Positions 1 to 64,000 of a stretch of 64,000 nt of DNA are shown here, in pieces. Position numbers and translations under genes: made by a program. This DNA is from Lachnospiraceae bacterium. Its GTDB lineage: Bacteria > Bacillota > Clostridia > Lachnospirales > Lachnospiraceae. The stretch's first letter is position 1, and every line of letters starts with the position of its first letter. The stretch spans positions 1-64,000 of the forward strand of contig JAEEOJ010000145.1 of NCBI GenBank assembly GCA_016284175.1. The letters run 5' to 3'. A model generated the notes under the pieces. That model made no database searches. It was not told where the DNA came from and worked only from the letters and a program-made list of their open reading frames with translations.

Positions 1-301
1 GAATAAAATCCTCGAGATTGTATTCCGATGCGTCGGCTTTTCTTATCTGTCTTATATCCACCTGAAGATTGCCGTTAAAAGTCTTGGCCTCTCCGTTTAC
101 AAACACATAGTCCATCGGCTCGAAATCACCGATTCCCGCGCTGTCCGTATTCCAGATTTTGCAGTCGACATTTCCGGTTTTATCTCCGAGAATAACGTTT
201 AAATATTCTTTGCCGTTCTTGGTTGTGGCTGAATTTTTGGTCTTACAGAGATAAACATCCTGTACGGCATTTCCGTCTTTTATATCTTTTATATATCTCA
301 T
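1..301 (-). CDS. yhaM: 3'-5' exoribonuclease YhaM, N-terminal part (cut by window edge)
   Basis: This reading frame is not in the ORF track. It starts at the ATG complementary to 299-301 and runs off the left end, giving about 100 residues beginning MRYIKDIKDG. It contains the phrase YLCKTKNSATTKNGKEYL followed by a short OB-fold pattern (LGDKTGNVDCKIW). In YhaM-family exoribonucleases an N-terminal OB-fold nucleic-acid-binding domain precedes an HD-type hydrolase domain, which here would lie outside the window. YhaM degrades single-stranded DNA and RNA from the 3' end in Firmicutes. It lies 12 nt upstream of the response regulator stop codon and is encoded on the same strand. The catalytic part cannot be seen. 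Confidence 0.85.
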   Translation of the reverse strand, partial: MRYIKDIKDGNAVQDVYLCKTKNSATTKNGKEYLNVILGDKTGNVDCKIWNTDSAGIGDFEPMDYVFVNGEAKTFNGNLQVDIRQIRKADASEYNLEDFI

Positions 302-313
302 AAAAACTCCGTT

Positions 314-1018
314 CTAAGCTGTAGTAAATTTGTAACCGACACCCCATACAGTTTCTATTTTCCACTTTTCGTGATCGCTGATTTTCTCTCTGATTCTCTT
401 GATATGTACGTCCACGGTTCTTGTGTCGCCGGGATAATCGTAGCCCCAGATTCTGTCAAGCAGCTGCTCTCTGGTAAAAACCTGGTTGGGAGAATTAGCA
501 AGGAAGAATAAAAGTTCGAGTTCCTTCGGAGGCATGTTTACGCTCTCGCCCTTATAAATAACCGAGTAGTCGGTTAAAGATACGCGAAGATCGGGATATT
601 CCACGGTCTGAACCGTCTTTGCGGTCTCCTGAGGCTTTACTTCTTTTTCTTTGTAACGGCGAAGTACTGCTTTTACTCTGGCTACAAGTTCCTTAGAATC
701 AAAAGGCTTTTCCATATAGTCGTCTGCACCGAGCTCTAAACCTAAAACCTTATCAAAAATCTCGCCCTTTGCGGAGAGCATGATGATGGGAATTCTGCTT
801 TCGGCTCTGACTTCACGGCAAACCTGATATCCGTCGATGCCGGGAAGCATAAGGTCTAAAAGAATGAGATTGGGTGCAAATGTTTCGAGCGCTCCTTTTA
901 CGGATTCGCCGTCATTTACAATCATGGTCTCATAGCATTCCTTTGTAAGGTACAAAGAAACAAGCTCCGCGATGTTGTTGTCGTCGTCTACAATCAGTAT
1001 CTTCTGTTTGGAAATCAT
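314..1018 (-). CDS. OmpR/PhoB-family response regulator
   Basis: This is a 234-residue DNA-binding response regulator. The N-terminal receiver domain shows the acidic pocket DDD at 11-13, the phosphoacceptor Asp55 in LILLDLMLPG and the conserved Lys104 in MEKPF. After a linker of about 25 residues comes a winged-helix domain with the family signature RTVDVHIKRIREKI and the terminal VWGVGYKF. The length fits the family. No sensor kinase is adjacent: the gene sits between mutS2 and yhaM on the same strand, 20 nt from mutS2, so its kinase must be elsewhere or it is an orphan. The regulon cannot be read from the sequence. Confidence 0.93.
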   Translation of the reverse strand: MISKQKILIVDDDNNIAELVSLYLTKECYETMIVNDGESVKGALETFAPNLILLDLMLPGIDGYQVCREVRAESRIPIIMLSAKGEIFDKVLGLELGADDYMEKPFDSKELVARVKAVLRRYKEKEVKPQETAKTVQTVEYPDLRVSLTDYSVIYKGESVNMPPKELELLFFLANSPNQVFTREQLLDRIWGYDYPGDTRTVDVHIKRIREKISDHEKWKIETVWGVGYKFTTA

Positions 1019-1038
1019 TTTTCTTTCCTTTCTTTTAG

Positions 1039-3390
1039 CTAAAACTTAACCACGGTAACACCTGCATCGCCCTCGCCCTGTTCGGCAAGCGCAAATTCAC
1101 TGACAAAATCTATGCCTCTTAAATACTTATGAATAGCCGCGCGAAGCGCTCCCGTACCTTTGCCGTGCACGATTCTGACACTGTGTAAGTGAGATAAATA
1201 TGCATCGTCTAAGTACTTATCCAGCTTGGCAATCGCTTCGTCGGAATTTAATCCTAAAAGATTAATCTCGGGAGAAATCGTAGCGGATTTTGAAAATCCC
1301 GAAGCGTATGATGTTGGTCTTACCGCTTCTTTTTCTTCCTTCGCCTTGGCGTAAACAAGGTCGGTTGCTTTAACCTTAAATTCCATTACGCCCGAAGCAA
1401 TCATTACATTTCCTTTGGCATCGGGAAGTTTTTTAACCTCACCCGTCATACCGAGTGAAATCGAACGGACAGTATCGCCGATTTTAAGTTTGGAAGCATC
1501 CACCTTTTTGTCGGTATTATCAACCTTCTTTTCGTTGCTTCTTAATTTCGACGAATTGTCGTCAATCTTCTTTCTAAGTGTAGCCCTCTTCTTTTCCATT
1601 TCCTGAATGGTCATTCCGGAATTGTAAAGTCTGATGGCTTCATCCGCTTCTTCCTTGGCGTCTTCAAGGATGCTCTTGGCTTCCTCTCTGGCCTCGCGTA
1701 ATATCTTCTCTCTGGCCTCGCGGACATTCTCATTGCTCTTGTTGAGTTCTTCTTTTAACTTCTCAACTTCTTTTTTGAGTTTCTCTTCCTCTTCCCTGTC
1801 GGCCTCGAGTTTCTTTCTGGTATCTTCAAGATCTTTTAAGAGGTCTTCGAAATTGCCCTCGGTCTCATCCATTTCCTTGGAAGCTCGCTCAATGATTCTT
1901 TTATCAAGTCCGAGTTTTTCGGATATCGCAAATGCGTTACTTTTACCCGCGATACCTATGAAAAGTTTGTATGTGGGAGAAAGAGTTTCTATATCAAATT
2001 CGCAGCATGCGTTTTCAACACCCTCGGTATTAAAGGCAAACACCTTAAGCTCCGAATAGTGTGTCGTAAGCATAATCGTAGCGCGCTTTTCCATGAGTCT
2101 TGAAACTATGGCAATCGCAAGCGCCGCTCCTTCGGTCGGATCGGTACCTGAACAGAGTTCGTCGAAAAGACATAAGCTGTTGTGATTTGCTTCTTTTAGG
2201 ATCCTGACAATTCCCGTCATATGACCCGAGAAGGTCGATAAGTTCTGCTCAATGCTCTGCTCGTCTCCGATTTCGGCATAAATATCCCTGAATATCTTTA
2301 ACTTGCTGCCGGGCGCTGCGGGGATGAAAAGTCCCGACTGACCCATCGCGCATAAAAGACCCGTGGTTTTTAAAGATACCGTCTTTCCGCCGGTGTTGGG
2401 ACCTGTCACGATTAAACAGGAATAATTTTCTCCGAGAACAATATCTATCGGAACGACTCTTCCTTTTTCGATAAAAGGGTGTCTGGCTTTCTTTATGTCA
2501 AGGTATTCTCCGGACTCATAATCCGGCATTACCGCCTCTTCGTCGATTGCAAGAGCAGCCTTCGCATAGATGAAATCAAGATTTGTCATGATTTCCTGAT
2601 TGGATTTAAGTTCCTCAAGATGTGAAGCCGCTTCCATCGAAAGCATATGAAGAATTCTTGCGATTTCTTCCTTTTCCTCGACTTCAAGCTCCTGAATGCG
2701 GTTGTTTAATTCCACGATTCCCGCAGGCTCGATAAAGAACGTCATACCGCCTCTGGACTGGTCGTGAACAATACCCTTTACGCTGCCTTTATACTCAGCT
2801 TTTACGGGTATGCAGTACCTGTCGTTTCGCATGGTAATAACGGCATCCTGCAGATAGCTTCTGTAAGTGGAATTAACCATTTTGTTTAAATCCGAATGAA
2901 TCCTTGCGGTCGTGTTGACCTTTTCTCTTCGGATGTCTTTTAAGGTGCTCGATGCATCATCCGCAATCTCGTCTTCGGAAAGAATGATTTTTCTGATTTT
3001 ACCGGAAAGTTCTTCCATGGGAACGAGCGCTTCAAACATGGCTCTTAAGGAATCTTCTCTTTCTTCCTCGAGTCCGTAGGATGCTGCAGTCTTTGCACAT
3101 TCCGCACTGGATGCAACCATGAGCAGTTCTTTCGTGTCAAGGTTGGCCTCGACACTCATTGCCTTAAAGATTTCCTCGAGGTTTTTATTGCCCGAAAAAG
3201 AAATCTTTCTGCTTGAAAGAATACGTGCAACCGCATCGGAAGTATTTTCCAAATTGTTTAAAATCGCCTCTCTATTCCGTAAAGGATGCAGAGAGGCGCA
3301 TTTAATCTTTCCGAGTTCACTTGATGCATGGTCGGAGAGTAACTTTATTAATTTATTGTACTCTAATATTTCTAAAGTTTTTTTGTCCAT
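1039..3390 (-). CDS. mutS2: MutS2 ATPase with C-terminal Smr endonuclease domain
   Basis: This is a 783-residue MutS2, the usual length. The N-terminal helical clamp and lever region is followed by the ATPase with Walker A GPNTGGKT at 330-337 and a Walker B region LCLFDELCSGTDP. A long charged coiled coil covers about 515-630, and a C-terminal Smr domain contains LDDAYLSHLHSVRIVHGKGTGALR and ends GVTVVKF. MutS2 does not act in mismatch repair. In Firmicutes it suppresses homologous recombination and has been shown to split collided ribosomes. Its ATG overlaps the stop codon of the upstream 124-residue gene by one base (TAATG), so the two are probably translationally coupled. Confidence 0.96.
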   Translation of the reverse strand: MDKKTLEILEYNKLIKLLSDHASSELGKIKCASLHPLRNREAILNNLENTSDAVARILSSRKISFSGNKNLEEIFKAMSVEANLDTKELLMVASSAECAKTAASYGLEEEREDSLRAMFEALVPMEELSGKIRKIILSEDEIADDASSTLKDIRREKVNTTARIHSDLNKMVNSTYRSYLQDAVITMRNDRYCIPVKAEYKGSVKGIVHDQSRGGMTFFIEPAGIVELNNRIQELEVEEKEEIARILHMLSMEAASHLEELKSNQEIMTNLDFIYAKAALAIDEEAVMPDYESGEYLDIKKARHPFIEKGRVVPIDIVLGENYSCLIVTGPNTGGKTVSLKTTGLLCAMGQSGLFIPAAPGSKLKIFRDIYAEIGDEQSIEQNLSTFSGHMTGIVRILKEANHNSLCLFDELCSGTDPTEGAALAIAIVSRLMEKRATIMLTTHYSELKVFAFNTEGVENACCEFDIETLSPTYKLFIGIAGKSNAFAISEKLGLDKRIIERASKEMDETEGNFEDLLKDLEDTRKKLEADREEEEKLKKEVEKLKEELNKSNENVREAREKILREAREEAKSILEDAKEEADEAIRLYNSGMTIQEMEKKRATLRKKIDDNSSKLRSNEKKVDNTDKKVDASKLKIGDTVRSISLGMTGEVKKLPDAKGNVMIASGVMEFKVKATDLVYAKAKEEKEAVRPTSYASGFSKSATISPEINLLGLNSDEAIAKLDKYLDDAYLSHLHSVRIVHGKGTGALRAAIHKYLRGIDFVSEFALAEQGEGDAGVTVVKF

Positions 3391-3764
3391 TATTTAGTGA
3401 AAAATCTGTAATTAAATTCGGCGTTGTTTTTGCCTCTGTACGCGCCTTTTACGATAAGCGCATATTTCTCGCCGTAAAAGATTATATTCATGAGGTCGCT
3501 CTCGGGAGTCTTTCTGATCTCGACTGTAACCTCTTCATCCCATATTTCGGGCGGAAGCTTTTTAAGAAGAACGGCTCTTACATAACCGTCTACCTTGTTC
3601 TCCATCAGGCACTGTGTATCCTGCTTCTGCTCTTTGAAATGAACAATAAGCTTCTGTTCCTGAATTGTAGACTGGCATGTAGCCTTCTTGAAATAACTTC
3701 CTACTATTTCGTAAATCGCATACTCAAATGCTGTCTGGTTTGAAGTAAAAGTCATCTTCTGCAT
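3390..3764 (-). CDS. Small conserved-looking protein of unknown function
   Basis: This is a 124-residue protein I do not recognise. It has no signal peptide or membrane segment and looks like a small soluble alpha/beta protein; the only cysteines are two isolated ones. A strong purine-rich ribosome binding site (AAGGGGGAAT) precedes the ATG. Its stop codon overlaps the mutS2 start by one base, and it lies 15 nt downstream of the amidohydrolase gene, so it is very likely a real gene in a mutS2 operon. The end of the protein (FNYRFF) and its middle suggest beta strands, but this is only an impression. Function is unknown. Confidence 0.75.
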   Translation of the reverse strand: MQKMTFTSNQTAFEYAIYEIVGSYFKKATCQSTIQEQKLIVHFKEQKQDTQCLMENKVDGYVRAVLLKKLPPEIWDEEVTVEIRKTPESDLMNIIFYGEKYALIVKGAYRGKNNAEFNYRFFTK

Positions 3765-3779
3765 TTTAGTATTCCCCCT

Positions 3780-5054
3780 TTATCTGAGTCGTTTAGTAAT
3801 CTCTTCGCATTTTGAATAAATTTCGTCAACATCTATTGTATCATTAAATTGACCATTTTTGTATAAAACTTTTCCGTCAATCATCGTCATTTTTATATTT
3901 GTTTTCGAACCTGAGTATACGATGTTTTTGGAAATGTTCAAAATCGGTCTCATATTGGGCTGGTAAAGGTCAATCATAATGATGTCGGCAAGCTTTCCGA
4001 CAGCTAAAGCGTCATTGTCAGAAAGCTCCATTGCATGGGCTCCGTTAACGCATGCCATCTTTAAAACTTCCATTGCATCCACTGCCTTCGGATCGTTTTC
4101 TTTTATCTTCGCAAGCGCCGTAACAAGGAACATTTCCCTGAAGAAATCAAGGCAGTTGTTTGAAGAAGGTCCGTCGGTACCGATTGCCACTTCAATGCCT
4201 TTTTCAAGATATGCTTGGATAGGAGCGATTCCGCTTGCAAGTTTGGCATTCGATGCGGGATTGGTAACAACCCTCAGGCCTCTCTTTTTCATGATATCCA
4301 TGTCTGCTTCGTCACACCATACGCCATGATATATACCGCCGCCGAAATCCCAGAGTCCGAGGCTGTCAAATAAAGCCATGGGCGTCATACCGTATCTTTG
4401 GATGCACTCCTCATGCTCGGTCTTGGTTTCCGACATATGTGTGTAAAGCGGTGCTTTGTATTTGTGAATGAGTTCTGATACTTTTTCAAGAAGTTCTTTG
4501 TCGCAGGTGTATTCTGCGTGAACACCCATTAAGAATCCTACAAGGCTGTTTTTGTTGTTAAGCTCATTGTATCTTCTTTCAAGCACTTCGAGTGTCGGTC
4601 CGAATTTATTTAACCCCGATACCATCTGACATCTCATGCCGAATTCTACGGATGCATCAAAAATGCTTTCGGGAGTTAAATACATATCTCCGCAGGCTGT
4701 AATACCTGATGTGAGATATTCAAGATAAGCAAGCTTGGTCAGCCAGTAAACATCCTCGGGAGTCATCTTAGCTTCTCTCGGGAAAATCTCGTTATTTAGC
4801 CAGTCCTGAAGATTTAAATCGTCCGCAAGCGAACGAAAAGCCGTCATTCCGGAATGCGTATGCGCATTCTTAAATCCGGGAAGAAGCACGTTTCCCTCGC
4901 AGTCGATTTCTTCGTCAAATTTTGCTCTTGCATTGTCTGCGGGAGTCTTTCCGACATATGTGATTTTGTTTCCGTCAATCTGGATTTCGCCGTCGAAAAT
5001 CTCTTCGCCGGGAACCATTGTAAGTATCTTAGCATTGTAAAGTCTTTTGGTCAT
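3780..5054 (-). CDS. mtaD: Amidohydrolase, MTA/SAH deaminase family
   Basis: This 424-residue metal-dependent amidohydrolase belongs to the 5'-methylthioadenosine/S-adenosylhomocysteine deaminase group. The metal ligands are visible as NAHTHSGM (His65, His67), a later His in YTHMSET, a further His in YHGVW and the Asp of IGTDGPSSNN. The sequence NPASNAKLASGIAPI is typical of the MTA/SAH deaminase and related chlorohydrolase branch. These enzymes deaminate adenosine-like nucleosides to the inosine form as part of methyl-cycle salvage. Neighbouring genes do not form a salvage pathway, so the exact substrate is uncertain; guanine or other amidohydrolase activities of this superfamily remain possible. 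Confidence 0.85.
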   Translation of the reverse strand: MTKRLYNAKILTMVPGEEIFDGEIQIDGNKITYVGKTPADNARAKFDEEIDCEGNVLLPGFKNAHTHSGMTAFRSLADDLNLQDWLNNEIFPREAKMTPEDVYWLTKLAYLEYLTSGITACGDMYLTPESIFDASVEFGMRCQMVSGLNKFGPTLEVLERRYNELNNKNSLVGFLMGVHAEYTCDKELLEKVSELIHKYKAPLYTHMSETKTEHEECIQRYGMTPMALFDSLGLWDFGGGIYHGVWCDEADMDIMKKRGLRVVTNPASNAKLASGIAPIQAYLEKGIEVAIGTDGPSSNNCLDFFREMFLVTALAKIKENDPKAVDAMEVLKMACVNGAHAMELSDNDALAVGKLADIIMIDLYQPNMRPILNISKNIVYSGSKTNIKMTMIDGKVLYKNGQFNDTIDVDEIYSKCEEITKRLR

Positions 5055-5078
5055 ATAAGTCTCTTTCTTTTATGGTCT

Positions 5079-6590
5079 TTAATTATCAAAGTCAAATTCG
5101 TATACGAAAATGTTGGGTGTATCGGAAGACTTTGTGTAAGTATACGTGTCGCCGTCTTCGATATAATCCCATTCGGATTTGGTAAATGTTACCGTTGCTT
5201 CACCGTCTTCGGTAACGATGAGATAGCCTTCCATCGGATTGCCGTTATCGTCGGAAATTGTGAAGACCATTTTGTCATCCTGAAATTCTCCGACGCCGTC
5301 ATCAAGGAAGCAAAGTCTGTAAATACCTATCTGTATAATGAATTTTCCGTCTTCGCCCTTGGCAATCTGAAGGTTAGGATCGTTTAAATCGTCGACATAT
5401 TCACCGATATACTGCTTTTCAATTTCTTCGTCGAATTCAGCTGTCTGATCGTATAAAAGAATCCATTCGGGATTTTCGTTTGATGCAACTTTGTCCGTAA
5501 GTCCTATCTCGGCTTGATGCTTGCTTAAAAGTTCATTAAATTCCTTCGGGGTATAATACGTAATATTGTTGTCGTCAATAAACTTTTTCAAATCATCGGG
5601 AAGTTCCGGAGCATCACCGTTTTCGTCTTCAAATACGAAGATGTTTTTCGAAAGCCATTCGTCATATTCTTTCTCGTACTTATCGTATTTTGCCTGGCTT
5701 TCCGCATCATACTTACCGTCTACCCAATTAAGATCGGTGGGATAGTCGGGAGCTTCATTGAAATTATATACGGAAGTATTGAAGAATGTTGAGCTCTCAT
5801 AATCGTATATTTCCTCGGGAGCTTCATCTCTTATTTCTTCGGGTACGCAGAATGAGTGAATCGTCGGCTGCGCATAACCCATATAGTAATCGCAGTTATA
5901 GTCATAAACTATCTCGCCTTTTGAATTGACAAAACGTCCGGTGAAGACATGTAAGTTTGCTCCGCCGCTTCCGCCTTCGGATATGTATCCGTACTGATTG
6001 ATTTCACCATATGATCTGTAATAGCTTTCTGTCATGGTGATACATTTCAATTCGCCGTCAATTACCATTAAGATGAAATCATCGTATATGTACTGATCGT
6101 ATGCATCTTCATCTCCGGGATCTACTATGTAATCGATATTAATTCCCAAATCTCTTTCGCCGTCGTTTCCGCAGTCGATATAAGCATAATTGACTGTAAC
6201 GGTATAACTTACAGTATGCTCTTCATCATATGCGAACCAGTTTAAGAGTTCCTCGCCGCGTGCAGTTACCATTTCATCGAGAGAATAGTATGTATCCTCA
6301 TCCGCAATGACATGGTCAAATTTAGCCTTGGTTTCACCGTTTATAAAAGAATCGATAATCGCATCGTTATCTACGGTATTTGCGGGCACGTTAATATCGG
6401 GGTTATTTGTATTACCGCCATCGTCTTCTCCTCCCCCGGGTTTTACGGGATCGGGAGTCTGCGTGGCCGTCGGATCCTCATGTACCATTCCGTCACCGTC
6501 CATTATCTGAAAAGGTGTAAGAGTACATCCAACGAGTGTTAAGCTCATTGTAACTGCTGCCGCTACTGCAAAAATCTTTTTCTTAATCAT
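5079..6590 (-). CDS. Secreted lipoprotein of unknown function
   Basis: This is a 503-residue predicted lipoprotein. The N-terminus MIKKKIFAVAAAVTMSLTL is a signal peptide ending in the lipobox LVGC, so the mature protein should begin at Cys22 and be anchored to the outer face of the membrane. A low-complexity linker rich in Pro, Gly, Asp and Asn follows (about 30-75). The rest is acidic and rich in Tyr, Asp and Glu, with no transmembrane segment. I recognise no catalytic domain. The C-terminal part around 410-500 looks like a beta-rich module. It is encoded on the same strand as, and between, the amidohydrolase and the flavoprotein, with short gaps on either side. Confidence 0.8.
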   Translation of the reverse strand: MIKKKIFAVAAAVTMSLTLVGCTLTPFQIMDGDGMVHEDPTATQTPDPVKPGGGEDDGGNTNNPDINVPANTVDNDAIIDSFINGETKAKFDHVIADEDTYYSLDEMVTARGEELLNWFAYDEEHTVSYTVTVNYAYIDCGNDGERDLGINIDYIVDPGDEDAYDQYIYDDFILMVIDGELKCITMTESYYRSYGEINQYGYISEGGSGGANLHVFTGRFVNSKGEIVYDYNCDYYMGYAQPTIHSFCVPEEIRDEAPEEIYDYESSTFFNTSVYNFNEAPDYPTDLNWVDGKYDAESQAKYDKYEKEYDEWLSKNIFVFEDENGDAPELPDDLKKFIDDNNITYYTPKEFNELLSKHQAEIGLTDKVASNENPEWILLYDQTAEFDEEIEKQYIGEYVDDLNDPNLQIAKGEDGKFIIQIGIYRLCFLDDGVGEFQDDKMVFTISDDNGNPMEGYLIVTEDGEATVTFTKSEWDYIEDGDTYTYTKSSDTPNIFVYEFDFDN

Positions 6591-6605
6591 ATTTTCCTCT
6601 CCTGT

Positions 6606-7862
6606 TTATTCTCCCGCGCTTAAGCCGGCTCTTCTGCCTGATGCAAAAGCAAAATGGAGATTATATCCTCCGCACTTTCCGTCAACATCGAGTACTTCTC
6701 CCGCAAAGAAAAGTCCCGGGCAGATTTTGGAAGCCATATTTTCATCGACCTCGTCGATGCTGACCCCTCCTTTTGTAACCTGCGCATTGCTGAATGAATC
6801 GTGACCGGAAATTTTGATTTTATAATTTTTTATACCGTTCGTAAAATGAGATATAAGGTCTGCTCCCGTCGCACCGTTTGCTTCGGATACGATTCTTTTA
6901 TAAATAAGACCTGCTGTTTTTTCTCCGAAAATATTTGCTAAAAGACCTCTCCAGTCTTTGTTTTTCTGAATCAGTTTTTCAATATAATAATCCATGCTCT
7001 CTTTGGCCATTTCCGGCATAAAGTCCACAACCACGTTGCAGTTTAAGCCGTCTTCCAAAGGCTTGGAAATATATCTGCTCAAATTGTAAATGCAGATTCC
7101 TGAGAGTCCGTTCTCGGTGAACTGAAGTTCTCCCTCCTCGGAAGAAACGATCTCTCCTTCAACCATTGCCGAAACCTTCGCTTTGAATCTGACGCCTGCC
7201 ATTTCTTTTACGCTCTTTTCTTCCGTAAAAAGTCTTGTGAGCACGGGATATGTAAAGGTCACTGTGTGGCCTAATGCTCTTGCAAGTCTGTAGCCGCCGC
7301 CGTCTGAACCTGTCGAAGGATAGGCTTTTCCGCCTGTCGCGATAATAAGCTTTTTGCACTCTATTTTTTCGCCGTCTTCAAACTTTAAAGTGAAGTGAGG
7401 CAGGTCTTTATCGCTGAGCGCTCTTGAGGATGCATTTACGTCAATTTTCTTGCCCGGACGAAATTCTGCGGAAACTACTTTCTTACCGGTCAGTACTTCT
7501 ATCTTTTTTTCCTCAAGCATTTCTGAAAGCACGTTTTTAACTGTCTCGGCTCTCTCACTTCTCGGGTACTTGCAGTTGTTCTTTCCGTATGTGGGCATTC
7601 CGCGGTCCATAAAAAACTCTTCGAGCTTTTCGGAATCGAACTCCTCGATTAATTTCGAATACGGATGATCTTTGCCGAAATTATAGTACTCGCTCTTTAA
7701 ATCGGAATTGGAATAGTTGCACTTTCCGTTACCGGTTAAAAGAAGTTTTTTAAGCACGTCGTCATTTCGCTCAATCAGAGTGACTTTTTTATTTTCGTTC
7801 GCCGCAAAAAAGCAGGCAAAAACACCGGCGGGACCACCGCCGATTACACATATATCTGTCAT
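6606..7862 (-). CDS. BaiN/HI0933-type FAD-dependent oxidoreductase
   Basis: This is a 418-residue flavoprotein of the family annotated as aminoacetone oxidase or BaiN-like. The N-terminal dinucleotide-binding motif is IGGGPAGVFA, followed by the ribose-binding acidic end in TLIERN. The family marker KLLLTGNGKCNYSN is present near 43-57, the second FAD segment reads IIATGGKAYPSTGSDG, and the C-terminal block is GLFFAGEVLDVDGKCGGYNLHFAFASG. The length is typical. Members bind FAD; some reduce bile-acid intermediates, but most have no known substrate. There are no bile-acid genes nearby, so a bile-acid role should not be assumed. It lies 15 nt upstream of the lipoprotein gene. Confidence 0.9.
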   Translation of the reverse strand: MTDICVIGGGPAGVFACFFAANENKKVTLIERNDDVLKKLLLTGNGKCNYSNSDLKSEYYNFGKDHPYSKLIEEFDSEKLEEFFMDRGMPTYGKNNCKYPRSERAETVKNVLSEMLEEKKIEVLTGKKVVSAEFRPGKKIDVNASSRALSDKDLPHFTLKFEDGEKIECKKLIIATGGKAYPSTGSDGGGYRLARALGHTVTFTYPVLTRLFTEEKSVKEMAGVRFKAKVSAMVEGEIVSSEEGELQFTENGLSGICIYNLSRYISKPLEDGLNCNVVVDFMPEMAKESMDYYIEKLIQKNKDWRGLLANIFGEKTAGLIYKRIVSEANGATGADLISHFTNGIKNYKIKISGHDSFSNAQVTKGGVSIDEVDENMASKICPGLFFAGEVLDVDGKCGGYNLHFAFASGRRAGLSAGE

Positions 7863-7908
7863 TTCATCCTCATTTTATATACGATTACGTTTACTTCTTT
7901 TATGGGAT

Positions 7909-10077
7909 TTATACTTCGTATCCGGCTTCTTTTACAGCAGCCTTTAAAGTATCTTCGGAAACGCTTCCGTCGGTTTCAACGCTCACACTCTTTTTCTCAA
8001 GATCGGCCTCTGCGGAAATTACTCCGTCAATGGCTTTAAGTGTATCTTCCACGCGCTTCTTGCAGTGAGCGCACATCATTCCGTTAACGGAAAAACTGAT
8101 CATACCTTCTTCCCCGCTTTCTGTTTTCTCAATGTTGCATTCGCAACCTATTCCATTATAATTCTTGTTCAAATCCTTATCAAGTCTCACGCTCATCAGT
8201 CTGAGAGCGTTAAGGCATACGCAGATACTGCTTAAGCTCATGCATGCGGCACCAATCATCGGGTTTAGTTTTAGTCCGATTAAGGGCTGCATTACGCCTG
8301 CTGCCACGGGTATCATCAAAACATTGTAAAAGAATGCCCAGAAAAGATTTTCCTTGATGTTAAGAATTGTCTTCTTTGAAAGTCTGATTGCGCGGATTAC
8401 GTCCAAAAGGTCGCTGTGCATAAGCACGACGTCGGCGCATTCAATTGCAATATCCTTACCTGCACCCATTGCCATTCCGACTTCTGCGGTTGCAAGCGCG
8501 GGAGCATCGTTTATTCCGTCGCCTACCATAAGGACTTTCTTGCCTTCGCTTTGAAGTTCTTTTACGATGCCTGCCTTGTCTTCGGGTTTAAGTTCATATC
8601 TTACGGATGAAACGCCTGCTTCTTCGGCGATTTTTAATGCCTTGTCTTTCTTGTCACCTGTAAGCATGACGGTTTCGAGGCCCATTTCTTTTAGGAGCTT
8701 CATTGCAAGGGGTGAGGTTTCCCTGACTTCGTCCATGCTGACTTCACCCTCGACGGATACAATGCCTTTGGTAACCGTTCCGGTCTTGTCGAAGACAACG
8801 GTGTCTGTATTTTTTAATCTCTCAAGACTTTCAGCACTCTTAAAAAGAATGCCCTTCTTCGCGCCGATGCCCATTCCGACCGTGATTGCAACGGGTGTTG
8901 CAAGGCCGAGCGCGCAGGGGCAGGAAATAACCAGCACGCAGATGCCGTTTGAAAATGCAGTGACAAAATCTTTGGAAATAATGAGCCAAACAACGAAGGT
9001 TATTATCGCGAGAACTATTATCACGGGAACGAAAATTCCCGAGATTTTATCCGCAAGCCTTGCGATAGGCGCCTTGGTGGCTCCCGCTTCCTTGGTCATT
9101 TTGACTATCTTCATAAGTGTCGACTCTTCGCCCACACCTTCTGCTTTTACTCTGACATAACCGTCTTTTATCATTGTGGCGGAAATGACTTCGTCGCCGA
9201 CTTCCTTCTTTACTGCTACGCTCTCGCCCGTTATTGCGGACTCGTCAAATACTGCGCTTCCGAAAATAATCGTTCCGTCCACGCTTGCGGCTTCGCCTTT
9301 TGAAATAAGGATTACATCACCTTTTTTGATGTCTTCAGGTGCAACGGTTTCTTCTTTTTCGTTTCCGTCTTTGTCGGTAACTATTCTTATTATCTTTTTA
9401 GGACACATATCAATCAAACCTTCGATTGCGTCCTTGGTTTTTCTTTTAGACTTTGATTCGAGATATTTGCCGACGGATACAAGTGTTAAAATCATTCCGG
9501 CCGAATCAAAATAAAGATTCATTGAATAGTGTTCTGCGTGCTCAAGGTCACCTTTTTCGCAGCAAATCAAAATCATAAAAAGTCCGAACAGACTGTAGAT
9601 GAGCGCGCATGAAGAACCGAGCGATACCAGTACATCCATGTTGGTTCCGCCGGATCTTAATGCCTTAAATGCATTTATGAAAAAGTGTCTGTTGATGATG
9701 AGTACGGGAATTACCAGAATAAACTGTAAAAGTGCGTTCGTGGAAATATCCCATTTAGGTCCCATGGCGATAACCATGAGTGCGATTATGATAATGACGG
9801 ATGCGATAAGACCGTAGATTTTATAGTCTTTCTCGGGCTTTGCCACCGTTTTCTTTTTTTCCTCACCGCCGATAAGCGATGCGCCGTAACCGGCTTTCTT
9901 TACTGCTTCCTCAATCGCATCGGTATTTGTTTTATTTTCATCAAAAGAGACAAGCATCAGTTCTTCAACCAGATTGACGTTTACCTCTTTTATTCCTTCA
10001 ATTTTTCTGACGGCTTTTTCAACGTTCGCCACGCAGTTCGCGCAGCTCATTCCCGTCACTTTAAAGCTTTTTTTCAT
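7909..10077 (-). CDS. copA: Copper-type P1B-ATPase apparently lacking its nucleotide-binding domain
   Basis: This is a 722-residue heavy-metal P-type ATPase with a metal-binding domain at each end: CANC at 12-15 and CAHC at 669-672. The A-domain motif TGES is present near 284, the membrane metal site is CPC (386-388), the phosphorylation motif is DKTGT (Asp430), and the hinge motif is GDGINDAP near 519. The CPC type points to Cu(I) export. The distance from DKTG (430) to MLTGD (471-475) is about 40 residues, whereas family members normally have roughly 160 because the ATP-binding N-domain lies between. No SEHP-like motif is found. The frame is open throughout, so this is an in-frame loss, not a frameshift. 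The protein may be inactive or depend on another subunit. It has its own promoter and an AGGAGG-like site (GGAGG). Confidence 0.9.
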   Translation of the reverse strand: MKKSFKVTGMSCANCVANVEKAVRKIEGIKEVNVNLVEELMLVSFDENKTNTDAIEEAVKKAGYGASLIGGEEKKKTVAKPEKDYKIYGLIASVIIIIALMVIAMGPKWDISTNALLQFILVIPVLIINRHFFINAFKALRSGGTNMDVLVSLGSSCALIYSLFGLFMILICCEKGDLEHAEHYSMNLYFDSAGMILTLVSVGKYLESKSKRKTKDAIEGLIDMCPKKIIRIVTDKDGNEKEETVAPEDIKKGDVILISKGEAASVDGTIIFGSAVFDESAITGESVAVKKEVGDEVISATMIKDGYVRVKAEGVGEESTLMKIVKMTKEAGATKAPIARLADKISGIFVPVIIVLAIITFVVWLIISKDFVTAFSNGICVLVISCPCALGLATPVAITVGMGIGAKKGILFKSAESLERLKNTDTVVFDKTGTVTKGIVSVEGEVSMDEVRETSPLAMKLLKEMGLETVMLTGDKKDKALKIAEEAGVSSVRYELKPEDKAGIVKELQSEGKKVLMVGDGINDAPALATAEVGMAMGAGKDIAIECADVVLMHSDLLDVIRAIRLSKKTILNIKENLFWAFFYNVLMIPVAAGVMQPLIGLKLNPMIGAACMSLSSICVCLNALRLMSVRLDKDLNKNYNGIGCECNIEKTESGEEGMISFSVNGMMCAHCKKRVEDTLKAIDGVISAEADLEKKSVSVETDGSVSEDTLKAAVKEAGYEV

Positions 10078-10097
10078 GAGTTAGTCCTCCATAACAC

Positions 10098-10126
10098 AGT
10101 ATAACCCATACCCGCTTTATTATCAA
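10098..10126 (-). promoter_or_regulatory. Promoter of the P1B-ATPase gene
   Basis: Read on the minus strand there is TTGATA, 17 bases, then TATACT, a good match to a housekeeping sigma-A promoter. The Shine-Dalgarno GGAGG and the ATG follow closely downstream. The terminator of the upstream RNA candidate ends just before the -35 box, so the ATPase gene is transcribed separately. I saw no clear CopY or CsoR operator by eye. Confidence 0.7.
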
Positions 10127-10128
10127 CG

Positions 10129-10337
10129 AAAAAAGGGACGTATAAACGCCCCTCTTTCCGTCTTATTCTTTCCCTTGAAACCCTCCTGCCAGAAAATTTG
10201 GGACCAAAAGAAAACACGTCCTTTCCTTAAACGCATACCGCCCGTTCAGTCTGTCGTTTATGTACTTAGATTTGCTGTGTCACTGAGAAAGATGCACGAA
10301 TGTGCGGAGTCGGCCCCGAGGATTCTGGCAGGGTGTG
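10129..10337 (-). ncRNA. Structured non-coding RNA candidate, about 200 nt, family unassigned
   Basis: On the minus strand a promoter (TTGAAA at 10366-10371, 17 bases, TAATAT at 10343-10348) is followed by a sequence with no convincing reading frame. A perfect 10-bp closing stem pairs CCTGCCAGAA (about 10332-10323) with TTCTGGCAGG (about 10194-10185). Inside it GGGGCC can pair with GGTCCC, and there are local hairpins GCAC-ATTC-GTGC and TAAACG...CGTTTA. The unit ends in a classic terminator, GGGGCGT-TTAT-ACGTCCC followed by six T, at about 10152-10129. This is the build of a stand-alone RNA gene. The size fits 6S RNA or a raiA-motif-type RNA, but I cannot assign it from memory of the consensus. 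Confidence 0.6.
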
Positions 10338-10342
10338 GAATT

Positions 10343-10371
10343 ATATTACTATATATTATTTATAATTTCAA
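10343..10371 (-). promoter_or_regulatory. Promoter of the structured RNA
   Basis: The minus strand reads TTGAAA, 17 bases of AT-rich spacer, then TAATAT. A start about 7 nt downstream would place the RNA's 5' end a few bases before its long closing stem. The placement relative to the stem supports the RNA call. Confidence 0.6.
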
Positions 10372-10470
10372 TAGTTTTTTGTATATATTTACTAATAAAT
10401 ATACCAATATTGTATCGTTGTTTGTGCACTATGCTGCAGCGTGAACATTATTGCGGCTCATAAAAGAAAT

Positions 10471-10500
10471 AAAAAAAGGACTGACGCAAATCAGTCCTTT
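10471..10500 (-). terminator. Terminator after the activase-related gene
   Basis: Minus strand: AAAGGACTGA, a 6-nt loop, TCAGTCCTTT, then more T. It is a perfect 10-bp stem with a T-run, just after the stop codon of the 415-residue gene. Confidence 0.85.
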
Positions 10501-10517
10501 GATTCTTTTATGATTGT

Positions 10518-11765
10518 TTACAGATCCTTGTTTGCGTTTGCAAGAAGGAGCTTGATTCGGTTCTGCTGGTTGATTTCACTCGCAGATGCATCGTAGTCGA
10601 TTGCGATGATGTTGACGCCGGGGTTCTTTTCCTTGACGATTTTCATAACGCCCTTACCCACGATGTGGTTCGGCAGACATCCGAAAGGCTGTGTACAGAT
10701 GATATTGTTGGTGCCTTTGTCGATATGCTCTATCATTTCGGCCACAAGCAACCATCCTTCACCCATTTTTACGCCGAGGCTTATGTAAGGTTTTACGAGT
10801 TCCACGGTGTGCTCGAAAGGCGTGGGTGCTTCGAAGTCGCTTTCTTCTTTTATGATGTTGATGATGTCCTTCTGCTTTTTAAGGAAGAGCTTGTATGCAA
10901 GTTTTAAAAGCACAATGCTCTTTTTATGAGTTCTGTACATATCATGCTCGATGATACGGCCGTAAACATAAAAGAGAAGGAAGTCCAAAAGTCCTGCCAT
11001 TACCGGTGCAGCGCCTTCGGAAATTAAATAGTTCTCAAGATTTCTGTTGGCAAGCGGTGAGAATTTTACATATATCTCGCCGACGATTCCGACCTTTATT
11101 CTTGAATCCTTTGTCATCGAAATAGATGCAAAGTCTTTTACCATTTCCCTGTAATTTTTTTTGATGGTGCTGTAAGGAAGCGGTCCGGATTTGCCAAGCT
11201 GATCGACTAACTTTTTGGTCCAGTAATCGGCTTTGGCCTCAGCGTCTCCGCGGTGTACTTCCATGGCTTTGGCCTGGTTGCAGAGTGTCATGATGACATC
11301 GCCGTAGAGTACGGAATAAAGCATTCTTCTAACCATCAGCGGCGTCAGTTTAAAGCCCGAGTTCTTTTCCATGCCCACAAAGTTTAAGGAGATAACAGGC
11401 ATATATCCGTAACCGGCTTTTTTAAGTGCTTTTCTTATAAGGGAAATGTAGTTTGATGCTCTGCAGCCACCGCCTGTCTGTGTGAAGAAAAGTGCGGTTT
11501 TGTGAACATCGTATTTTCCGCTCTGCAATGCGTTGATAAACTGTCCTACGACCAGTGTCGCGGGATAGCATGTATCGTTATGCACGTACTTAAGTCCGGT
11601 TTCAATTACTTCTCTGCCGCTGTTTTCCAAAAGTTCAGCATCATAGCCGTAAACTCTCATAAGGGAAGCCAGCATTTTTAAGTGACGCGGAAGCATCGTC
11701 GGTATGAGGATTTTATAATCCTTTTTCATTTCCGCGGTAAATTCCACTCTTTCTGCGTCGTTCAT
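10518..11765 (-). CDS. 2-hydroxyacyl-CoA dehydratase/activase-related protein (DUF2229-like C-terminal unit)
   Basis: This 415-residue protein resembles the C-terminal part of large clostridial acyl-CoA dehydratase activase proteins. Conserved cysteine blocks are visible: NDTCYPATL, GGGCRASNY and QPFGCLPNHI, likely ligands of an iron-sulfur cluster. Its ATG follows directly on the stop codon of the upstream 983-residue activase (TAAATG), so the two products are probably made together. In many clostridia these two parts are, to my knowledge, one polypeptide of about 1400 residues. The presumed role is ATP-driven low-potential electron transfer to a 2-hydroxyacyl-CoA dehydratase or a related double-cubane protein; no such acceptor is encoded in the window. 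Substrate unknown. Confidence 0.75.
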   Translation of the reverse strand: MNDAERVEFTAEMKKDYKILIPTMLPRHLKMLASLMRVYGYDAELLENSGREVIETGLKYVHNDTCYPATLVVGQFINALQSGKYDVHKTALFFTQTGGGCRASNYISLIRKALKKAGYGYMPVISLNFVGMEKNSGFKLTPLMVRRMLYSVLYGDVIMTLCNQAKAMEVHRGDAEAKADYWTKKLVDQLGKSGPLPYSTIKKNYREMVKDFASISMTKDSRIKVGIVGEIYVKFSPLANRNLENYLISEGAAPVMAGLLDFLLFYVYGRIIEHDMYRTHKKSIVLLKLAYKLFLKKQKDIINIIKEESDFEAPTPFEHTVELVKPYISLGVKMGEGWLLVAEMIEHIDKGTNNIICTQPFGCLPNHIVGKGVMKIVKEKNPGVNIIAIDYDASASEINQQNRIKLLLANANKDL

Positions 11766-14717
11766 TTATTCCCTGCCCTCTCTCATCTCAAGTGCACCAA
11801 GCAAAGAACGAAGTCTTATATTGACTGCCGAGAGATTGTTGATTTCGTCTATTTTAATCTGTGTGTAAATTCTGCCTGCGTTTTCCACGATGGATCTGAC
11901 TTCGTCCGTCGTGATTGCATCGATACCGCATCCGAAGGATACAAGCTGAACGAGTTCCATGTCTTTCTGAGTTACCGCATAATTGGCTGCTCTGTAAAGT
12001 CTCTGATGGAAGGTCCACTGGTTAAGTACATTGGTCGGTACCTTGCCCACTCTCGGGGCGATGGATTCTTCGGTAATTACCGCAAATCCAAGGCTGCATG
12101 CAAGCAAATCTATTCCGTGGCCGATTTCGGGATCGATGTGATAAGGTCTTCCCGCAAGAACCATAATCTTTTTGTTTAATTCTCTGGCTCTTGTGATGAT
12201 TCTCTCGGTCTCGGCATAGAGATCTTCTTTGTATTTATTGTATTTTGCAAAACCTGCTTTTACTGCTTCAAGCATACGGGTTTTATCTGCTTTTACGAGG
12301 TCTTCGGGAAGACTTAACGAAAGTTCTCTTGCAAGTTCTTCCTCGTCGGATACGCTTAAGAACGGTGCTAAATATTTGACATCGTTTAAGATATCCATGT
12401 TGACTCTTAAAAGTTCGGGATAATATGCAACTACGGGACAGTTGTAATGGTTGTCGCCCACCTTTTCGTCGATGTTGTAGGTTAGGCAGGGTGCGAAGAT
12501 TGCATCCACCTTTTCTTTTACGAGAAGTTCGATGTGGCCGTGCATAATCTTGGCGGGATAGCAGACGGTGTCGGAAGGAATGCTGTCCTGTCCTAAAAGA
12601 TAAGTCTCTCTCGAGGAAAGTCCGGAGAGTTTTACGTTAAATCCGAGGTTTTCGAATATTCCGACCCAGAGCGGTGCAAGGTCGTACATACCGAGCTGAA
12701 GCGGCATACCGATGACTTTTTTGTTTTCCTCGAAAGGCGCGGTAAGGCTCATAAAATACTGTCTCTTAAATTCGAAGAGATTGAGCTTTTCGTCAATCTT
12801 GCCTTTGGAGGTCATCTTTTCGCATCTGTTGCCGGAGACAAATTTGCCGCCGTCCGAGAAGATGTTTATTGTAAGCGCACAGTGATTGCCACAGCCCTGG
12901 CACACTGCTGCTTTGGATGTATGTGTAAAGGTTTCAAGGCTCTCAAGAGACATGAGCGTCGATTCTTCAAGGCCGAGTCCCATTGAATAAATAGCTGCGC
13001 CGTACGCACCCATGATACCTGCGATGGCGGGGCGAACAACATTGTGTCCGATTTCTTTTTCGAACGCACGAAGAACCGCGTCGTTTAAGAACGTACCTCC
13101 CTGAACGACTATATGCTCGCCGAGTTCTGTCGGAGAGTTGGCTCTGATAACCTTGTAAATTGCGTTTTTAATAACCGATACGGAGATTCCGGCGGAAATG
13201 TTTTCAACGGAAACACCGTCTTTCTGAGCCTGCTTGATGGACGAGTTCATAAATACCGTACATCTGGAGCCTAAATCCACGGGTGCATTGCCTTTAAGAC
13301 CGAGGGTCGCAAACTCTTTTGAATCATAGCCCATCGATTTGGCAAAGGTCTCTATAAAAGAACCGCAGCCCGAGGAACATGCTTCGTTAAGCATGATGCT
13401 GTCGACCGCTTCGTTTTTAATCTTTATACACTTGATATCCTGACCGCCGATATCAAGGATGAAATCCACATTCGGAAGGAACTGCTTTGAAGCCATGAAA
13501 TGAGCCATGGTTTCAACAAGTCCTCTGTCTACGTGGAATGCGTTTAATATAAGCTGCTCACCGTAGCCCGTGACTGCCGATGCACGAATTTTGATTCTGT
13601 CGCCGCAGAGTGTACGGACTTCTTTTAATTTTTCTTTTACGACGTCTACAGGATTTCCCTTGTTGGAATTGTAGTAATGCCAGAGGATTTCCTTTTGGTC
13701 GTTTATAAGAACGAGTTTTGTGGTCGTGGAACCGCAGTCGATACCAAGATATGCATCGCCCGAGTAAGCTTCGATATCCTTGAATTCAACCGTTTCTTTC
13801 CCGTGACGGTCTTTAAACTCTTTTAATTCATCGTCGTTTTCAAAGAGTGCGCTCATATGAGCAACTTCTCTTCTCTGCGCTACGGCATCTTCCATCATTT
13901 CGATGAGTTTGCCATACTCGTAGGTCTTTTCAGCCTTTTCAGCGAAAATCGAAGCACCGAGAGCAACCGCATAAAGAGAATACTCGGGGAAAAGTGCATT
14001 GTTATCGTCAAGCTTTAATGTTTCCCTGAAGGCTTTTCTTAAGCCCTTGTTGTAGAAAAGAGGGCCGCCGAGGAACATTACCTTGCCTTTTATTTTTCTG
14101 CCCTGTGCAAGACCTGCAATCGTCTGATTGACAACTGCCATGTAAATACTTGCAGCGATATCGTTCTTTGAAACACCCTGATTGATAAGGGGCTGAATAT
14201 CCGTCTTAGCGAATACGCCGCATCTTGATGCGATAGGATAAACCTTTTCGCACTTAAGACTCATTTCATCGAGTTCATCGGGAGTTACATTTAAAAGAGA
14301 GGCCATCTGGTCGATAAAAGCGCCCGTACCGCCGGCACAGGTTCCGTTCATTCTCTCGTCAACTCCGCCTTTTAAGAAGATGATTTTTGCATCCTCTCCG
14401 CCAAGCTCTATTACAACTTCGGTGTCGGGTTCTTTTTCCTCAACCAAAGCAAATGTGGCATAAACTTCCTGCACGAACTGGAGTCTTGCGATTTCTGCCA
14501 CACCGAGTCCTGCGGAACCGGAAATTGCTATCTTTATTTTTTTATCGCTTAAATACGGTTCGGCTTCTTTTAGGAGTTCTAAAGTTTTCTGTCTAACCTG
14601 AGAGTAGTGTCTCTCATACTTTTTGTATAAAACTTCCTCGCCGTCGCGAATTACGATTTTTGCGGTGGTGGAACCGATGTCCACGCCTACATTGATTGTT
14701 TTGCCTGACTGCTGCAT
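11766..14717 (-). CDS. Acyl-CoA dehydratase activase with two BadF/HgdC-type ATPase domains
   Basis: This 983-residue protein carries two tandem ASKHA-fold ATPase domains of the BadF/BcrA/HgdC family. The first begins GVDIGSTTAK (about 11) and has the cluster cysteine block CAGGTGAFIDQMA. The second begins YLGIDCGSTTTK (about 323) and has ACSSGCGSFIE. Each family domain hydrolyses ATP to push an electron from a [4Fe-4S] cluster to a dehydratase or reductase. A third cysteine motif, CQGCGNHC with a later Cys in NRCEK, lies near 640, and a DUF2229-like region follows. A two-domain activase on one chain could replace the usual homodimer. It is followed without a gap by the 415-residue partner gene. 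Electron acceptor and pathway are not encoded here. Confidence 0.85.
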   Translation of the reverse strand: MQQSGKTINVGVDIGSTTAKIVIRDGEEVLYKKYERHYSQVRQKTLELLKEAEPYLSDKKIKIAISGSAGLGVAEIARLQFVQEVYATFALVEEKEPDTEVVIELGGEDAKIIFLKGGVDERMNGTCAGGTGAFIDQMASLLNVTPDELDEMSLKCEKVYPIASRCGVFAKTDIQPLINQGVSKNDIAASIYMAVVNQTIAGLAQGRKIKGKVMFLGGPLFYNKGLRKAFRETLKLDDNNALFPEYSLYAVALGASIFAEKAEKTYEYGKLIEMMEDAVAQRREVAHMSALFENDDELKEFKDRHGKETVEFKDIEAYSGDAYLGIDCGSTTTKLVLINDQKEILWHYYNSNKGNPVDVVKEKLKEVRTLCGDRIKIRASAVTGYGEQLILNAFHVDRGLVETMAHFMASKQFLPNVDFILDIGGQDIKCIKIKNEAVDSIMLNEACSSGCGSFIETFAKSMGYDSKEFATLGLKGNAPVDLGSRCTVFMNSSIKQAQKDGVSVENISAGISVSVIKNAIYKVIRANSPTELGEHIVVQGGTFLNDAVLRAFEKEIGHNVVRPAIAGIMGAYGAAIYSMGLGLEESTLMSLESLETFTHTSKAAVCQGCGNHCALTINIFSDGGKFVSGNRCEKMTSKGKIDEKLNLFEFKRQYFMSLTAPFEENKKVIGMPLQLGMYDLAPLWVGIFENLGFNVKLSGLSSRETYLLGQDSIPSDTVCYPAKIMHGHIELLVKEKVDAIFAPCLTYNIDEKVGDNHYNCPVVAYYPELLRVNMDILNDVKYLAPFLSVSDEEELARELSLSLPEDLVKADKTRMLEAVKAGFAKYNKYKEDLYAETERIITRARELNKKIMVLAGRPYHIDPEIGHGIDLLACSLGFAVITEESIAPRVGKVPTNVLNQWTFHQRLYRAANYAVTQKDMELVQLVSFGCGIDAITTDEVRSIVENAGRIYTQIKIDEINNLSAVNIRLRSLLGALEMREGRE

Positions 14718-14728
14718 ATCCTGCTCAC

Positions 14729-15577
14729 TTATTCACTGATAAACTTTTTAACTTCTTCAAGTCTGACGTTTGCTTCTCTTACGCCCTCGTCATACAGAGC
14801 GTGTATCTTTTCGATATCTTTTTCCATGTGTGAAACATCCCAGTGCCCCTCGGGCTGGAATATAAGCACCGTGCCTTCTTTGGCCATTTCTTCCATCATC
14901 TCGTACTGTCCTAAAAGAAGCGGAATTCTGTTTCTTATGGAATCTCTGAAGCCCTTGAATTTCGGATATTTTACCTTCATTGCCGGAAGGTATTTTTTCA
15001 TGTTCGAAGGGTTCATTCCCTCTGCCTTGGTGGAAACTACGATGATTCTGTCGCACCCTTTTTCCATGGCTCTTTTAATGGGAATGGGATCTGATACGGA
15101 ACCGTCCATGTAATAGTTTTCGCCTATTTTATAAGGACCGCTGATAAAAGGAAGGGAACCCGTCGCACGACCGCAGTCAAAAAGACTGTCTATGGTTCCG
15201 TTATCTTTTAAGTATTCCGGCTTGCCCGTAACACAGTTGGTAGCAACAACTTCCACTTCCGTTTCGGACGCAAAATATTTATCAAATTCAAAAGGGGGTT
15301 CTTCAAAAGCCATTTCGCCGTAGAGTTTGTTAAGATTCATGAAATGGCCGCTGCGGCATAATTCTCTGAAGCCGTAATAGGAATGTTCCCTCGGACATAA
15401 AAAGACCTGTTTGGTACGTCCTTCCTGTCCTGCTATAAAATTGTAAAGCACTCCCGCACCTGCAGAAACACCGCAGGCGTAATCGAAAGTAATTCCTTCT
15501 CTTATAAAAACGTCAAGTACTCCGGCGCTGAAACTTCCGCGAAGTCCGCCACCCTCAAGTATAAGTCCGGTTTTCAT
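14729..15577 (-). CDS. Patatin-like phospholipase/esterase
   Basis: The ORF track starts at 15643, but the methionine at 15577 (MKTGLILEGGG) is the better start: AAGG lies about 9 nt upstream and the family normally begins close to the GGGxRG oxyanion motif (EGGGLRGSF). That gives 282 residues. The catalytic serine is in GVSAG and the aspartate of the Ser-Asp dyad is in MDGSVSDPIP. These proteins are RssA/YjjU-type lipid acyl hydrolases; the natural substrate is unknown. There is no signal peptide, so it acts in the cytoplasm or at the inner face of the membrane. It lies 12 nt downstream of nothing on its own strand and is divergent from pseI; the activase gene begins 11 nt after its stop. 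Confidence 0.88.
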   Translation of the reverse strand: MKTGLILEGGGLRGSFSAGVLDVFIREGITFDYACGVSAGAGVLYNFIAGQEGRTKQVFLCPREHSYYGFRELCRSGHFMNLNKLYGEMAFEEPPFEFDKYFASETEVEVVATNCVTGKPEYLKDNGTIDSLFDCGRATGSLPFISGPYKIGENYYMDGSVSDPIPIKRAMEKGCDRIIVVSTKAEGMNPSNMKKYLPAMKVKYPKFKGFRDSIRNRIPLLLGQYEMMEEMAKEGTVLIFQPEGHWDVSHMEKDIEKIHALYDEGVREANVRLEEVKKFISE

Positions 15578-15712
15578 TACAATACCTTGCCAATTAAAAC
15601 TTTTGTCTTTTACGGATTCTATTATCCGCACATAAGACACCATTTAATAATTTAGCAGAAAATAAGCAAAAAGTCATTATATTTAACGCAAAAATCACAA
15701 TTGAAACCTTTT

Positions 15713-15742
15713 TTGCGAAGAATGGCTCTTTTATGGTATAAT
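15713..15742 (+). promoter_or_regulatory. Extended -10 promoter of pseI
   Basis: TATAAT at 15737-15742 is preceded by TGG, giving an extended -10 (TGGTATAAT), with a weak TTGCGA 18 bases upstream. It lies in the divergent region between the patatin gene and pseI and would give a leader of about 50 nt. Confidence 0.65.
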
Positions 15743-15752
15743 AACATCAAAT

Positions 15753-15795
15753 GTGGCATACGAAAAAACGGTGTGAAAATGCCACCTGCGAGGTG
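15753..15795 (+). promoter_or_regulatory. pseI leader with two overlapping hairpins at the ribosome binding site
   Basis: GTGGCAT (15753-15759) can pair with ATGCCAC (15779-15785). A second small hairpin, ACCT-GCG-AGGT (15784-15794), would bury the Shine-Dalgarno GAGGTG. The two share bases 15784-15785 and so compete. This may be a translational control element, but the second hairpin is short. Confidence 0.4.
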
Positions 15796-15800
15796 TCGGA

Positions 15801-16832
15801 ATGTTTCATATTTATGACAGAATAAACAACGGTGAAGTATATATAATTGCAGAAATGAGCGCCAATCACGGCGGTAATGTTTTCAATGCTTTGGAGATTG
15901 TAAGACAGGCTGCGGCAGCGGGTGCGGACTGCGTTAAGATTCAGACTTACACGGCCGACAGTTTAACCATTGACTGCGACAACGAATATTTCAAATTAAA
16001 GGGCGGTCTCTGGGGCGGCTACAAGCTCTACGACCTTTACAAAGACGCCTGCACACCTTATGAATGGCACAAGGCAATCAAAGATGAATGTAAAAAATGC
16101 AATATAGACTTCCTCTCCACACCTTTCGACAATGACGGCGTGGATTTCCTCGAAAAACTCGGAGTTGAAGCTTATAAAATCGCCAGCTTCGAAATGGTGG
16201 ATTTAGCCCTCGTTGAATATGCGGCTTCAAAAGGCAAGCCGATGATTATCTCGACAGGCATGGGAAGTCCCGAAGAAATCGAAGATGCGGTTGCCGCATG
16301 CAGAAGAGCCGGAAATGAACAGATTATTCTTCTCAAATGCTGCAGTGCTTATCCCGCACCCTGGGATGAAATGCATTTGGGAAATATTCCCGATATGAAA
16401 AAGCGTTTTAACCTTCCTATCGGCCTTTCGGATCATTCCGAAGGAAGCCTCGGCGCAGTTGTCGGAGTATCCTTGGGCGCCTGCGTGGTTGAAAAGCATG
16501 TATGCCTTCCCGGAATTGAGAGTGCCGACAGTAAGTTTTCCATGAGCATGAAGGATTTTGCAAAGATGGTTTCAGACGTAAGAAATGCTACCAGAATCGC
16601 AAAAGGTCCCGACTACACACTCTCTGAAAAAGAAAGAAGCTCGACGATTTTCAGAAGAAGCCTCTTTGCTATTAAAGACATTGCCAAAGGCGAAGAATTT
16701 ACTTACGAAAATATTAAAGCCATTCGTCCAGGCTACGGAATTCTGCCCAAGCACTTAAACGAGCTTATCGGAAAGAAAGCCGTAAGAAGCCTTAAACGCG
16801 GAGAACCCGTTACCGAAGAGTTTTTAAAATAA
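15801..16832 (+). CDS. pseI: Pseudaminic acid synthase (PseI/NeuB family)
   Basis: This 343-residue enzyme condenses phosphoenolpyruvate with a 6-deoxy-hexosamine derivative to make a nonulosonic acid. The TIM-barrel part shows IIAEMSANHGG near 17, DCVKIQTYT, FLSTPFDNDGVDFL and LSDHSEGSLGAVVG. A C-terminal antifreeze-like (SAF) domain begins near RRSLFAIKDIAKGE. The segment GGLWGGYKLYDLYKDACTP is the pattern I associate with PseI rather than sialic acid synthase NeuB, and a CMP-pseudaminate synthetase-like gene at 26835 supports that. Legionaminate or sialate synthase cannot be excluded. The product usually decorates flagellin or surface polysaccharide. The other pathway genes (pseB, pseC, pseG, pseH) are not in the window. 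Confidence 0.85.
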   Translation: MFHIYDRINNGEVYIIAEMSANHGGNVFNALEIVRQAAAAGADCVKIQTYTADSLTIDCDNEYFKLKGGLWGGYKLYDLYKDACTPYEWHKAIKDECKKCNIDFLSTPFDNDGVDFLEKLGVEAYKIASFEMVDLALVEYAASKGKPMIISTGMGSPEEIEDAVAACRRAGNEQIILLKCCSAYPAPWDEMHLGNIPDMKKRFNLPIGLSDHSEGSLGAVVGVSLGACVVEKHVCLPGIESADSKFSMSMKDFAKMVSDVRNATRIAKGPDYTLSEKERSSTIFRRSLFAIKDIAKGEEFTYENIKAIRPGYGILPKHLNELIGKKAVRSLKRGEPVTEEFLK

Positions 16833-16856
16833 CCCGATTTCGGGAAAGGATAAAAA

Positions 16857-17444
16857 ATGAAAATACTCGGCTTATACAATAACGACTGCGCTCTTCCTCT
16901 TTTCGACAAACTTGAAGAGATGGGCCATGAGGTTGTAAGAATGAGCGAGCGGCTTGACGTTTCTTTTTGCGAAAGCGGAAATTTCGATCTGGCCGTAAGC
17001 TACACATACAAATATATTCTGTCCGAAGAAATTCTGTCGGCTTTAGGCGGAAATGTGGTTAATCTGCATAACTCATATCTGCCTTATAACCGCGGCGCTT
17101 CTCCGAACCTTTGGAGCATTGCGGAAGACACTCCGCGCGGTGTCACACTTCACTATATGGATGCCGCACTCGACAAAGGTTATGTAATTGCACAAAGGCT
17201 CATAAAAGAAGGTGACGGCGAGACTCTTGCATCCAGCTACGACAATCTTGATAAAAACGCCATCGACCTGTTTTTAGAAGCTTTTGAATACTATCCGAAG
17301 TGGCCAAAAATTAAGAAAAAAGTCTCGGGTAAAGGCAGTTATCACTCTGTGGCGGATACTAAAAAACTTCTTACGGTTATTGATTCTTACGACATGAAAA
17401 TAACCGATTTTAAGAAGGCTTTAAAGGATGCGGGGATTATCTGA
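16857..17444 (+). CDS. Formyltransferase-family protein, probably acting on an amino-sugar
   Basis: This 195-residue protein has the N10-formyltetrahydrofolate-dependent formyltransferase fold: the catalytic Asn and His in VVNLHNSYLPYNRG and the Asp in MDAALDKG. It is much shorter than methionyl-tRNA formyltransferase (about 310) and lacks that enzyme's C-terminal domain. It begins 24 nt after pseI and is probably in the same transcript. This context suggests N-formylation of an amino-sugar or a nonulosonic acid precursor, which is an inference. A phosphoribosylglycinamide formyltransferase role is less likely because the family signature and context differ. The C-terminal 60 residues are Lys-rich and helical. 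Confidence 0.75.
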   Translation: MKILGLYNNDCALPLFDKLEEMGHEVVRMSERLDVSFCESGNFDLAVSYTYKYILSEEILSALGGNVVNLHNSYLPYNRGASPNLWSIAEDTPRGVTLHYMDAALDKGYVIAQRLIKEGDGETLASSYDNLDKNAIDLFLEAFEYYPKWPKIKKKVSGKGSYHSVADTKKLLTVIDSYDMKITDFKKALKDAGII

Positions 17445-17460
17445 AAAAAGGGATTTTGAC

Positions 17461-17489
17461 TTGTTATAAACTCCCGAATTTAGTATAAT
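17461..17489 (+). promoter_or_regulatory. Promoter of the acyl-CoA synthetase gene
   Basis: TTGTTA, 17 bases, then TATAAT, about 65 nt before the ATG at 17554. It indicates that the synthetase and the two-component genes behind it form a unit separate from pseI. Confidence 0.65.
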
Positions 17490-17553
17490 TGTACTCGGTG
17501 TACTCATGATTTTTATCTATGTTTTCAAGAAAATTACCGAAAGGAAAAGATAA

Positions 17554-19179
17554 ATGAAAAACAAAAAATACCCTTACTATGACACGCTTGAAGATATCTC
17601 GGATTTAAAGGACCTGATTCTTACAAAGGCAGCGGACTCGCCCGATAAGATTGCTTTTGTATACCCCTGCGAAACCGGTGAAATGCGCAAAACCTATCAC
17701 GATTTAAAAGAAGATATCAACGCATTCGGAACATGGATGTACAAAAACAAAATCAAAGATAAACATGTTGCAATCATCGGAAAGAACTCATACGAATGGC
17801 TCGTGGCTTTCCTTGCATGTGTTAACGGCGGAAACGTAGCGGTTGCAATCGACAAGTCCCTTCCCGCAAACGAAATCTCCGAACTTCTTAAACTCGCCGA
17901 TGTCGACTATGCTTTGGTAACCGACCAGTATGTCGAAAAAGTTGATACCAAACTTGTCAAAAAGGTATTTGATCTCGGAACTTTCGATACAATTCTTTAC
18001 GAAGGAAGAAAACTTCTTCGCGACAAGAACAACGATTTCCTTACATATCAGATAATTCCCGAGAAGACCGCTGCGATTCTTTTTACATCCGGAACAAGCG
18101 GCAAGAGCAAGGGTGTTGAACTTACGAATCACAATATAGCATTTGAATTAAACCGTACCTGTCAGCTGTACAAGCCTTCGGGAAACGTGCTTGCAATACT
18201 TCCTTTCCACCATGCTTTCGGACTTATCGTAGGCATCTTTATGGCGGTTAATTACGAAGAGCCCATTTACATCAACAAGTCACCGAAGTACGTAAAGAAG
18301 AATTTACAGGATTTCAAACCCCAGACCATTTTTATGGTTCCCATGTTCGTAGAATTTTTCCACAAACAAATCTGGGCAGAAATTGATAAAAAAGGCAAAA
18401 CAGCCGCTACCAAAGGTCTTATGGCTTCAACCGATCTGCTCCTTAAGACCGGTGTGGATGTCAGAAAGAAAACATATTCGGCTATTCATAAAGTATTCGG
18501 CGGCAATCTTGAATATATCATCTGCGGCGGTGCTGCACTCGATCCCATGTATGTAAAAGAATTCCGTTCATGGGGTATCGAAATCTTAAACGGCTACGGC
18601 ACCACTGAGTGTTCACCCTGTACTGCAGTAAACAGACCTTTCCATCATAAGGACGGCAGTGTCGGAGTTCTTATTCCCGATACCGAAGTCAGAGTCTCCG
18701 AAGAGGGCGAAATCCTCTTTAAGGGCGACCATGTCATGAAGGGTTACTACAAAGACGAAGAAGCTACAAATGCAGTCATTATCGACGGCTGGTATCATAC
18801 AGGTGATTTGGGCTTCGTGGATGAAGAAGGCTTTATCACACTTACAGGCCGTAAGAAAAACCTTATCATTCTTTCTAACGGCGAAAACCTCTCTCCCGAA
18901 GAACTCGAAGAAGACTTCGCACGTGATCCCGCTGTCAAGGAAGTCCTTGTATATGACGAGAACAGCAAGATCGTTGCAGAGATTTTCCCTGAAGACGATT
19001 ACCTTGGCAATCAGGCATACTTTAACGAACTTAAGGAAAAAATCAACAATAAACGTCCGATGTTTAAGCGTATTGCAATCGTTAAGCTGCGCAATGAAGA
19101 GTTTATCAAAAACGGCAGCATGAAGATTGTCAGATATTTAAATATCCCCAAGGCAAATTCTGACGAACAGGCAAAATAG
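17554..19179 (+). CDS. AMP-forming acyl-CoA synthetase/ligase family protein
   Basis: This 541-residue adenylate-forming enzyme has the phosphate-binding core motif ILFTSGTSGKSKGV, the AMP-binding motif NGYGTTECSP, the hinge region YHTGDLGFVDEEGFITLTGRKKNLIIL and a C-terminal catalytic lysine in a segment reading KNGSMKIVR. It activates a carboxylic acid as an acyl-AMP and transfers it to CoA or another thiol. The closest type is long-chain fatty-acid-CoA ligase, but the substrate is not readable. It has its own promoter. Its stop is 6 nt before the response regulator gene, so it is probably co-transcribed with that two-component system, an unusual pairing. Confidence 0.88.
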   Translation: MKNKKYPYYDTLEDISDLKDLILTKAADSPDKIAFVYPCETGEMRKTYHDLKEDINAFGTWMYKNKIKDKHVAIIGKNSYEWLVAFLACVNGGNVAVAIDKSLPANEISELLKLADVDYALVTDQYVEKVDTKLVKKVFDLGTFDTILYEGRKLLRDKNNDFLTYQIIPEKTAAILFTSGTSGKSKGVELTNHNIAFELNRTCQLYKPSGNVLAILPFHHAFGLIVGIFMAVNYEEPIYINKSPKYVKKNLQDFKPQTIFMVPMFVEFFHKQIWAEIDKKGKTAATKGLMASTDLLLKTGVDVRKKTYSAIHKVFGGNLEYIICGGAALDPMYVKEFRSWGIEILNGYGTTECSPCTAVNRPFHHKDGSVGVLIPDTEVRVSEEGEILFKGDHVMKGYYKDEEATNAVIIDGWYHTGDLGFVDEEGFITLTGRKKNLIILSNGENLSPEELEEDFARDPAVKEVLVYDENSKIVAEIFPEDDYLGNQAYFNELKEKINNKRPMFKRIAIVKLRNEEFIKNGSMKIVRYLNIPKANSDEQAK

Positions 19180-19185
19180 TAAAAC

Positions 19186-19860
19186 ATGTTTAATATTCTC
19201 ATCGTTGAAGACAACAAGAATACTGCAAGATTAATGGAAGTCGTTCTCACACAGAACGGCTACCATACCTTGCATGCAACCGACGGTGAGCAGGCACTTA
19301 AAATTCTCGACGAAACCCATGTGGATTTGGCTCTCGTGGATATTATGATGCCTGTAATGGACGGCATTACTTTTACGAGAGTTTTAAGAAACTCAGGTTC
19401 GCAGATTCCGATTATTATGGTTACCGCCAAGGACAGCCAGGAAGATATCAGAAAAGGCTTTTTAACCGGTACCGACGATTATATGGTAAAGCCGATTGAC
19501 GAAGTCGAACTTCTTCTTCGTATCCAGGCGCTCCTTCGACGCGCCCATATAGCTGCGGAGCATGAACTTGTAATCGGAAAAACATCTCTTTTATACGATT
19601 CTTTTTTAGTCAGGGAAGGCGATTCGGAATATGAACTTCCGAGAAAAGAATTTCAGCTTCTTTTCAAACTGCTCTCATATCCCAATAAAACTTTTACGAG
19701 AAAGCAGCTGATGGAGGAATTCTGGGATTCGGAAACGCAGTCCGAAGAACGTACCGTTGATGTTCATATAAACCGTTTAAGAGACAGATTCAAGAATAAC
19801 GACGATTTTGAAATAGTTACCGTCAGAGGTTTGGGATATAAGGCCATAAAAAAGGATTAA
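19186..19860 (+). CDS. OmpR/PhoB-family response regulator
   Basis: This 224-residue regulator has a receiver domain with ED at 8-9, the phosphoacceptor Asp52 in LALVDIMMP and Lys102 in MVKPID. The C-terminal winged helix shows the hallmark ERTVDVHINRLRDRF and ends VRGLGYKAIKK. It is followed after one base by its sensor kinase and preceded by the acyl-CoA synthetase. The ribosome binding site is weak, consistent with translation coupled to the preceding gene. The signal and target genes are unknown; control of the adjacent synthetase operon is possible. Confidence 0.92.
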   Translation: MFNILIVEDNKNTARLMEVVLTQNGYHTLHATDGEQALKILDETHVDLALVDIMMPVMDGITFTRVLRNSGSQIPIIMVTAKDSQEDIRKGFLTGTDDYMVKPIDEVELLLRIQALLRRAHIAAEHELVIGKTSLLYDSFLVREGDSEYELPRKEFQLLFKLLSYPNKTFTRKQLMEEFWDSETQSEERTVDVHINRLRDRFKNNDDFEIVTVRGLGYKAIKKD

Positions 19861-19861
19861 T

Positions 19862-20965
19862 ATGCGTAAGGCGTTCAAAAAACTTACAACCGCAATAGGA
19901 AATCTAATACAAAAGCTGATTGAAAGCATCATCTTTCGAATCAGCTTTTTTATCATTTTCGCCCTTACGGTATCAAACGTGTTAGCCGGCGGCATAATGA
20001 TGATTCTCTATCAGACTTCCTTAAGAGACAAACTTGGAATCACGCCCCTTAAGCTTACAATCATCGTGCTTGTATTCAGTTACCTTTCATCCGCGGCGCT
20101 CTCAATCGTTATAAACAGAAACGTATTTAAGCCTTTAAGAAAGCTCACCAAGCTTACCGAACAGGTTGCCGAGGGCAATTATGACGTCAATGTAGAAGGC
20201 ATTACAAATTTCTTTACAGAGAAATCCGACCTCGGTAATCTGGTAAATGCTTTTGAGGACATGACGCACGAGCTTTCCTCAACGGAAATTTTTAGAAACG
20301 ATTTTATCCACAATTTTTCGCACGAATTCAAGACTCCGATCATTTCGATAAGAGGCTTTGCAAGACAGCTTTACAAAGGAAACCTTACACCCGAGCAGCA
20401 GAGCGAATTTGCCAAAATCATAATGGACGAGAGTGAACACCTCGCCAATATGTCTTCTAACGTGCTTCTTTTATCAAAGCTCGAATCACAGGAAATTGTT
20501 TCGGACAAGGAATCCTTCAGTCTGGATGAACAGCTTCGAACCTGTATGCTTATAATGGAGGAACAGTGGAGCGAAAAGAACATAACGATTGATATGGATC
20601 TCGATGAAATAGATTATTATCAGAACAAGGATCTTTTGTATCACGTATGGATGAATCTTTTCTCAAATGCGGTTAAATTCACCAAGGAAAACGGAACCGT
20701 ATCGGTTCAGTGCCACAGGGCAAATGATGCGATTTTCGTTGCAGTCTCCGATAACGGTATGGGAATGGATGAAGAAACCCTGAAACATATATTTGAAAAA
20801 TTCTATCAGGGCGATTCTTCGCATGCGACCGCAGGCAACGGCCTCGGACTTTCGCTTGTTAAGCGAATCGTCGAAATGATGGAAGGACGTATTTCCGTCG
20901 AAAGTACTTTAGGAAAAGGCAGCACATTTATTGTTTCACTCCCTCTCCAGAATATAGAATCATAA
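19862..20965 (+). CDS. Sensor histidine kinase (HisKA/HATPase)
   Basis: This 367-residue membrane sensor kinase has two membrane segments (about 25-50 and 64-84) separated by a loop of only about 12 residues, so there is almost no extracellular sensing domain. A HAMP domain covers about 88-140, and the phosphoacceptor His154 is in HNFSHEFKTPI. The HATPase domain has the N-box MNLFSNAVKFT and G-boxes VSDNGMGMD and GNGLGLSL. It is the partner of the regulator one base upstream. The short extracytoplasmic loop suggests sensing within the membrane or by a partner protein, which is an inference. Confidence 0.93.
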   Translation: MRKAFKKLTTAIGNLIQKLIESIIFRISFFIIFALTVSNVLAGGIMMILYQTSLRDKLGITPLKLTIIVLVFSYLSSAALSIVINRNVFKPLRKLTKLTEQVAEGNYDVNVEGITNFFTEKSDLGNLVNAFEDMTHELSSTEIFRNDFIHNFSHEFKTPIISIRGFARQLYKGNLTPEQQSEFAKIIMDESEHLANMSSNVLLLSKLESQEIVSDKESFSLDEQLRTCMLIMEEQWSEKNITIDMDLDEIDYYQNKDLLYHVWMNLFSNAVKFTKENGTVSVQCHRANDAIFVAVSDNGMGMDEETLKHIFEKFYQGDSSHATAGNGLGLSLVKRIVEMMEGRISVESTLGKGSTFIVSLPLQNIES

Positions 20966-20992
20966 AAGAAATATTTATAATTTTGACCATAG

Positions 20993-21022
20993 AAAAACGA
21001 TGCCCGAAAGCATCGTTTTTTA
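20993..21022. terminator. Bidirectional terminator between convergent genes
   Basis: AAAACGATGC, loop CCGAAA, GCATCGTTTTTT. It is flanked by A on the left and T on the right, so it can stop transcription of the sensor kinase from the left and of the DUF624 gene from the right. Confidence 0.85.
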
Positions 21023-22447
21023 TTATTCAAATATATATTCCATAAAAGTATCGTCTCTTTCCTGCGGCTTGTCATTTACAATGAGCACTACGTAAACGCC
21101 TTCGCCCGTTAAGCTGTAAACTCCGATCTTCTCACAGACTTCCTCGGGAAGCTTGATGGCTTCAAGGTCTGCCACGGGTTCTTCTCCCTCGGCCAGACCT
21201 TCTTTTGCGCTCTCCGATACGAAGTAATATCTGTCTTCCTCGGGAATATTGTACTTATCAGCATAGGAACTTATATCCTTAAAGCAGTCCAGTTCAATAT
21301 AGTGATCTATATATTCGGCGTCGATGAAAAAGTAATCATAATATCCGGCCACAATATATGCAAACAGGTTCTGATCCTGTGAGGGGTCGGGCTTAACTTC
21401 CTGACCTTCCACAAGTGTCATTGTAAGATCTTCTGAAAGATTTACCTGCTGTTTTCTCTTCTTCGTGGCAATCTTGTCAAAATAATCTTTGGTTAAGTAA
21501 TCTCTGCCTTCATCGGTTACAGCACATAAAAGAAGTCCGCCTGAATATAACGTTTCTTTCTGGGCGATAAAAGCATCATATACAAACCAGAGTGCAAAAA
21601 ATCCAACCAGTACGCCAAGAACAATCTTTAGCAAATAGTAATCCCTGATAAAACCGATTTTTTCCTTGAACGATAGCGATTTGAAGGTTTCTTTTTCGGC
21701 TTCGATTTTGCCTTTTACCGTATGCTCGTCAGGTCTAATTACAAGAGTGTCTCCGAGCTTCGTGTCGCCTTCTTCCGAAACCTCGCTTTCTTCAGTCTTT
21801 TCTTCGGCTGCCTTATCCTCTTCTTCTTTTTCTACCCTTGCCTCAAGCTTTTTAAATCCTTTTATGAGCGTAAGGTTCATAAAATAAAACGAAGTCGTGG
21901 TACCGAATAAAAGAATCGCGGGAAGCCATGATGCGTACCATAAGCAGGATATTATTGTAATTATTTCAAGAGCTGCTATAAGCGCAAGCTTTATAAAATA
22001 CAGGAATGAAAAGAGACCTGCACCTTTATATGCTTCTTTTACGGTCATTTCAAATCTAGCTATGAAGGGGAAAATCGTAGCGGTAATAAAAACTACGAAG
22101 CAGGTAAGCAGTACAAGTAAAACCATATAGATTTCATTGACATTGCCAAAGCCCTTATTATAAATCCAGAGCCAGTCAATTCCTAAGAGTATAAGAACTA
22201 CGAGCTGGATTATCCAGATAAGAGTCGCCTGTTTGAAATTGTCTTTAAAAGCCTTGAAATACGGTTTAAAGAGTGTGCCTTCTTCCTTACGCACTATCTT
22301 CATTGACACATAATATTTGGCTGTATAAGCCGCACCGAATGTGATTATGGGAATACTTAATATAAGTGTCAGAAGATTGAGGATAATCATATCCGCAACC
22401 TTACCCATAAACTGCATTACAGGGCTGTCAAATTTAAAAATATTCAT
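21023..22447 (-). CDS. DUF624 (YesL-like) membrane protein with an extra C-terminal domain
   Basis: This 474-residue membrane protein starts with a DUF624/YesL-type unit (about 1-200, four or more hydrophobic segments, with DMIILNLLTLILSIPIITFGAA near the start). A charged Glu/Lys-rich cytoplasmic stretch (about 205-235) follows, then another membrane segment (LKIVLGVLVGFFALWFVYDAF) and a C-terminal domain of about 180 residues that should face outwards. YesL-type proteins are about 210 residues and are encoded with CUT1 sugar transporters, as here. Their function is not known. The extra domain has phrases such as YYDYFFIDAEYIDHYIE that resemble fragments of solute-binding proteins, which is only an impression. 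It lies downstream of the permease genes after a terminator. Confidence 0.8.
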   Translation of the reverse strand: MNIFKFDSPVMQFMGKVADMIILNLLTLILSIPIITFGAAYTAKYYVSMKIVRKEEGTLFKPYFKAFKDNFKQATLIWIIQLVVLILLGIDWLWIYNKGFGNVNEIYMVLLVLLTCFVVFITATIFPFIARFEMTVKEAYKGAGLFSFLYFIKLALIAALEIITIISCLWYASWLPAILLFGTTTSFYFMNLTLIKGFKKLEARVEKEEEDKAAEEKTEESEVSEEGDTKLGDTLVIRPDEHTVKGKIEAEKETFKSLSFKEKIGFIRDYYLLKIVLGVLVGFFALWFVYDAFIAQKETLYSGGLLLCAVTDEGRDYLTKDYFDKIATKKRKQQVNLSEDLTMTLVEGQEVKPDPSQDQNLFAYIVAGYYDYFFIDAEYIDHYIELDCFKDISSYADKYNIPEEDRYYFVSESAKEGLAEGEEPVADLEAIKLPEEVCEKIGVYSLTGEGVYVVLIVNDKPQERDDTFMEYIFE

Positions 22448-22463
22448 AAAGGATTACCTTTCA

Positions 22464-22501
22464 GAAAAAACCGCTCCGGAATAAGCAGTTCCGAAGCGGT
22501 C
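22464..22501 (-). terminator. Terminator between the ABC permease and the DUF624 gene
   Basis: Minus strand: ACCGCTTCGGAA, loop, TTCCGGAGCGGT, then six T. It would reduce read-through from the transporter genes into the DUF624 gene. Confidence 0.8.
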
Positions 22502-22523
22502 AAAATATATTTTTGAAATTTGG

Positions 22524-23519
22524 TTAACCTTTTACGCCACCGATTGTAAGACCGGTTACAAAGTATCTCTGTAAGAAAGGGTAAATACAGATGATAGGTA
22601 CCATAGTAACAACTGTAGCTGCGGATCTTACGGATACAGGTGTTACCTGTTTAGCTGAACTTGTATTGTTATTACCGTTTGCACTACCGCTGGTCTGCAT
22701 TACCGAATTGAGCAGTTTCATCAATTCGTACTGCAGTGTTGTGTATTCTGTTTTCATACGGTTATAGAGCATTGCATCAAACCATGAGTTCCACTGCCAT
22801 ACAGCTACGAACAAAGCAATTGTTGCGTAAACCGGTTTACACAGAGGAGATATGATTTTGATGAAGATTGTGATATATCCTGCACCATCGAGCTGTGCGG
22901 ATTCTTCTAGTTCATCAGGTAAGTCTTCCATGTATGTTCTAAGTACCATTACGTTGAATGCACTTACCATACCGGGAACAATGTATACCCAGAATGAACT
23001 GGTCAGATGTAAATATCTGAAAAGTAACATAACGGGAATCATACCGCCGTTAACGTACATTGTAATAATCCAGAACAGTGAAAGAGATGATCTGAAAAGG
23101 AATCTCTTACGTGACATGATGAATGCAAGAAGTGCATTGGCAATAAGTGATGTAAGTGTACCGAGAATAGTTCTTAAAACGGTAATCTTAGCACCAACCA
23201 TGAAGCCCTGGATGTTAAGTACTTTGTTATAACTTTCAACTGAGAACTTTCTGGGCCAGAGGTAAATTCCGCCTCTTACAGCATCAAGTCCGTCATTGAA
23301 TGAATATGCAACGGTATTCCATACAGGATACAATGTTACGATTGTAAACAGAATAAGGAATATTGTATTGCAGATTACGAATGCCCATCCCCATCCGTCC
23401 ATTTTTCTGGAGTTCTTGTGGGCTAATCTTTTTATTGTTTTTAACTCTTCGTCGCTCAGTCTTTCTCCGCCATGAGAGTTTGTATAATTGAGGGCGAAAT
23501 CGTCTTTTTTTATTTTCAT
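22524..23519 (-). CDS. Carbohydrate ABC transporter permease (LplC/YtcP type)
   Basis: This 331-residue integral membrane permease has six hydrophobic segments and the EAA loop that contacts the ATPase, visible as DELEESAQLDGAGYITIFIKIISPL. A Ser/Asn-rich loop (SGSANGNNNTSSAK) precedes the last helices, and the protein ends FVTGLTIGGVKG, a typical LplC/YtcP ending. With the LplB-type partner it forms the membrane channel of a CUT1 importer for oligosaccharides. No ATPase gene is in the cluster, so a shared MsmX-like ATPase is likely. It lies 15 nt after the LplB-type gene. Confidence 0.92.
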   Translation of the reverse strand: MKIKKDDFALNYTNSHGGERLSDEELKTIKRLAHKNSRKMDGWGWAFVICNTIFLILFTIVTLYPVWNTVAYSFNDGLDAVRGGIYLWPRKFSVESYNKVLNIQGFMVGAKITVLRTILGTLTSLIANALLAFIMSRKRFLFRSSLSLFWIITMYVNGGMIPVMLLFRYLHLTSSFWVYIVPGMVSAFNVMVLRTYMEDLPDELEESAQLDGAGYITIFIKIISPLCKPVYATIALFVAVWQWNSWFDAMLYNRMKTEYTTLQYELMKLLNSVMQTSGSANGNNNTSSAKQVTPVSVRSAATVVTMVPIICIYPFLQRYFVTGLTIGGVKG

Positions 23520-23534
23520 ATTCTTTTCTCCCTC

Positions 23535-24767
23535 CTAGAACAAACTTTCCTGGCCCATCTTCTTGGCCACAGTATTAAATATTAGTATCAATAGAATCGC
23601 TACGACACTCTTAAATATACCGGCCGCAGTACCCAGCGAGTAGTCCATCTGTCCAACACCCCAGTTAAGGATGTAGATATCGATGGTCTGTGAAACGTCC
23701 TGTACAAGACCGTTACCGAGTAAGTACTGAACTTCGAAACCACAGTTAAGAAGGTTACCGATGTTCATTACAAGAAGGATAACGATTGTGGGTGCGATAC
23801 TCGGAAGAGTAATGTATCTGATCTTGCCCCATCTGCCTGCGCCGTCAATTTCAGCTGCTTCATAAAGTGAAGGATCGATAGCTGTGATAGCTGCAAGGTA
23901 AATAATTGCGTTCCAACCGGTCTCTTTCCATACATTGGAAAAGGCTACAATCGGCCAGAACCAAGCCGGGTGGGCGAAGAAGTTATAACTGTCGTCAACA
24001 ATGTGGAAAAATCTTAAAAGTTCATTTACAATACCTGTACTTGATAAGGAGTCATGTATAATACCACACACGATAATCCATGAAAGGAAGTGAGGTAAGT
24101 AAGAAATTGTCTGAACTAATTTTTTTCCTAATTTATTCTTTACTTCATTAAGTAAGATGGCAAATACAATAGCCATAATAAAAGTTGTAGCAAGATTAAG
24201 AATACCCATACCGATGGTATTTCTGATGGCTCTAATAAATACAACTTTGTCAATCCATATTTTCATCGCCGAGAAAATGTTGCCTGTTGTTTCAAGGCCC
24301 CATTCAAAGACGTCAAATTCAAACATAAATTTGAATTTATCAAATCCAACGAATTTGGAATGTAATAAACCTGATTTTAACTTATAGTTCTGGAATGCCA
24401 TTACCCATCCGCCAAGAGGAAGATAGTAGAATAACAAACCATATAAAACGAATATAAAACTGATTAAAAGTAATACCCACTGTCTTTTTAATTCGCCCTT
24501 GGATATTCTCTTTTTTGATAAAGCCTTAATCTGGGCTTCACTTAAAGTAGATGCGTGTTCATATGCCTCTTTGGCATAGTTATCAACCTCGTAAGCTTCG
24601 TCAATAGCGTTAGCTTCGGTTGTTTCTGCAGTTTCTTCCGCAACCGTCTCAACATTTTCTGCTATAACTGTTTCTGCTGCGGTCTCAGTTGTTTCGGCTT
24701 CGGCATTAATCTCGTTTTCTACTGCTGCTTCTTCAGTATTGACGATCTGATCCGCTTCGTTTGCCAT
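23535..24767 (-). CDS. Carbohydrate ABC transporter permease (LplB type) with acidic N-terminal extension
   Basis: The ORF track starts at 24827; I prefer the ATG at 24767 because GGGAGG sits at the right distance and the longer start falls inside an intergenic stem-loop. This gives 410 residues. The first 95 are acidic and low-complexity, rich in Glu, Ala and Thr, and should lie in the cytoplasm. Then come six membrane segments and the EAA loop (LYEAAEIDGAGRWGKIRYITLPSI), and the protein ends FNTVAKKMGQESLF. It is the second half of the CUT1 permease pair. The extension is longer than I expect for LplB-type proteins. Confidence 0.9.
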   Translation of the reverse strand: MANEADQIVNTEEAAVENEINAEAETTETAAETVIAENVETVAEETAETTEANAIDEAYEVDNYAKEAYEHASTLSEAQIKALSKKRISKGELKRQWVLLLISFIFVLYGLLFYYLPLGGWVMAFQNYKLKSGLLHSKFVGFDKFKFMFEFDVFEWGLETTGNIFSAMKIWIDKVVFIRAIRNTIGMGILNLATTFIMAIVFAILLNEVKNKLGKKLVQTISYLPHFLSWIIVCGIIHDSLSSTGIVNELLRFFHIVDDSYNFFAHPAWFWPIVAFSNVWKETGWNAIIYLAAITAIDPSLYEAAEIDGAGRWGKIRYITLPSIAPTIVILLVMNIGNLLNCGFEVQYLLGNGLVQDVSQTIDIYILNWGVGQMDYSLGTAAGIFKSVVAILLILIFNTVAKKMGQESLF

Positions 24768-24792
24768 TTTTAAGCCTCCCTTTCCTTTAAAA

Positions 24793-24826
24793 TGGCAACC
24801 ACAGCTATAAACAACCGTGGTTGCCA
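24793..24826 (-). promoter_or_regulatory. Strong stem-loop between binding-protein and permease genes
   Basis: TGGCAACCAC and GTGGTTGCCA form a perfect 10-bp stem with a 14-nt loop, followed on the minus strand by TTTT. In this position such hairpins usually act as partial terminators or 3'-end stabilisers that let the binding protein be made in excess over the permeases. Confidence 0.7.
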
Positions 24827-24868
24827 CTTCATTAATTAATTATTACTTTTTACAAGATGTAATGTGAA

Positions 24869-26644
24869 TTACTTGCTTGCTTCGTATGCAGCCATACGAT
24901 CATCAAGTACGCCCTGTGCTTCGTTAAGGAAGTCTTCAGGTTTACATGCATTGTATGCATCCATGTAGTTAGCCCACTCTGAATCGAAATCAGCTGCCAT
25001 AACTACCTTAGGAAGCCATTTATGCTTTGTCTCGCCCATCTTACCCCAAGCAACACCACCAGGAGTGTCGTTGTTAAGTTCGTTGGACCATGACCACATC
25101 GGGAACCAAGGATGTGTTGCATTAACATCTTCTTCGATTGAACCGATCATGTCGGGATAACCGCCGGCATTGTATGCCTTGAAGCAGTTTGCAAGAGGCT
25201 CTGAAAGTCCTGCATAGAACTCGGATGCCTGCTCTGCGGGCTGCATAGCGTTCTTACCATCTTTGCTTGTTCCAAGCCACTGAGGCATGTATGAGTAGTT
25301 ACATACGTGAGATGCCTTGTAAGATGTATCGTTAAGTTTGTCTCTCATTTCCTGAGTTCTGTAGTATAAGCCGTCTTCATCTACTAAGTAGTCAACGCCT
25401 TCAACGCCCCAGTAACGGAGATCATGGATTTCCTGTTCAAGAATATCGCTTAAGAACTTGAAAGCTCTGTCAGGATCTTCACAGCTTATTGTAACAGCAC
25501 AACCTGATGATGCGTTAACTGTATCACCATATGTATGCCATCTCTGCTGTGTAACACCGTCTGCCATAAGTCCTAAAGGAACATATTCACATCCGAGGTC
25601 AGCTAAACCTGATGTAGCGAAGATAGGAGTAACTGTGTAGTTGAAGTCCCAGTTCTGGTCAACCATACCAAGTACAGCACCTGTAGAAAGCTTTGCGATG
25701 TACTCATCGTATGTCTGTGTTGCGAACTCTTTGTCAACGATACCCTTCTTGTATTCTTCGTTAAGTTTTGTGAAGTATGCCTTTGTGGTAGGTGTTGTGT
25801 TGTAGTCAACAATCTTCATTGTGTTTGTATCAACGATTACAGAACCATCGTTAGGATAACCATCGAGGAACTGTCCAGCGTTTTCAAGGCAGAAATATCT
25901 CCAGTCATCACAAAGGATTGTGTAAGGGATGATATTGATTGTGTTGCCTTCAGCATCTTCAAATGAAGGATGAGCTGCATAGTATTTCTCAAGAAGATCG
26001 AAGTATTCATCCATTGTCTTGATTTCAGGATAACCGTACTCTTCAAGTACTCTTACCTGAATCCAGAATGCTTCGTCGTTATGACCTGTAGCCTTGGACT
26101 CGCCGTATGTGTTGTTGAATACGTTAGCCCAGTAGATCTTTCCATCATCCTGACGGAACATATCCCACTCATAATCTGAGTACATCTCTTTAAGGTTAGG
26201 ATACTTCTCAATATAAGGATCCCAAGCTACAAGAGTATCAGCTTCGTAAAGTTCCTTGAATCCTTCACCAGCATCGATGAAAGTAGGAAGTTCGCCTGAA
26301 GCAAGGATTGAACCAACTGCTTCTGCTGCTGTCTGACCTGTAAGCCATGTTTCTTTAACTCTTACACCGGTCTTCTTAGCGATGATTTCCTGAATGTCGT
26401 TTCCGTCGTTGATTTCGGAACCGGGCATTGCTGCGAACATTGTCCAGTTAACGATTTCATCTTCCGAATACTCTTTTGCTTCTTCTACAGCGGGTTCGGG
26501 ATCATCCGGAGTTGTTGTTGAAGTAGCAGGTGTAGGTTCATCGGGTGTTGTGGTTGTTGTAGTTGTCTTAGGGTCACAGCCAACCAGTGTTGCTGCACTA
26601 AGCATACCAGCCATGCCGAGTGCAATGAATTTCTTCATTTTCAT
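24869..26644 (-). CDS. Extracellular solute-binding lipoprotein of a sugar ABC transporter (LplA type)
   Basis: This 591-residue lipoprotein has a signal peptide with the lipobox LVGC (Cys23) and a Thr/Pro/Glu-rich tether (about 26-60). A family 1 periplasmic-binding-type fold follows, with the early phrase KTGVRVKETWLTG and LASGELPTFID, as in large LplA-like binding proteins. It captures an oligosaccharide outside the cell and hands it to the two downstream permeases. The arabinofuranosidase operon further along suggests an arabinose-containing oligosaccharide, but that is inference. A very good ribosome binding site (AGGAGGT) and a separate promoter region precede it. Confidence 0.92.
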   Translation of the reverse strand: MKMKKFIALGMAGMLSAATLVGCDPKTTTTTTTPDEPTPATSTTTPDDPEPAVEEAKEYSEDEIVNWTMFAAMPGSEINDGNDIQEIIAKKTGVRVKETWLTGQTAAEAVGSILASGELPTFIDAGEGFKELYEADTLVAWDPYIEKYPNLKEMYSDYEWDMFRQDDGKIYWANVFNNTYGESKATGHNDEAFWIQVRVLEEYGYPEIKTMDEYFDLLEKYYAAHPSFEDAEGNTINIIPYTILCDDWRYFCLENAGQFLDGYPNDGSVIVDTNTMKIVDYNTTPTTKAYFTKLNEEYKKGIVDKEFATQTYDEYIAKLSTGAVLGMVDQNWDFNYTVTPIFATSGLADLGCEYVPLGLMADGVTQQRWHTYGDTVNASSGCAVTISCEDPDRAFKFLSDILEQEIHDLRYWGVEGVDYLVDEDGLYYRTQEMRDKLNDTSYKASHVCNYSYMPQWLGTSKDGKNAMQPAEQASEFYAGLSEPLANCFKAYNAGGYPDMIGSIEEDVNATHPWFPMWSWSNELNNDTPGGVAWGKMGETKHKWLPKVVMAADFDSEWANYMDAYNACKPEDFLNEAQGVLDDRMAAYEASK

Positions 26645-26740
26645 TTTTTTACCTCCTATAAAACTATGCCGTCACTACGGCTAATCGTACTTTAAATTAT
26701 ACTTACGTTATCAGTTTTTTATAACCCGATAAAATTAAAT

Positions 26741-26790
26741 AAAAAACCCGATAAAATATAGGTCGTTTTTGTCCTGTATTTTGTCGGGTA
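26741..26790 (-). terminator. Terminator after pseF
   Basis: Minus strand: ACCCGA-C-AAAATA, a loop, TATTTT-A-TCGGGT, then six T. A second TCGGGT lies about 22 nt further on. It separates pseF from the binding-protein gene, which therefore needs its own promoter (a TATAAT is visible near 26695). Confidence 0.75.
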
Positions 26791-26834
26791 AAAAATGCTT
26801 GTTTTGCCCTATTTTTAGGGCTTTTTGCCATTTA

Positions 26835-27542
26835 TTACAAATTGGGGCATTTGTCCTTCATCTGAAGTTTTTCATACTTTATTTCGGCGATTTTCCAGTC
26901 AGACTCATTATCTATGTCCTGAACCTCGGTTTCATCCACAATATATGGAAGAATGTCGCCTTTCATGAGTTTTTGGTTTTTCCTGAACGCTTCTATATTA
27001 AAGCAGTAGAACTGTCCCACGTCATGATACTCGCTTTCAAGATCCTGCGAACGCGAATCCATAAACTCCGGATATTCGAAGACAAGCTTTCCTTCTCTTA
27101 TAACAAGAGCTCTCTTCGGAGGATAGGAAAAAGCAACCACGGGAATAAGCGTATCTGCATTACTTTCTATAAGCTTTGAAAGTGCATCCTTTAATTTTTC
27201 TCCGGTCACGAAAGGCGCCGTCGGGTAAATACAAACTCCGTACTCGAAAGTTTTGCCACGCTTTTCATATTCGTCGATTACTTCAAGGATAACGTCGTTT
27301 GTGGTGGCAAAATCGCCGCTGGTTTTTTCGCTTCTGTAAAAAGGAACCTTTGCGCCGTATTTTAAAGCAATCTCTGCTATCTCTTCGCTGTCCGTGGAAA
27401 CCATGACTTCGTCAAATTCTTTACTCTCAATCGCAGCTTCTATCGAATAGGCTATAATCGGTTTGCCCAAAAAATCTTTTATGTTCTTCTTCGGTATTCT
27501 TTTGCTGCCACCTCTGGCGGTAATGATTGCTATGCTTTTCAT
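26835..27542 (-). CDS. pseF: CMP-pseudaminate/nonulosonate cytidylyltransferase
   Basis: The track uses a GTG at 27551; the ATG at 27542 is better placed behind AGGTG and gives 235 residues. The CTP-binding start IAIITARGGSKRIPKKNI is the signature of CMP-sialate, CMP-legionaminate and CMP-pseudaminate synthetases. FYRSEKTSGDFATTNDV, IYPTAPFV and YHDVGQFYCFN follow and are of the PseF kind. It activates the sugar acid as its CMP derivative for transfer to protein or polysaccharide. Its ribosome binding site overlaps the stop codon of the YesN-type regulator, so it appears to belong to that two-component operon rather than to a glycan cluster. pseI lies 10 kb away on the other strand. Confidence 0.85.
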   Translation of the reverse strand: MKSIAIITARGGSKRIPKKNIKDFLGKPIIAYSIEAAIESKEFDEVMVSTDSEEIAEIALKYGAKVPFYRSEKTSGDFATTNDVILEVIDEYEKRGKTFEYGVCIYPTAPFVTGEKLKDALSKLIESNADTLIPVVAFSYPPKRALVIREGKLVFEYPEFMDSRSQDLESEYHDVGQFYCFNIEAFRKNQKLMKGDILPYIVDETEVQDIDNESDWKIAEIKYEKLQMKDKCPNL

Positions 27543-27551
27543 GTTTTTCAC

Positions 27552-29147
27552 CTACTGATGACTGTTGTTTTTTCTGTACTTCGACGGTGTGCAGCCCTTA
27601 ATCTCAATGAACTTTCTGATAAAATAATCGCAGTCCATATATCCTACTTCCTCTGCTATCTGGTTAATCTTCTTATCCGTCATGATAAGCTGCTTGGCTG
27701 CTTCGTTTATTCTGATGTTTGTCAGATAGTCCTTAAAAGATACATTGTATTTCTTTCTGAAAACCTGTCCGAGGTAGGAACTGTTCATGTAATACTTTTC
27801 GCCAAGGTTTCTTAAGGAAATGTTTTCCGCATAATGCTCTGCGATATCTTTTTCGATGCTGGATAAAATACCTCTGGAAACATTCTTTCTTAAGCTCATC
27901 AGATAATCCGCATACTGAAGAGCGAAGTTTTTAAGGTGCTGGCTCGAACCTCTCGAAAGAGTTTCTTCAACCGAATTTTCGGAGATGTACTGAATTACTT
28001 CTTCCTGGTTTACATTGTCGTCCTGCTCGCTCGCAAGGTGGATAAGCTGGAAAAGAAGATAGTTGATGTTTAAGTTTACGAGGTTGTAGTTTTCGCCTAC
28101 ATTGGTGATTTCCTCATAAAGTTTTTCCACACTCTTTTCAATCTGTTCTTTTTCGTTTTTCTCTATTGCTGCGATACAATCGTCCAGACTCTTTTTGCAG
28201 AGATACGCACTCTTCTGTTCAATCTGAACTTCATCCTCGTAAATGTATACTCTCTTTTCGTTGTGGAAGCCCTTGATACTGTTTAGCATTCTGCAGGATG
28301 AGTATGACTTGGCTATCTGGGATATGTCGCCTACCTTTTTGCCGCAGATCATTCTTACGGGCTTTAAGAGTATTCCTTCGATTTTCTTAATCATGCTCTC
28401 AAAGAAATCAACATCCGACATATCGTATCTTGTAGCCATATTGTCGCAGTAAATGAAACCTACATCATAACTTGACTCATCATAGGAAACATCAAAGATA
28501 AAATGATTTTCATTATCTTTATATACTTCACGGCACGCAGAATGAAGCTGGTGCTGAAGCACTCTTGCATCGTAATCGTCCTCGTCGCTCTCTCTTGTTT
28601 CATCAGTGAGTTCGATGTCCACATATCTGATTTTGCCGGATAACTGCATGTGCTTTTTGACATATTCGATATTGCTGTCGTCGTATTTGCCTTTTATGAG
28701 CGAAATAACGTTTCTGGCAAGATAAGCATCTTCCATTTTTGCACGGTCGTCTTCTTTTTCTCGCGTGACCTTTTCAAGTTTGGATACATTTCGTAAAAGA
28801 GCCAGAATGTCTTTTTTCTGTACGGGCTTTAAAATGTAGTCCATACTGTTGTATTTAATCGCTCTCTGGGCATACGAAAAATCATCGTAACCCGTAAGGA
28901 TTGCGAATCTTGCTTTGGAAACGCCTGTTTTCTGGATGTTTTCAAGAAGTTCCAGACCGTTCATGACAGGCATCTGAATATCCGAAATGACTAAATCCAC
29001 TTCATTGTTTTTAAGATATTCGAGCGCTTCTTTGCCGTTGGATGCGGTATAAACTATTTCAAAACCTTCCTTATTCCAATCAACAAGTATTTTCAAACCC
29101 TGAAGTATAAAGGGTTCGTCATCGACAAGCATGACTTTTAACATCAC
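27552..29147 (-). CDS. YesN-type response regulator with AraC DNA-binding domain
   Basis: This 531-residue regulator has an N-terminal receiver domain with Asp56 in LVISDIQMPVMNG and a long central region of unknown fold. The C-terminal AraC helix-turn-helix pair reads LGEKYYMNSSYLGQVFRKKY and INQIAEEVGYMDCDYFIRKF. It is the partner of the YesM-type kinase just upstream (ATGA overlap of 4 nt). Such pairs usually sense extracellular sugars and switch on the neighbouring CUT1 transporter, here the genes at 21023-26644. The regulator's stop lies 9 nt before pseF. Confidence 0.93.
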   Translation of the reverse strand: MMLKVMLVDDEPFILQGLKILVDWNKEGFEIVYTASNGKEALEYLKNNEVDLVISDIQMPVMNGLELLENIQKTGVSKARFAILTGYDDFSYAQRAIKYNSMDYILKPVQKKDILALLRNVSKLEKVTREKEDDRAKMEDAYLARNVISLIKGKYDDSNIEYVKKHMQLSGKIRYVDIELTDETRESDEDDYDARVLQHQLHSACREVYKDNENHFIFDVSYDESSYDVGFIYCDNMATRYDMSDVDFFESMIKKIEGILLKPVRMICGKKVGDISQIAKSYSSCRMLNSIKGFHNEKRVYIYEDEVQIEQKSAYLCKKSLDDCIAAIEKNEKEQIEKSVEKLYEEITNVGENYNLVNLNINYLLFQLIHLASEQDDNVNQEEVIQYISENSVEETLSRGSSQHLKNFALQYADYLMSLRKNVSRGILSSIEKDIAEHYAENISLRNLGEKYYMNSSYLGQVFRKKYNVSFKDYLTNIRINEAAKQLIMTDKKINQIAEEVGYMDCDYFIRKFIEIKGCTPSKYRKNNSHQ

Positions 29148-30931
29148 TCGCCCTCCTGCCTTTTTAATTTATCAAGCGGTATCTTTATTATAACACTCAT
29201 TCCGACTCCGGCTTCGCTTTCGATATCAAATTTGACCGCACGCTCGGTAACCATCTTAAGTCTTAAACATGCGTTCATGATACCTACATGCTTTCTGGCT
29301 TTAATTGATTCAATGGATGCGTTTTCGATATCGTTTAGCATTTCCTGAACCTTTTCCTCGCTCATGCCTTCGCCGGTATCTTCAACTTCTATATAAAGAT
29401 ATTTGTCGGATTTATAAACTCTTACGAATATCCAGCCCTGCGTTGCCTTGGATTCAATCCCGTGAACACAGGCATTTTCAACAAAAGTAACAATGGTGAG
29501 TTTGGGAACCAGATAGTTTCCGCATTCCTCTTCAACATCAATATCAAACGAAAGTCTGTCGCCGAATCTGTAGCTCTGAAGCGCCAGATATGCCTCGATG
29601 GATTCGATTTCCTTTTTAACGGTAACGAAGTCCTTTCCCCACTCTACATTCTGTCTTTCCATAACTGCCAGTTTGTCGACCATGGATGCGGTTTCCGTCT
29701 CGCCTTTTAAGAGTGAATGCATTCGTATACTCTCAAGAGCATTGAACATGAAGTGAGGATTAATCTGGCTCTGAAGAGCAAGAAGTTCTGCCTTCTGTCT
29801 GGCGATATCACTTTCCTGTTCCTTGATTTTATCCTTGTATACGGTTGTTACCAGTTCATTGGTGATATCAACCATCTTATTGTATTTTTTCATGAGGGAT
29901 GCAAGTTCGTCATTACCCTCTACGTTTTTGATGGAATTGAAGGTGTTGGTTTTCTCGCTTCCGAAAGCATTTTCCAGAATGGCAATTCTTTTGATAACCG
30001 TATTTTCAATTATCATTAACATGAATAAAGGAATGATAATCGTAACTATCAGAAGAATTATGAGAATCTGCCAGTGATCTCTTAAGGCGTTGGAAAGAAT
30101 TTTTGTTTCATTAACGATGATGATATCAACCTTCGCACCTGCAATATTAATGTTTTTGACAACATTGTTTTTGTTCGTCAGGTCAACCTGCGATCTGTAA
30201 ATAACCGAGTCGCCCTCCGTGGAGAATACAACGTAATCGTCAATAATAACATACGCGGGGTATTTGGAGTTAAAGGACTTTAATGTGCTCTGAAGCGTAC
30301 TGGAGTCGTGTCCTATTACCACATATTTTTCGATTCCGCTGTCCCTTTCATAATCCATTCGTTTTATATAATAAAACTTTCTTTTGGATCTGAATTCGCT
30401 TTTTTCGTTTAAATCATAATAAGCACAAATCAGATCTTTTCTGTCGCTTTTGACAAAGTCCCGGTACCATTTCTGATTCTCTACACCGGACATTTTTTTG
30501 ATAAACTGAGCATCCAAAAGCGTATCGTTGTCTGCATATACAACTATGCTGTTTCTGTTTAAACCTGACGTTGTTTCGAGGAACGAATCATAAATGATAT
30601 TAGTGTAGTCATCCCAGAACTCATAACCGTTCTTATATTTTTTAATGGCAAAATCATTTATCCTCGGGTTTTTGTTTACACTTTCCGCCAGGGTTACATC
30701 GCTTGAAAGCATGTTTTCGAAATAATTCTGATAAACGCCGGCGATATATTCCATATCATATTTGATTGCATTGATTTCCTGACTGTACACGGCGTCCAAA
30801 ATAATGATGTCCGTTACGATTAGCGGAAGAAAAACGCACGTAAAATAAAGCACAAAAAATTTGTGTCGGAATTTCAGATTGTTAAAAATCTTTTCTATAG
30901 GTTTTGCAAGAAATCTGAATGCTTTTCTCAT
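29144..30931 (-). CDS. YesM-type sensor histidine kinase
   Basis: This 595-residue sensor has a membrane segment at about 25-47, a large extracellular sensing region (about 50-285), a second membrane segment at about 287-310 and a HAMP domain. A His_kinase domain follows with the phosphoacceptor His393 in SQINPHFMFNALESIR. The HATPase domain shows VENACVHGIESK and EDTGEGMSEEKV. This arrangement is standard for YesM. It signals to the YesN-type regulator whose start overlaps its stop. The ligand is probably an oligosaccharide taken up by the neighbouring transporter, an inference from position. Confidence 0.94.
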   Translation of the reverse strand: MRKAFRFLAKPIEKIFNNLKFRHKFFVLYFTCVFLPLIVTDIIILDAVYSQEINAIKYDMEYIAGVYQNYFENMLSSDVTLAESVNKNPRINDFAIKKYKNGYEFWDDYTNIIYDSFLETTSGLNRNSIVVYADNDTLLDAQFIKKMSGVENQKWYRDFVKSDRKDLICAYYDLNEKSEFRSKRKFYYIKRMDYERDSGIEKYVVIGHDSSTLQSTLKSFNSKYPAYVIIDDYVVFSTEGDSVIYRSQVDLTNKNNVVKNINIAGAKVDIIIVNETKILSNALRDHWQILIILLIVTIIIPLFMLMIIENTVIKRIAILENAFGSEKTNTFNSIKNVEGNDELASLMKKYNKMVDITNELVTTVYKDKIKEQESDIARQKAELLALQSQINPHFMFNALESIRMHSLLKGETETASMVDKLAVMERQNVEWGKDFVTVKKEIESIEAYLALQSYRFGDRLSFDIDVEEECGNYLVPKLTIVTFVENACVHGIESKATQGWIFVRVYKSDKYLYIEVEDTGEGMSEEKVQEMLNDIENASIESIKARKHVGIMNACLRLKMVTERAVKFDIESEAGVGMSVIIKIPLDKLKRQEGE

Positions 30932-30969
30932 ACGCCATCATTTTATCACAAATATACAGTGTTATAAAG

Positions 30970-31004
30970 GAAAAAAGTGCCGGGCACCAATGGTACCCGG
31001 CACT
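30970..31004 (-). terminator. Strong terminator after the isomerase gene
   Basis: Minus strand: AGTGCCGGGTACC, ATT loop, GGTGCCCGGCACT, then TTTTTTCC. It is a 13-bp stem with one wobble pair and a clear T-run. It ends the arabinofuranosidase operon before the YesM gene. Confidence 0.92.
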
Positions 31005-31032
31005 GAAACTGCCTGTTAAATCTAACCTTATT

Positions 31033-32517
31033 TTACTTGAAAGGATTCTCTGTAGGATAAGGAAGTGAAGCGGGCTGATTGTAGTTGATATCCTCGATGG
31101 GAACTCCGATGTATTTGAATACTTCGTAGAGAGCCTTGCCGTGATGTCCGAATGTAACTGCACCATGGTGAGGATAGTTCTTCTCGATGAGCACGTGACG
31201 ATAGAAACGTCCCATTTCCTTAATAGCGAATACGCCGATACCACCGAATGATTTGGTTGCAACGGGAAGTACTTCACCTTCTGCAAGATATGCTCTAATC
31301 TTAGCATCAGCTGTTGACTGAAGTCTGAAGAATGTGATATCTCCGGGAACGATGTCGCCTTCAAGAGTACCGTTTGTAACTTCGATAGGAAGTGCTCTTG
31401 CCATGATCATCTGATACTTCATCTCATGGAATGCAAGCTTCTTGGAGCATGTATTACCACAGTGGAATCCCATGAATGTATCTGTATGCTTGTAATCGAA
31501 TTTGCCTTCGATAGACTCTTTGTACATATCCTTGGGAACTGAGTTGTTGATATCAAGGAGTGTTACGATATCATCAGATACGCATGTACCGATGAACTCG
31601 GAAAGACATCCGTAAATATCAACTTCACAGGATACGGGAATACCCATACCTGTTAAACGAGAGTTAACATAGCAGGGAACGAATCCGAACTGTGTCTGGA
31701 ATGCGGGCCAGCACTTACCTGCGATTGCAACGTATTCTCTGTAACCCTTGTGTCCTTCAACCCAGTCAAGAAGTGTTAATTCGTACTGAGCTAACTTAGC
31801 AAGTACTTCGGGCTTCTTGTTGCCTGCGCCGAGTTCTTCTTCCATCTCTTTAACCTTTGCGGGAATTCTTTCGTCACCGGCATGCTTGTTGAATGATTCG
31901 AAAAGGTCAAGTTCTGAGTTCTCTTCGATTTCAACGCCAAGGTTGTAAAGCTGCTTAATAGGAGCGTTACAAGCAAGGAAGTTAAGAGGTCTGGGACCGA
32001 ATGATATAATTTTAAGTTTGCTTAAACCAACGAGTGCTCTTGCAACGGGGATGAAATCATTAATCATCTTTGCACAATCCTCAGCATCACCTACGGGATA
32101 CTCGGGAATGTAAGCACCTACATTACGAAGCTTTAAGTTGTAGCTTGCGTTAAGCATACCGCAGTATGCGTCGCCTCTGCCGCCGCAAAGGTCATTCTGT
32201 GTTTCTTCTGCTGCTGCACAGAACATCTTAGGTCCGTCAAAGTGCTTAGCAAGAAGTGTTTCGGAAATTTCGGGACCGAAGTTTCCAAGGTATACGCAAA
32301 GTGCGTTACAGCCTGCCTTCTTGATATCTTCAAGAGCCTGAACCATGTGGATTTCGCTCTCAACGATACAGATAGGGCATTCATAGATATCTGCTGCATC
32401 ATATTTAGCCTTGTAAGCATCAACTAATGCTTTTCTTCTGTTAACCGAAAGTGATTCGGGGAAACAGTCACGGCTTACAGCCACGATACCAAGTTTAATC
32501 TTAGGAATGTTGTTCAT
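31033..32517 (-). CDS. L-fucose/L-arabinose isomerase family protein
   Basis: This 494-residue protein belongs to the fucose/arabinose isomerase superfamily, which interconverts aldoses and ketoses with a Mn2+ centre. I see the N-terminal Rossmann-like part (IKLGIVAVSRDCFPES, CNALCVYLGNFGPE), the central CEVDIYGCLSEF block and C-terminal FMGFHCGNTCSKKL and HGAVTFGHHGKAL. It is the last gene of an operon with GH51, DUF4867, an FGGY kinase and transketolase halves, so L-arabinose is the likely substrate. D-arabinose, L-fucose or another pentose cannot be excluded. Cys-rich stretches are a family feature, not a cluster motif. Confidence 0.82.
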   Translation of the reverse strand: MNNIPKIKLGIVAVSRDCFPESLSVNRRKALVDAYKAKYDAADIYECPICIVESEIHMVQALEDIKKAGCNALCVYLGNFGPEISETLLAKHFDGPKMFCAAAEETQNDLCGGRGDAYCGMLNASYNLKLRNVGAYIPEYPVGDAEDCAKMINDFIPVARALVGLSKLKIISFGPRPLNFLACNAPIKQLYNLGVEIEENSELDLFESFNKHAGDERIPAKVKEMEEELGAGNKKPEVLAKLAQYELTLLDWVEGHKGYREYVAIAGKCWPAFQTQFGFVPCYVNSRLTGMGIPVSCEVDIYGCLSEFIGTCVSDDIVTLLDINNSVPKDMYKESIEGKFDYKHTDTFMGFHCGNTCSKKLAFHEMKYQMIMARALPIEVTNGTLEGDIVPGDITFFRLQSTADAKIRAYLAEGEVLPVATKSFGGIGVFAIKEMGRFYRHVLIEKNYPHHGAVTFGHHGKALYEVFKYIGVPIEDINYNQPASLPYPTENPFK

Positions 32518-32620
32518 AAAGTTGGCCTCCCATTTTATAATTTTTTTCTTTTGATTTTATATTACAAACTCCTTTGCCTTAGCCGTACAGAGTTCATAAA
32601 CCATTTTACTCTTCTTCCGA

Positions 32621-33574
32621 TTATTTTACAAAGTCTTTTACGCCGGCTGCGATGCCTTCTGCATCAAGACCGAACTTGTGAAGAAGCTGTGCGGCCGTAC
32701 CGGACTCGCCGAATACGTCCTGTACCCCAATCTTTTTAAGAGTTGCAACACCTGTCTCTGCAAGGACATCTGCTACTGCGCTGCCTAAGCCGCCGATTAC
32801 GGAATGCTCTTCAACGGTTACAACCTTGCCTGTCTTCTTTGCACTTGCGATTACAAGGTCTTTGTCAAGAGGCTTGATTGTGTGAATGTTGATTACTTCT
32901 GCGTCGATTCCGTCAGCTTTAAGTGTTTCTGCTGCCTTAAGAGCTTCGCATACACAAACGCCTGTAGCGATGATTGTTACGTCTTTGCCTTCCTTAAGTG
33001 TGATTCCTTTGCCGATTTCGAATTTGTAATCGGGCTTGTCGTTGATTACGGGAACCGCACTTCTGCCGAATCTCATGTAAACGGGACCTACATATTCTGC
33101 TGCTGCCTTAACAGCTGCTTTTGCTTCAACGTCGTCTGAAGGAACGATAACTACCATACCGGGAATTGTTCTCATAAGAGCAATGTCCTCGTTACACTGA
33201 TGTGTAGCACCGTCTTCGCCGACTGTAACGCCTGCATGTGTGGCACCGATCTTAACATTAAGATGAGGATAACCGATTGAGTTTCTTACCTGCTCGTAAG
33301 CACGTCCGGAAGCGAACATTGCGAAGGATGAGCAGAAAGGAATGATTCCTGTTGTTGAAAGACCTGCTGCGATGCCTGTCATGTTACATTCAGCGATACC
33401 GCAGTCGATATGTCTTTCGGGAAAGGCTTTCTTGAAAGTACCTGTTTTTGTGGCACCTGCAAGATCGGCATCCAGTACATATACTTTATCATTGATTTTT
33501 CCTAATTCAACAAGAGCGTTACCGTAACTCTCTCTTGTTGCTATTTTTACAACATCAGACATACTCTTTACCAA
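32621..33574 (-). CDS. Transketolase, C-terminal subunit
   Basis: This 317-residue protein is the pyrimidine-binding plus C-terminal part of transketolase. The Glu and surrounding block DCGIAECNMTGIAAGLS activates the thiamine diphosphate of the partner chain. THAGVTVGEDGATHQ, a typical central motif, and the C-terminal HSVIGGLGSAVADV are present. With the upstream gene it forms the split transketolase common in clostridia and interconverts xylulose 5-phosphate and ribose 5-phosphate with C7 and C3 sugars. Its start lies 20 nt inside the end of the N-terminal subunit gene, so the two should be made in equal amounts. Confidence 0.93.
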   Translation of the reverse strand: MVKSMSDVVKIATRESYGNALVELGKINDKVYVLDADLAGATKTGTFKKAFPERHIDCGIAECNMTGIAAGLSTTGIIPFCSSFAMFASGRAYEQVRNSIGYPHLNVKIGATHAGVTVGEDGATHQCNEDIALMRTIPGMVVIVPSDDVEAKAAVKAAAEYVGPVYMRFGRSAVPVINDKPDYKFEIGKGITLKEGKDVTIIATGVCVCEALKAAETLKADGIDAEVINIHTIKPLDKDLVIASAKKTGKVVTVEEHSVIGGLGSAVADVLAETGVATLKKIGVQDVFGESGTAAQLLHKFGLDAEGIAAGVKDFVK

Positions 33575-34385
33575 TCCTTTCCAAATCTTCCATAGCTATT
33601 GCATACTGCTCGTCGTTAGGAGCTGTGCCGTGCCATGAAGCCTGATTCTCCATAAATGATACGCCCTTACCCTTGGTGGTCTTTGCAATAATTGCTGTAG
33701 GCATACCCTTGCATTCTCTTGCTTTCTTGAAAGCATCTGCGATCTGTGAAAAATCATGACCGTCGATTTCGATTACATTAAAATTGAATGCTTTGAATTT
33801 GTCTGTGATGGGATAAGGTGAGCAGACATCTTCAATCTTACCGTCAATCTGAAGTCCGTTGTTATCAACGATTACACAGAGATTGTCGAGTTTTCTGTGA
33901 CCTGCGAACATTGCAGCTTCCCAGATCTGACCTTCCTGGATTTCACCGTCGCCGCAAAGAGCGTATACTCTGTAATCCTTGTTTAAAAGCTTTGCGGAAA
34001 GTGCCATACCTACTGCTGCGGAAAGTCCCTGTCCGAGTGAACCTGAAGACATGTCAACGCCGGGTGTTTCCTGCATACAGGGATGTCCCTGAAGTCTGGA
34101 GCCGAGTTTTCTTAATGTTTCGAGTTCTTCAACGGGGAAGTATCCTCTGTTGGCAAGTGTTGAATAAAGTGCGGGAGCAACATGTCCCTTTGACAATACG
34201 AAACGGTCTCTGTCATCCTTCTTGGGATCAGCGGGATCGATGTTCATCTCCTCAAAATAGAGATATGTCATGATATCAGCTGCGGAAAGCGATCCGCCGG
34301 GATGTCCGGCTTTTGCAGCATGAACTGCGGTTACGATTCCTTTTCTGACATCATTGGCCTTTTTCTTAAGTTCCAATTCGTTCAT
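33555..34385 (-). CDS. Transketolase, N-terminal subunit
   Basis: This 276-residue protein is the thiamine-diphosphate-binding part. KAGHPGGSLSAADIMTYLYF is the transketolase N-terminal hallmark, and the diphosphate-binding GDGEIQEGQIWEAAMFAG ends in the expected region with DNNGLQIDG. It overlaps the C-terminal subunit gene by 20 nt and lies 23 nt after the FGGY kinase gene. It feeds xylulose 5-phosphate from the pentose operon into the pentose phosphate pathway. This may be a pathway-dedicated copy; whether another transketolase exists in the genome cannot be seen here. Confidence 0.94.
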   Translation of the reverse strand: MNELELKKKANDVRKGIVTAVHAAKAGHPGGSLSAADIMTYLYFEEMNIDPADPKKDDRDRFVLSKGHVAPALYSTLANRGYFPVEELETLRKLGSRLQGHPCMQETPGVDMSSGSLGQGLSAAVGMALSAKLLNKDYRVYALCGDGEIQEGQIWEAAMFAGHRKLDNLCVIVDNNGLQIDGKIEDVCSPYPITDKFKAFNFNVIEIDGHDFSQIADAFKKARECKGMPTAIIAKTTKGKGVSFMENQASWHGTAPNDEQYAIAMEDLERIGKEYV

Positions 34386-34408
34386 ACTTAATCTCCTGTT
34401 TTTATTTA

Positions 34409-35878
34409 TTATTTGATAATATCAAACACGGGTTTGCAAGCCGGATAAATGGTCTTGAACTGCTGATATTTCTTTTCATATTTTTCAACGAGTTCGGGAT
34501 CGGGCTTTTCTACATCGAGAACCTTAACGATTGCCTTTGCAGCTTCTTCAACAGATGCATATTCGCCGCATCCTACTGCTGCAAGCATAGCGCCGCCAAG
34601 TCCGGGACCTTCTTCGGAAGTGATTCTTTCTACTTCCATATTCATAATGTTGGTAATCATCTTTCTCCAGAGAGGGCTCTTTGCACCGCCGCCGCAGATT
34701 CTGGTCTTTGTAAGAGGAATACCGAGGCTTCTGGCAACTTCGATTGAATCACGAAGTCCGAATGCAACGCCTTCAAGAACTGCCTGTGTCATGTCTTCTC
34801 TGGTGGAGTCCATTGTAAGACCGATGAATGTTCCTCTTGCATCAGGATTGTTGTGAGGTGATCTCTCACCCATTAAGTAAGGAAGGAAGAATACATGATT
34901 TTCACCGAGCTTACTTATATTAGCCTGCTCTGCTGCGTAATCCTTGGTCTTGATGATTTCGTCCATCCACCACTTGTTACATGAAGCTGCGGAAAGCATA
35001 CAACCCATTAAATGGAAGTTTCCGTCTGCATGGTCAAATGAGTGAAGTGCGTTGTTCTCGTCTACGCCGAATTTTGCTGAGGAAATAAATACTGTTCCGG
35101 ATGTGCCGAGTGAAATGTTACATCCACCGTCGCCTACGACACCTGTTCCTACAGCTGCTGCCGCATTGTCGCCTGCACCTGCGCAAACCTTAACGTTATC
35201 TGTAAATCCGATTTCTTTTGCGATTTCGGGTTTAACCGTACCTGTTACTTCGTAAGACTCATAGAGCTTGGGAAGCATTGATTCGTCTACGCCGCAGATA
35301 TCACACATCTTCTTGGACCATTTCTTATTCTTAACGTCAAGAAGAAGCATACCTGAAGCATCCGAATAATCTGTTGAGAATACGCCTGAAAGGATATATG
35401 CGATATAGTCCTTGGGAAGCATAATCTTTTTAATCTTTGCAAAGTTCTCGGGCTCGTTGGCTTTCATCCAGAGAATCTTGGGAGCGGTGAAACCTGCAAA
35501 TGCGATATTTGCTGTTTCTGCCGAAAGAACGTCTTTGCCGATTACATTGTTTAAGTAATCTGTTTCTTTCTGTGTTCTTCCGTCGTTCCAGAGAATTGCG
35601 GGTCTGATAACATTGTCGTTCTCATCGAGAACTACAAGACCGTGCATCTGTCCGCCGAAACTGATTCCTGCTACCTGAGTGGCATCAAAATCTTTTACAA
35701 GTTCCTTTAAACCTTCGAGTACAGCCGTTTTCCAGTCTTCGGGCTTCTGCTCCGACCAACCGGGATTCGGGAAATACAAAGGATATTCCTTTGAAACCGA
35801 GCTTACGATTGTACCGTCTTTTTCCATCATGATCAGCTTTACAGCCGATGTTCCGAGATCAACTCCGATATAATACAT
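34409..35878 (-). CDS. xylB: FGGY-family carbohydrate kinase, xylulokinase-like
   Basis: This 489-residue sugar kinase starts YYIGVDLGTSAVKLIMM (phosphate-binding fold). The substrate loop GGQMHGLVVLDENDNVIRPAILWNDGRT is the xylulokinase pattern, including the catalytic Asp region. Ser/Thr-rich INISLGTSGTVF and the C-terminal ATP block RICGGGAKSPLWRKM are present. Xylulokinase phosphorylates D-xylulose. In this operon the isomerase would supply L-ribulose if the substrate is L-arabinose, so the kinase may act on a different ketose than its sequence class suggests. It is encoded between DUF4867 and the transketolase genes. Confidence 0.9.
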   Translation of the reverse strand: MYYIGVDLGTSAVKLIMMEKDGTIVSSVSKEYPLYFPNPGWSEQKPEDWKTAVLEGLKELVKDFDATQVAGISFGGQMHGLVVLDENDNVIRPAILWNDGRTQKETDYLNNVIGKDVLSAETANIAFAGFTAPKILWMKANEPENFAKIKKIMLPKDYIAYILSGVFSTDYSDASGMLLLDVKNKKWSKKMCDICGVDESMLPKLYESYEVTGTVKPEIAKEIGFTDNVKVCAGAGDNAAAAVGTGVVGDGGCNISLGTSGTVFISSAKFGVDENNALHSFDHADGNFHLMGCMLSAASCNKWWMDEIIKTKDYAAEQANISKLGENHVFFLPYLMGERSPHNNPDARGTFIGLTMDSTREDMTQAVLEGVAFGLRDSIEVARSLGIPLTKTRICGGGAKSPLWRKMITNIMNMEVERITSEEGPGLGGAMLAAVGCGEYASVEEAAKAIVKVLDVEKPDPELVEKYEKKYQQFKTIYPACKPVFDIIK

Positions 35879-35890
35879 AACTTTCTCCTT

Positions 35891-36508
35891 TTAGATTGTA
35901 ATATTTTCGCCTACAAGTCCGTTGAAAGCGCCGTCAATCTTAGCATCTTCGTGAGCGATGAGCCACTTGTTGACTGCTGTAAGAAGCTTGTCTTCCTTGG
36001 TGTAGGAATTCTTGAATGTGAGGTCGTAGTTTGTTCCCTTGGGAAGAACTACTACAGCTTTGAAGCCCTTGTCTTCTACGTGGCAGGGTGCATAGTGAAG
36101 AGTTGTTGCATACATTTCAACAGCTACGCCTGCGGGTACAAGGAAAGCTTCAATCTTGGATGTATCGTATTTGAAATCTTCGGTAACATCCTTTAATTCG
36201 CCGATAAGAAGAACCATATCGTAAAGAGCCACATTGATTTCGGAATCTCTGTGATACTCAACTGCGTTAAGTGCCTTGTTGTGTCCGTTGCACATACCGA
36301 TCTGGATGGGCATTCCGCCGTAAAGGCTTTCGGAAATAATCTGTGTTGCAGGTGTGCACTCAAGTGCCTCTACTCCGGGGAAGTATTCAACTCCTTCTGC
36401 GGGCATGGGAAGTGCTTCAAGGTTCTTAAGGATTTCGGAAAAATCGATTCCTTCGATAATCTTGCCATACTTCTTAAATGACGGGTCTGTTACTTTTTTG
36501 ATTTCCAT
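35891..36508 (-). CDS. DUF4867-family protein, cupin-like
   Basis: This 205-residue protein matches the DUF4867 family as I recall it, a protein often encoded with pentose genes in Lachnospiraceae. The region VEYHRDSEINVALYDMVLLIG followed by FLVPAGVAVEMYATTLHYAPC resembles the two cupin motifs of ureidoglycolate-lyase-like proteins, with His and Glu as possible metal ligands. No function is established to my knowledge. It sits 12 nt upstream of the kinase gene inside the pentose operon. A sugar isomerase or epimerase role is an attractive guess because the operon has no recognisable L-ribulose-5-phosphate 4-epimerase, but nothing in the sequence proves it. Confidence 0.75.
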   Translation of the reverse strand: MEIKKVTDPSFKKYGKIIEGIDFSEILKNLEALPMPAEGVEYFPGVEALECTPATQIISESLYGGMPIQIGMCNGHNKALNAVEYHRDSEINVALYDMVLLIGELKDVTEDFKYDTSKIEAFLVPAGVAVEMYATTLHYAPCHVEDKGFKAVVVLPKGTNYDLTFKNSYTKEDKLLTAVNKWLIAHEDAKIDGAFNGLVGENITI

Positions 36509-36565
36509 AGCTTTTTCTCCTTTTATTTTTTTCTCTCTTTATTCGTTTTCAAAATGAGAGTTTAT

Positions 36566-36817
36566 TTACCATTTTTTGTTCGGACATGCGGATTTTTTAA
36601 GAGCCGCTCTTATCTCCACGTAGCATCCGCAGGAAGCGCAGGTGCCGGCGTTAAGTTTTTCGCATTCCTTACATACATCAAGTCTTGCTTTGTACGTCGC
36701 TTCGTCGCTTCTGTCCGAGGGCTTTATGATGTCCGTATGTTTTTTTATCATCTCGTCGTAGGCTTCCTTACCCATTTCAGAGATGAGACAGCGTCTGCAG
36801 ATTTTTTTATATTCCAT
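36566..36817 (-). CDS. DUF6171-like small cysteine-rich protein
   Basis: This 83-residue protein has the pattern CRRC near the N-terminus (8-11), CKECEKLNAGTCASCGC in the middle and a Cys close to the end (ACPNKKW). Such spacing suggests one or two zinc sites. It matches my memory of DUF6171, a small family common in Clostridia with no known function. The 1-nt gap to the GH51 gene upstream and its place before DUF4867 make it part of the arabinofuranosidase operon. It could be a small regulator or an assembly factor; the sequence does not say. Confidence 0.75.
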   Translation of the reverse strand: MEYKKICRRCLISEMGKEAYDEMIKKHTDIIKPSDRSDEATYKARLDVCKECEKLNAGTCASCGCYVEIRAALKKSACPNKKW

Positions 36818-36818
36818 A

Positions 36819-38330
36819 TTAAGCGGTAACTTCGATGCACATTACGCTGCAGGGAGGAATTGTATATCTGATTTTATCGTTCTTAAAAGAAATGTTTTTG
36901 AATTCCTCATCCTTGACAACATCGGGATTGTCGAAGGTGTTGTGGTCGTCCATCTTTCCTTTTACGATCTGTGCCTTAACTTCCTTGATGTTTGCTCCGA
37001 GGATAACGCTTTCAACCATTGCTTCCTCGTCGAGTGAAAGGTTTGTCACGGTCATGATTATCTTTCCGCTTCTGTCTACCGATACAGACTCGGTAAGATT
37101 CGGAACCATGTATTCGTCTTCGAGGCCGACCTTCTTGGTATCGATGAAGCTCTCCAAAAGATCGTTGTCCTGATGAGCACTGTACATCTTGAATACGTAG
37201 TATGTAGGTGTCTTAATCATCTTCTCGCCTTCGGTGAGGATGACTGCCTGAAGTACGTTTACAAGCTGTGCGATGTTGGCCATCTTTACTCTGTCGGCAT
37301 GCTTGTTGAAGATGTTTAAGTTGATTCCGGCAACAAGTGCATCGCGGATGGTGTTCTGCTGATAAAGGAATCCGGGGTTGGTGCCTTCTTCGACATCGTA
37401 CCATGTGCCCCACTCGTCAACCATGAGTCCGATCTGCTTTTCGGGATCGTAACGGTCCATAATTGCCGAATGGCCTGCAATATAGTCTTCCATGAAAAGA
37501 GTTTTTCTTAAGGTCATGTACCACTCTTTTTCATTGAAGCCCGTAGCCTCACCCTTCTTAGCCCAGTCGTAAGGCAGAGTATAATAATGGAGAGTAAGGC
37601 CGTCCATAAATCCGTGCGCGTTGTTCCAGGAGCCTGCTCTTTCAAAGCATTTCTTCAAAAGGGTTTCGGTCCATGCGTAATCCTTGTCGCTAGGTCCAAC
37701 CGCAAGTCTTTTGATTTTTTTATCAGGATTGTAATTTTTGACAAATGTCTGATAGTGTCTGTAAAGATCGGAATAATACTCGGGACTCATGTTTCCGCCG
37801 CAGCCCCAGGTCTCATTTCCTATTGCGAAATAATCAAGATTCCACGCTTCGTCGTGGCCGTTTTTTCTTCTTAAGTCAGCCATGGGTGACACGCCTTCAA
37901 AAGTCATGTATTCAACCCATTCGCTCATTTCTTTTACGGTGCCGCTTCCGACGTTACCGTTAACGTATGTCTTACATCCGAGCTGACGACAGAGTTCCAT
38001 GAATTCATGTGTGCCGAAAGAATTGTCTTCGACTACTCCGCCCCAGTTGGTGTTAATCATTTTCTTTCTGTCTTTTTTCTCACCGATACCGTCCATCCAG
38101 TGGTACTCATCGGCAAAACATCCGCCGGGCCATCTTAACACGGGGATTTTCATTTCCTTAAGAGCTTCGACAACGTCGGTACGCATACCGTTAACATTCG
38201 GAATATCCGAATTTTCCCCAACAAAAATACCCTCGTAAATACATCTTCCGAGATGCTCACTGAAATGTCCCTGAATTTCGGGGTTAATGTGACCTTTTTT
38301 TATCTGGGGATTAATGATATGTCTGTACAT
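36819..38330 (-). CDS. abfA: Alpha-L-arabinofuranosidase, glycoside hydrolase family 51
   Basis: This 503-residue enzyme has no signal peptide, so it acts in the cytoplasm on imported oligosaccharides. Family 51 features are the start [40 protein letters not shown], the acid/base Glu in [11 protein letters not shown] and the nucleophile Glu in [10 protein letters not shown]. The C-terminal beta domain follows. The length is normal for the clade. It removes terminal L-arabinofuranose from arabinoxylan or arabinan fragments. It is the first gene of a seven-gene operon, with AGGAG before the ATG, and its promoter region at 38331-38595 carries repeated sequence. Confidence 0.95.
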
Positions 38331-38413
38331 AAAATTCTCCTAAGAAAAAAATATTGCGGTTAGTTGCTTAAAGATTTAAGCAAAAACCCACACTTATTAT
38401 TATACATAAAATT

Positions 38414-38499
38414 AACTATAGGTAAATTAAATCTTTTGGCATTTCTTTTGTTAAAAATGACATCTATAGTTTGTGGTGTTTTTATCTATACTTTGTCGG
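38414..38499 (-). promoter_or_regulatory. Repeats upstream of the arabinofuranosidase operon (possible operators)
   Basis: Two similar 14-nt words stand in direct orientation 22 nt apart: TCTATAGTTTGTGG at 38463 and TCTATACTTTGTCG at 38485. An inverted copy of the core, AACTATAG, lies at 38414-38421 against CTATAGTT at 38464. Direct repeats two helical turns apart are the usual target of AraC-type regulators. The stretch 38331-38595 between the divergent genes holds no other gene that I can see. Confidence 0.4.
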
Positions 38500-38595
38500 T
38501 AAAATACAGTTTTGCATTACCCTTGAAGCATTAATCGGCGGGTGTTATTATTACATTGTATTGTTTTAATTAACTTTAAGAGGATTATCATAAAA

Positions 38596-39918
38596 ATGAG
38601 CGAACAGAACAATTCTCACGAGAATAACGATTATACATTCCTGCGTGAAAAAATAACCGAGCGCCCCATCAACAAGCGTAAGGTTTTCAAGCAGTCTCTT
38701 TTAACGATTGCCCTTGCGGTAACGTTCGCTTTGGTTGCCTGCTTTGTCTTTTTCTTTTTCGAAAAAGGAACTCTGGGCAACTTGGACAAAGCGCCCGAAC
38801 CCGAAAAGATTGAGCTTAAACTTTTGGAGCCGACCGAGGAAATTCTTCCCGAGAACATGCTGATAGAGGATGAGCCTGAGCCCGAACCGGTGATTGAAAT
38901 TCCTGACAATACCGAAGCAATCGCAGATGCTATCGCTGCATACGAACCCGATATCGATGACTATCAGGGAATCTTTAATAAAATGAAGGCTGTTGCGGCT
39001 GAATCCAAAAAATCCATGGTGACCGTAACCGCCATCCAGGATAAAACCACATGGCTTAATTCCTCGTACGAAAACAAGACCGGAACCACGGGACTTATCA
39101 TCGAGGATAACGGAACGGATCTCTTCATTTTGTCCGATGCCGGAATCCTTTCCGACTCCACGGAAATCGTGGTTACTTTTCCGAATACTCAGGAGTGTCT
39201 GGCAACCGTAAAAGCCATCGATTCTTTTACGAACTATGCCATCCTGACGGTTCCTCTTTCGGAGCTTAACGACACGACTAAGAGCGCCATGGCTTACCCG
39301 ACTTTCGCCAATTCGCAGCTTTCATGCAAGCCCGGTGATATCGTAATTGCCATCGGGGATCCTTTGGGATACGGCTCATCCATCGGATACGGAATGCTCA
39401 CTTCAACAGGAAATGAAATCAACGGAATCGACCATAATTATTCGCTTCTGACAACAGATATCTACGGCTCTGCGGAGGGCTCGGGTATTCTTATAAACAG
39501 AAGCGGCAGAGTAGTCGGAATCATAGATCAGTCCTATAACAGGGATGAAAACAAAAACCTTGTTTCTGCTGTCGGTATCACAGAGCTCATAAAACTTATC
39601 GAAGACATGTGCAACGATGTTTCGCGTCCTCAGATGGGTGTTTCCGTGACCAATGTGTCTTCCACGGCAATGCGTTTTTACAATGTTCCGATCGGAGCAT
39701 ATATTACCGACATCCAGATGGATTCTCCCGCAATGCAGGGCGGCATTCACAAAGGCGACGTCATTACTGCCATGAATGATGCGGTTATTACAAGTGTCCT
39801 GGACTATGAACTCGAAATAAACGAGTGCAAGCCCGGAGACGAGGTGGTCGTTACGGTTATGCGTTTAAACGGCGAGACCTATATAGACATGGATATTAAA
39901 GTTACTTTGTCCGAATAA
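38596..39918 (+). CDS. HtrA-like membrane protein with PDZ domain; protease triad apparently lost
   Basis: The track starts at a GTG (38542), but the ATG at 38596 (MSEQNNSHEN) gives the normal layout: 440 residues with a cytoplasmic N-terminus, one membrane segment (about 57-77), an acidic Pro/Glu linker, a trypsin-like domain and a C-terminal PDZ domain (MGVSVTNV to the end). The fold is clear from GDIVIAIGDPLGYGSSIGYG and SGRVVGIID. The catalytic residues are not. Where HtrA has NHVV the sequence reads LSDAGIL, where it has DLAV it reads NYAIL, and where it has GNSGGPL it reads AEGSGIL. It is therefore probably a pseudoprotease. A sensor kinase gene follows after 12 nt. Confidence 0.82.
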   Translation: MSEQNNSHENNDYTFLREKITERPINKRKVFKQSLLTIALAVTFALVACFVFFFFEKGTLGNLDKAPEPEKIELKLLEPTEEILPENMLIEDEPEPEPVIEIPDNTEAIADAIAAYEPDIDDYQGIFNKMKAVAAESKKSMVTVTAIQDKTTWLNSSYENKTGTTGLIIEDNGTDLFILSDAGILSDSTEIVVTFPNTQECLATVKAIDSFTNYAILTVPLSELNDTTKSAMAYPTFANSQLSCKPGDIVIAIGDPLGYGSSIGYGMLTSTGNEINGIDHNYSLLTTDIYGSAEGSGILINRSGRVVGIIDQSYNRDENKNLVSAVGITELIKLIEDMCNDVSRPQMGVSVTNVSSTAMRFYNVPIGAYITDIQMDSPAMQGGIHKGDVITAMNDAVITSVLDYELEINECKPGDEVVVTVMRLNGETYIDMDIKVTLSE

Positions 39919-39930
39919 AACGGAGCACAA

Positions 39931-41358
39931 ATGAGAAAAACCATCTATACAAAGTTCATATTTGCTTACCTATTGTTTGCGCTCTTCGGATTTCTGGTCG
40001 TGGCCACTTTCTCATCCAGAGCAATTAACGATCTGGTTACGAAAACCGAAGCCGACAAACTTTACAAGGAAGCAATTATTATCGCAGATACATACGCCAA
40101 AGATCTGTACGGTTCCGAAACGAGTCTTGAATCCGTTAAAAAACAGTTCGATATTCTGGCGCTTTATTTTGATTCGACCCTCTGGATAATGAACCCCTCG
40201 GGTCTTATTGTTCTTTCTTCCGACAGTCCCGTCGATGTCGAAAATCCGGTACACGTAAACAATTTCAACCCCGCGGACAATATTGGCGGTTACTATAAGG
40301 TCGGCAATTTTTACGGAATGTTCGAAGAGGATGTTTTAAGTGTTTTTGCTCCGATTACCGACGGTTATCAGGTTCTCGGCTACGTTATCATTCATAAAAG
40401 CGTATCCGAACTTAAACGTCTTTCCGAAAAGCTGCTTACACTTTCGTATTATCTTTTCATCATTCTGTTTGTACTCTCGCTGATAATACTTATTTTCTTT
40501 ACGAGTAACGTTTACAGACCTCTTCGTAAAATCACCAAAGCAACCGAGGAATATGCTGCGGGAAACTTACGTTACCAGTTCCAGATTGACTCAGAGGACG
40601 AGCTGGGATATCTGGCGGCATCGCTTAACTATATGGCAAGCGAACTTTCCAAAGGAGAGGACAATCAGAAGCAGCTCGTTGCCAATGTTTCACATGACTT
40701 CAGATCGCCTTTAACAAGCATTAAGGGCTATTCCGAGGCAATGCTTGACGGAACCATTCCGCCCGAACTTCACAACAAATATCTTGAAATCGTAACCAAC
40801 GAATCCGACAGACTTATAAAGCTTACCAATTCGCTGCTTACTTTAAACAACTTAAATACCGAGGGAATGATTCTCGAATTAACCGACTTTGACATTAACA
40901 CGGTTATCAGAAAGACACTCGCAACCTTCGAAGGTTCCTGCCAGAAAAAGAAAATCACGGTTAATTTAACTCTTACCGGAGACCAGCTCTTCGTTAAGGG
41001 CGATATGTCAAAAATCCAGCAGGTTCTTTACAATCTTTTGGACAACGCAATCAAATTCAGCAATAAGAATTCCGAAATATTTGTGGAAACAAAAGAGAAG
41101 CATAAGAAAGTATTCGTCAGCGTAAAAGACCAGGGCATCGGCATTCCCAAAGAAAGCTTAAACCAGATCTGGGACAGATTTTACAAGACGGACCTTTCCC
41201 GTGGTAAAGATAAAAAAGGTACCGGCCTCGGCCTTTCCATAACGCGAGAAATCATCCGCGCACACGGCGAAAACATCAATGTAATCAGTACCGAAGGCGA
41301 AGGAACCGAGTTTATCTTTACGCTTACATTATCCGATATTAACGACGAAGAAGAATAG
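39931..41358 (+). CDS. Sensor histidine kinase without adjacent response regulator
   Basis: This 475-residue kinase has a membrane segment at about 9-28, an extracellular region of about 135 residues (30-165), a second membrane segment at about 171-192 and a HAMP domain. The phosphoacceptor His255 is in ANVSHDFRSPL. The HATPase domain has LYNLLDNAIKFS, VKDQGIGIP and GTGLGLSI. No receiver-domain gene is adjacent: upstream is the HtrA-like protein and downstream a LytTR protein that has no receiver domain. The kinase and the PDZ protein are likely co-transcribed, which suggests that the PDZ protein helps sensing. The partner regulator must be encoded elsewhere. Confidence 0.93.
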   Translation: MRKTIYTKFIFAYLLFALFGFLVVATFSSRAINDLVTKTEADKLYKEAIIIADTYAKDLYGSETSLESVKKQFDILALYFDSTLWIMNPSGLIVLSSDSPVDVENPVHVNNFNPADNIGGYYKVGNFYGMFEEDVLSVFAPITDGYQVLGYVIIHKSVSELKRLSEKLLTLSYYLFIILFVLSLIILIFFTSNVYRPLRKITKATEEYAAGNLRYQFQIDSEDELGYLAASLNYMASELSKGEDNQKQLVANVSHDFRSPLTSIKGYSEAMLDGTIPPELHNKYLEIVTNESDRLIKLTNSLLTLNNLNTEGMILELTDFDINTVIRKTLATFEGSCQKKKITVNLTLTGDQLFVKGDMSKIQQVLYNLLDNAIKFSNKNSEIFVETKEKHKKVFVSVKDQGIGIPKESLNQIWDRFYKTDLSRGKDKKGTGLGLSITREIIRAHGENINVISTEGEGTEFIFTLTLSDINDEEE

Positions 41359-41376
41359 ACTTAAACGGAGCAAATA

Positions 41377-41811
41377 ATGCAGGTTAGATTTGAGAAGGTT
41401 GATTCCCCCGAAAAAGAGGAAGCCCTCATAAAAGCACAATCAAATACCGACGATATCAAAGCGGCGATCGAACTTCTCGAAGGCGGGAAGCGAAAGTTAC
41501 CGCTCATAAAAGAAGGAGAAACGATTCTTTGTGAAACTACGGCTTTTTATTACATAGAATCCGTGGATAAAAGAAGCTTTGTCTATACAAAAGACGACTG
41601 TTTTGAGACTAAGTTACGATTATACGAACTCGAAGAAACCCTCGGCGCTTATTTTTTAAGAATATCCAAATCTATGATTGTTAACTTAAAGAAAATAAAA
41701 GGTGTAAAATCCGATTTGAGCGGCCGAATGGAAGCAACCATGTTAAACGGCGAAAAAATCGTCATTTCGAGAAGTTATGTGAAAGAGATTAAAAGGAGGC
41801 TTGACTTATGA
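41377..41811 (+). CDS. LytTR-family DNA-binding protein without receiver domain
   Basis: This 144-residue regulator has an N-terminal part of about 45 residues with no receiver domain and a LytTR DNA-binding domain from about 46 (ILCETTAFYYIESVDKRSFVYT, then LGAYFLRISKSMIVNLKKIKGV and ISRSYVKEIKRRL). Stand-alone LytTR proteins paired with a DUF3021 membrane protein, as here (ATGA overlap with the next gene), are a recurrent Firmicutes module. The membrane partner is thought to control the regulator. The ABC exporter genes downstream are likely targets. Why it follows a HisKA kinase gene by 18 nt is not clear. Confidence 0.9.
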   Translation: MQVRFEKVDSPEKEEALIKAQSNTDDIKAAIELLEGGKRKLPLIKEGETILCETTAFYYIESVDKRSFVYTKDDCFETKLRLYELEETLGAYFLRISKSMIVNLKKIKGVKSDLSGRMEATMLNGEKIVISRSYVKEIKRRLDL

Positions 41812-42227
41812 GCAAAATAAAAATGCTTTTCTTTCAGACAAGCTTTATATCTCTCGGTATATTCCTTGCGGTAGGGGTTGCACAGGCTGTTATGCATTTT
41901 ACGGGAAACACTTATACAACCGACTGGTATTTCCTCTTAAGCGTTATTTTAGCCGGTGTACTCTGTTCACTGCCTTCGTTCGTCCTTAACGCCGAAAAAA
42001 TAAAGCCATTTTTCGTCAGGATAATCATTCAGTTCACTCTGGTTTTTGCTGCGGTATCGCTCCTCGGATGGCTGTTTAAATGGTATTCGGATATCATAAG
42101 TTACCTGTTCGTAATACTGATTTTCATCTTTGTGTACGCATTCGTTTGGATAATGACAAAGTGGTTTTACGTTAAGGAAGACAAGGAAATAAACAGCGCT
42201 CTGGATTCCATCCGCGACGAAGAATAA
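41808..42227 (+). CDS. DUF3021-family membrane protein
   Basis: This 139-residue protein has four hydrophobic segments (about 10-28, 38-55, 66-88, 95-118) and a short charged C-terminal tail. It matches DUF3021, encoded almost always beside a LytTR regulator, and its start overlaps the LytTR gene by 4 nt. Its presumed job is to hold or release the regulator in response to a membrane signal such as an antimicrobial compound, an inference from the pairing in other bacteria. A terminator lies 30 nt downstream. Confidence 0.85.
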   Translation: MSKIKMLFFQTSFISLGIFLAVGVAQAVMHFTGNTYTTDWYFLLSVILAGVLCSLPSFVLNAEKIKPFFVRIIIQFTLVFAAVSLLGWLFKWYSDIISYLFVILIFIFVYAFVWIMTKWFYVKEDKEINSALDSIRDEE

Positions 42228-42257
42228 TCCTTAAAAATCAAAAAAATAATCATAAAT

Positions 42258-42308
42258 GAGCAACTTGGTAGACCTTTTTTGCATCTTGGTCGAGTTGCTC
42301 TTTTTTTA
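42258..42308 (+). terminator. Terminator after the LytTR-DUF3021 pair
   Basis: GAGCAACT and AGTTGCTC form the base of a hairpin with further pairing inside, followed by TTTTTTTATT. It separates the regulator pair from the ABC exporter genes. Confidence 0.8.
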
Positions 42309-42368
42309 TTGCTCTTCTTCGATACAATGGGTTCATACAAAGAAAACGTGAGAAAGAAAGGATACAAA

Positions 42369-43274
42369 ATGAACGTAATCGAAGTAAAAAATCTCGTAAA
42401 AAAATATAACGAGCACTTGGCCGTCGACGGAATAAATTTTGAAGTAAAAGAAGGCGAGCTCTTCGCATTCCTTGGTGAAAACGGAGCAGGCAAATCCACC
42501 ACAATCAACATACTCTGCACAATACTTGAAAAGACTGCGGGGGACGTAAAAATCTGCGGTCACGAACTCGGCAGAGAGGACGATCTTATACGAAAAGAAA
42601 TCGGAATCGTTTTCCAGAACTCGGTGCTCGACGACAAACTCACCGTAAAAGAAAATCTCTTCACAAGAGGCAGCTACTACGGATTAACCAAAAAGGAAAT
42701 TGAGGAAAGGCTTAAATCCTTTTATGAGAAATTCGAACTTGAAGAAATCATGAAAAGAAAGTACGAAAAGCTATCCGGCGGCCAGCGAAGAAGAGTTGAT
42801 ATCGTAAGAGCGCTTTTAAACAATCCGAAGATTCTTTTCTTAGACGAGCCGACCACCGGACTTGATCCGAAATCCAGAAAAATCGTCTGGGACTACATCG
42901 ATTATTTAAGAAAAGAAAAAGGCATGACAATCTTTTTAACCACGCATTACATGGAAGAAACAAGGGATGCAAATCACGTGGTAATCCTCGACAAGGGAAA
43001 GGTCATCGCCCGCGGAACTCCCGCAGAACTTAAAAGCAGTTTCGCTTCCTCGAAGCTTTTCTGGTATACACAAAGAAGCGAGGCAAACGATCAAATGGCA
43101 GCCTCGATAAACTCAAAAATCATATACGATGCAGACCATTACAACATTCTTTTCGACAAGGACATACTTGATATCCTAAGCGCAAACAAAGACAAGTTCA
43201 AAGATTTTGAAATCATCAAGGGAAGCATGGACGATGTGTTCTTAACCCTCACGGGAAGAACGATAGCAAACTAA
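42369..43274 (+). CDS. ABC-2 type exporter ATPase (DrrA-like)
   Basis: The track starts at 42279, inside the terminator; the ATG at 42369 behind AAAGGAT gives 301 residues and the normal N-terminus MNVIEVKNLVKKY. The nucleotide-binding domain has Walker A GENGAGKST, the ABC signature LSGGQRRR and Walker B ILFLDEPTTGLDP. The C-terminal 80 residues are the usual DrrA-like extension. It pairs with the permease 38 nt downstream to export a drug, peptide or lipid; the substrate is unknown. The adjacent LytTR regulator suggests that the exporter answers to a cell-envelope signal. Confidence 0.93.
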   Translation: MNVIEVKNLVKKYNEHLAVDGINFEVKEGELFAFLGENGAGKSTTINILCTILEKTAGDVKICGHELGREDDLIRKEIGIVFQNSVLDDKLTVKENLFTRGSYYGLTKKEIEERLKSFYEKFELEEIMKRKYEKLSGGQRRRVDIVRALLNNPKILFLDEPTTGLDPKSRKIVWDYIDYLRKEKGMTIFLTTHYMEETRDANHVVILDKGKVIARGTPAELKSSFASSKLFWYTQRSEANDQMAASINSKIIYDADHYNILFDKDILDILSANKDKFKDFEIIKGSMDDVFLTLTGRTIAN

Positions 43275-43312
43275 AAGAAAACAATAATTAAACATAAAAA
43301 GGAGACTTGAAA

Positions 43313-44224
43313 ATGAAAGGTTTTATCGGATTAACAAAAAGAAACGTACAGATATATTTTAAAGACATTCACTCGGTGATTTTCTCACTGCTCACATCAA
43401 TCATAGTATTTGTGCTTTACCTTCTCTTCCTTAAGGGATCTTTCGTAAGTGCAATCGAAGGCAGCATGCAGGGTCTCGAAGCATTCATAAACGCAGAAGA
43501 CGTAAAGATGTTCGTAAACGGTGTTCTTCTTGTCGGCATCCTCGGTTCCGCAACAATCACCATCCCTTACAACTGTCTGACAACTATCGTAAAAGACCGC
43601 GAACGCAAAGTTGATTACGACATCCTCGCAACTCCCGTAAAAAGATGGCAGATTATTCTCTCCTATCTTTTAGCAGCGGTTATCTCATCATTTTTAATGA
43701 CATCGCTTCTTTTAACAGCAGGACTTATAATCCTTTCCTTCCTCGGCAATATGCACTTAAGCGCATTAAGCATACTCGGAGCATACGGAGTAATTCTCCT
43801 TGGATGCATGTCTTCAAGCGCACTGTTTATGACGGTTGTTCTTTTCTTCAAATCTTCCTCAGCAGCAGGAGCATTCTTCGGAATCCTTTCCGCAGCCGCA
43901 GGTTTTGTAATCGGAGCTTACATCCCTATCTCACAGTTTTCCACAAAGATTCAGACCCTTTGCAATCTTTTCCCCGCAAGCCAGCTCTGCGCACTGCTTC
44001 GAAACATGCTTTTGACAGGCTGCCTTAATGAAATGAACCGCTCAATCGGCGGTGTGGACAACGGAGCTTTCGTTGATGCCATCCGTCAGTCAATGACCTT
44101 CAACGCATCGATATTTGAAAAGAGCCTTCCCGTAAACGCAATGTGCATTTACATCGGAATCTTCACATTATTAAGCCTCCTCGTAATGATTTTCCTGTAC
44201 ACGAGAGTATATAAAAAGAACTAA
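43313..44224 (+). CDS. ABC-2 type exporter permease
   Basis: The track begins at a TTG (43307), but the ATG at 43313 lies 8 nt after GGAG and gives 303 residues starting MKGFIGLTKRNVQ. There are six hydrophobic segments, with a large outward loop between the first two and another before the last. The pattern is that of DrrB/ABC-2 permeases. It forms the channel of the exporter whose ATPase precedes it. The hydrophobic segment VYLLFLKGSFVSAIEG is part of the first loop. A strong terminator follows 12 nt after the stop. Confidence 0.9.
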   Translation: MKGFIGLTKRNVQIYFKDIHSVIFSLLTSIIVFVLYLLFLKGSFVSAIEGSMQGLEAFINAEDVKMFVNGVLLVGILGSATITIPYNCLTTIVKDRERKVDYDILATPVKRWQIILSYLLAAVISSFLMTSLLLTAGLIILSFLGNMHLSALSILGAYGVILLGCMSSSALFMTVVLFFKSSSAAGAFFGILSAAAGFVIGAYIPISQFSTKIQTLCNLFPASQLCALLRNMLLTGCLNEMNRSIGGVDNGAFVDAIRQSMTFNASIFEKSLPVNAMCIYIGIFTLLSLLVMIFLYTRVYKKN

Positions 44225-44235
44225 ATTACAGCATT

Positions 44236-44267
44236 TAAAAAAGCCGCCGGATTCGGCGGTTTTTTTA
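44236..44267 (+). terminator. Terminator of the ABC exporter operon
   Basis: AAGCCGCCGG, ATT loop, CGGCGGTTTTTTTATT: a short GC-rich stem and a clear T-run right after the permease gene. Confidence 0.88.
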
Positions 44268-44468
44268 TTGTCTCTGCTTAATACAATATAGATAAAAGTA
44301 TCCTTAAAAACAAATTTACGACACATTTGGATGGTATTTTTAGTAATTGTTGCCACGCCTTGTCGTACTACAATTTATATTTTTATAAAGGTAAAATAAT
44401 TTTATAAAGAATAAATAATTCCTTGCTTAATCAGGCAGTTATCATACATTGGAAGATTTTCGAAAAAA

Positions 44469-44816
44469 ATGAAGGAATATAACGAGACTTTACAAAGAAT
44501 TAAAGAATTGTTAGCCGCTCGGGGCTGGTCTGTATACAGATTATCCCTGGAATCCAATATTCCCGAAAGCAGTTTAAACACCCTTTTTAAAAGAAATAAC
44601 GAACCAACGCTGCCAACCCTCAGAAAGATATGTCAGGGTTTTAAAATATCTCTTTCGGATTTCTTCGCTTATGAAAAAACACCGGAATTTGTAGATTTAT
44701 CCGCGGATGAGATAAATCTCCTGGTTGAATACCGCGCGACTTCAAAAAGCAATAAAAAGCTCTTAAAAGCATATCTGGCCGGACTTAACAAAGTTCTGCC
44801 CGAAGAAACAGAATAA
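44469..44816 (+). CDS. XRE-family helix-turn-helix regulator
   Basis: This 115-residue protein has a Cro/CI-type helix-turn-helix near 14-68 (AARGWSVYRLSLESNIPESSLN, then a second helix pair PTLRKICQGFKISLSDFF). The C-terminal 45 residues are helical and may form a dimerisation surface. No gene that it obviously controls is adjacent: a terminator precedes it and the next gene is on the other strand. The ribosome binding site is weak (GGAAG, about 13 nt before the ATG). The 200-nt region before it contains AT-rich sequence and no gene that I can see. Confidence 0.85.
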   Translation: MKEYNETLQRIKELLAARGWSVYRLSLESNIPESSLNTLFKRNNEPTLPTLRKICQGFKISLSDFFAYEKTPEFVDLSADEINLLVEYRATSKSNKKLLKAYLAGLNKVLPEETE

Positions 44817-44851
44817 AACGAATTGCTTTAACATAACTAAACAATTCTGGC

Positions 44852-44891
44852 AAAGTGTCTGGCAATCATTCTGATGCGAGACACTTTTTTT
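44852..44891 (+). terminator. Terminator after the XRE regulator
   Basis: AAAGTGTCT ... AGACACTTTTTTTC: a 9-bp stem, long loop and T-run, 36 nt after the stop codon. Confidence 0.8.
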
Positions 44892-44942
44892 CTTAATCGC
44901 GGTGCCGGCTATGGGGATAAGCCGGCACCGTTCTTCGTTAAA

Positions 44943-45431
44943 TTACCAGTGAAGTCTGTGAAGTTCACCCTCTTCTTCGAGTCCCTTAAAACCGTTCTGG
45001 CGGAGTGCTTCATAAAGAACGATATTGACCGAATTGGAAAGGTTCAGCGATCTTATTTCGGGAAGCATCGGAATTCTGATGCACTCATCAGGATGTTCCA
45101 CGAGTATTTCCTCGGGAATGCCCGCGCTTTCTTTTCCAAACATAATAAAGTCATTGTCCGAATACTTTACATCGGTATAAACATGCTTTGCCTTGGTAGT
45201 TGCAAAGTATATATGTGCATTGGGATTTTTTTCGAGAAAATCTTTATAGTTGATATATCTCTTAACATCCAGTTTGTCCCAGTAATCCATACCGGCTCTT
45301 TTGACGCTTTTATCATTTAAAATAAAACCAAACGGCTCAATCAGATGAAGAGTCGTTCCCGTGGCAACGCAGGTTCTTCCGATAGCGCCTGTGTTAAAGG
45401 GTATTTCCGGTTCTAAAAGAACTATATTCAT
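44943..45431 (-). CDS. trmL: tRNA (cytidine/uridine-34-2'-O)-methyltransferase
   Basis: This 162-residue SPOUT methyltransferase has the usual length for TrmL. The N-terminal IVLLEPEIPFNTGAIGRTCVATG and the knot motifs FGKESAGIPEEIL and CIRIPMLPEIRSLNLSNSVNIVLYEALRQ are diagnostic. It methylates the ribose of the wobble nucleotide in certain tRNA-Leu species. It stands alone, with the promoter region shared with the divergent small RNA element at 45494. Confidence 0.94.
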   Translation of the reverse strand: MNIVLLEPEIPFNTGAIGRTCVATGTTLHLIEPFGFILNDKSVKRAGMDYWDKLDVKRYINYKDFLEKNPNAHIYFATTKAKHVYTDVKYSDNDFIMFGKESAGIPEEILVEHPDECIRIPMLPEIRSLNLSNSVNIVLYEALRQNGFKGLEEEGELHRLHW

Positions 45432-45493
45432 ATCTATCCTTTCAGTATGATTGCTTTCAAAAATAAGGTCTTAATTTTGTTAACAATTCCGAT

Positions 45494-45522
45494 TTGACAT
45501 ATATTTTCAGCGTTATTATAAT
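45494..45522 (+). promoter_or_regulatory. Consensus sigma-A promoter of the small RNA
   Basis: TTGACA at 45494-45499, exactly 17 bases, TATAAT at 45517-45522. This perfect promoter points away from the nearest genes and into a short region that ends in a terminator. Confidence 0.8.
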
Positions 45523-45528
45523 TTATTT

Positions 45529-45614
45529 AAAGAGCATTACCGATAGACGGTTGCCCTTTTCATTTTGGTTTTTTATAACCGCCATGATTAGAGGTCAGTG
45601 GCGGTTATTTTTTT
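45529..45614 (+). ncRNA. Small RNA candidate, about 85 nt (possible antisense antitoxin RNA)
   Basis: The consensus promoter just upstream and an intrinsic terminator define a short transcript. The terminator is TAACCGCCA (45576-45584), a 14-nt loop, TGGCGGTTA (45599-45607) and seven T (45608-45614). The RNA has no ribosome binding site before its only ATG. On the opposite strand the terminator stem overlaps the stop codon of a short hydrophobic, Lys-ending reading frame. That arrangement resembles the antisense RNA of type I toxin-antitoxin loci, but the match is from memory of the architecture. Confidence 0.55.
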
Positions 45615-45691
45615 GTTTTTGAATTGCGTCCCAGCGTGTATCCTACGCTGAAACAGGTAATGGCAAAGCCTTCCCGAGGGAAGGCTTTTGT
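45605..45691 (-). pseudogene. Possible remnant of a small hydrophobic toxin gene
   Basis: Reading directly after the aminotransferase stop in the same frame gives 28 codons without a start codon, ending AITCFSVGYTLGRNSKTKK and a stop inside the terminator stem of the opposing small RNA. A short membrane-like stretch plus a Lys-rich tail is the form of type I toxin C-termini. There is no ATG, GTG or TTG with a ribosome binding site, so if it is related it has lost its start. Chance similarity is possible. Confidence 0.3.
45663..45689. terminator. Terminator after the aminotransferase gene
   Basis: AAAGCCTTCCC and GGGAAGGCTTT form an 11-bp perfect stem with a 2-nt loop region, just after the aminotransferase stop. 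The T-run is short on the minus strand (TTT). Confidence 0.65.
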
Positions 45692-46858
45692 TTACTGATT
45701 TCTAAGCTTTTCTACAAAACTCTTAAGTCTGCCGATGGCAACTTTCAAATCTTCTATCGAGTATGCGTAGGAGATTCGAAGGAACCCTTCGCCACAGTCT
45801 CCGAAAGCGGTTCCGGGAACTACCGCAACCTTCTCTTCCTCGAGGAACTTAAGGGCAAATTCTTCGCTGGTCATACCGAATTCTTTTATGCAGGGGAATA
45901 CATAAAATGCGCCGAAAGGCTCAAAACAGGGAAGTCCCATCTCTTTGAATTCGTTCATCAGATAACGTCTTCTCTGGTTGTATGCTTCGGTCATTTCGAT
46001 TACATCTTCTTCGCCGTTTTTCAAAGCTTCGATAGCTGCATACTGGCTCGTCGTGGGAGCACACATGATTGCGAACTGATGAAGTTTAATCATCTGTTTT
46101 ATGATTACTTCGGGTCCTAATGCATATCCGAGTCTCCAGCCGGTCATTGCGTATGCTTTCGAGAAACCGTTTATGATGATGGTTCGCTCTCTCATGCCGG
46201 GTATCGAGCAGATTGAAACATGCTTTGATTTATATGAAAGTTCCGAATAAATTTCATCGGAAATGACGAATAAATCATGCTTCTCGATGATGGGTGCTAT
46301 TGCCTCCAAATCTTCTTTTTCCATGATTGCCCCTGTGGGGTTGTTCGGGAATGCAAGGATTAAAACCTTGGTTTTTTCTGTGATCGCACCCTCAAGTTCT
46401 TCAGCTGTAAGTCTGAACTGATTTTCATTCTTAAGCGGAAGAATTACGGGAACGCCGTCTGCCATTACGGTGCAGGGTTCGTACGAAACATAGCAGGGTG
46501 TGGGAATGATAACTTCATCGCCCGGATTAAGCATACAGCGAAGTGCAAGGTCGATGCCTTCCGAACCGCCCACGGTAACAAGTGTTTCGGTTAAGGGATT
46601 GTAAACGACTCCCTGTTTTCTGCCGTAGTAATTGCAGATTTCCTGTCTTAATTCTTTTAATCCGGCATTGGATGTGTAGAAAGTTTTGCCTTTTTCGAGT
46701 GAGTAAATACCCTCGTCTCTTATGTGCCAGGGCGTGTCAAAATCAGGCTCGCCCACACCGAGAGAAATGGCATCTTCCATCTCGCTTACTATATCGAAAA
46801 ACTTCCTGATTCCGGACGGTTTTATATTTGTTATTTTATCTGACAATGGATTTCTCAT
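45692..46858 (-). CDS. Class I/II pyridoxal-phosphate aminotransferase (PatA-like)
   Basis: This 388-residue fold-type I aminotransferase has FSKAYAMTGWRLGY with the Schiff-base lysine, NNPTGAIMEKEDL, SDEIYSEL and a C-terminal Arg in GFLRISYAYS. It transfers amino groups between amino acids and 2-oxo acids; aspartate, aromatic or branched substrates are all possible. Its start overlaps the end of the Lrp-family gene by 4 nt, so the regulator and the enzyme are one operon and the regulator probably senses an amino acid linked to it. This pairing is common in Clostridia. Confidence 0.92.
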   Translation of the reverse strand: MRNPLSDKITNIKPSGIRKFFDIVSEMEDAISLGVGEPDFDTPWHIRDEGIYSLEKGKTFYTSNAGLKELRQEICNYYGRKQGVVYNPLTETLVTVGGSEGIDLALRCMLNPGDEVIIPTPCYVSYEPCTVMADGVPVILPLKNENQFRLTAEELEGAITEKTKVLILAFPNNPTGAIMEKEDLEAIAPIIEKHDLFVISDEIYSELSYKSKHVSICSIPGMRERTIIINGFSKAYAMTGWRLGYALGPEVIIKQMIKLHQFAIMCAPTTSQYAAIEALKNGEEDVIEMTEAYNQRRRYLMNEFKEMGLPCFEPFGAFYVFPCIKEFGMTSEEFALKFLEEEKVAVVPGTAFGDCGEGFLRISYAYSIEDLKVAIGRLKSFVEKLRNQ

Positions 46859-47337
46859 GGTGTCATTTTCAGCCTTTCGTCTACATATTTTTTAGCAAGT
46901 ATGGTACCGTGATCCTTGTATTTTTTAAGGATAAAATGTGTAGCGGTACTGAGTACTGTATCAAGCGTCGATAACTTGTCGGAAACGAAGTTGGAAACCT
47001 CTTTTAAGGACTTGCCTTCAAGAGAAACCAAGAGGTCGTAACCGCCTGAAATAAGGTAAACGCTGTTAACTTCGGGATATTTGTAAATACGCTCTGCAAT
47101 TGTATCAAAACCCTGGCCTCTCTGAGGTGTTACACGAACTTCGATAAGCGCACTAACCTTCTCGATGCTGGTCTTTTCCCAGTCGATAAGAGTGTGGTAA
47201 CCGCAGATAACGCCCTCCGCTTCCATTGCGGCTATCTCGTTAACTACATCAATCTCTTCTTCGCCGAGCATAATCGCCAGTTCCTTTAAATCGATTCTGC
47301 TGTTCTTTTCAATTGCTTTTAAAATTTGTTCGCGCAT
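46855..47337 (-). CDS. Lrp/AsnC-family transcriptional regulator
   Basis: This 160-residue regulator has an N-terminal helix-turn-helix (RIDLKELAIMLGEEEIDVVNEIAAME, about 14-40) and a RAM ligand-binding domain with SALIEVRVTPQRGQGFDTIAERI and YLISGGYDLLVSLEG. Such proteins sense amino acids. Its end overlaps the aminotransferase start by 4 nt, the first gene of a two-gene unit. The likely effector is an amino acid handled by that enzyme. Confidence 0.92.
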   Translation of the reverse strand: MREQILKAIEKNSRIDLKELAIMLGEEEIDVVNEIAAMEAEGVICGYHTLIDWEKTSIEKVSALIEVRVTPQRGQGFDTIAERIYKYPEVNSVYLISGGYDLLVSLEGKSLKEVSNFVSDKLSTLDTVLSTATHFILKKYKDHGTILAKKYVDERLKMTP

Positions 47338-47394
47338 ATTATTTGTCCTTTCAAAATTAATTATTCTAAAAGATTTAAATCTGTTTTTGCTTTT

Positions 47395-47973
47395 TCACAG
47401 GATTTTTCCGATTGAATCCTGCTTTATTTTATCGAGGTACCTTACGGCTTCCCCGTTTAAAATCAGTTTGTCGTTGTCGTCCCTGATCTTACCTATAACC
47501 GCGGCGGGAATTCCCTCGCTTTTAAAATATTCAACGAGCGCTTCGGGCTCTTTTAAAACCATCAGAACCATTCCCTTTGACTTCATTTCGTAGGGAGAAA
47601 TATCAAAGAAATTGCAGATTTCAATGACTTCCTGTCTGACGGGAATCTTCTTTATATCAACTTCCAGACCTCTGCCTGCAATTTTCGCAAGCTCTCCGAG
47701 CGCTTTGAAAATTCCGCCTTCCGAAACGCATACTGTTTCTTTTATCATAAAAGAATCGCCTGCGCCTGACTCTTTGTCGGTCGAAAGACTCGCTTCGTAA
47801 TCTTTAAAATACTCCATAAAAGAAGGCGAAAACCGTTTTATCAGTTCATCTCTTTTATGATTTATTAACTCAAGAGCTCCTTCGATTCCAATCCATTTGG
47901 TAGCAACTATGAAGTCGCCCGGCCGGATATTCTTGTTGCTATAAGGCTTATTATCTTTAATGTTTGACGTCAT
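47395..47973 (-). CDS. AIR-synthase-related protein, C-terminal domain only (truncated)
   Basis: This 192-residue protein corresponds to the C-terminal half of AIR-synthase/HypE-like proteins: RPGDFIVATKWIGIEGALEL, SEGGIFKALGELAKIAGRGLEVDIKKIPVR and the end HVIGKIRD-type block (AAVIGKIRDD). Full-length relatives are about 330 residues and start with an ATP-binding half, which is absent. The usual HDVTEGG motif here reads VCVSEGG. There is no clear ribosome binding site before the ATG at 47973, and a hairpin ends 12 nt upstream. It may be a decaying gene or a shortened variant; function unknown. Confidence 0.7.
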   Translation of the reverse strand: MTSNIKDNKPYSNKNIRPGDFIVATKWIGIEGALELINHKRDELIKRFSPSFMEYFKDYEASLSTDKESGAGDSFMIKETVCVSEGGIFKALGELAKIAGRGLEVDIKKIPVRQEVIEICNFFDISPYEMKSKGMVLMVLKEPEALVEYFKSEGIPAAVIGKIRDDNDKLILNGEAVRYLDKIKQDSIGKIL

Positions 47974-47984
47974 ATAAATTAAAA

Positions 47985-48010
47985 TGGCGCTGTCTTTAAA
48001 AGACGCGCCG
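47985..48010 (-). terminator. Hairpin upstream of the AIR-synthase-like gene (weak terminator)
   Basis: Minus strand GGCGCGTCTTT-TAA-AAGACAGCGCC followed by ATTTTAATTT. It could end the transcript of the 33-residue gene upstream and would leave the truncated gene poorly expressed. Confidence 0.5.
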
Positions 48011-48142
48011 GATTATTTTCATATTTATTTAGTCCCTTTTTCAAGAGATTCACTTTTCATCATCGCTCACCGGTTCGTCGCCAACTATTAAACTGCATAC
48101 AAAAATCTTTGCATGCGATACATTCGACCGGCATTGACTTAA

Positions 48143-48244
48143 TTAAAACATCGATACCAGAAACGGAATGATCATCGCAAGGCAAAGTACAATGGCGACC
48201 GCCGCGATAATGACTTTAGCTTTTTTTGTATGTAAATTCATCAT
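48143..48244 (-). CDS. 33-residue single-span membrane peptide (unlisted small gene)
   Basis: Not in the ORF track. The minus strand reads MMNLHTKKAKVIIAAVA then IVLCLAMIIPFLVSMF, a basic start and one membrane segment of about 22 residues. AGAGGTG lies 8 nt before the first ATG, and a TTGCAA-17-TATAAT promoter lies at 48280-48308, giving a leader of about 29 nt. These three signals together make a real gene likely. I do not recognise the family. It lies alone between the truncated AIR-synthase-like gene and the HigBA pair. The rest of the 47974-48483 gap contains hairpins and no better candidate. Confidence 0.65.
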   Translation of the reverse strand: MMNLHTKKAKVIIAAVAIVLCLAMIIPFLVSMF

Positions 48245-48279
48245 AATATGTGCACCTCTTAAATATGTGTACGAAAAGG

Positions 48280-48308
48280 ATTATAAATGAATTTAAATGT
48301 TTTTGCAA
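48280..48308 (-). promoter_or_regulatory. Promoter of the 33-residue membrane peptide
   Basis: Minus strand TTGCAA, 17 bases, TATAAT. It points only at the small gene at 48143-48244. Confidence 0.65.
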
Positions 48309-48451
48309 GTATGGTTGTCTTTGGTTAACTATAATAAAAGATTTTCTTGTATTTTAGTTTTTCATGAAATAATATAAATAACATCAATATCTATTTTTCT
48401 TATTTTTCCCTAAACAATAAAATATTTTTATTTGCCGTATATTGTTGTATT

Positions 48452-48480
48452 TGACAATACATCATTTTTGATGTATAAAG
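48452..48480 (+). promoter_or_regulatory. Promoter and palindromic operator of the HigBA-type pair
   Basis: TTGACA (48452-48457), 17 bases, TATAAA (48475-48480). The spacer contains the perfect inverted repeat ATACATCA-TTTT-TGATGTAT (48458-48477), where the antitoxin could sit and block RNA polymerase. A start about 7 nt after the -10 box would leave only a very short leader before the toxin start codon. Confidence 0.65.
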
Positions 48481-48495
48481 GAGGTGAGGTATTTA

Positions 48496-48822
48496 TTGAT
48501 AATATACGACTATATGACGTCGGGCGGAAAGAATCTTATAAAAGAATATATTGATTCTCTTCCGCAAAAAGAACGATTGGCAATCTATGATGTCAGAAAC
48601 GAAATACGCGAAAATGGATTGCCCGCTTTTGTGAAACTTAACACTCGACAACTGCAAGGGAAATTATGGGAAATAAAGATATCCCAAACCCGAATTATGT
48701 ATGTTATTGTATCTTTCGATGCCGTTTTCTTTTTAAATATTTGTAAAAAACAAAAGGGAAAGGCAGAAAAAGTCGAACTTGATAAAGCCATACAACGAGC
48801 AAAATCTGAAAATCTTTTATGA
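48496..48822 (+). CDS. higB: HigB/RelE-type toxin (probable mRNA interferase)
   Basis: The track begins with GTG at 48484, but that codon overlaps the AGGAGG site; the TTG at 48496 fits better and gives 108 residues starting MIIYDYMTSGGKN. The RelE/HigB fold shows LIKEYIDSLPQKER, FVKLNTRQLQGKLWEIKISQTRIMYVIV and FLNICKKQKGKAEKVELDKAIQRA, the gp49-like form. Such toxins cut mRNA on the ribosome. The antitoxin gene follows 9 nt downstream. Toxin-first order is the rule for higBA. Confidence 0.87.
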   Translation: MIIYDYMTSGGKNLIKEYIDSLPQKERLAIYDVRNEIRENGLPAFVKLNTRQLQGKLWEIKISQTRIMYVIVSFDAVFFLNICKKQKGKAEKVELDKAIQRAKSENLL

Positions 48823-48831
48823 GGTGTAAAT

Positions 48832-49125
48832 ATGTTTGTAAAAAGTGACGGAGAAAGAGAGAGAGAAATAATCAACGAACTTATTTCTTCAGATGAGAAT
48901 TTAAGAAAACAACATGAATTGTTTGTAGCAGAGATGGCGTTTAAGCAGGCATTAATTGAGGCGCGCATGGCTGAACAGCTGACTCAAAATGATGTTAGTC
49001 TTCGTTCAGGTTTATCCCAGCAGGCTGTAAGCCGCCTCGAGAGAGGAAATGGAGCTAGTCTGGAAACCATTATGAAATATTTGCTTTCCATAGGCTATTC
49101 CTTGACCATAACAAAAGTTCAATAA
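48832..49125 (+). CDS. higA: HigA-type XRE antitoxin
   Basis: This 97-residue protein has an N-terminal helical part of about 40 residues and a helix-turn-helix at about 45-95 (MAEQLTQNDVSLRSGLSQQAVSRLERG). It should neutralise the toxin encoded just before it and repress the shared promoter through the palindrome at 48458-48477. The N-terminal extension before the DNA-binding domain is the probable toxin-binding part. The last residues are hydrophobic (YSLTITKVQ). Confidence 0.88.
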   Translation: MFVKSDGEREREIINELISSDENLRKQHELFVAEMAFKQALIEARMAEQLTQNDVSLRSGLSQQAVSRLERGNGASLETIMKYLLSIGYSLTITKVQ

Positions 49126-49162
49126 AAAACTTGTTTGCTCATCATGGGCAAACAAGTTTTTA
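49125..49162. terminator. Bidirectional terminator between HigA and nth
   Basis: AAAAACTTGTTTGC, an 8-nt loop, GCAAACAAGTTTTTATT. It is flanked by A and T on both sides and lies between convergent genes. Confidence 0.88.
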
Positions 49163-49807
49163 TTATCGTACAATATTCTTCTGTCCCGTCGGGCAAAAAT
49201 CCCGTAAAAAGCACTCGCTGCACTTCGGCTTTGGAGCCTTACAGATACTCCTACCAAGTGTAATAAGATGAATGTTCCAGAGGATCCAGTGGTCCTTCGG
49301 GATTTTTTTCATAAGATCAAACTCGACATCCTTCGGATCTTCTTTTTTGGTAATTCCTAGCTTTCTGCTGATTCGGCCGACATGCGTATCAACCACAATG
49401 CTGGGCTCATGATAAATATTTCCGCGGATGACGTTGGCGGTTTTTCTGCCGACTCCGGGAAGGGATGTCAGATCTTCCAGCGATGAAGGAACTTCTCCGC
49501 CGAACTCTTCATCCAGTTTTTTACAGCAGCCGATGATATTAACGGCCTTTGCGTGATAAAACCCGAGCGGATGAATTATCTCTTCAAGCTCTGCTAAATC
49601 TGCATTGGCAAAATCCTTTGCATTTTTATACTTTGCAAAAAGAGTCGGAGTAACGGTATTTACCCTCGCATCCGTGCACTGTGCAGAAAGAATCGTAGCT
49701 ATTAAAAGTTCCAGAGCATTCATGTGCTCAAGATAGCATACATATTCCGTTCCATATTCTTTGTCCAGCGCTTCTATTATTTTTTCAATTCGTTCTTTCT
49801 GAGTCAT
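49163..49807 (-). CDS. nth: Endonuclease III (DNA glycosylase/AP lyase)
   Basis: This 214-residue enzyme has the helix-hairpin-helix LTSLPGVGRKTANVIRG, the catalytic Lys/Asp region (SIVVDTHVGRISRKLGI) and the [4Fe-4S] cysteines spaced C-X6-C-X2-C-X5-C near the end (CKAPKPKCSECFLRDFC). It removes oxidised pyrimidines from DNA and cuts the abasic site. It stands alone between the HigBA pair and a divergent flavoprotein gene. Confidence 0.96.
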   Translation of the reverse strand: MTQKERIEKIIEALDKEYGTEYVCYLEHMNALELLIATILSAQCTDARVNTVTPTLFAKYKNAKDFANADLAELEEIIHPLGFYHAKAVNIIGCCKKLDEEFGGEVPSSLEDLTSLPGVGRKTANVIRGNIYHEPSIVVDTHVGRISRKLGITKKEDPKDVEFDLMKKIPKDHWILWNIHLITLGRSICKAPKPKCSECFLRDFCPTGQKNIVR

Positions 49808-49864
49808 GGCTTTTATCCTTCCAAACGATATTATACATCATAAAATCTCCGCAGAAAACTTAAG

Positions 49865-49893
49865 TTGACAAAAGAATTTTATCGTTGTACTAT
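49865..49893 (+). promoter_or_regulatory. Promoter of the flavin-reductase-like gene
   Basis: TTGACA (49865-49870), 17 bases, TACTAT (49888-49893), about 42 nt before the ATG at 49936, followed by AGGAG as ribosome binding site. Confidence 0.75.
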
Positions 49894-49935
49894 GTGCCAA
49901 AACAAGCACGGACTCTTTATTAACAGGAGAAAAAT

Positions 49936-50502
49936 ATGGCTAAACAAAACTGGAAACCCGGAAATATGCTCTATCCTGTGCCTGCAGTTATGATAAGCTG
50001 TCAGGAGAAGGGTAAGAGACCCAATATAATCACTGTCGCATGGGCAGGCACAATCTGCTCCGATCCCGTAATGATTTCAATCTCGGTCAGAAAAGAACGC
50101 TTCTCTCATGACATCATAAAAAACAGCGGAGAATTTGTCATCAATCTTGTGACTGAGGAACTCGCGTACGCAACCGATTACTGCGGTGTGAAATCAGGTA
50201 AAAACACGGATAAATTCAAGGATATGAAACTGACTCCGATAAGCATAGAAGGAGTATCTGCTCCTGCAATTGCAGAGAGTCCTTTAAGCCTCGCCTGCAA
50301 GGTAAAAGAGATAAAGGAACTCGGAAGCCACGATATGTTTATCGCCGAAGTTGTGGGCGTTACCGTAGATGATAAATACATGAACAAAAACGGCAAATTC
50401 GAACTTAATTCCTCAAAGCTTGTGACCTATTCGCACGGCGAATATTTCGGTTTGGGAAAGAAAATCGGAAAGTTTGGTTATTCGGTAAAAAAGAAGAAAT
50501 AA
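49936..50502 (+). CDS. Flavin reductase-like (FMN-binding) protein
   Basis: This 188-residue protein has the split-barrel flavin reductase fold: NIITVAWAGTICSDPVMISISVRKERFSH and FVINLVTEEL are the FMN-binding segments found in the HpaC/DIM6-NTAB family. It probably uses FMN, but substrate and partner are unknown. A second member with a different sequence lies at 57337. It has its own promoter and a terminator, so it is a single-gene unit. Confidence 0.88.
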   Translation: MAKQNWKPGNMLYPVPAVMISCQEKGKRPNIITVAWAGTICSDPVMISISVRKERFSHDIIKNSGEFVINLVTEELAYATDYCGVKSGKNTDKFKDMKLTPISIEGVSAPAIAESPLSLACKVKEIKELGSHDMFIAEVVGVTVDDKYMNKNGKFELNSSKLVTYSHGEYFGLGKKIGKFGYSVKKKK

Positions 50503-50529
50503 AAAACACTCCGTGAGGAGTGCTTTTTT
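50503..50529. terminator. Bidirectional terminator between convergent genes
   Basis: AAAAAACACTCC-GTGA-GGAGTGCTTTTTT, directly after the flavin-reductase-like stop and 2 nt before the stop of the ABC exporter gene. Confidence 0.88.
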
Positions 50530-50530
50530 A

Positions 50531-52696
50531 TTATCCGATCTGAGCCTTGTAAAGATTGTAGTAAATTCCTTTGTTGTTTAGAAGCTCTTCATGAGTTCCG
50601 ATTTCAGCTATGTTGTGACCGTCGATAACCATGATTCTGTCGGCTTTTCTTAATGTCGAGAGTCTGTGTGCAATTGCAAATGTTGTCTTATCCTTTGTAA
50701 GTCTCTCCAAAGCTTTCTGAATCATGAATTCGCTTTCGGTATCAAGACTTGCGGTCGCTTCGTCAAGTATCAGGAGTCTGGGGTTTGTAAGTATTGCTCT
50801 TGCGATTGCGACTCTTTGTCTCTCACCGCCCGATAACGAATAACCTTTCTCTCCGACGTATGTGTTGTAGCCGTCGGGTGTATGACATATGAAGTCATGC
50901 GCATTGGCCATTTTTGCTGCTTTTACGACCTCTTCATAAGTTGCATCGGGCCTTGAAAATCTGATATTGTCGAGGATTGTTCCCGAGAAGAGAAATGTCT
51001 CCTGCAGCACAACGCCAAGCTGTGAATGATACGATTTTGAATCGATATCTTTTATATCAACGTTATCTATTAAAAGATGTCCGTCGTCGACTTCATAGAG
51101 TCCCATCAAAAGGTTTATAAGCGTGGATTTTCCTGTTCCCGAAGCGCCTACGATACCGATCATTTCACCGGGTTTAATCACTACATTGATGTCTTCAAGC
51201 ACCGGCTGATATGACTTGTATCCGAAGGTTGCGTGATCGAATGTAATCTTGCCTTTGATTTCTATATCTTTTATGGTCTCTGTGTCCTTATCGGCTGTCT
51301 CCTGCGAGAGAATATCGTTGATTCTCTCAAGGCTGCTTGTAAGGAGTGTAAGCTCTCTCGGAAGCCAGCTCATCCAGTTGATGTACTGGAATAAAAGAGT
51401 GGTGTATGTAATGAACTGATACAGCTCGCCGGCCGACATTTTGCCGTTAAATACGTCGTGTCCGCCGAAGAATACAACTATTACGACACCCATTCCCATC
51501 AGGAATGAAATCATCGGATAAAAGATAGCCCAGAAGGTTTCGTTCTTTCTCTGGATTCTCGCAAATTCAGTAGACAAGCCCTTGAAACGGTTTGCTTCCT
51601 CTTCTTCCCTGCCGTATGTTTTTACAACTCTCATACCGGAAATTACGTCCTGAAGGTCGCTTGATACATCATCGTTTTTCCGAAACTGCAGATGGAAAAT
51701 TCTGTAAACGGTTTTACGGAATCCGACGATGAGTACCACTACCAAAGGCACCGTAATAAAGGTTAAAATCGCCAGTTTGAAGTTAAGAACCATCATAAAA
51801 ATGATGTCCCAGATAAAGATGAAAAGCACCGCAAAGAGGTTACAGAAAACGTCCTCCATAAACTCTCTGATGCAGGTGGTATCCTGGGTAATTCTGTTTA
51901 AAAGTTCGCCCGGTCTTCTGTCGTTGATAAAAGCGAGCGGAAGTTCCTGGTACTTTTTAAACAGTGCCATTCTTAAATCCGCAGAGATCTTTGCGCCGAG
52001 TTTGGTGGAAGCATTGCTCTTAAAATAATTAATTACTACTATGCTCACACTCAAGGAGAACATGATTAAAAGCAACACCAGTGCGTGTTTAAAACCGCCG
52101 CCTCCCTTAAGCACATCGTTTATTAAGTGCTTCTGAATCTCGGGATTTAAAAGGGTGGTAATGGCTACTAAAACCATCAGCATAAATACTCCGAAGAAGT
52201 CCTTTTTGTAAGGCTTGGCCATTCCTATAAATTCTTTTAGGAAGCCACCTTCTTTTGAACATCTCGGACAGTTCTTGGTGCCGGGAATCGCTCTGCCACA
52301 CTTCGGACACATCTTTTCGTATTCGCTGCTTTCAACTTCTTCGAAACGTCCGGAAATGAGGATGTTGATTCCTCTGGCAATATAAGCGTATCTGCTTAAA
52401 TGCTTTGCGGAATAGTGAACCACTACTCTGTCTTCGCCATCCTTGGTGACAACGAGGATTCCGCCGCCTACCTTTGCCTCGGCTTTTGCCCTGCTTAATT
52501 CACTTATTTCAATTGTTTCTTTTATGGTTTCGCCGTCAAAAATATGGATTCTTTTGGTGGTGACAAAAAGATATGCACCCCTTATCCAGCCGCCGTCGAC
52601 ATCGATATCATACGGAATTGCATAATATATTCTCTCGTCTTCAGACAACGGAATCTTCTCCGCTATTTTGGGCGATACATCGTATTTTAAAATCAT
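50531..52696 (-). CDS. ABC exporter half-transporter with N-terminal domain and zinc ribbon
   Basis: This 721-residue protein has an unusual N-terminal part: about 115 residues with a PH-like beta pattern (YYAIPYDIDVDGGW, LFVTTKRIHIFDGE), then a zinc ribbon with Cys130, 133, 143 and 146. The standard exporter core follows: six membrane segments (about 165-450) and a nucleotide-binding domain with Walker A GASGTGKST, signature LSGGERQR and Walker B LLILDEATAS. The ATPase motifs look intact. Downstream of the DUF1854 gene (22-nt gap) and the second half-transporter, it probably forms a heterodimer. The substrate is unknown. The N-terminal part should sit in the cytoplasm. Confidence 0.92.
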   Translation of the reverse strand: MILKYDVSPKIAEKIPLSEDERIYYAIPYDIDVDGGWIRGAYLFVTTKRIHIFDGETIKETIEISELSRAKAEAKVGGGILVVTKDGEDRVVVHYSAKHLSRYAYIARGINILISGRFEEVESSEYEKMCPKCGRAIPGTKNCPRCSKEGGFLKEFIGMAKPYKKDFFGVFMLMVLVAITTLLNPEIQKHLINDVLKGGGGFKHALVLLLIMFSLSVSIVVINYFKSNASTKLGAKISADLRMALFKKYQELPLAFINDRRPGELLNRITQDTTCIREFMEDVFCNLFAVLFIFIWDIIFMMVLNFKLAILTFITVPLVVVLIVGFRKTVYRIFHLQFRKNDDVSSDLQDVISGMRVVKTYGREEEEANRFKGLSTEFARIQRKNETFWAIFYPMISFLMGMGVVIVVFFGGHDVFNGKMSAGELYQFITYTTLLFQYINWMSWLPRELTLLTSSLERINDILSQETADKDTETIKDIEIKGKITFDHATFGYKSYQPVLEDINVVIKPGEMIGIVGASGTGKSTLINLLMGLYEVDDGHLLIDNVDIKDIDSKSYHSQLGVVLQETFLFSGTILDNIRFSRPDATYEEVVKAAKMANAHDFICHTPDGYNTYVGEKGYSLSGGERQRVAIARAILTNPRLLILDEATASLDTESEFMIQKALERLTKDKTTFAIAHRLSTLRKADRIMVIDGHNIAEIGTHEELLNNKGIYYNLYKAQIG

Positions 52697-52717
52697 TATG
52701 TCTGTCCTTTTAGTCTT

Positions 52718-53251
52718 TTATAAGAATAAATCAAGTTTTCTTCTTTCCTTCTGAGTAAGAGCATTTACGTCTCTTATCTCAAATCTGTTTTCATCAAGGT
52801 CCATGATGATAAGTCTTGAATCGGATAATTTCGTAACCGCGTTGGACGCCATGTTTATAGCAAATTTGCATTCGCCCTTGTCTGTCATTACATGGAAATA
52901 CGCGTAGCCGTATTCGTCCTTGATACTCATGATTTTCTGAATGACGGGAGTAAAATAATTGAGTCTTAACTGTTCTCTTAAGATCTCTTTTGTCTCCTCG
53001 TCAAAATCATCCAGGTTTTCGATGATACCGATTTCTTTTGCCTTATCCGTGTTTTCCCTGATGGAAATGTATTTGTCGGCATCGGTGAAAGGGAAAAGAC
53101 GTACTACTTTTACCCTTTCATATTTTACGCCGTCATATGTAAAATTCACGAAGCCTCCGCTTGTACGTTCGAATTTATCCTTATTCGTAATGACGTGCAT
53201 CGCGGTCATTTCTTCGGCTTCTTTTTCAAATGTGTTTAACTCTTCTGCCAT
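52718..53251 (-). CDS. DUF1854-family protein
   Basis: This 177-residue soluble acidic protein matches DUF1854 as I recall it (VVRLFPFTDADKYISIREN, LNYFTPVIQKIMSIKDEYGYAYFHVMTDKG, then RLIIMDLDENRFEI). It lies between two ABC half-transporter genes, 11 nt after the upstream one. DUF1854 is known mainly from genes next to such transporters, some linked to cyanophycin metabolism, but no cyanophycin genes are in this window. Its position suggests a cytoplasmic partner or regulator of the exporter. No function is established here. Confidence 0.8.
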   Translation of the reverse strand: MAEELNTFEKEAEEMTAMHVITNKDKFERTSGGFVNFTYDGVKYERVKVVRLFPFTDADKYISIRENTDKAKEIGIIENLDDFDEETKEILREQLRLNYFTPVIQKIMSIKDEYGYAYFHVMTDKGECKFAINMASNAVTKLSDSRLIIMDLDENRFEIRDVNALTQKERRKLDLFL

Positions 53252-53262
53252 GTCATTCTCCT

Positions 53263-55602
53263 CTAGAAACTGCTGCCTGCTGCCAGTGATTTGTTCTGTA
53301 GTTCATTGAGCTTGTGGAAAATTCCGTCCTCATTCTTATCAAGAACCTCGATCGTTCCTTCCTCAACGATTCGTCCTCTGTCAATGACTATGATTCTGTC
53401 TGCATCACGAAGTGTCGAAAGCCTGTGAGCTATGGAAAGGGTCGTTCTTCCCTTTACCAGGAGCTTGAGTGAATTCTGAATTGCTTTCTCGGTTTCGGTA
53501 TCCACGCTGGCCGTAGCTTCATCAAGTATTAAAATCTTGGGATCCGCCAAGATTGCTCTTGCTATCGAAATCCTCTGTTTCTCTCCGCCCGATAAGTCCT
53601 TTCCGGAAGCGCCGATTATTGTGTCATATCCGTCCGGCATCTTCGAGATAAAATCATGTGCTCCCGCTAGTTTTGCCGCGCGGATTATTTCATCGCCGGT
53701 AGCGTTTTCATTGCCGTAGGCGATATTCTTTGCGACGGAACCCATGAATATGTAGGTATCCTGTGAAACCATCGCAACATTTTTTCTTAAGTCCGAAAGC
53801 GCTAAGTCTTTTACGTCGACTCCGTCAATTTTAATTGTGCCTTCTTTTACGTCGTAGAGTCTTGAAATAAGATTTACGAGTGTCGATTTGCCGGCGCCCG
53901 AACGGCCGACGATTCCGAGCACTTCGCCTTCTTTTACTTTAAGATTTATGTCCTTAAGTACATTTTTGCTGACCGTATATCCGAATGTAACGTTGTCAAG
54001 TTCGATTTCTCCCTTAGGCTTCATTAAGCGTACGGGGTTTTCTTTCTCAACGATTTCGGGAATCGAATCTATAATTTCAAAGAGTCTCTGAGCAGCATTG
54101 ATACTCTCGGACCACATTCTGAATACTCTCGAGAAGAAATTCATCGGACCGTTAAGCTGTGCCACATAGCCTACGAATGTAAGCAGTACGCCGAGCTCGA
54201 TTTTGTCGGTTTTTAAAACGAAGAAAACTCCGATAATCCAGATCCAGATGCTTGAAACTTCCTGCACCAGACTGTAAAGAATGGTGAATTTGTTTCGAAG
54301 TTTTACGATGTTTATTTCAGCATCCTTAAGGTTGTTGTTCGGATTTTTAAATCTCTCGATTTCCGCATCTTCCTGACCGAAAGCCTTTACTACTCTCGCA
54401 CCTGTCAAGTTGTCGTTTGCCTTGCCCGATACCGCCTTTTCCGCGCGGTGTCTTTTGCCTGATAAATTCCAGAGACCCGGACGAAGCTTAACCGTCATAA
54501 ATACGAGTAACGGTAAAAGAATGCAGGCGATAAGCGCCATCTGCCAGTTAAGTCTGTACATTACCACGAAAGTAATGATGATGGTCATTCCGTGAATAAA
54601 TACCGAAGGTATGCCGTCTATGAAAAACTCTGTCACTCGGTTTGAATCAGTCAGTACTCTTGTCATCAGGCCGCCGGTCTGCTTGCTCGTAAAAAAGTTA
54701 AGCGACAACCTGCTCATAGCCGAGAAAACATCGGTCTTTATATCTTTTACGGTTGCTGTTGCAACGCGTGCCATTAACGCCATCTGAACCGTGTTTGTAA
54801 TTTCTTCGATTACTCTGCTGCCGATAAGCACAAGCGCAAGAAGTAAAAGTGCTAGCACATATTTGCCTGATACGCCGAACATTGCAAGGAATTCGTTGTC
54901 TTTCTCAAGCACGTGGTCAAAGAGAACTTTACCGGTTAAATACGGCCATACAACGCTTATTGCTGCGCCCATTGCGTACGATAAAAACAAAATCGCAATC
55001 GAGAATTTGTATTTGAAAAAGTATCTTAAAACTCTTCCTAAGATTGTTCTTTTGTTGGTACACTTCGGACAAACCTTCTTCGCAGGGTCGGGATACATTG
55101 TTCCGCAAATGGGGCAGTAAAGCGATTCCTCGTCCTCTTCCTCTGCTTCTTTGCCTACGATGTCCGCATCAAAGGCCTTGCCGTTTTTGATGTTCTTTGT
55201 ATGTCTTACAAAAAGATTTATCTGCTCGAGATATGTGTTGGTCATCGATGCGATTTTTATCGGACTGCCGTCGTATTCGGCTGATAAAAGAACCGCTCCG
55301 ATCATTCTTTCTATTCTGAGATGCTCAGTTTTTGCAAGATCGTAAAGTGTAATCTCGTATTCGGCTAAGTCTTCTTCCTCGACTTTTTTATGAACCTTGG
55401 TTCCTCTGAAAAAGTGAGTATAGCCTGTCGGAATGTCGCTCTTACATACGCCGATATATTTATCTGTCAGAAAAACATATCCTAAAATATACTCGCCCTC
55501 GAAAGAAAGGTCTGCAGGGCATACCGAAAGGATATCTTTTTCGTTTATCCCGTATTCAGAAATCTGTTTTATTATGTTTTTAGTAAGTTTATTTTCTTTC
55601 AT
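53263..55602 (-). CDS. ABC exporter half-transporter with N-terminal domain and zinc ribbon
   Basis: This 779-residue protein is the partner of the 721-residue transporter. Its first 140 residues are a beta-rich, PH-like region (GEYILGYVFLTDKYIGVCKSD), followed by an acidic loop and a zinc ribbon with Cys163, 166, 178 and 181. Then come six membrane segments and a nucleotide-binding domain with Walker A GRSGAGKST, signature LSGGEKQR and Walker B ILILDEATAS. The ATPase motifs look intact, so both sites of the presumed heterodimer should work. It is the first gene of the three-gene unit. The exported compound is unknown. Confidence 0.92.
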   Translation of the reverse strand: MKENKLTKNIIKQISEYGINEKDILSVCPADLSFEGEYILGYVFLTDKYIGVCKSDIPTGYTHFFRGTKVHKKVEEEDLAEYEITLYDLAKTEHLRIERMIGAVLLSAEYDGSPIKIASMTNTYLEQINLFVRHTKNIKNGKAFDADIVGKEAEEEDEESLYCPICGTMYPDPAKKVCPKCTNKRTILGRVLRYFFKYKFSIAILFLSYAMGAAISVVWPYLTGKVLFDHVLEKDNEFLAMFGVSGKYVLALLLLALVLIGSRVIEEITNTVQMALMARVATATVKDIKTDVFSAMSRLSLNFFTSKQTGGLMTRVLTDSNRVTEFFIDGIPSVFIHGMTIIITFVVMYRLNWQMALIACILLPLLVFMTVKLRPGLWNLSGKRHRAEKAVSGKANDNLTGARVVKAFGQEDAEIERFKNPNNNLKDAEINIVKLRNKFTILYSLVQEVSSIWIWIIGVFFVLKTDKIELGVLLTFVGYVAQLNGPMNFFSRVFRMWSESINAAQRLFEIIDSIPEIVEKENPVRLMKPKGEIELDNVTFGYTVSKNVLKDINLKVKEGEVLGIVGRSGAGKSTLVNLISRLYDVKEGTIKIDGVDVKDLALSDLRKNVAMVSQDTYIFMGSVAKNIAYGNENATGDEIIRAAKLAGAHDFISKMPDGYDTIIGASGKDLSGGEKQRISIARAILADPKILILDEATASVDTETEKAIQNSLKLLVKGRTTLSIAHRLSTLRDADRIIVIDRGRIVEEGTIEVLDKNEDGIFHKLNELQNKSLAAGSSF

Positions 55603-55620
55603 GTCTTCTCCAATTCGGGT

Positions 55621-55650
55621 AAAAAAAAATCACTGTTTCGCACAGTGATT
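55621..55650 (-). terminator. Terminator of the 39-residue small gene
   Basis: Minus strand AATCACTGT, GCGAA loop, ACAGTGATT, then a run of eight or more T. It ends the small transcript just before the ABC transporter gene. Confidence 0.85.
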
Positions 55651-55674
55651 TTACAAGCATGTAAATGTACGCCT

Positions 55675-55794
55675 TTATATTCTTATACCGGGAGTACGAA
55701 AAGCAAAATCAGTGCGAAGTAACTCAAAGCCGCCAGTAAATGCATTGACGGTCGCAATAAGTGATGTTTCAAAAATCACAAATAATCTCTTCAT
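55675..55794 (-). CDS. 39-residue protein in its own transcription unit (unlisted small gene)
   Basis: Not in the ORF track. The minus strand encodes 39 residues beginning MKRLFVIFETSLIATVNAF and ending RTPGIRI. GGAGG lies 8 nt before the ATG, a TTGACA-16-TATACT promoter lies at 55838-55865 and a terminator at 55621-55650, so all parts of a small gene are present. I do not recognise the protein; it has a hydrophobic first half but no clear membrane span and a Gly- and Arg-containing tail. It could be a leader peptide for the exporter operon, though the terminator before that gene makes attenuation a real alternative. Confidence 0.65.
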   Translation of the reverse strand: MKRLFVIFETSLIATVNAFTGGFELLRTDFAFRTPGIRI

Positions 55795-55837
55795 TTTTTC
55801 GTCCTCCTTTCCTTGTCTTTTTTTAATCCGTTAATTT

Positions 55838-55865
55838 AGTATATCAATCCGAGTTCTTTTGTCAA
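55838..55865 (-). promoter_or_regulatory. Promoter of the 39-residue gene
   Basis: Minus strand TTGACA, 16 bases, TATACT, followed by about 30 nt of A-rich leader with GGAGG. The remaining part of the gap before 55920 shows nothing else. Confidence 0.7.
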
Positions 55866-55919
55866 TCACAAATTTTTCACATTTTCAAAAATATTTTTAT
55901 ACCGCAGGTACGGATTCAA

Positions 55920-56513
55920 TCATAATTTCATAAGCGTGGCTCTGCAGGGAGCACCGTCCGAACCGCCGAGATTGATGGGCGCAGCGTTAAGAATGTACAC
56001 GCCTTCTTCTATGCCTTTAAGCCTTATTCCTTCGAGTAAAACTATCTCTGCTCCAAGCATTATTAAGTGCACTGCCATCGGTGCATCTTCAGGTCCGACC
56101 GTCTGTGATTCGTTACCGAAAAGCTTGATTTTTTCTCTCGCAAAAACTTCTGCCGCCTCTTTTGTAACGGTTGCTTTTCCTTTTACGAGGATTCGTTCAG
56201 CCACTCTTTCGTCAATACTTTTTGCAGTCTTAATCATGGCTTCAGCGTCTTCTTTTTTTACATCACCTTCATGCTCAAATACATATGCATAGCCGATGAA
56301 CTTATCCAAATCCACCTGATCGATTGTCTTTCCGTTATCCAAAAAATGATACGGTGCATCAACATGTGTTCCGTTGTGCGCACACATATTAAAAGCGGTC
56401 AGATTGCAGATTGCACCGTCGCTTATCTTTAATTTTATTTCTCTTTCGGGGCTCGGATCGCCGGGAAATACATTGCAGGTAAAAACCTCCTGCGAAATAT
56501 CAAATACCTTCAT
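55920..56513 (-). CDS. Cyclase-family metal-dependent hydrolase
   Basis: This 197-residue protein has the family motif HNGTHVDAPYHF (metal-binding His and Asp) and NAAPINLGGSDGAPCRATL near the end. Members include bacterial kynurenine formamidase and isatin hydrolase; most are of unknown substrate. The tryptophan-catabolism neighbours expected for a formamidase are absent. It lies 12 nt after larE on the same strand and is probably in its operon, which gives no clear hint of the reaction. Confidence 0.9.
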   Translation of the reverse strand: MKVFDISQEVFTCNVFPGDPSPEREIKLKISDGAICNLTAFNMCAHNGTHVDAPYHFLDNGKTIDQVDLDKFIGYAYVFEHEGDVKKEDAEAMIKTAKSIDERVAERILVKGKATVTKEAAEVFAREKIKLFGNESQTVGPEDAPMAVHLIMLGAEIVLLEGIRLKGIEEGVYILNAAPINLGGSDGAPCRATLMKL

Positions 56514-56525
56514 TTGTAACCCTCT

Positions 56526-57344
56526 TTATTTCTTTATAACTTCGTTCATGCTGCCTGTACGATAGCCTGTTAAATCCATGGTCACGTATGTAAATCCGAA
56601 CGACTTAAAAGAAGCAGTAATCTGATTTCGAATTTCCTCACTGATGAGTTTCTCGAATTCGTCAGGCAAAACCTCAATTCTTGCCATGGTACCGTGAATG
56701 CGAACTCTCACCTGACGGAAACCAAGGTCCAGTAACATCTGTTCAGCCTTATCGACCATTGCGAGCTTTTCTTTGGTGATTGTTTCTCCGTATACAAACC
56801 TTGATGCAAGGCATGCAAACGACGGTTTCTCCCATGTCGGAAGGCCGAGGTGTTTTGACAACGCTCTTATATCTTCTTTGGTAAAGCCCACACTTCGAAG
56901 AGGGCTCTTAATTCCCAGTTCCGCAACAGCCTGAAGGCCCGGACGATAGTCGCCGTTATCATCCAGATTGGAGCCTTCGAGAATCACCGAGATTCCTTCA
57001 TTCTCCGCTATCTTAATAATCTTTTCAAACAGTTCGTGCTTACAGATATAACATCTGTTCACGGGATTTTGCGAAAAGCCTTCGATTTCCAGTTCTTCAG
57101 ATTCAAAGATAATATGGCGGATTTTATGATCCTCGCAGAATGCTTTTGCCTCATTTAATTCCCTCTCGGGAAAAGAGCATGATTTGGCCGATATGGCAAT
57201 TGCCTTGTCACCCAAAGCTTCTTTTGCAGCATATAAAAGAAATGTTGAATCGACTCCGCTTGAAAATGCAACTGCCACACTTCCGAAATCCTTCAGCATC
57301 ATTTTTAAATCGTCATATTTTTTTAACAGTTCGGATTCAATCAT
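56526..57344 (-). CDS. larE: LarE-family sulfur transferase (nickel-pincer cofactor synthesis)
   Basis: The track starts at 57413; the ATG at 57344 behind GGAG is better and gives 272 residues. It overlaps the upstream flavoprotein gene by 8 nt. The PP-loop reads SSGVDSTFLL (the usual is SGGVDS), and the family marker CLASRF with its Cys is present. A CxxC in RCYICKHELF adds two more cysteines. LarE proteins with three such cysteines are thought to carry an iron-sulfur cluster and transfer sulfur catalytically rather than destroying their own Cys. LarE makes a nickel-pincer nucleotide for lactate racemase-type enzymes. larA, larB and larC are not in the window. Confidence 0.9.
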   Translation of the reverse strand: MIESELLKKYDDLKMMLKDFGSVAVAFSSGVDSTFLLYAAKEALGDKAIAISAKSCSFPERELNEAKAFCEDHKIRHIIFESEELEIEGFSQNPVNRCYICKHELFEKIIKIAENEGISVILEGSNLDDNGDYRPGLQAVAELGIKSPLRSVGFTKEDIRALSKHLGLPTWEKPSFACLASRFVYGETITKEKLAMVDKAEQMLLDLGFRQVRVRIHGTMARIEVLPDEFEKLISEEIRNQITASFKSFGFTYVTMDLTGYRTGSMNEVIKK

Positions 57345-57897
57345 AAAAGTCTCCGATCTCTCCGAGCATTTTGCCCAGACTGTGATATCTGCCGGAATAA
57401 ATAACCGGGTCAAGCACCGTCAAATCTATATCAAATGTGTCTTTTGGAGAAAGGTTTTCGTCCATCTGAATGTTTTTTATATGGCAGAAAAAAGTCGTCG
57501 AATCTCCTGTTTCTACGCTTCTTGCAACCTCGCATTCGTATACCCACGGACTCTCATCCAGAGTCGGAACATCCAATACTTCTCCGTGGCTTACGCCGTA
57601 TGAGATATCGTTTTTCTTTCCGTCTTTGGCATGTTTTGAACCGAAATAATCCATAAGCGGAAGCATTTTTGTACTCACAAGATTTGCCGAAAAAATACCC
57701 GTCCTAATTACATTTAATTTTGTTTTCTTCGTACCGAACATGCTTATAACAAGCAAATATCCGTCGCCTTCTTCGTGGGTAACACTGACCCAGGTTATAG
57801 GCGCAAAATTATATGAACCGTCTTCATTGTTGGTTCCGATAATAAATGACGGCTGCACGCACATCGAATATAAAGGATCGACTGATTTTCTCTTCAT
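57337..57897 (-). CDS. Flavin reductase-like (FMN-binding) protein
   Basis: This 186-residue protein has the flavin reductase fold (NFAPITWVSVTHEEGDGYLLVISMFGTKKT, FSANLVSTKMLPLMDYFG, ESPWVYECEVARSVETGDSTTFFCHIKNI). It is a paralogue-like relative of the protein at 49936, with a similar length. Its end overlaps the larE start by 8 nt, and it lies 30 nt after the Nudix gene. The substrate is unknown. A role with LarE is only suggested by position. Confidence 0.87.
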   Translation of the reverse strand: MKRKSVDPLYSMCVQPSFIIGTNNEDGSYNFAPITWVSVTHEEGDGYLLVISMFGTKKTKLNVIRTGIFSANLVSTKMLPLMDYFGSKHAKDGKKNDISYGVSHGEVLDVPTLDESPWVYECEVARSVETGDSTTFFCHIKNIQMDENLSPKDTFDIDLTVLDPVIYSGRYHSLGKMLGEIGDFYD

Positions 57898-57927
57898 CTT
57901 TTACCCCAATTGTTTTATGCCGCTCCG

Positions 57928-58419
57928 CTATAAAGAATCATCCAAAAAATTCAGTACGCGGTCTGTTACAAGTTCATCTTCTTTTAAACGGAATAATTCA
58001 TCTCTGTCAATCCAGCGATAGTTAACTGTTTCTCCCTCCTGCAAAACAATGCTGTCTTTATCACAGTCTGTTAAGCAGTAAAAACAAACCATTGCAGAAT
58101 GGGTTTTGGGAAATATTACCCTGCCTATCTCTTTTAGGGTGGATGATTTAACTCCGGTTTCCTCGAACAGTTCACGCGTTGCACATTCGAGCGGACTCTC
58201 GCCCTTAAGCGCCGAACCGCCTGCCGTTGCTTCCCACATCAGCGGGTAACTTTTTCTCGGGTCTCTCTGCATTAAAAGATATGTTCCGTCCGTATGTCTA
58301 ACGAGAATATCACACACAAGATGGAACACGCCTTCTGGAATCGAAGCCTCTTCGCCGCGAACAAGTGTCATGCCTTCTATTATGTTGTAATTTTCATCGT
58401 ACGCGTCCCAGATTTCCAT
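57928..58419 (-). CDS. Nudix hydrolase
   Basis: This 163-residue protein has the complete Nudix box GGSALKGESPLECATRELFEETGV (Gly, Arg, Glu-Glu, Gly in place). The N-terminal NYNIIEGMTLVRGEEASIPEGVFHLVCDI resembles the isopentenyl-diphosphate isomerase-like Nudix group. It should cleave a nucleoside diphosphate linked to another moiety; the substrate is not readable. It lies on the same strand as the flavin reductase and the membrane protein upstream, with short gaps, so these are probably one transcription unit. Confidence 0.92.
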   Translation of the reverse strand: MEIWDAYDENYNIIEGMTLVRGEEASIPEGVFHLVCDILVRHTDGTYLLMQRDPRKSYPLMWEATAGGSALKGESPLECATRELFEETGVKSSTLKEIGRVIFPKTHSAMVCFYCLTDCDKDSIVLQEGETVNYRWIDRDELFRLKEDELVTDRVLNFLDDSL

Positions 58420-58427
58420 GGTGTCTC

Positions 58428-59141
58428 CTAATATTTGTAGATTGAAACATCAACCTGCGTCTGATTATTATGCTGAGTTTTGGTTAAGAACATGGAATAA
58501 TATCCGTCAAAATCACTTTCAAACCATGAATATGATAAATACTCCTGGCTCGGATCCATTAAAGTTGTCAGGATATCCTTTTCTCCAACATAAACCTGCT
58601 GTGTACCGTATATAGCCTCAAAGTTCTTGTAGAGGCTGTTAAAGAGAGCCGTATCACCTGCGTGATTTACAAAAGATATTTCCTCTGCATAACCGTCTCT
58701 TAAATGAAATTCAACCTGATCGTAGTTAATAACTATTCCGCTTATTGATACCGGAGGCATAGGATTTGATGAGGTTACTACCCACCACGCATCGGTGTTA
58801 CCCGAATAACTGGTTTTCTGTATCGAGCTGCCGGGATAAAAATTGTTTATCCATGCTTCAACCTGAGTTTCATCCTTGGTAAGCACATTGTTTACAAATG
58901 TGTAATCCTGAGGAGAACCGGCAGAAGCAACAACCGTGGCAGGCTTATTGGTTGTATTCATATTCGCTACCGTGTTGGAATACGAATACGAACTCGAAAC
59001 AGTATATTTTTTAATAATTTGCGGTACGATAAGAGCTCCGGCTATAACCAGAACCATGATAAGAAGTATTGCAGCAATTACAACAACTATTCCGGCTATC
59101 AGAAATATCGGCCATATTTTTTTCTTCTTATTTTCTTCCAC
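58428..59141 (-). CDS. Single-span membrane protein of unknown function
   Basis: This 237-residue protein has a Lys-rich N-terminus, one strong membrane segment (about 11-40), and an outward Ser/Thr/Asn-rich stretch (about 48-75). A soluble domain of about 160 residues follows, with many Tyr and Trp. I do not recognise the domain. It is encoded on the same strand 3 nt downstream of the HD-domain gene and 8 nt upstream of the Nudix gene, so it is likely a real gene of this operon. The soluble domain may bind a surface partner, which is speculation. Confidence 0.75.
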   Translation of the reverse strand: MEENKKKKIWPIFLIAGIVVVIAAILLIMVLVIAGALIVPQIIKKYTVSSSYSYSNTVANMNTTNKPATVVASAGSPQDYTFVNNVLTKDETQVEAWINNFYPGSSIQKTSYSGNTDAWWVVTSSNPMPPVSISGIVINYDQVEFHLRDGYAEEISFVNHAGDTALFNSLYKNFEAIYGTQQVYVGEKDILTTLMDPSQEYLSYSWFESDFDGYYSMFLTKTQHNNQTQVDVSIYKY

Positions 59142-59144
59142 TGC

Positions 59145-59732
59145 TTACTCCTTTAAGTTTCCTTTGACAATATTTTCTTTTATGATTGTGTCCGTTACTT
59201 CGAAAAGTTTCTCGGAACCAAGCTGCGTCTGGCCCTGTCTTTTATAAACCTGTGCGGCCGAAACGCCGTGCTCTTTCCAGTCGTTTCCGTTGTTTGAATT
59301 GTTTAAAATAAGTGGCTGCAGATTATCCATCGAATGCGCAAATTTTGATTCGGGAGTTTCGCATGCTTCAAACTCATCAAACAGTGCTGTCAGATTCTCT
59401 TTCTGATCCTCTGGAAGAAGTGAGAAAATTCTCTCCTTGGCTTTTTCCTCGCGCTCTTTCTGAGTCTTGATTGCCTCGGGATCGTATGCATAGGTGTCGC
59501 CCGCATCAATCTCCACAATGTCGTGGATAAGACACATAATCATTACTTTGGAAATGTCGATTTCCTCGTTTGCATATTCTTTTAAAACATATGCCATGAT
59601 TGCCATGTGCCATGCGTGCTCGGCGTCGTTTTCCTTACGACCGTGACCGCTTAGGCTGGTCTGTCTGAAAATGTTTTTTTCTTTATCTATTTCAAGAGAA
59701 AAATCGAGTTGTTTCTTTAAACGATCGTCCAT
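59145..59732 (-). CDS. HD-domain hydrolase (YfbR-like)
   Basis: The track starts at 59879, in the C-terminal region of the upstream gene; the ATG at 59732 behind AAGGAT gives 195 residues and starts MDDRLKKQLDF. The HD motifs are visible as ENDAEHAWHMAIMAYVL (first His), CLIHDIVEIDAGD (His-Asp) and the later helix with FAHSMDNLQPL (Asp). Such proteins hydrolyse phosphate esters of nucleotides, for example 5'-deoxynucleotides. It lies 13 nt downstream of the zinc-ribbon membrane protein gene. Confidence 0.88.
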   Translation of the reverse strand: MDDRLKKQLDFSLEIDKEKNIFRQTSLSGHGRKENDAEHAWHMAIMAYVLKEYANEEIDISKVMIMCLIHDIVEIDAGDTYAYDPEAIKTQKEREEKAKERIFSLLPEDQKENLTALFDEFEACETPESKFAHSMDNLQPLILNNSNNGNDWKEHGVSAAQVYKRQGQTQLGSEKLFEVTDTIIKENIVKGNLKE

Positions 59733-59745
59733 TTGAAAATCCTTT

Positions 59746-60885
59746 CTACCAGTCGCTGCTCCAGTCGGTCGAGCCCGAATCCCAGGAGCTTCCCGAGTCC
59801 CAGGAAGAACTGCTTGATGAAGAACTGCTGCTTGATTTCTGGCTTTCCTGATACTGCTCATAATATGTCGTATCTTCAAAGTCCGTTATCTGCGTGGTCG
59901 AATCCCAGGTCGGAGTATACCAGAAATCCGAAGCGGTATTCTGGTGCCTGAGATCTGCGGGAATATTGTCATAATATGTATAGTCCCAGTCGCCCTTATC
60001 ATCGTCGAAATAATACCAGCCGTCATACTGCGATTTCTCGAGATGATAATATTCTTCACCATTGTAAGAATAATAACCTTTGTCTATTTTGTAGCCGTCT
60101 TTATAATCCTGATATAAAATATCCTTTGTCGCATCAGTACATGCAAGGCCTGAATTCCAGTCTTTTACCTTGAAGAATTCTTCGGAACTCTTCTTTTTAT
60201 AAAGCACATGTCCCGGGGTTAATTCGCATTTACACCATGCATTTTTTTCGTCATCGAATATAAGCCACTCTTCTCTGCTGTATCCGGTCATATGATAATA
60301 AATGGTGTCGTAAGCATCGTAGTAGCCCTCGGCCGGATACATTGCTGCTTTTATTGGATTGTCGGTGGCAAATATAAGCATCGGCAAAAAGAAAGAACCG
60401 AAGCCGAGTCCTAAAAAAAGAACCGTCAGCATTAAAGCCAGAGTCAGATTGCCGGATTTCTTATTTCCGTTAGAAGAGCTTCCGTTAGATACTGATGAAG
60501 TCCCTGATGCGTTTCTTTGTTTTTGCAAAAGAATCTCCTGTTTAAGACGAGTCTGCAGTTCATTTACCGCAAATGCCTCATCGGTTCCTTCGTATCTTAC
60601 AGCTCTTACACCTGTGTCTTTGTTTTTATAAACAACAAAATTGCCCGTGGTTTCGTCTTTGTAAATACCGAAAGCTTTGGGCTCTTTATAATCGATGCCT
60701 ATGAAAAAGCGCGTGGTTTCATACGGAGGCAGATTCATCGCCTCGTACCATTCTTTTAGGCCTTCAATTGTGGTGGGATTTTCTGAAGTACTTCTTCTGA
60801 CATTGGGATTTGCCGCCCCGCAGTTAGGGCAGTTTTCCAGAGTATCGTCAAACATTACTTGACAGAATTCGCAGGTTATTTTCAT
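59746..60885 (-). CDS. Zinc-ribbon membrane protein with Ser/Trp-rich tail
   Basis: This 379-residue protein starts with a zinc ribbon (CEFC at 5-8 and CPNC at 19-22), then has a cytoplasmic region of about 110 residues (with the phrase YETTRFFIGIDYKEPKAFGIY), a Ser/Asn linker and one membrane segment (about 147-172). The outward domain is rich in Tyr and Asp (YYDAYDTIYYHMTGYSREEW), and the end is low-complexity: eleven serines followed by repeats of SWDSGS/TDWSSDW. The tail may anchor or bind something at the wall. I know no family. It precedes the HD gene on the same strand. Confidence 0.8.
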   Translation of the reverse strand: MKITCEFCQVMFDDTLENCPNCGAANPNVRRSTSENPTTIEGLKEWYEAMNLPPYETTRFFIGIDYKEPKAFGIYKDETTGNFVVYKNKDTGVRAVRYEGTDEAFAVNELQTRLKQEILLQKQRNASGTSSVSNGSSSNGNKKSGNLTLALMLTVLFLGLGFGSFFLPMLIFATDNPIKAAMYPAEGYYDAYDTIYYHMTGYSREEWLIFDDEKNAWCKCELTPGHVLYKKKSSEEFFKVKDWNSGLACTDATKDILYQDYKDGYKIDKGYYSYNGEEYYHLEKSQYDGWYYFDDDKGDWDYTYYDNIPADLRHQNTASDFWYTPTWDSTTQITDFEDTTYYEQYQESQKSSSSSSSSSSSWDSGSSWDSGSTDWSSDW

Positions 60886-60894
60886 TGTGTCTCC

Positions 60895-61569
60895 TTATTT
60901 TAGGATATCAAAAAAGAGTAAAACTCCTATGGAATTTATGACAATATTGGCGCTTGCATGCACAAGCCAGTTGGCAACAATGGTTTTATAATGTGCGTTA
61001 ATCCACTGCAAAAACAGTGCGACTAAAACCAGTCCGGTGACGGCTACCATAAGGAGCGGAATGGAAAACCAGGTGCCGAATATTCCTATGTGGTACGTCG
61101 AAAAAAGAAATGCGCTAACGATAAATCCCGGCCATTTCTTCGTAAAAAGTCTCGGCAGAAATCCCCTGAAAAACGCCTCTTCCAAAAATGAATTGCATAT
61201 TATGATATATGCAAAGGCGTAAAGGCAGTTTTCTCTCGTAAAACCTTCCTTTGCACCGAGGCTTTCTTTGATGCCGGATAAATTAATCTGGTTTTTAAAG
61301 ATTAAAAACACCACAATCATTCCGACAAAAAAGAATGCTATACCGCCAATCAAAATACCGATTTTCTCGGGCTTTTTCAGGTCGATGATGTCAACGAGCT
61401 TTTTCTTACTTAAAGCTGAATATAAAAGTATCACTCCGCCGAAAGTGCTGATTTTAATGATGCACTTTATCAGGTATTCGGGGCGAATAAATATTTCTAC
61501 GACAAATGCTGAAATCAATACAAGAATTGCCACAATAAGGCAGATTATCTTTGCTTTTTTCTCGGTCAT
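60895..61569 (-). CDS. CPBP-family intramembrane metalloprotease
   Basis: This 224-residue membrane protein has the CPBP motifs EEAFFRGFLPRLF (Glu-Glu and Arg) and FSTYHIGIF (His), plus a C-terminal ASANIVINSIGV motif with Asn. It has about six membrane segments. Such proteins are Abi or CAAX-type proteases and are often linked to bacteriocin self-immunity, though no bacteriocin genes lie nearby. It is encoded 9 nt after the zinc-ribbon membrane protein on the same strand and 15 nt downstream of the amino-acid ABC ATPase. Confidence 0.9.
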   Translation of the reverse strand: MTEKKAKIICLIVAILVLISAFVVEIFIRPEYLIKCIIKISTFGGVILLYSALSKKKLVDIIDLKKPEKIGILIGGIAFFFVGMIVVFLIFKNQINLSGIKESLGAKEGFTRENCLYAFAYIIICNSFLEEAFFRGFLPRLFTKKWPGFIVSAFLFSTYHIGIFGTWFSIPLLMVAVTGLVLVALFLQWINAHYKTIVANWLVHASANIVINSIGVLLFFDILK

Positions 61570-61584
61570 TCTTTTCTCTTTTCT

Positions 61585-62394
61585 CTAGTTCTGTGCTATC
61601 ACTTCCACAGATTTATTAAAGAAGTTCTTTAATTTCTCGCTCTTGGGATTTTCGAAGACTTCCTCGGGTGTTCCCATTTCTTCGATTACTCCGTCGGCTA
61701 TGAACATGATTTTGCTCGCAACTCTTCTGGCAAATTCCATTTCGTGAGTTACGATAATCATTGTATTGTCGTTGGATTTAAGACCTTCGATTACTCGTAA
61801 AACTTCGCCTGTAAGTTCGGGATCGAGAGCCGATGTAGGCTCATCGAAGCAGAGTATGTCAGGATGTAAAATAAGCGCTCTTGCTATCGCAACTCTCTGC
61901 TGCTGTCCGCCGGAAAGTTCGCAGGGATAGGCTTTCATTTTATCTTTAAGTCCGACTCTCTCTAAAAGCTTTGTCGCTTCCTCGTCGATTCGCGCATATT
62001 CTTTTTTAAGGTCTTCAGCGCTTCCTTTATTTTTTTTGTTGTTTTCCTTTGCAAGAAGTCTGGCAGCAAGTGTTAAATTGTTAAACACATTGTACTGCGG
62101 GAAGAGATTGAACTGCTGAAAAACAAGGCCGAAATGAAGTCTCTTGGTGCGAAGATTTTTTTCGTTTTCTTTGCCGAGCGCATCGTCAAATATAACATCA
62201 TCATTAACTATGATTTTTCCGCTGTCAGGTATCACAAGCTGGTTAAGGCAGCGAAGAAGCGTGGTTTTTCCGCCGCCGGAAGAACCGATAATTGCAAGGA
62301 CTTCGCCCTTGTTTAAATCAAAGGATACGCCTTTTAAAACTTCTTCTTTATCAAATCTTTTTCTTAAGTTCTCAACTTTTAAAACTGTTTCCAT
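61585..62394 (-). CDS. Polar amino acid ABC transporter ATPase
   Basis: This 269-residue ATPase has Walker A GSSGGGKTTLLR, the signature LSGGQQQRVAIARAL and Walker B ILCFDEPTSALDPEL with MIIVTHEMEFARRVASKIMFIADG, the GlnQ-type pattern. It lies 128 nt downstream of its permease gene; between them are two tandem hairpins. No binding protein gene is adjacent, so it is encoded elsewhere. The substrate is likely a polar amino acid, which is a family-level inference. Confidence 0.93.
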   Translation of the reverse strand: METVLKVENLRKRFDKEEVLKGVSFDLNKGEVLAIIGSSGGGKTTLLRCLNQLVIPDSGKIIVNDDVIFDDALGKENEKNLRTKRLHFGLVFQQFNLFPQYNVFNNLTLAARLLAKENNKKNKGSAEDLKKEYARIDEEATKLLERVGLKDKMKAYPCELSGGQQQRVAIARALILHPDILCFDEPTSALDPELTGEVLRVIEGLKSNDNTMIIVTHEMEFARRVASKIMFIADGVIEEMGTPEEVFENPKSEKLKNFFNKSVEVIAQN

Positions 62395-62426
62395 ATATAT
62401 TTCCTTTTATTATAATCACTGGTCTT

Positions 62427-62501
62427 CCACTAGGTTCGAAAATACCTCACCAAGTGGAATCCCATGGCACGCACTAGGCTCGAAAGAACCTCGCCAAGTG
62501 C
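62427..62501 (-). repeat. Two tandem 31-nt imperfect hairpin repeats
   Basis: Units at 62427-62457 and 62471-62501 share most bases (core ACTAGG-TCGAAA-A-ACCTC-CCAAGTG), start 44 nt apart and each folds into a hairpin. The outer base pair differs but stays paired: C-G in one (CCACT/AGTGG), G-C in the other (GCACT/AGTGC). They lie between the amino-acid permease gene and its ATPase gene. Confidence 0.75.
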
Positions 62502-62522
62502 TCCGCACACGTCCCCAAATGG

Positions 62523-63167
62523 TCATCCTTTGTAGTAGTCGAGTTTCTTTTCTACTTTGCCGAACACAATCGTAAGCACGCCGGTGAAGAGTAAGTAGAA
62601 TGCGCCAATGTAAAAGATAGGCCAGATGATTGCCTTAAGTCCGACAATATCCTGAGCTGCTTTAAGGAGTTCCACGCAGGATACAACTCTGGCGAGGGAG
62701 GTGTCTTTTACGAGGGTAATGATTTCGTTGCCCATCGGAGGGATGATTCTCTTGATTACCTGAGCAAGAATTATCTTAAAGAAGATCTGCGTCTTGGTCA
62801 TGCCGAGCACCTGTCCGGCTTCGTACTGTCCCTGGGAAATGCTCTCGATTCCGCCTCTGTAAATCTCTGAAAAATAGCAGGCGTAGTTGATGATAAAAGC
62901 GATTATTACCGCAGGCAGTCTGCCGACACCGGTCGTGTGGAAAATAAGTCCGGGACCATAAAATACAAGGATAATCTGAAGCATGAGAGGCGTACCTCTG
63001 ATAATCCAGACAAATCCCTTGGTCAGACCCTTTATAAACTTAATCTTTGACATGCTTCCGAACGTAATTAAAAGTCCGAGCGGAAGTGCTCCGATTAACG
63101 TCAGGAAAAAAATCAAAAGGGTTAATTTAAACCCGTCCAAAAGCTGCAGTGTTACTTCAAGAAACAT
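62523..63167 (-). CDS. Polar amino acid ABC transporter permease
   Basis: The track starts at 63203; the ATG at 63167 with GGAGG close by gives 214 residues and starts MFLEVTLQLLDG, the family pattern. There are about five membrane segments. The EAA loop reads YEAGQVLGMTKTQIFFKIILAQV and the conserved Gly region is ESISQGQ. It is the membrane channel of an amino-acid importer (HisM/GlnP type) with the ATPase downstream. A TTTACA-17-TAAAAT promoter lies upstream. Confidence 0.93.
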   Translation of the reverse strand: MFLEVTLQLLDGFKLTLLIFFLTLIGALPLGLLITFGSMSKIKFIKGLTKGFVWIIRGTPLMLQIILVFYGPGLIFHTTGVGRLPAVIIAFIINYACYFSEIYRGGIESISQGQYEAGQVLGMTKTQIFFKIILAQVIKRIIPPMGNEIITLVKDTSLARVVSCVELLKAAQDIVGLKAIIWPIFYIGAFYLLFTGVLTIVFGKVEKKLDYYKG

Positions 63168-63207
63168 AATTCCTCCAACAACATTTAATATCCTACAGTT
63201 CAATATT

Positions 63208-63236
63208 TTACACGATTATTCATACTTTGTAAAAAT
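63208..63236 (-). promoter_or_regulatory. Promoter of the amino-acid ABC transporter genes
   Basis: Minus strand TTTACA, 17 bases, TAAAAT, followed by a leader of about 35 nt and GGAGG. Coordinates are read by eye and may be off by one or two. Confidence 0.6.
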
Positions 63237-63267
63237 AAAAAACTGCCCTTATAAAGGCAGTTTTTTT
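63237..63267. terminator. Terminator after the membrane protein gene
   Basis: AAAACTGCC, CTTATAAA loop, GGCAGTTTTTTT. It has A before and T after the stem, so it can work in both directions. Confidence 0.85.
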
Positions 63268-63270
63268 ATC

Positions 63271-63975
63271 TTAAATTTTGCCCCATGGCTGTCTGTCTTC
63301 CAGGTATTTACTAACAGGGACATTCCTCATTAAGATCGAAATAAGGTAAAAAATGAAAGGTGAAATTATGCTTATTGCAAATGCTGCCACAAGCAGTCCT
63401 ATAGTCGGAGTGCTTATCATAATCTCGAAATGATTTATTCCTTCTTTCATTCCGAGCATAAGCTTTAATGCATTCTTCGTTGAGTTATAAATGAAAAACG
63501 GCATCTCTATAAAAAACGCTAACGCTGCCACTCCGAGAATTGTCGTACCGAATGCCATCCTTTTATAAATTACCGCAAGGGAAACATATGCAAGAATATC
63601 GAACACAATATAGTTTAAAAGGAGTATTGTTATTGCATTTTCATCATATTGACTCATAACCAGCATGAATAAAAATCTGGGTATCATAAACAAAATGAAG
63701 CTGCCGACATTCGATATTAAAAGGATAATCGTGAAGTTTTTAATAATGGATTTCTCAATTTTCTCGGACGAACGGATCATTCCGGAAACCAGAACCTGAT
63801 ATACGAAATTCACAAAATAAGTGCTTGTGAGACTTACCATAAATCCCTGCATCAGGGTTCCTAAAGGCATAAATATATACATTACGTTCTGAATAAAAAA
63901 GAATGCCATTAAAAATATCAGAGCCGATTTGTTATATGTAAATTTAAATAGTTTTATAGTATCCTTAAGCTTCAT
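63271..63975 (-). CDS. Multi-pass membrane protein of unknown function
   Basis: This 234-residue protein has about six hydrophobic segments (about 18-42, 50-68, 80-104, 110-140, 145-160, 190-215) and an Arg/Lys-rich C-terminal tail. I do not recognise a family. A site AAGGAC lies before the ATG at 63975, so the start is well supported. It lies alone upstream of the terminator and the amino-acid transporter genes. Confidence 0.75.
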   Translation of the reverse strand: MKLKDTIKLFKFTYNKSALIFLMAFFFIQNVMYIFMPLGTLMQGFMVSLTSTYFVNFVYQVLVSGMIRSSEKIEKSIIKNFTIILLISNVGSFILFMIPRFLFMLVMSQYDENAITILLLNYIVFDILAYVSLAVIYKRMAFGTTILGVAALAFFIEMPFFIYNSTKNALKLMLGMKEGINHFEIMISTPTIGLLVAAFAISIISPFIFYLISILMRNVPVSKYLEDRQPWGKI

Positions 63976-64000
63976 CTTTATTGTCCTTTCGACTTTACGT

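Follow-up and report, generated by a model that had tools for sequence, protein, structure and literature searches.

A conserved and repeatedly evolved type of CopA-like P-type ATPase without the nucleotide-binding domain

P1B-type ATPases that lack the nucleotide-binding (N-) domain form a conserved type that evolved repeatedly and occurs in roughly half of the Prevotella species that were searched, as well as in other bacteria of rumen and gut. The member described here is a CopA-type (P1B-1) protein of 722 residues, encoded by a single open reading frame within a 64,000-nucleotide stretch of DNA from a Lachnospiraceae bacterium (the window). To our knowledge, the N-domain is regarded as obligatory in P-type ATPases. 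No description of P-type ATPases lacking it was found in the open-licence full-text literature, and a report elsewhere is possible. Comparison of the sequences suggests that these N-less proteins are probably a real and conserved class of P1B copper transporters, with a short linker in place of the N-domain, Cu(I) transport kept and a phosphoryl donor that would need no N-domain.

Architecture and class of the protein

Pfam assigns the protein two HMA domains and an E1-E2 ATPase domain; of the HAD hydrolase domain, the best-matching stretch is the C-terminal half. The first residues of DKTGT and TGD are 430 and 473. This spacing of 43 residues compares with about 150 (148–157) in full-length CopAs from the genus and order, wherever TGD was found, and with 143 in the source genome's own Zn/Cd ATPase. 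The first-pass annotation had pointed to the closeness of DKTGT and MLTGD (about 40 residues) in an open frame with TGES, CPC, GDGINDAP and two CxxC HMA domains intact, and these observations hold. It had envisaged a gap of 350–400 bp; the loss of the N-domain stands, and the deficit against full-length CopAs is slightly smaller, at about 109 codons (327 bp). Where relatives carry approximately 117 residues with SEHPL and GxG, the alignment leaves about 10 (IVSVEGEVSM) in the window protein, and the P-domain segments on both sides of the junction are present.

The possibility that the N-domain lies elsewhere in the 722-residue protein finds no support: a P1B N-domain profile matched it with an hhalign probability of 0.2%, and the genome's other P1B-ATPase, the positive control, with 99.5%. 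The SEHP (HP) motif and GxG of the nucleotide pocket, both expected of the P1B-1 class, are missing. Absence of the domain rules out ATP binding in the usual way, as had been surmised. The other characters of the class are retained: the copper sites CPC386–388, Y584 N585 and M613 S616 S617, invariant or nearly so; DKTGT, TGD, the Lys and GDGxND in the P-domain; and TGES 283–286 in the A-domain, with Glu285 invariant.

Table 1. Coordinates in the window of the N-less ATPase gene and its features.
Feature	Residues and remarks	Position	Strand
N-domain-less P1B-1 (CopA-type) ATPase	722 aa	7909..10077	−
N-terminal HMA copper-binding domain	aa 1–66; CxxC 12–15	9880..10077	−
A-domain TGES, dephosphorylation motif	aa 283–286; G284 and E285 invariant in 66/66 aligned sequences	9220..9231	−
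TM6 CPC copper site	aa 386–388	8914..8922	−
DKTGT phosphorylation motif	aa 430–434	8776..8790	−
Junction	~10 residues, aa 439–448, IVSVEGEVSM; low-confidence loop in AF2 model	8734..8763	−
MLTGD	aa 471–475	8653..8667	−
N-less-type signature GD[K/R]x[E/D]	K476 (+3), D478 (+5)	8644..8652	−
P-domain Lys of P-x-x-K	Lys501; invariant	8575..8577	−
GDGINDAP Mg-binding motif	aa 519–526	8500..8523	−
TM7 P1B-1 copper site	Y584-N585	8323..8328	−
TM8 P1B-1 copper site	M613-x-x-S616-S617	8227..8241	−
C-terminal HMA domain	aa 661–722; CxxC 669–672	7912..8097	−

An AF2 model of the protein has a mean pLDDT of 82.6, with most of the P-domain above 90 and the junction modelled as a flexible loop. Its best PDB matches are ATP7B and CopA (7xuk, 7r0g). 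The HMA domains, eight-helix membrane part, CPC/YN/MxxSS sites, TGE, DKTGT, TGD, P-x-x-K and GDGxND are common to these pumps and the window protein. The differences are the absent N-domain (about 109 residues fewer, with a junction loop of about 10) and the replacement of TGD-N-x-x-T by [ST]GD-[KR]-x-[ED] in the N-less type. The Zn/Cd (P1B-2) ATPases share the general pump architecture, but the window protein bears P1B-1 copper motifs and groups with CopAs. Five other N-less proteins (L052, L109, L137 and L154 from Prevotella and relatives, and L135) lie near the Zn/Cd type or are scored as cadmium family, so that N-domain loss extends beyond copper pumps. Capless (C0-type) HAD phosphohydrolases are soluble phosphatases with a HAD core and no cap domain, and the cap-like insert of P-type ATPases is the N-domain. 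The window protein would resemble these enzymes in its capless core, which here sits in a membrane transporter.

Conservation within the genus

The N-less form occurs in 10 of 31 genomes of the genus (ten species, the window's own included), at 74–100% identity. Junction spacing is identical in all ten carriers, nine scored by TGD and one by the variant SGD. An eleventh genome (G008) has a copy that is interrupted by a contig end. The 43-residue spacing is not due to chance, since it recurs in the orthologues of the nine further species; homologues with the same deletion, which the first-pass annotation had proposed seeking, thus exist. A full-length CopA, approximately 45–48% identical, is present instead in about fifteen other species of the genus. 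Both forms were not found together in any of the 31 genomes, and no N-less carrier among them has a full-length CopA. The search for a second copA was accordingly negative in the genus carriers, and the suggested dominant-negative role is unlikely because these carriers have no full-length pump to inhibit.

The N-less gene is under strong purifying selection. Pairwise dN/dS is approximately 0.04–0.10 across the gene and 0.007–0.06 in the P-domain, and nears neutrality only in a disordered stretch preceding the last HMA domain. The form is also found in cultured isolates: Lachnospiraceae bacterium G41, Prevotella sp. P5-108, Xylanibacter muris and Bifidobacterium hapali. An assembly error or a recent in-frame deletion in one strain had been considered earlier, and the source genome is indeed a draft of 148 contigs. 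However, the junction is common to ten species of the genus, including an isolate, and synonymous divergence is near saturation between the more distant of these carriers. Together with the cultured isolates and the purifying selection, this leaves an artefact or recent deletion a negligible probability, and both are rejected.

In most genus carriers the gene is flanked by genes for a 2-hydroxyacyl-CoA dehydratase-like protein and a BaiN-like flavoprotein. These two genes are adjacent, with no CopA between them, in two sister species (G017, locus L254; G009, locus L255), so the N-less gene entered or left this site whole. G017 has a full-length CopA at another location. In a very close relative (G021, locus L251) the upstream protein is 99.5% identical and collinearity ends just before the gene, at about position 10469 of the window. 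No CopA match was found in this genome, which indicates that the N-less pump is not essential, that is, dispensable or recently replaced. A match to a CopY-type operator was sought in the upstream region 10078–10517 and not found.

Distribution and repeated loss

A degenerate DNA pattern (DKTGT, a short gap, [ST]GD and GDGxND) was searched in one genome per species of about 85,000 species. It identified at least 119 loci, nearly all of which, when translated, are CPC-type P1B-ATPases with a spacing of 38–48. Four false positives (L095, L138, L153 and L156) are among the matches listed. The sources of the matches listed are mostly rumen and gut Prevotella, other Bacteroidales, Kiritimatiellae, Lachnospiraceae, Oscillospiraceae, other Clostridia, Coriobacteriales and Bifidobacterium hapali. 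The pattern is limited to the Asp codon GAC. It was matched by one of 392 genomes of the window's order, the window's own, and, in the family that includes Prevotella sp. P5-108, by 3 of 251; chance matches are therefore rare, and the restriction to one codon lowers sensitivity considerably. A protein-similarity search with an N-less query (E ≤ 1e-120) found matches in 78 of 150 species of the genus to which Prevotella sp. P5-108 belongs, nearly all of them over the full length. The 30 homologues retrieved from these 78 all lack the N-domain and have spacings of 37–61.

A maximum-likelihood tree of 75 representatives was computed with IQ-TREE, with the N-domain and signature columns excluded. 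It requires 14 changes between N-less and full-length forms, at least nine of them forced by supported branches, and a single origin of the N-less form occurs in 0% of bootstrap trees. Counting alone gives such changes no direction; they are read as losses because other P-type ATPases have the N-domain. At least nine changes on well-supported branches thus mean that the domain was lost many times. The part of the tree that holds the clade of the window's genus lacks resolution, and this clade could not be placed beside one full-length parent.

Conserved catalytic residues and a convergent signature

Glu285, CPC, Asp430, Lys501, GDGxND, the TM7 YN and the TM8 MxxSS are invariant or nearly so in N-less and full-length proteins alike. 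In the pattern-derived set the conservation of DKTGT, [ST]GD and GDGxND is ascertained by design. Conservation of Glu285, Lys501 and the TM7 and TM8 sites is free of this ascertainment, as is that seen in the similarity-derived Prevotella set, where DKTGT and CPC are present in all 30 homologues, chosen by overall similarity and not by motif.

These residues bear on whether the proteins are pumps at all. With the usual ATP site gone and both HMA domains and the membrane copper sites remaining, they might serve as copper-binding membrane proteins (a sensor, a chaperone docking platform or a passive conduit) with vestigial catalytic residues. Vestigial residues should drift; yet few regions are as constrained as the P-domain, and neither the A-domain Glu nor the P-domain Lys has changed through many independent losses. 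A purely sensory or chaperone function, as contemplated in the first-pass annotation, would leave these features and the conserved membrane copper sites unexplained, and a non-pumping role is improbable.

The residues just past [ST]GD converge after N-domain loss on K/R at +3 and E/D at +5. At +3, 62 of 89 N-less proteins have K/R and 47 of 54 full-length proteins have Asn. An acid (E/D) is found at +5 in 82 of 89 N-less proteins, and Glu in 4 of 54 full-length ones. K/R at +3 tracks N-loss in about 7.6 of 9 independent supported contrasts, with none opposed (median p 0.008), and the acid at +5 in about 7.3 of 9 (median p 0.016); these p-values are somewhat optimistic, since the two positions were first noticed in the same data. 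The changes could reflect binding of the donor or a response to newly exposed surface.

Neighbouring genes and the search for an N-domain in trans

Another protein, such as the Zn/Cd ATPase of the same genome, could provide an N-domain in trans, and a Zn/Cd-type P1B-ATPase with an N-domain is present in most carriers. The full Zn/Cd ATPase contains the only P1B N-domain of the ten genus carriers, tethered within that pump. The N-domain profile detected no free-standing N-domain in the genus carriers or in 41 other carriers sampled; all matches in the latter fall within frames of about 400–1050 aa, the size of P-type ATPases. Moreover, 12 of the 41, including Bifidobacterium hapali (G098) and Prevotella sp. 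MGM1 (G068), have no P1B N-domain match in their genomes, drafts that may be incomplete. Provision in trans is thus very unlikely. Five oscillospiral N-less carriers (G061, G071, G090, G092 and G095), unlike those of the window's genus, also have full-length CopA-like ATPases, in frames of 844–1009 aa.

No partner gene is consistent across lineages, and the neighbours are mostly unrelated housekeeping genes. CopZ-like HMA genes adjoin the N-less copies in some Bacteroidia, and an HMA-DsbD-like protein and a small membrane protein are encoded next to the pump in oscillospiral carriers. These HMA neighbours point to copper handling; none of the neighbouring proteins resembles an N-domain. A conserved, membrane-looking protein of about 170–190 aa adjoins the oscillospiral pump (L054:4916-5446, L042:2020-2523, L117:2803-3348 and L144:3537-4112); the L054 copy, searched as a single protein, has no Pfam match. 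In L042 and L117 the HMA-DsbD-like protein lies on the opposite side of the pump.

Proposed mechanism

Cu(I) would be transported through the usual E1/E2 aspartyl-phosphate cycle. The exposed P-domain would receive phosphate from a donor requiring no N-domain. Acetyl phosphate or another small acyl phosphate may be the most economical candidate and is proposed with less certainty than transport itself. Of 25 carrier genomes checked, 23 have acetate kinase; this is compatible with acetyl phosphate and discriminates little, because nearly all fermenters of this kind have the enzyme. When FITC occupies the N-domain ATP site of the H,K-ATPase, ATPase activity is abolished, while acetyl phosphate and pNPP are still hydrolysed (PMC4215238), so that a P-domain can act on small donors without ATP binding by the N-domain.

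The main rival to a small donor is that the P-domain, on its own, uses ATP directly. The triphosphate would be held with low affinity by the P-domain and Mg, and the N-domain would be dispensable at millimolar ATP. The core is intact and highly conserved, and the convergent basic residue beside TGD could hold phosphates. Against this, the His of the HP motif and the glycines and Glu of the nucleotide pocket, all of which belong to the N-domain (PMC5089723), are gone with it, and continued use of ATP seems rather unlikely.

Implications

The NCBIfam model for copper-translocating P-type ATPases (TIGR01511) scores the window protein at 490.9 bits against a cut-off of 397, which is also exceeded by four of five other N-less proteins tested. 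Annotation family models thus name such proteins copper-translocating ATPases and leave the missing ATP site unflagged, which would explain why the domain loss goes unnoticed. It is tentatively suggested that P-type pumps without an ATP-binding domain, run on acetyl phosphate or a similar phosphoryl donor that is not a nucleotide, may have evolved many times in anaerobic fermenters and be common in Prevotella; the 'ATPase' would then not be an ATPase. Either the P-domain can be charged without an N-domain, and the minimal engine of the superfamily would have to be redefined, or the N-less proteins serve another role with a preserved phosphorylation cycle.

Follow-up and report, generated by a model that had tools for sequence, protein, structure and literature searches.

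On the reverse strand of the window, i.e., the whole 64,000-nucleotide stretch of Lachnospiraceae DNA that we analyzed, lies an operon for a two-part ABC exporter. Its first gene (ABC1; 53263–55602) codes for an exporter half of 779 aa that fuses an ABC permease to an ATPase, and it is followed on the same strand by genes for a 177-aa DUF1854 protein (52718–53251) and a second exporter half of 721 aa (ABC2; 50531–52696). The Walker A, signature, Walker B, and H motifs are intact in both ABC1 and ABC2. Outside its Pfam matches, ABC1 is extended at the N-terminus by about 180 residues, which include a zinc-ribbon-like motif (CPICG...CPKC); a CPKCG...CPRC motif of ABC2 resembles it. The closest NCBIfam models for the proteins of this operon are those of a cyanophycin-associated exporter (NF052233/NF052234) and its DUF1854 partner. 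We reject the implied link to cyanophycin, as all scores fall far under the curated cut-offs (542 and 509 against 880 bits; 90 against 150 bits) and no cyanophycin synthetase (CphA) above its cut-off is found in the genome. DUF1854 goes unmentioned in the literature that we searched.

Immediately 5′ of this operon, where the sequence-only reading had placed a promoter, a GGAGG ribosome-binding site (RBS), a 39-codon frame, and an intrinsic terminator on the same strand as the exporter, we recover all four elements on the minus strand, with the exporter ATG at 55602. The promoter (55838–55865) is of the extended −10 type (TTGACA-16-TATACT, with a TG before the −10 element) and matches the consensus at 11 of 12 positions. 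The leader RBS, GGAGGACGAAAA (55796–55807), has its GGAGG at 55807–55803, 8 nt from the leader ATG, and doubles as region 1, the 5′ strand of a predicted anti-antiterminator. The 39-codon ORF (55675–55794) starts with ATG and encodes the peptide MKRLFVIFETSLIATVNAFTGGFELLRTDFAFRTPGIRI. It encompasses a small hairpin (CCGUC...GGCGG; 55730–55751), which is seen in the minimum free energy (MFE) folds, has counterparts in relatives (CCGUG/CACGG and CCGUC/GACGG) and is weaker than the other elements; region 2, i.e., codons 26–30 (55705–55718), the 5′ strand of a predicted antiterminator; and codons 31–35 (55691–55702), the 3′ strand of the anti-antiterminator. After the stop codon comes the intrinsic terminator, AAAATCACTGTGCGAAACAGTGATTTT with its U-run (55621–55652; 11 pairs), whose 5′ arm and loop constitute region 3 (55637–55652), the 3′ strand of the antiterminator. 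About 18–19 nt separate the end of the U-run (55621) from the exporter ATG; since this gap contains the ribosome site of the exporter itself and is too short for a further promoter, no proximal promoter other than that of the leader is available. A scan for promoter-like sites found two in the region against 5.2 expected, i.e., no excess, and the case against chance therefore rests on conservation rather than on the scan. No Rfam family, riboswitch and T-box families included, matched the window at its gathering score.

Among the 31 genomes of the genus, the leader is present in 10, as 11 copies, each directly 5′ of an exporter ortholog with 81% identity or more; it occurs in none of the genomes without such an ortholog. 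Thus, for close orthologs in these ten genomes, the question raised by the sequence-only reading, namely whether the element always precedes the exporter, is answered in the affirmative. The promoter, RBS, ORF, and terminator keep the same order before the orthologous exporter in the nine other genomes; the terminator is found in all 11 copies, and wherever the upstream DNA of a relative can be read, the same promoter precedes the leader (one copy begins at a contig end). Within the genus, a DNA pattern combining the RBS and the ORF end matches no other locus than this one, with an empty reversed control, and misses G026, whose ORF exceeds the allowed gap. Across 396 other genomes of the family, neither this pattern nor the leader profile yielded an accepted match. 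Profile matches outside the genus (L072–L077, E-values 5e-4 to 0.01) were not accepted: the four that were read are without the leader architecture, and two of the set lie within open frames longer than 700 codons. A scan of named genomes with the exporter alignment recovered only exporters of at most 42% identity, and upstream of those examined there was no recognizable leader copy.

The leader frame is open in all 11 copies, whereas each of the two alternative frames is interrupted by one to four stops, save in a single case. Its start, RBS, and stop are kept, with a strong RBS at near-fixed spacing, and peptide length varies (34, 37, 39, or 41 residues) through indels that are all multiples of three nucleotides. 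The peptide sequence itself is far more labile: its identity is 27–67% in the diverged copies, codons 2–25 show a pN/pS of 0.97, and the differences are spread evenly over the three codon positions (271, 218, and 227). The first two-thirds of the peptide are without protein-level constraint. The absence of a synonymous-like substitution pattern, which the sequence-only reading had listed as telling against its proposal, indeed holds for this N-terminal part; because the frame itself is conserved, this refutes a functional protein, not a translated leader. The end of the ORF behaves differently: in nucleotides 78–105, 25 of the 28 positions, third positions among them, do not vary across ten copies, vs 13 of 60 in nucleotides 13–72. 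Correspondingly, the C-terminal residues DFAFRTP-G are the sole well-conserved part of the peptide. Searches of Pfam and NCBIfam with the 39 residues returned no match; the leader copies share neither a double-glycine cleavage motif (GG occurs only in the G000/G014/G021 and G026 copies) nor a single-amino-acid codon run of the kind found in trp and his attenuators. That the frame is retained while the peptide varies freely and one stretch of RNA hardly changes is expected of a leader peptide and not of a functional protein.

The nucleotide-level freezing of codons 26–35 is explained by their pairing with both the 5′ arm and loop of the terminator and the leader RBS. Codons 26–30 (UUCGCACUGAUUUU) are complementary to the terminator arm and loop (AAAAUCACUGUGCGAA) through 14 pairs with a 2-nt bulge. 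This duplex has energies of −13.7 to −17.7 kcal/mol in the copies tested, and of 1000 shuffled ORFs, 9 attain the best ORF:arm duplex for the window, none for G008, and at most 39 for the other copies tested. In ten copies, 136 of 150 cells of the antiterminator are paired, a count biased toward the structure, as the copies were aligned manually, and with knowledge of the pairing, after MAFFT misaligned G008 in the DNA alignment. Both partners are exchanged at four positions, with C-G to U-A in G011 and U-A to C-G in G005/G007a, and G008 shows both-partner exchanges from C-G to G-C and from U-A to A-U; these compensatory changes derive from few lineages (G008, G011, and G005/G007). Swap energies, which are alignment-free, agree with the region 2:3 structure for G008 and G011, and the native pairing of the seven distinct sequence combinations does as well as the best of 5040 permutations, 36 of which reach that value. 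In the other helix, the leader RBS pairs with codons 31–35 (UUUUCGUACUCC) in an 11-bp duplex with one mismatch, which exceeds the shuffles in every representative tested, being matched or beaten by 3–17 of 1000. The MFE folds of full-length leaders consist of this RBS:ORF-end helix and the terminator (the G008 sequence folded was incomplete). Both helices draw on neighboring segments at the end of the ORF and so compete with each other, following the 1:2, 2:3, 3:4 logic of an attenuator. The parts, their order and conservation, the mutually exclusive pairings of the terminator and an antiterminator that overlaps the leader ORF, and the compensatory changes are all legible in the sequence itself.

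We then considered how a ribosome on the leader might bias these pairings, by folding the transcript as ended at the terminator loop end, the decision point, with the ribosome footprint masked. With the P-site at codons 1 to about 19, about 7–14 antiterminator pairs form in nearly all copies; with the ribosome at codons 23–31, the antiterminator is strongly lost in most copies, and at codons 37–39 it recovers. The loss is only partial in G016, G007b, and G026, and G008 loses the antiterminator at codons 7–11 too. These decision-point folds discriminate between ribosome positions, whereas the full-length leader, folded to equilibrium under the same masking, does so poorly and favors the terminator at nearly every position in most copies. 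Since the terminator wins at equilibrium, the switching would have to be kinetic, as it is in other attenuators. Without a ribosome, the shortened leader favors the antiterminator too in several copies; hence, an untranslated leader would be off only if the RBS helix forms first.

Taken together, these observations very probably identify the locus as a cis-acting, ribosome-mediated transcription attenuator of the ABC1-DUF1854-ABC2 operon, with the 39-residue peptide as its leader peptide. Of the options offered by the sequence-only reading, the leader peptide is thus upheld, and a stand-alone protein and a substrate peptide are not; its description of a 'complete transcription unit' is misleading, for the terminator would be a conditional one placed directly before the exporter. 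We infer that the leader is translated and that the ribosome throws the switch, in the following manner. RNA polymerase would start at the promoter, and a ribosome would begin the leader. If the leader stays untranslated, the RBS would pair with codons 31–35 and the terminator would form. If a normally moving ribosome covers codons 23–31 as the terminator arm emerges, region 2 would be hidden and transcription would stop. A ribosome held early, or on the last codons of the leader, would instead leave region 2 to pair with the 5′ arm and loop of the terminator, and this 2:3 pairing would block the terminator, such that the exporter is transcribed. The most likely signal would be ribosome-targeting drugs or a general slowing of translation, which we favor because the leader has no amino-acid codon run, no Rfam family points elsewhere, and there is the precedent of bmrB-bmrCD.

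A sub-case of the attenuator differs from this model in its signal: the conserved DFAFRTP-G terminus might be a programmed arrest peptide that stalls the ribosome near the stop codon upon a specific small molecule or a nascent-chain event, whereby the stall would expose region 2 and block the anti-antiterminator. That the C-terminal residues alone are well conserved, with even the diverged G008 copy retaining D-[FY]-x-RTP four residues from its stop, speaks for it, as does the masked folding, in which a ribosome at codons 37–39 leaves region 2 available and prevents the RBS helix. However, the two RNA pairings account for the same nucleotides, invariant third positions included, and the peptide constraint is for this reason inseparable from the RNA constraint. 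We consider such an arrest rather unlikely, and find it a little harder still to credit the specific version in which DFAFRTP is a new nascent-chain arrest peptide sensing a specific compound that is exported by the DUF1854-linked ABC pair. In that version, the leader would sense a particular ligand through the ribosome instead of monitoring slow translation in general.

The pairing of strong RNA conservation with little peptide conservation could also be read as an RNA-only attenuator, i.e., a riboswitch or a protein-bound RNA that happens to contain an ORF. This we regard as improbable, given a frame that is open in every copy while the alternatives are stopped in nearly all, ORF indels in multiples of three, a strong RBS at near-fixed spacing, and the lack of an Rfam family. 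Least probable of all is a stand-alone functional small protein or an exported substrate peptide: a good promoter, RBS, and terminator beside an exporter are what one would expect of it, but the near-unity pN/pS of codons 2–25, the low peptide identity among diverged copies, the lack of a family match and of a conserved GG cleavage motif, and an occurrence solely as the leader of the ABC1-DUF1854-ABC2 operon all oppose it, and RNA pairing explains the part that is conserved.

The ribosome-mediated attenuator proposed here has its nearest parallel in the bmrB leader of the Bacillus subtilis bmrCD multidrug ABC exporter, in which translation of the leader and drug-stalled ribosomes raise exporter transcription, with read-through rising with lincomycin, erythromycin, and chloramphenicol (PMC4191407). 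Both have a short ORF before a two-subunit ABC exporter, a terminator, an antiterminator, and a predicted anti-antiterminator, here from sequence alone; the likeness is one of architecture and not of compared leader sequences. They differ in that the terminator lies inside the 53-codon ORF in bmrB and after the stop codon here, that the anti-antiterminator here uses the leader's own RBS, and that the operon here includes a DUF1854 protein. More broadly, drug-responsive attenuators of resistance genes, described as common in Gram-positive bacteria, have been reviewed for ermK, mef/mel, and lmo0919 (PMC5418344). In these, too, a resistance or transport gene is preceded by a leader ORF or 5′ region with a conditional terminator, and a drug-stalled ribosome favors the antiterminator, whereas their leaders and downstream genes are different. 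Predicted attenuators are also more numerous for ABC transporters than for any other gene family, with 205 candidates, among them one for a multidrug export operon of lactobacilli (PMC2965389); these are computational predictions of premature terminators 5′ of other transporters, and the comparison is by gene family, not by leader ORF. The proposed attenuator is of a known kind, here placed before a DUF1854-linked ABC exporter. This two-ABC exporter thereby gains a testable regulatory handle, and if translation inhibitors induce the operon, it probably serves these bacteria as an intrinsic drug exporter. More generally, a leader can be maintained as RNA while its peptide is free to drift, and this accounts for such frames being missed by annotation.

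Other genomes show further variation upstream of related exporters. In G010 the exporter lies at a contig end, with the upstream DNA unreadable, and the G019 exporter (58%) has no recognizable leader upstream. The G009 exporter (74% over the matched part) is preceded by a short ORF and terminator of unrelated sequence: this ORF of 39 residues (L031; MFNRKQNTAEY...HRFFS) lies about 70–300 nt 5′ of the exporter match with its own promoter-like sequence and terminator, and its position before an orthologous exporter suggests leader replacement. On the reverse strand of L032 (G042), a 17-residue ORF, MILRFLYTVTDSEENCR, and a strong terminator are located about 35–250 nt 5′ of an exporter of 49% identity. 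Antiterminator pairing is not significant in the G009 and G042 leaders (31 and 54 of 500 shuffles, respectively). In G007, two contigs each carry a leader copy (L018 and L005), with differing leader versions before the same exporter start, so that either the locus is duplicated or the assembly mixes strains. The leaders of G003 and G005 (L006 and L049) are identical in residues 1–36 and differ in their tails and terminators, each being like one of the two G007 copies; this mosaic of shared residues and differing tails suggests recombination within the attenuator.
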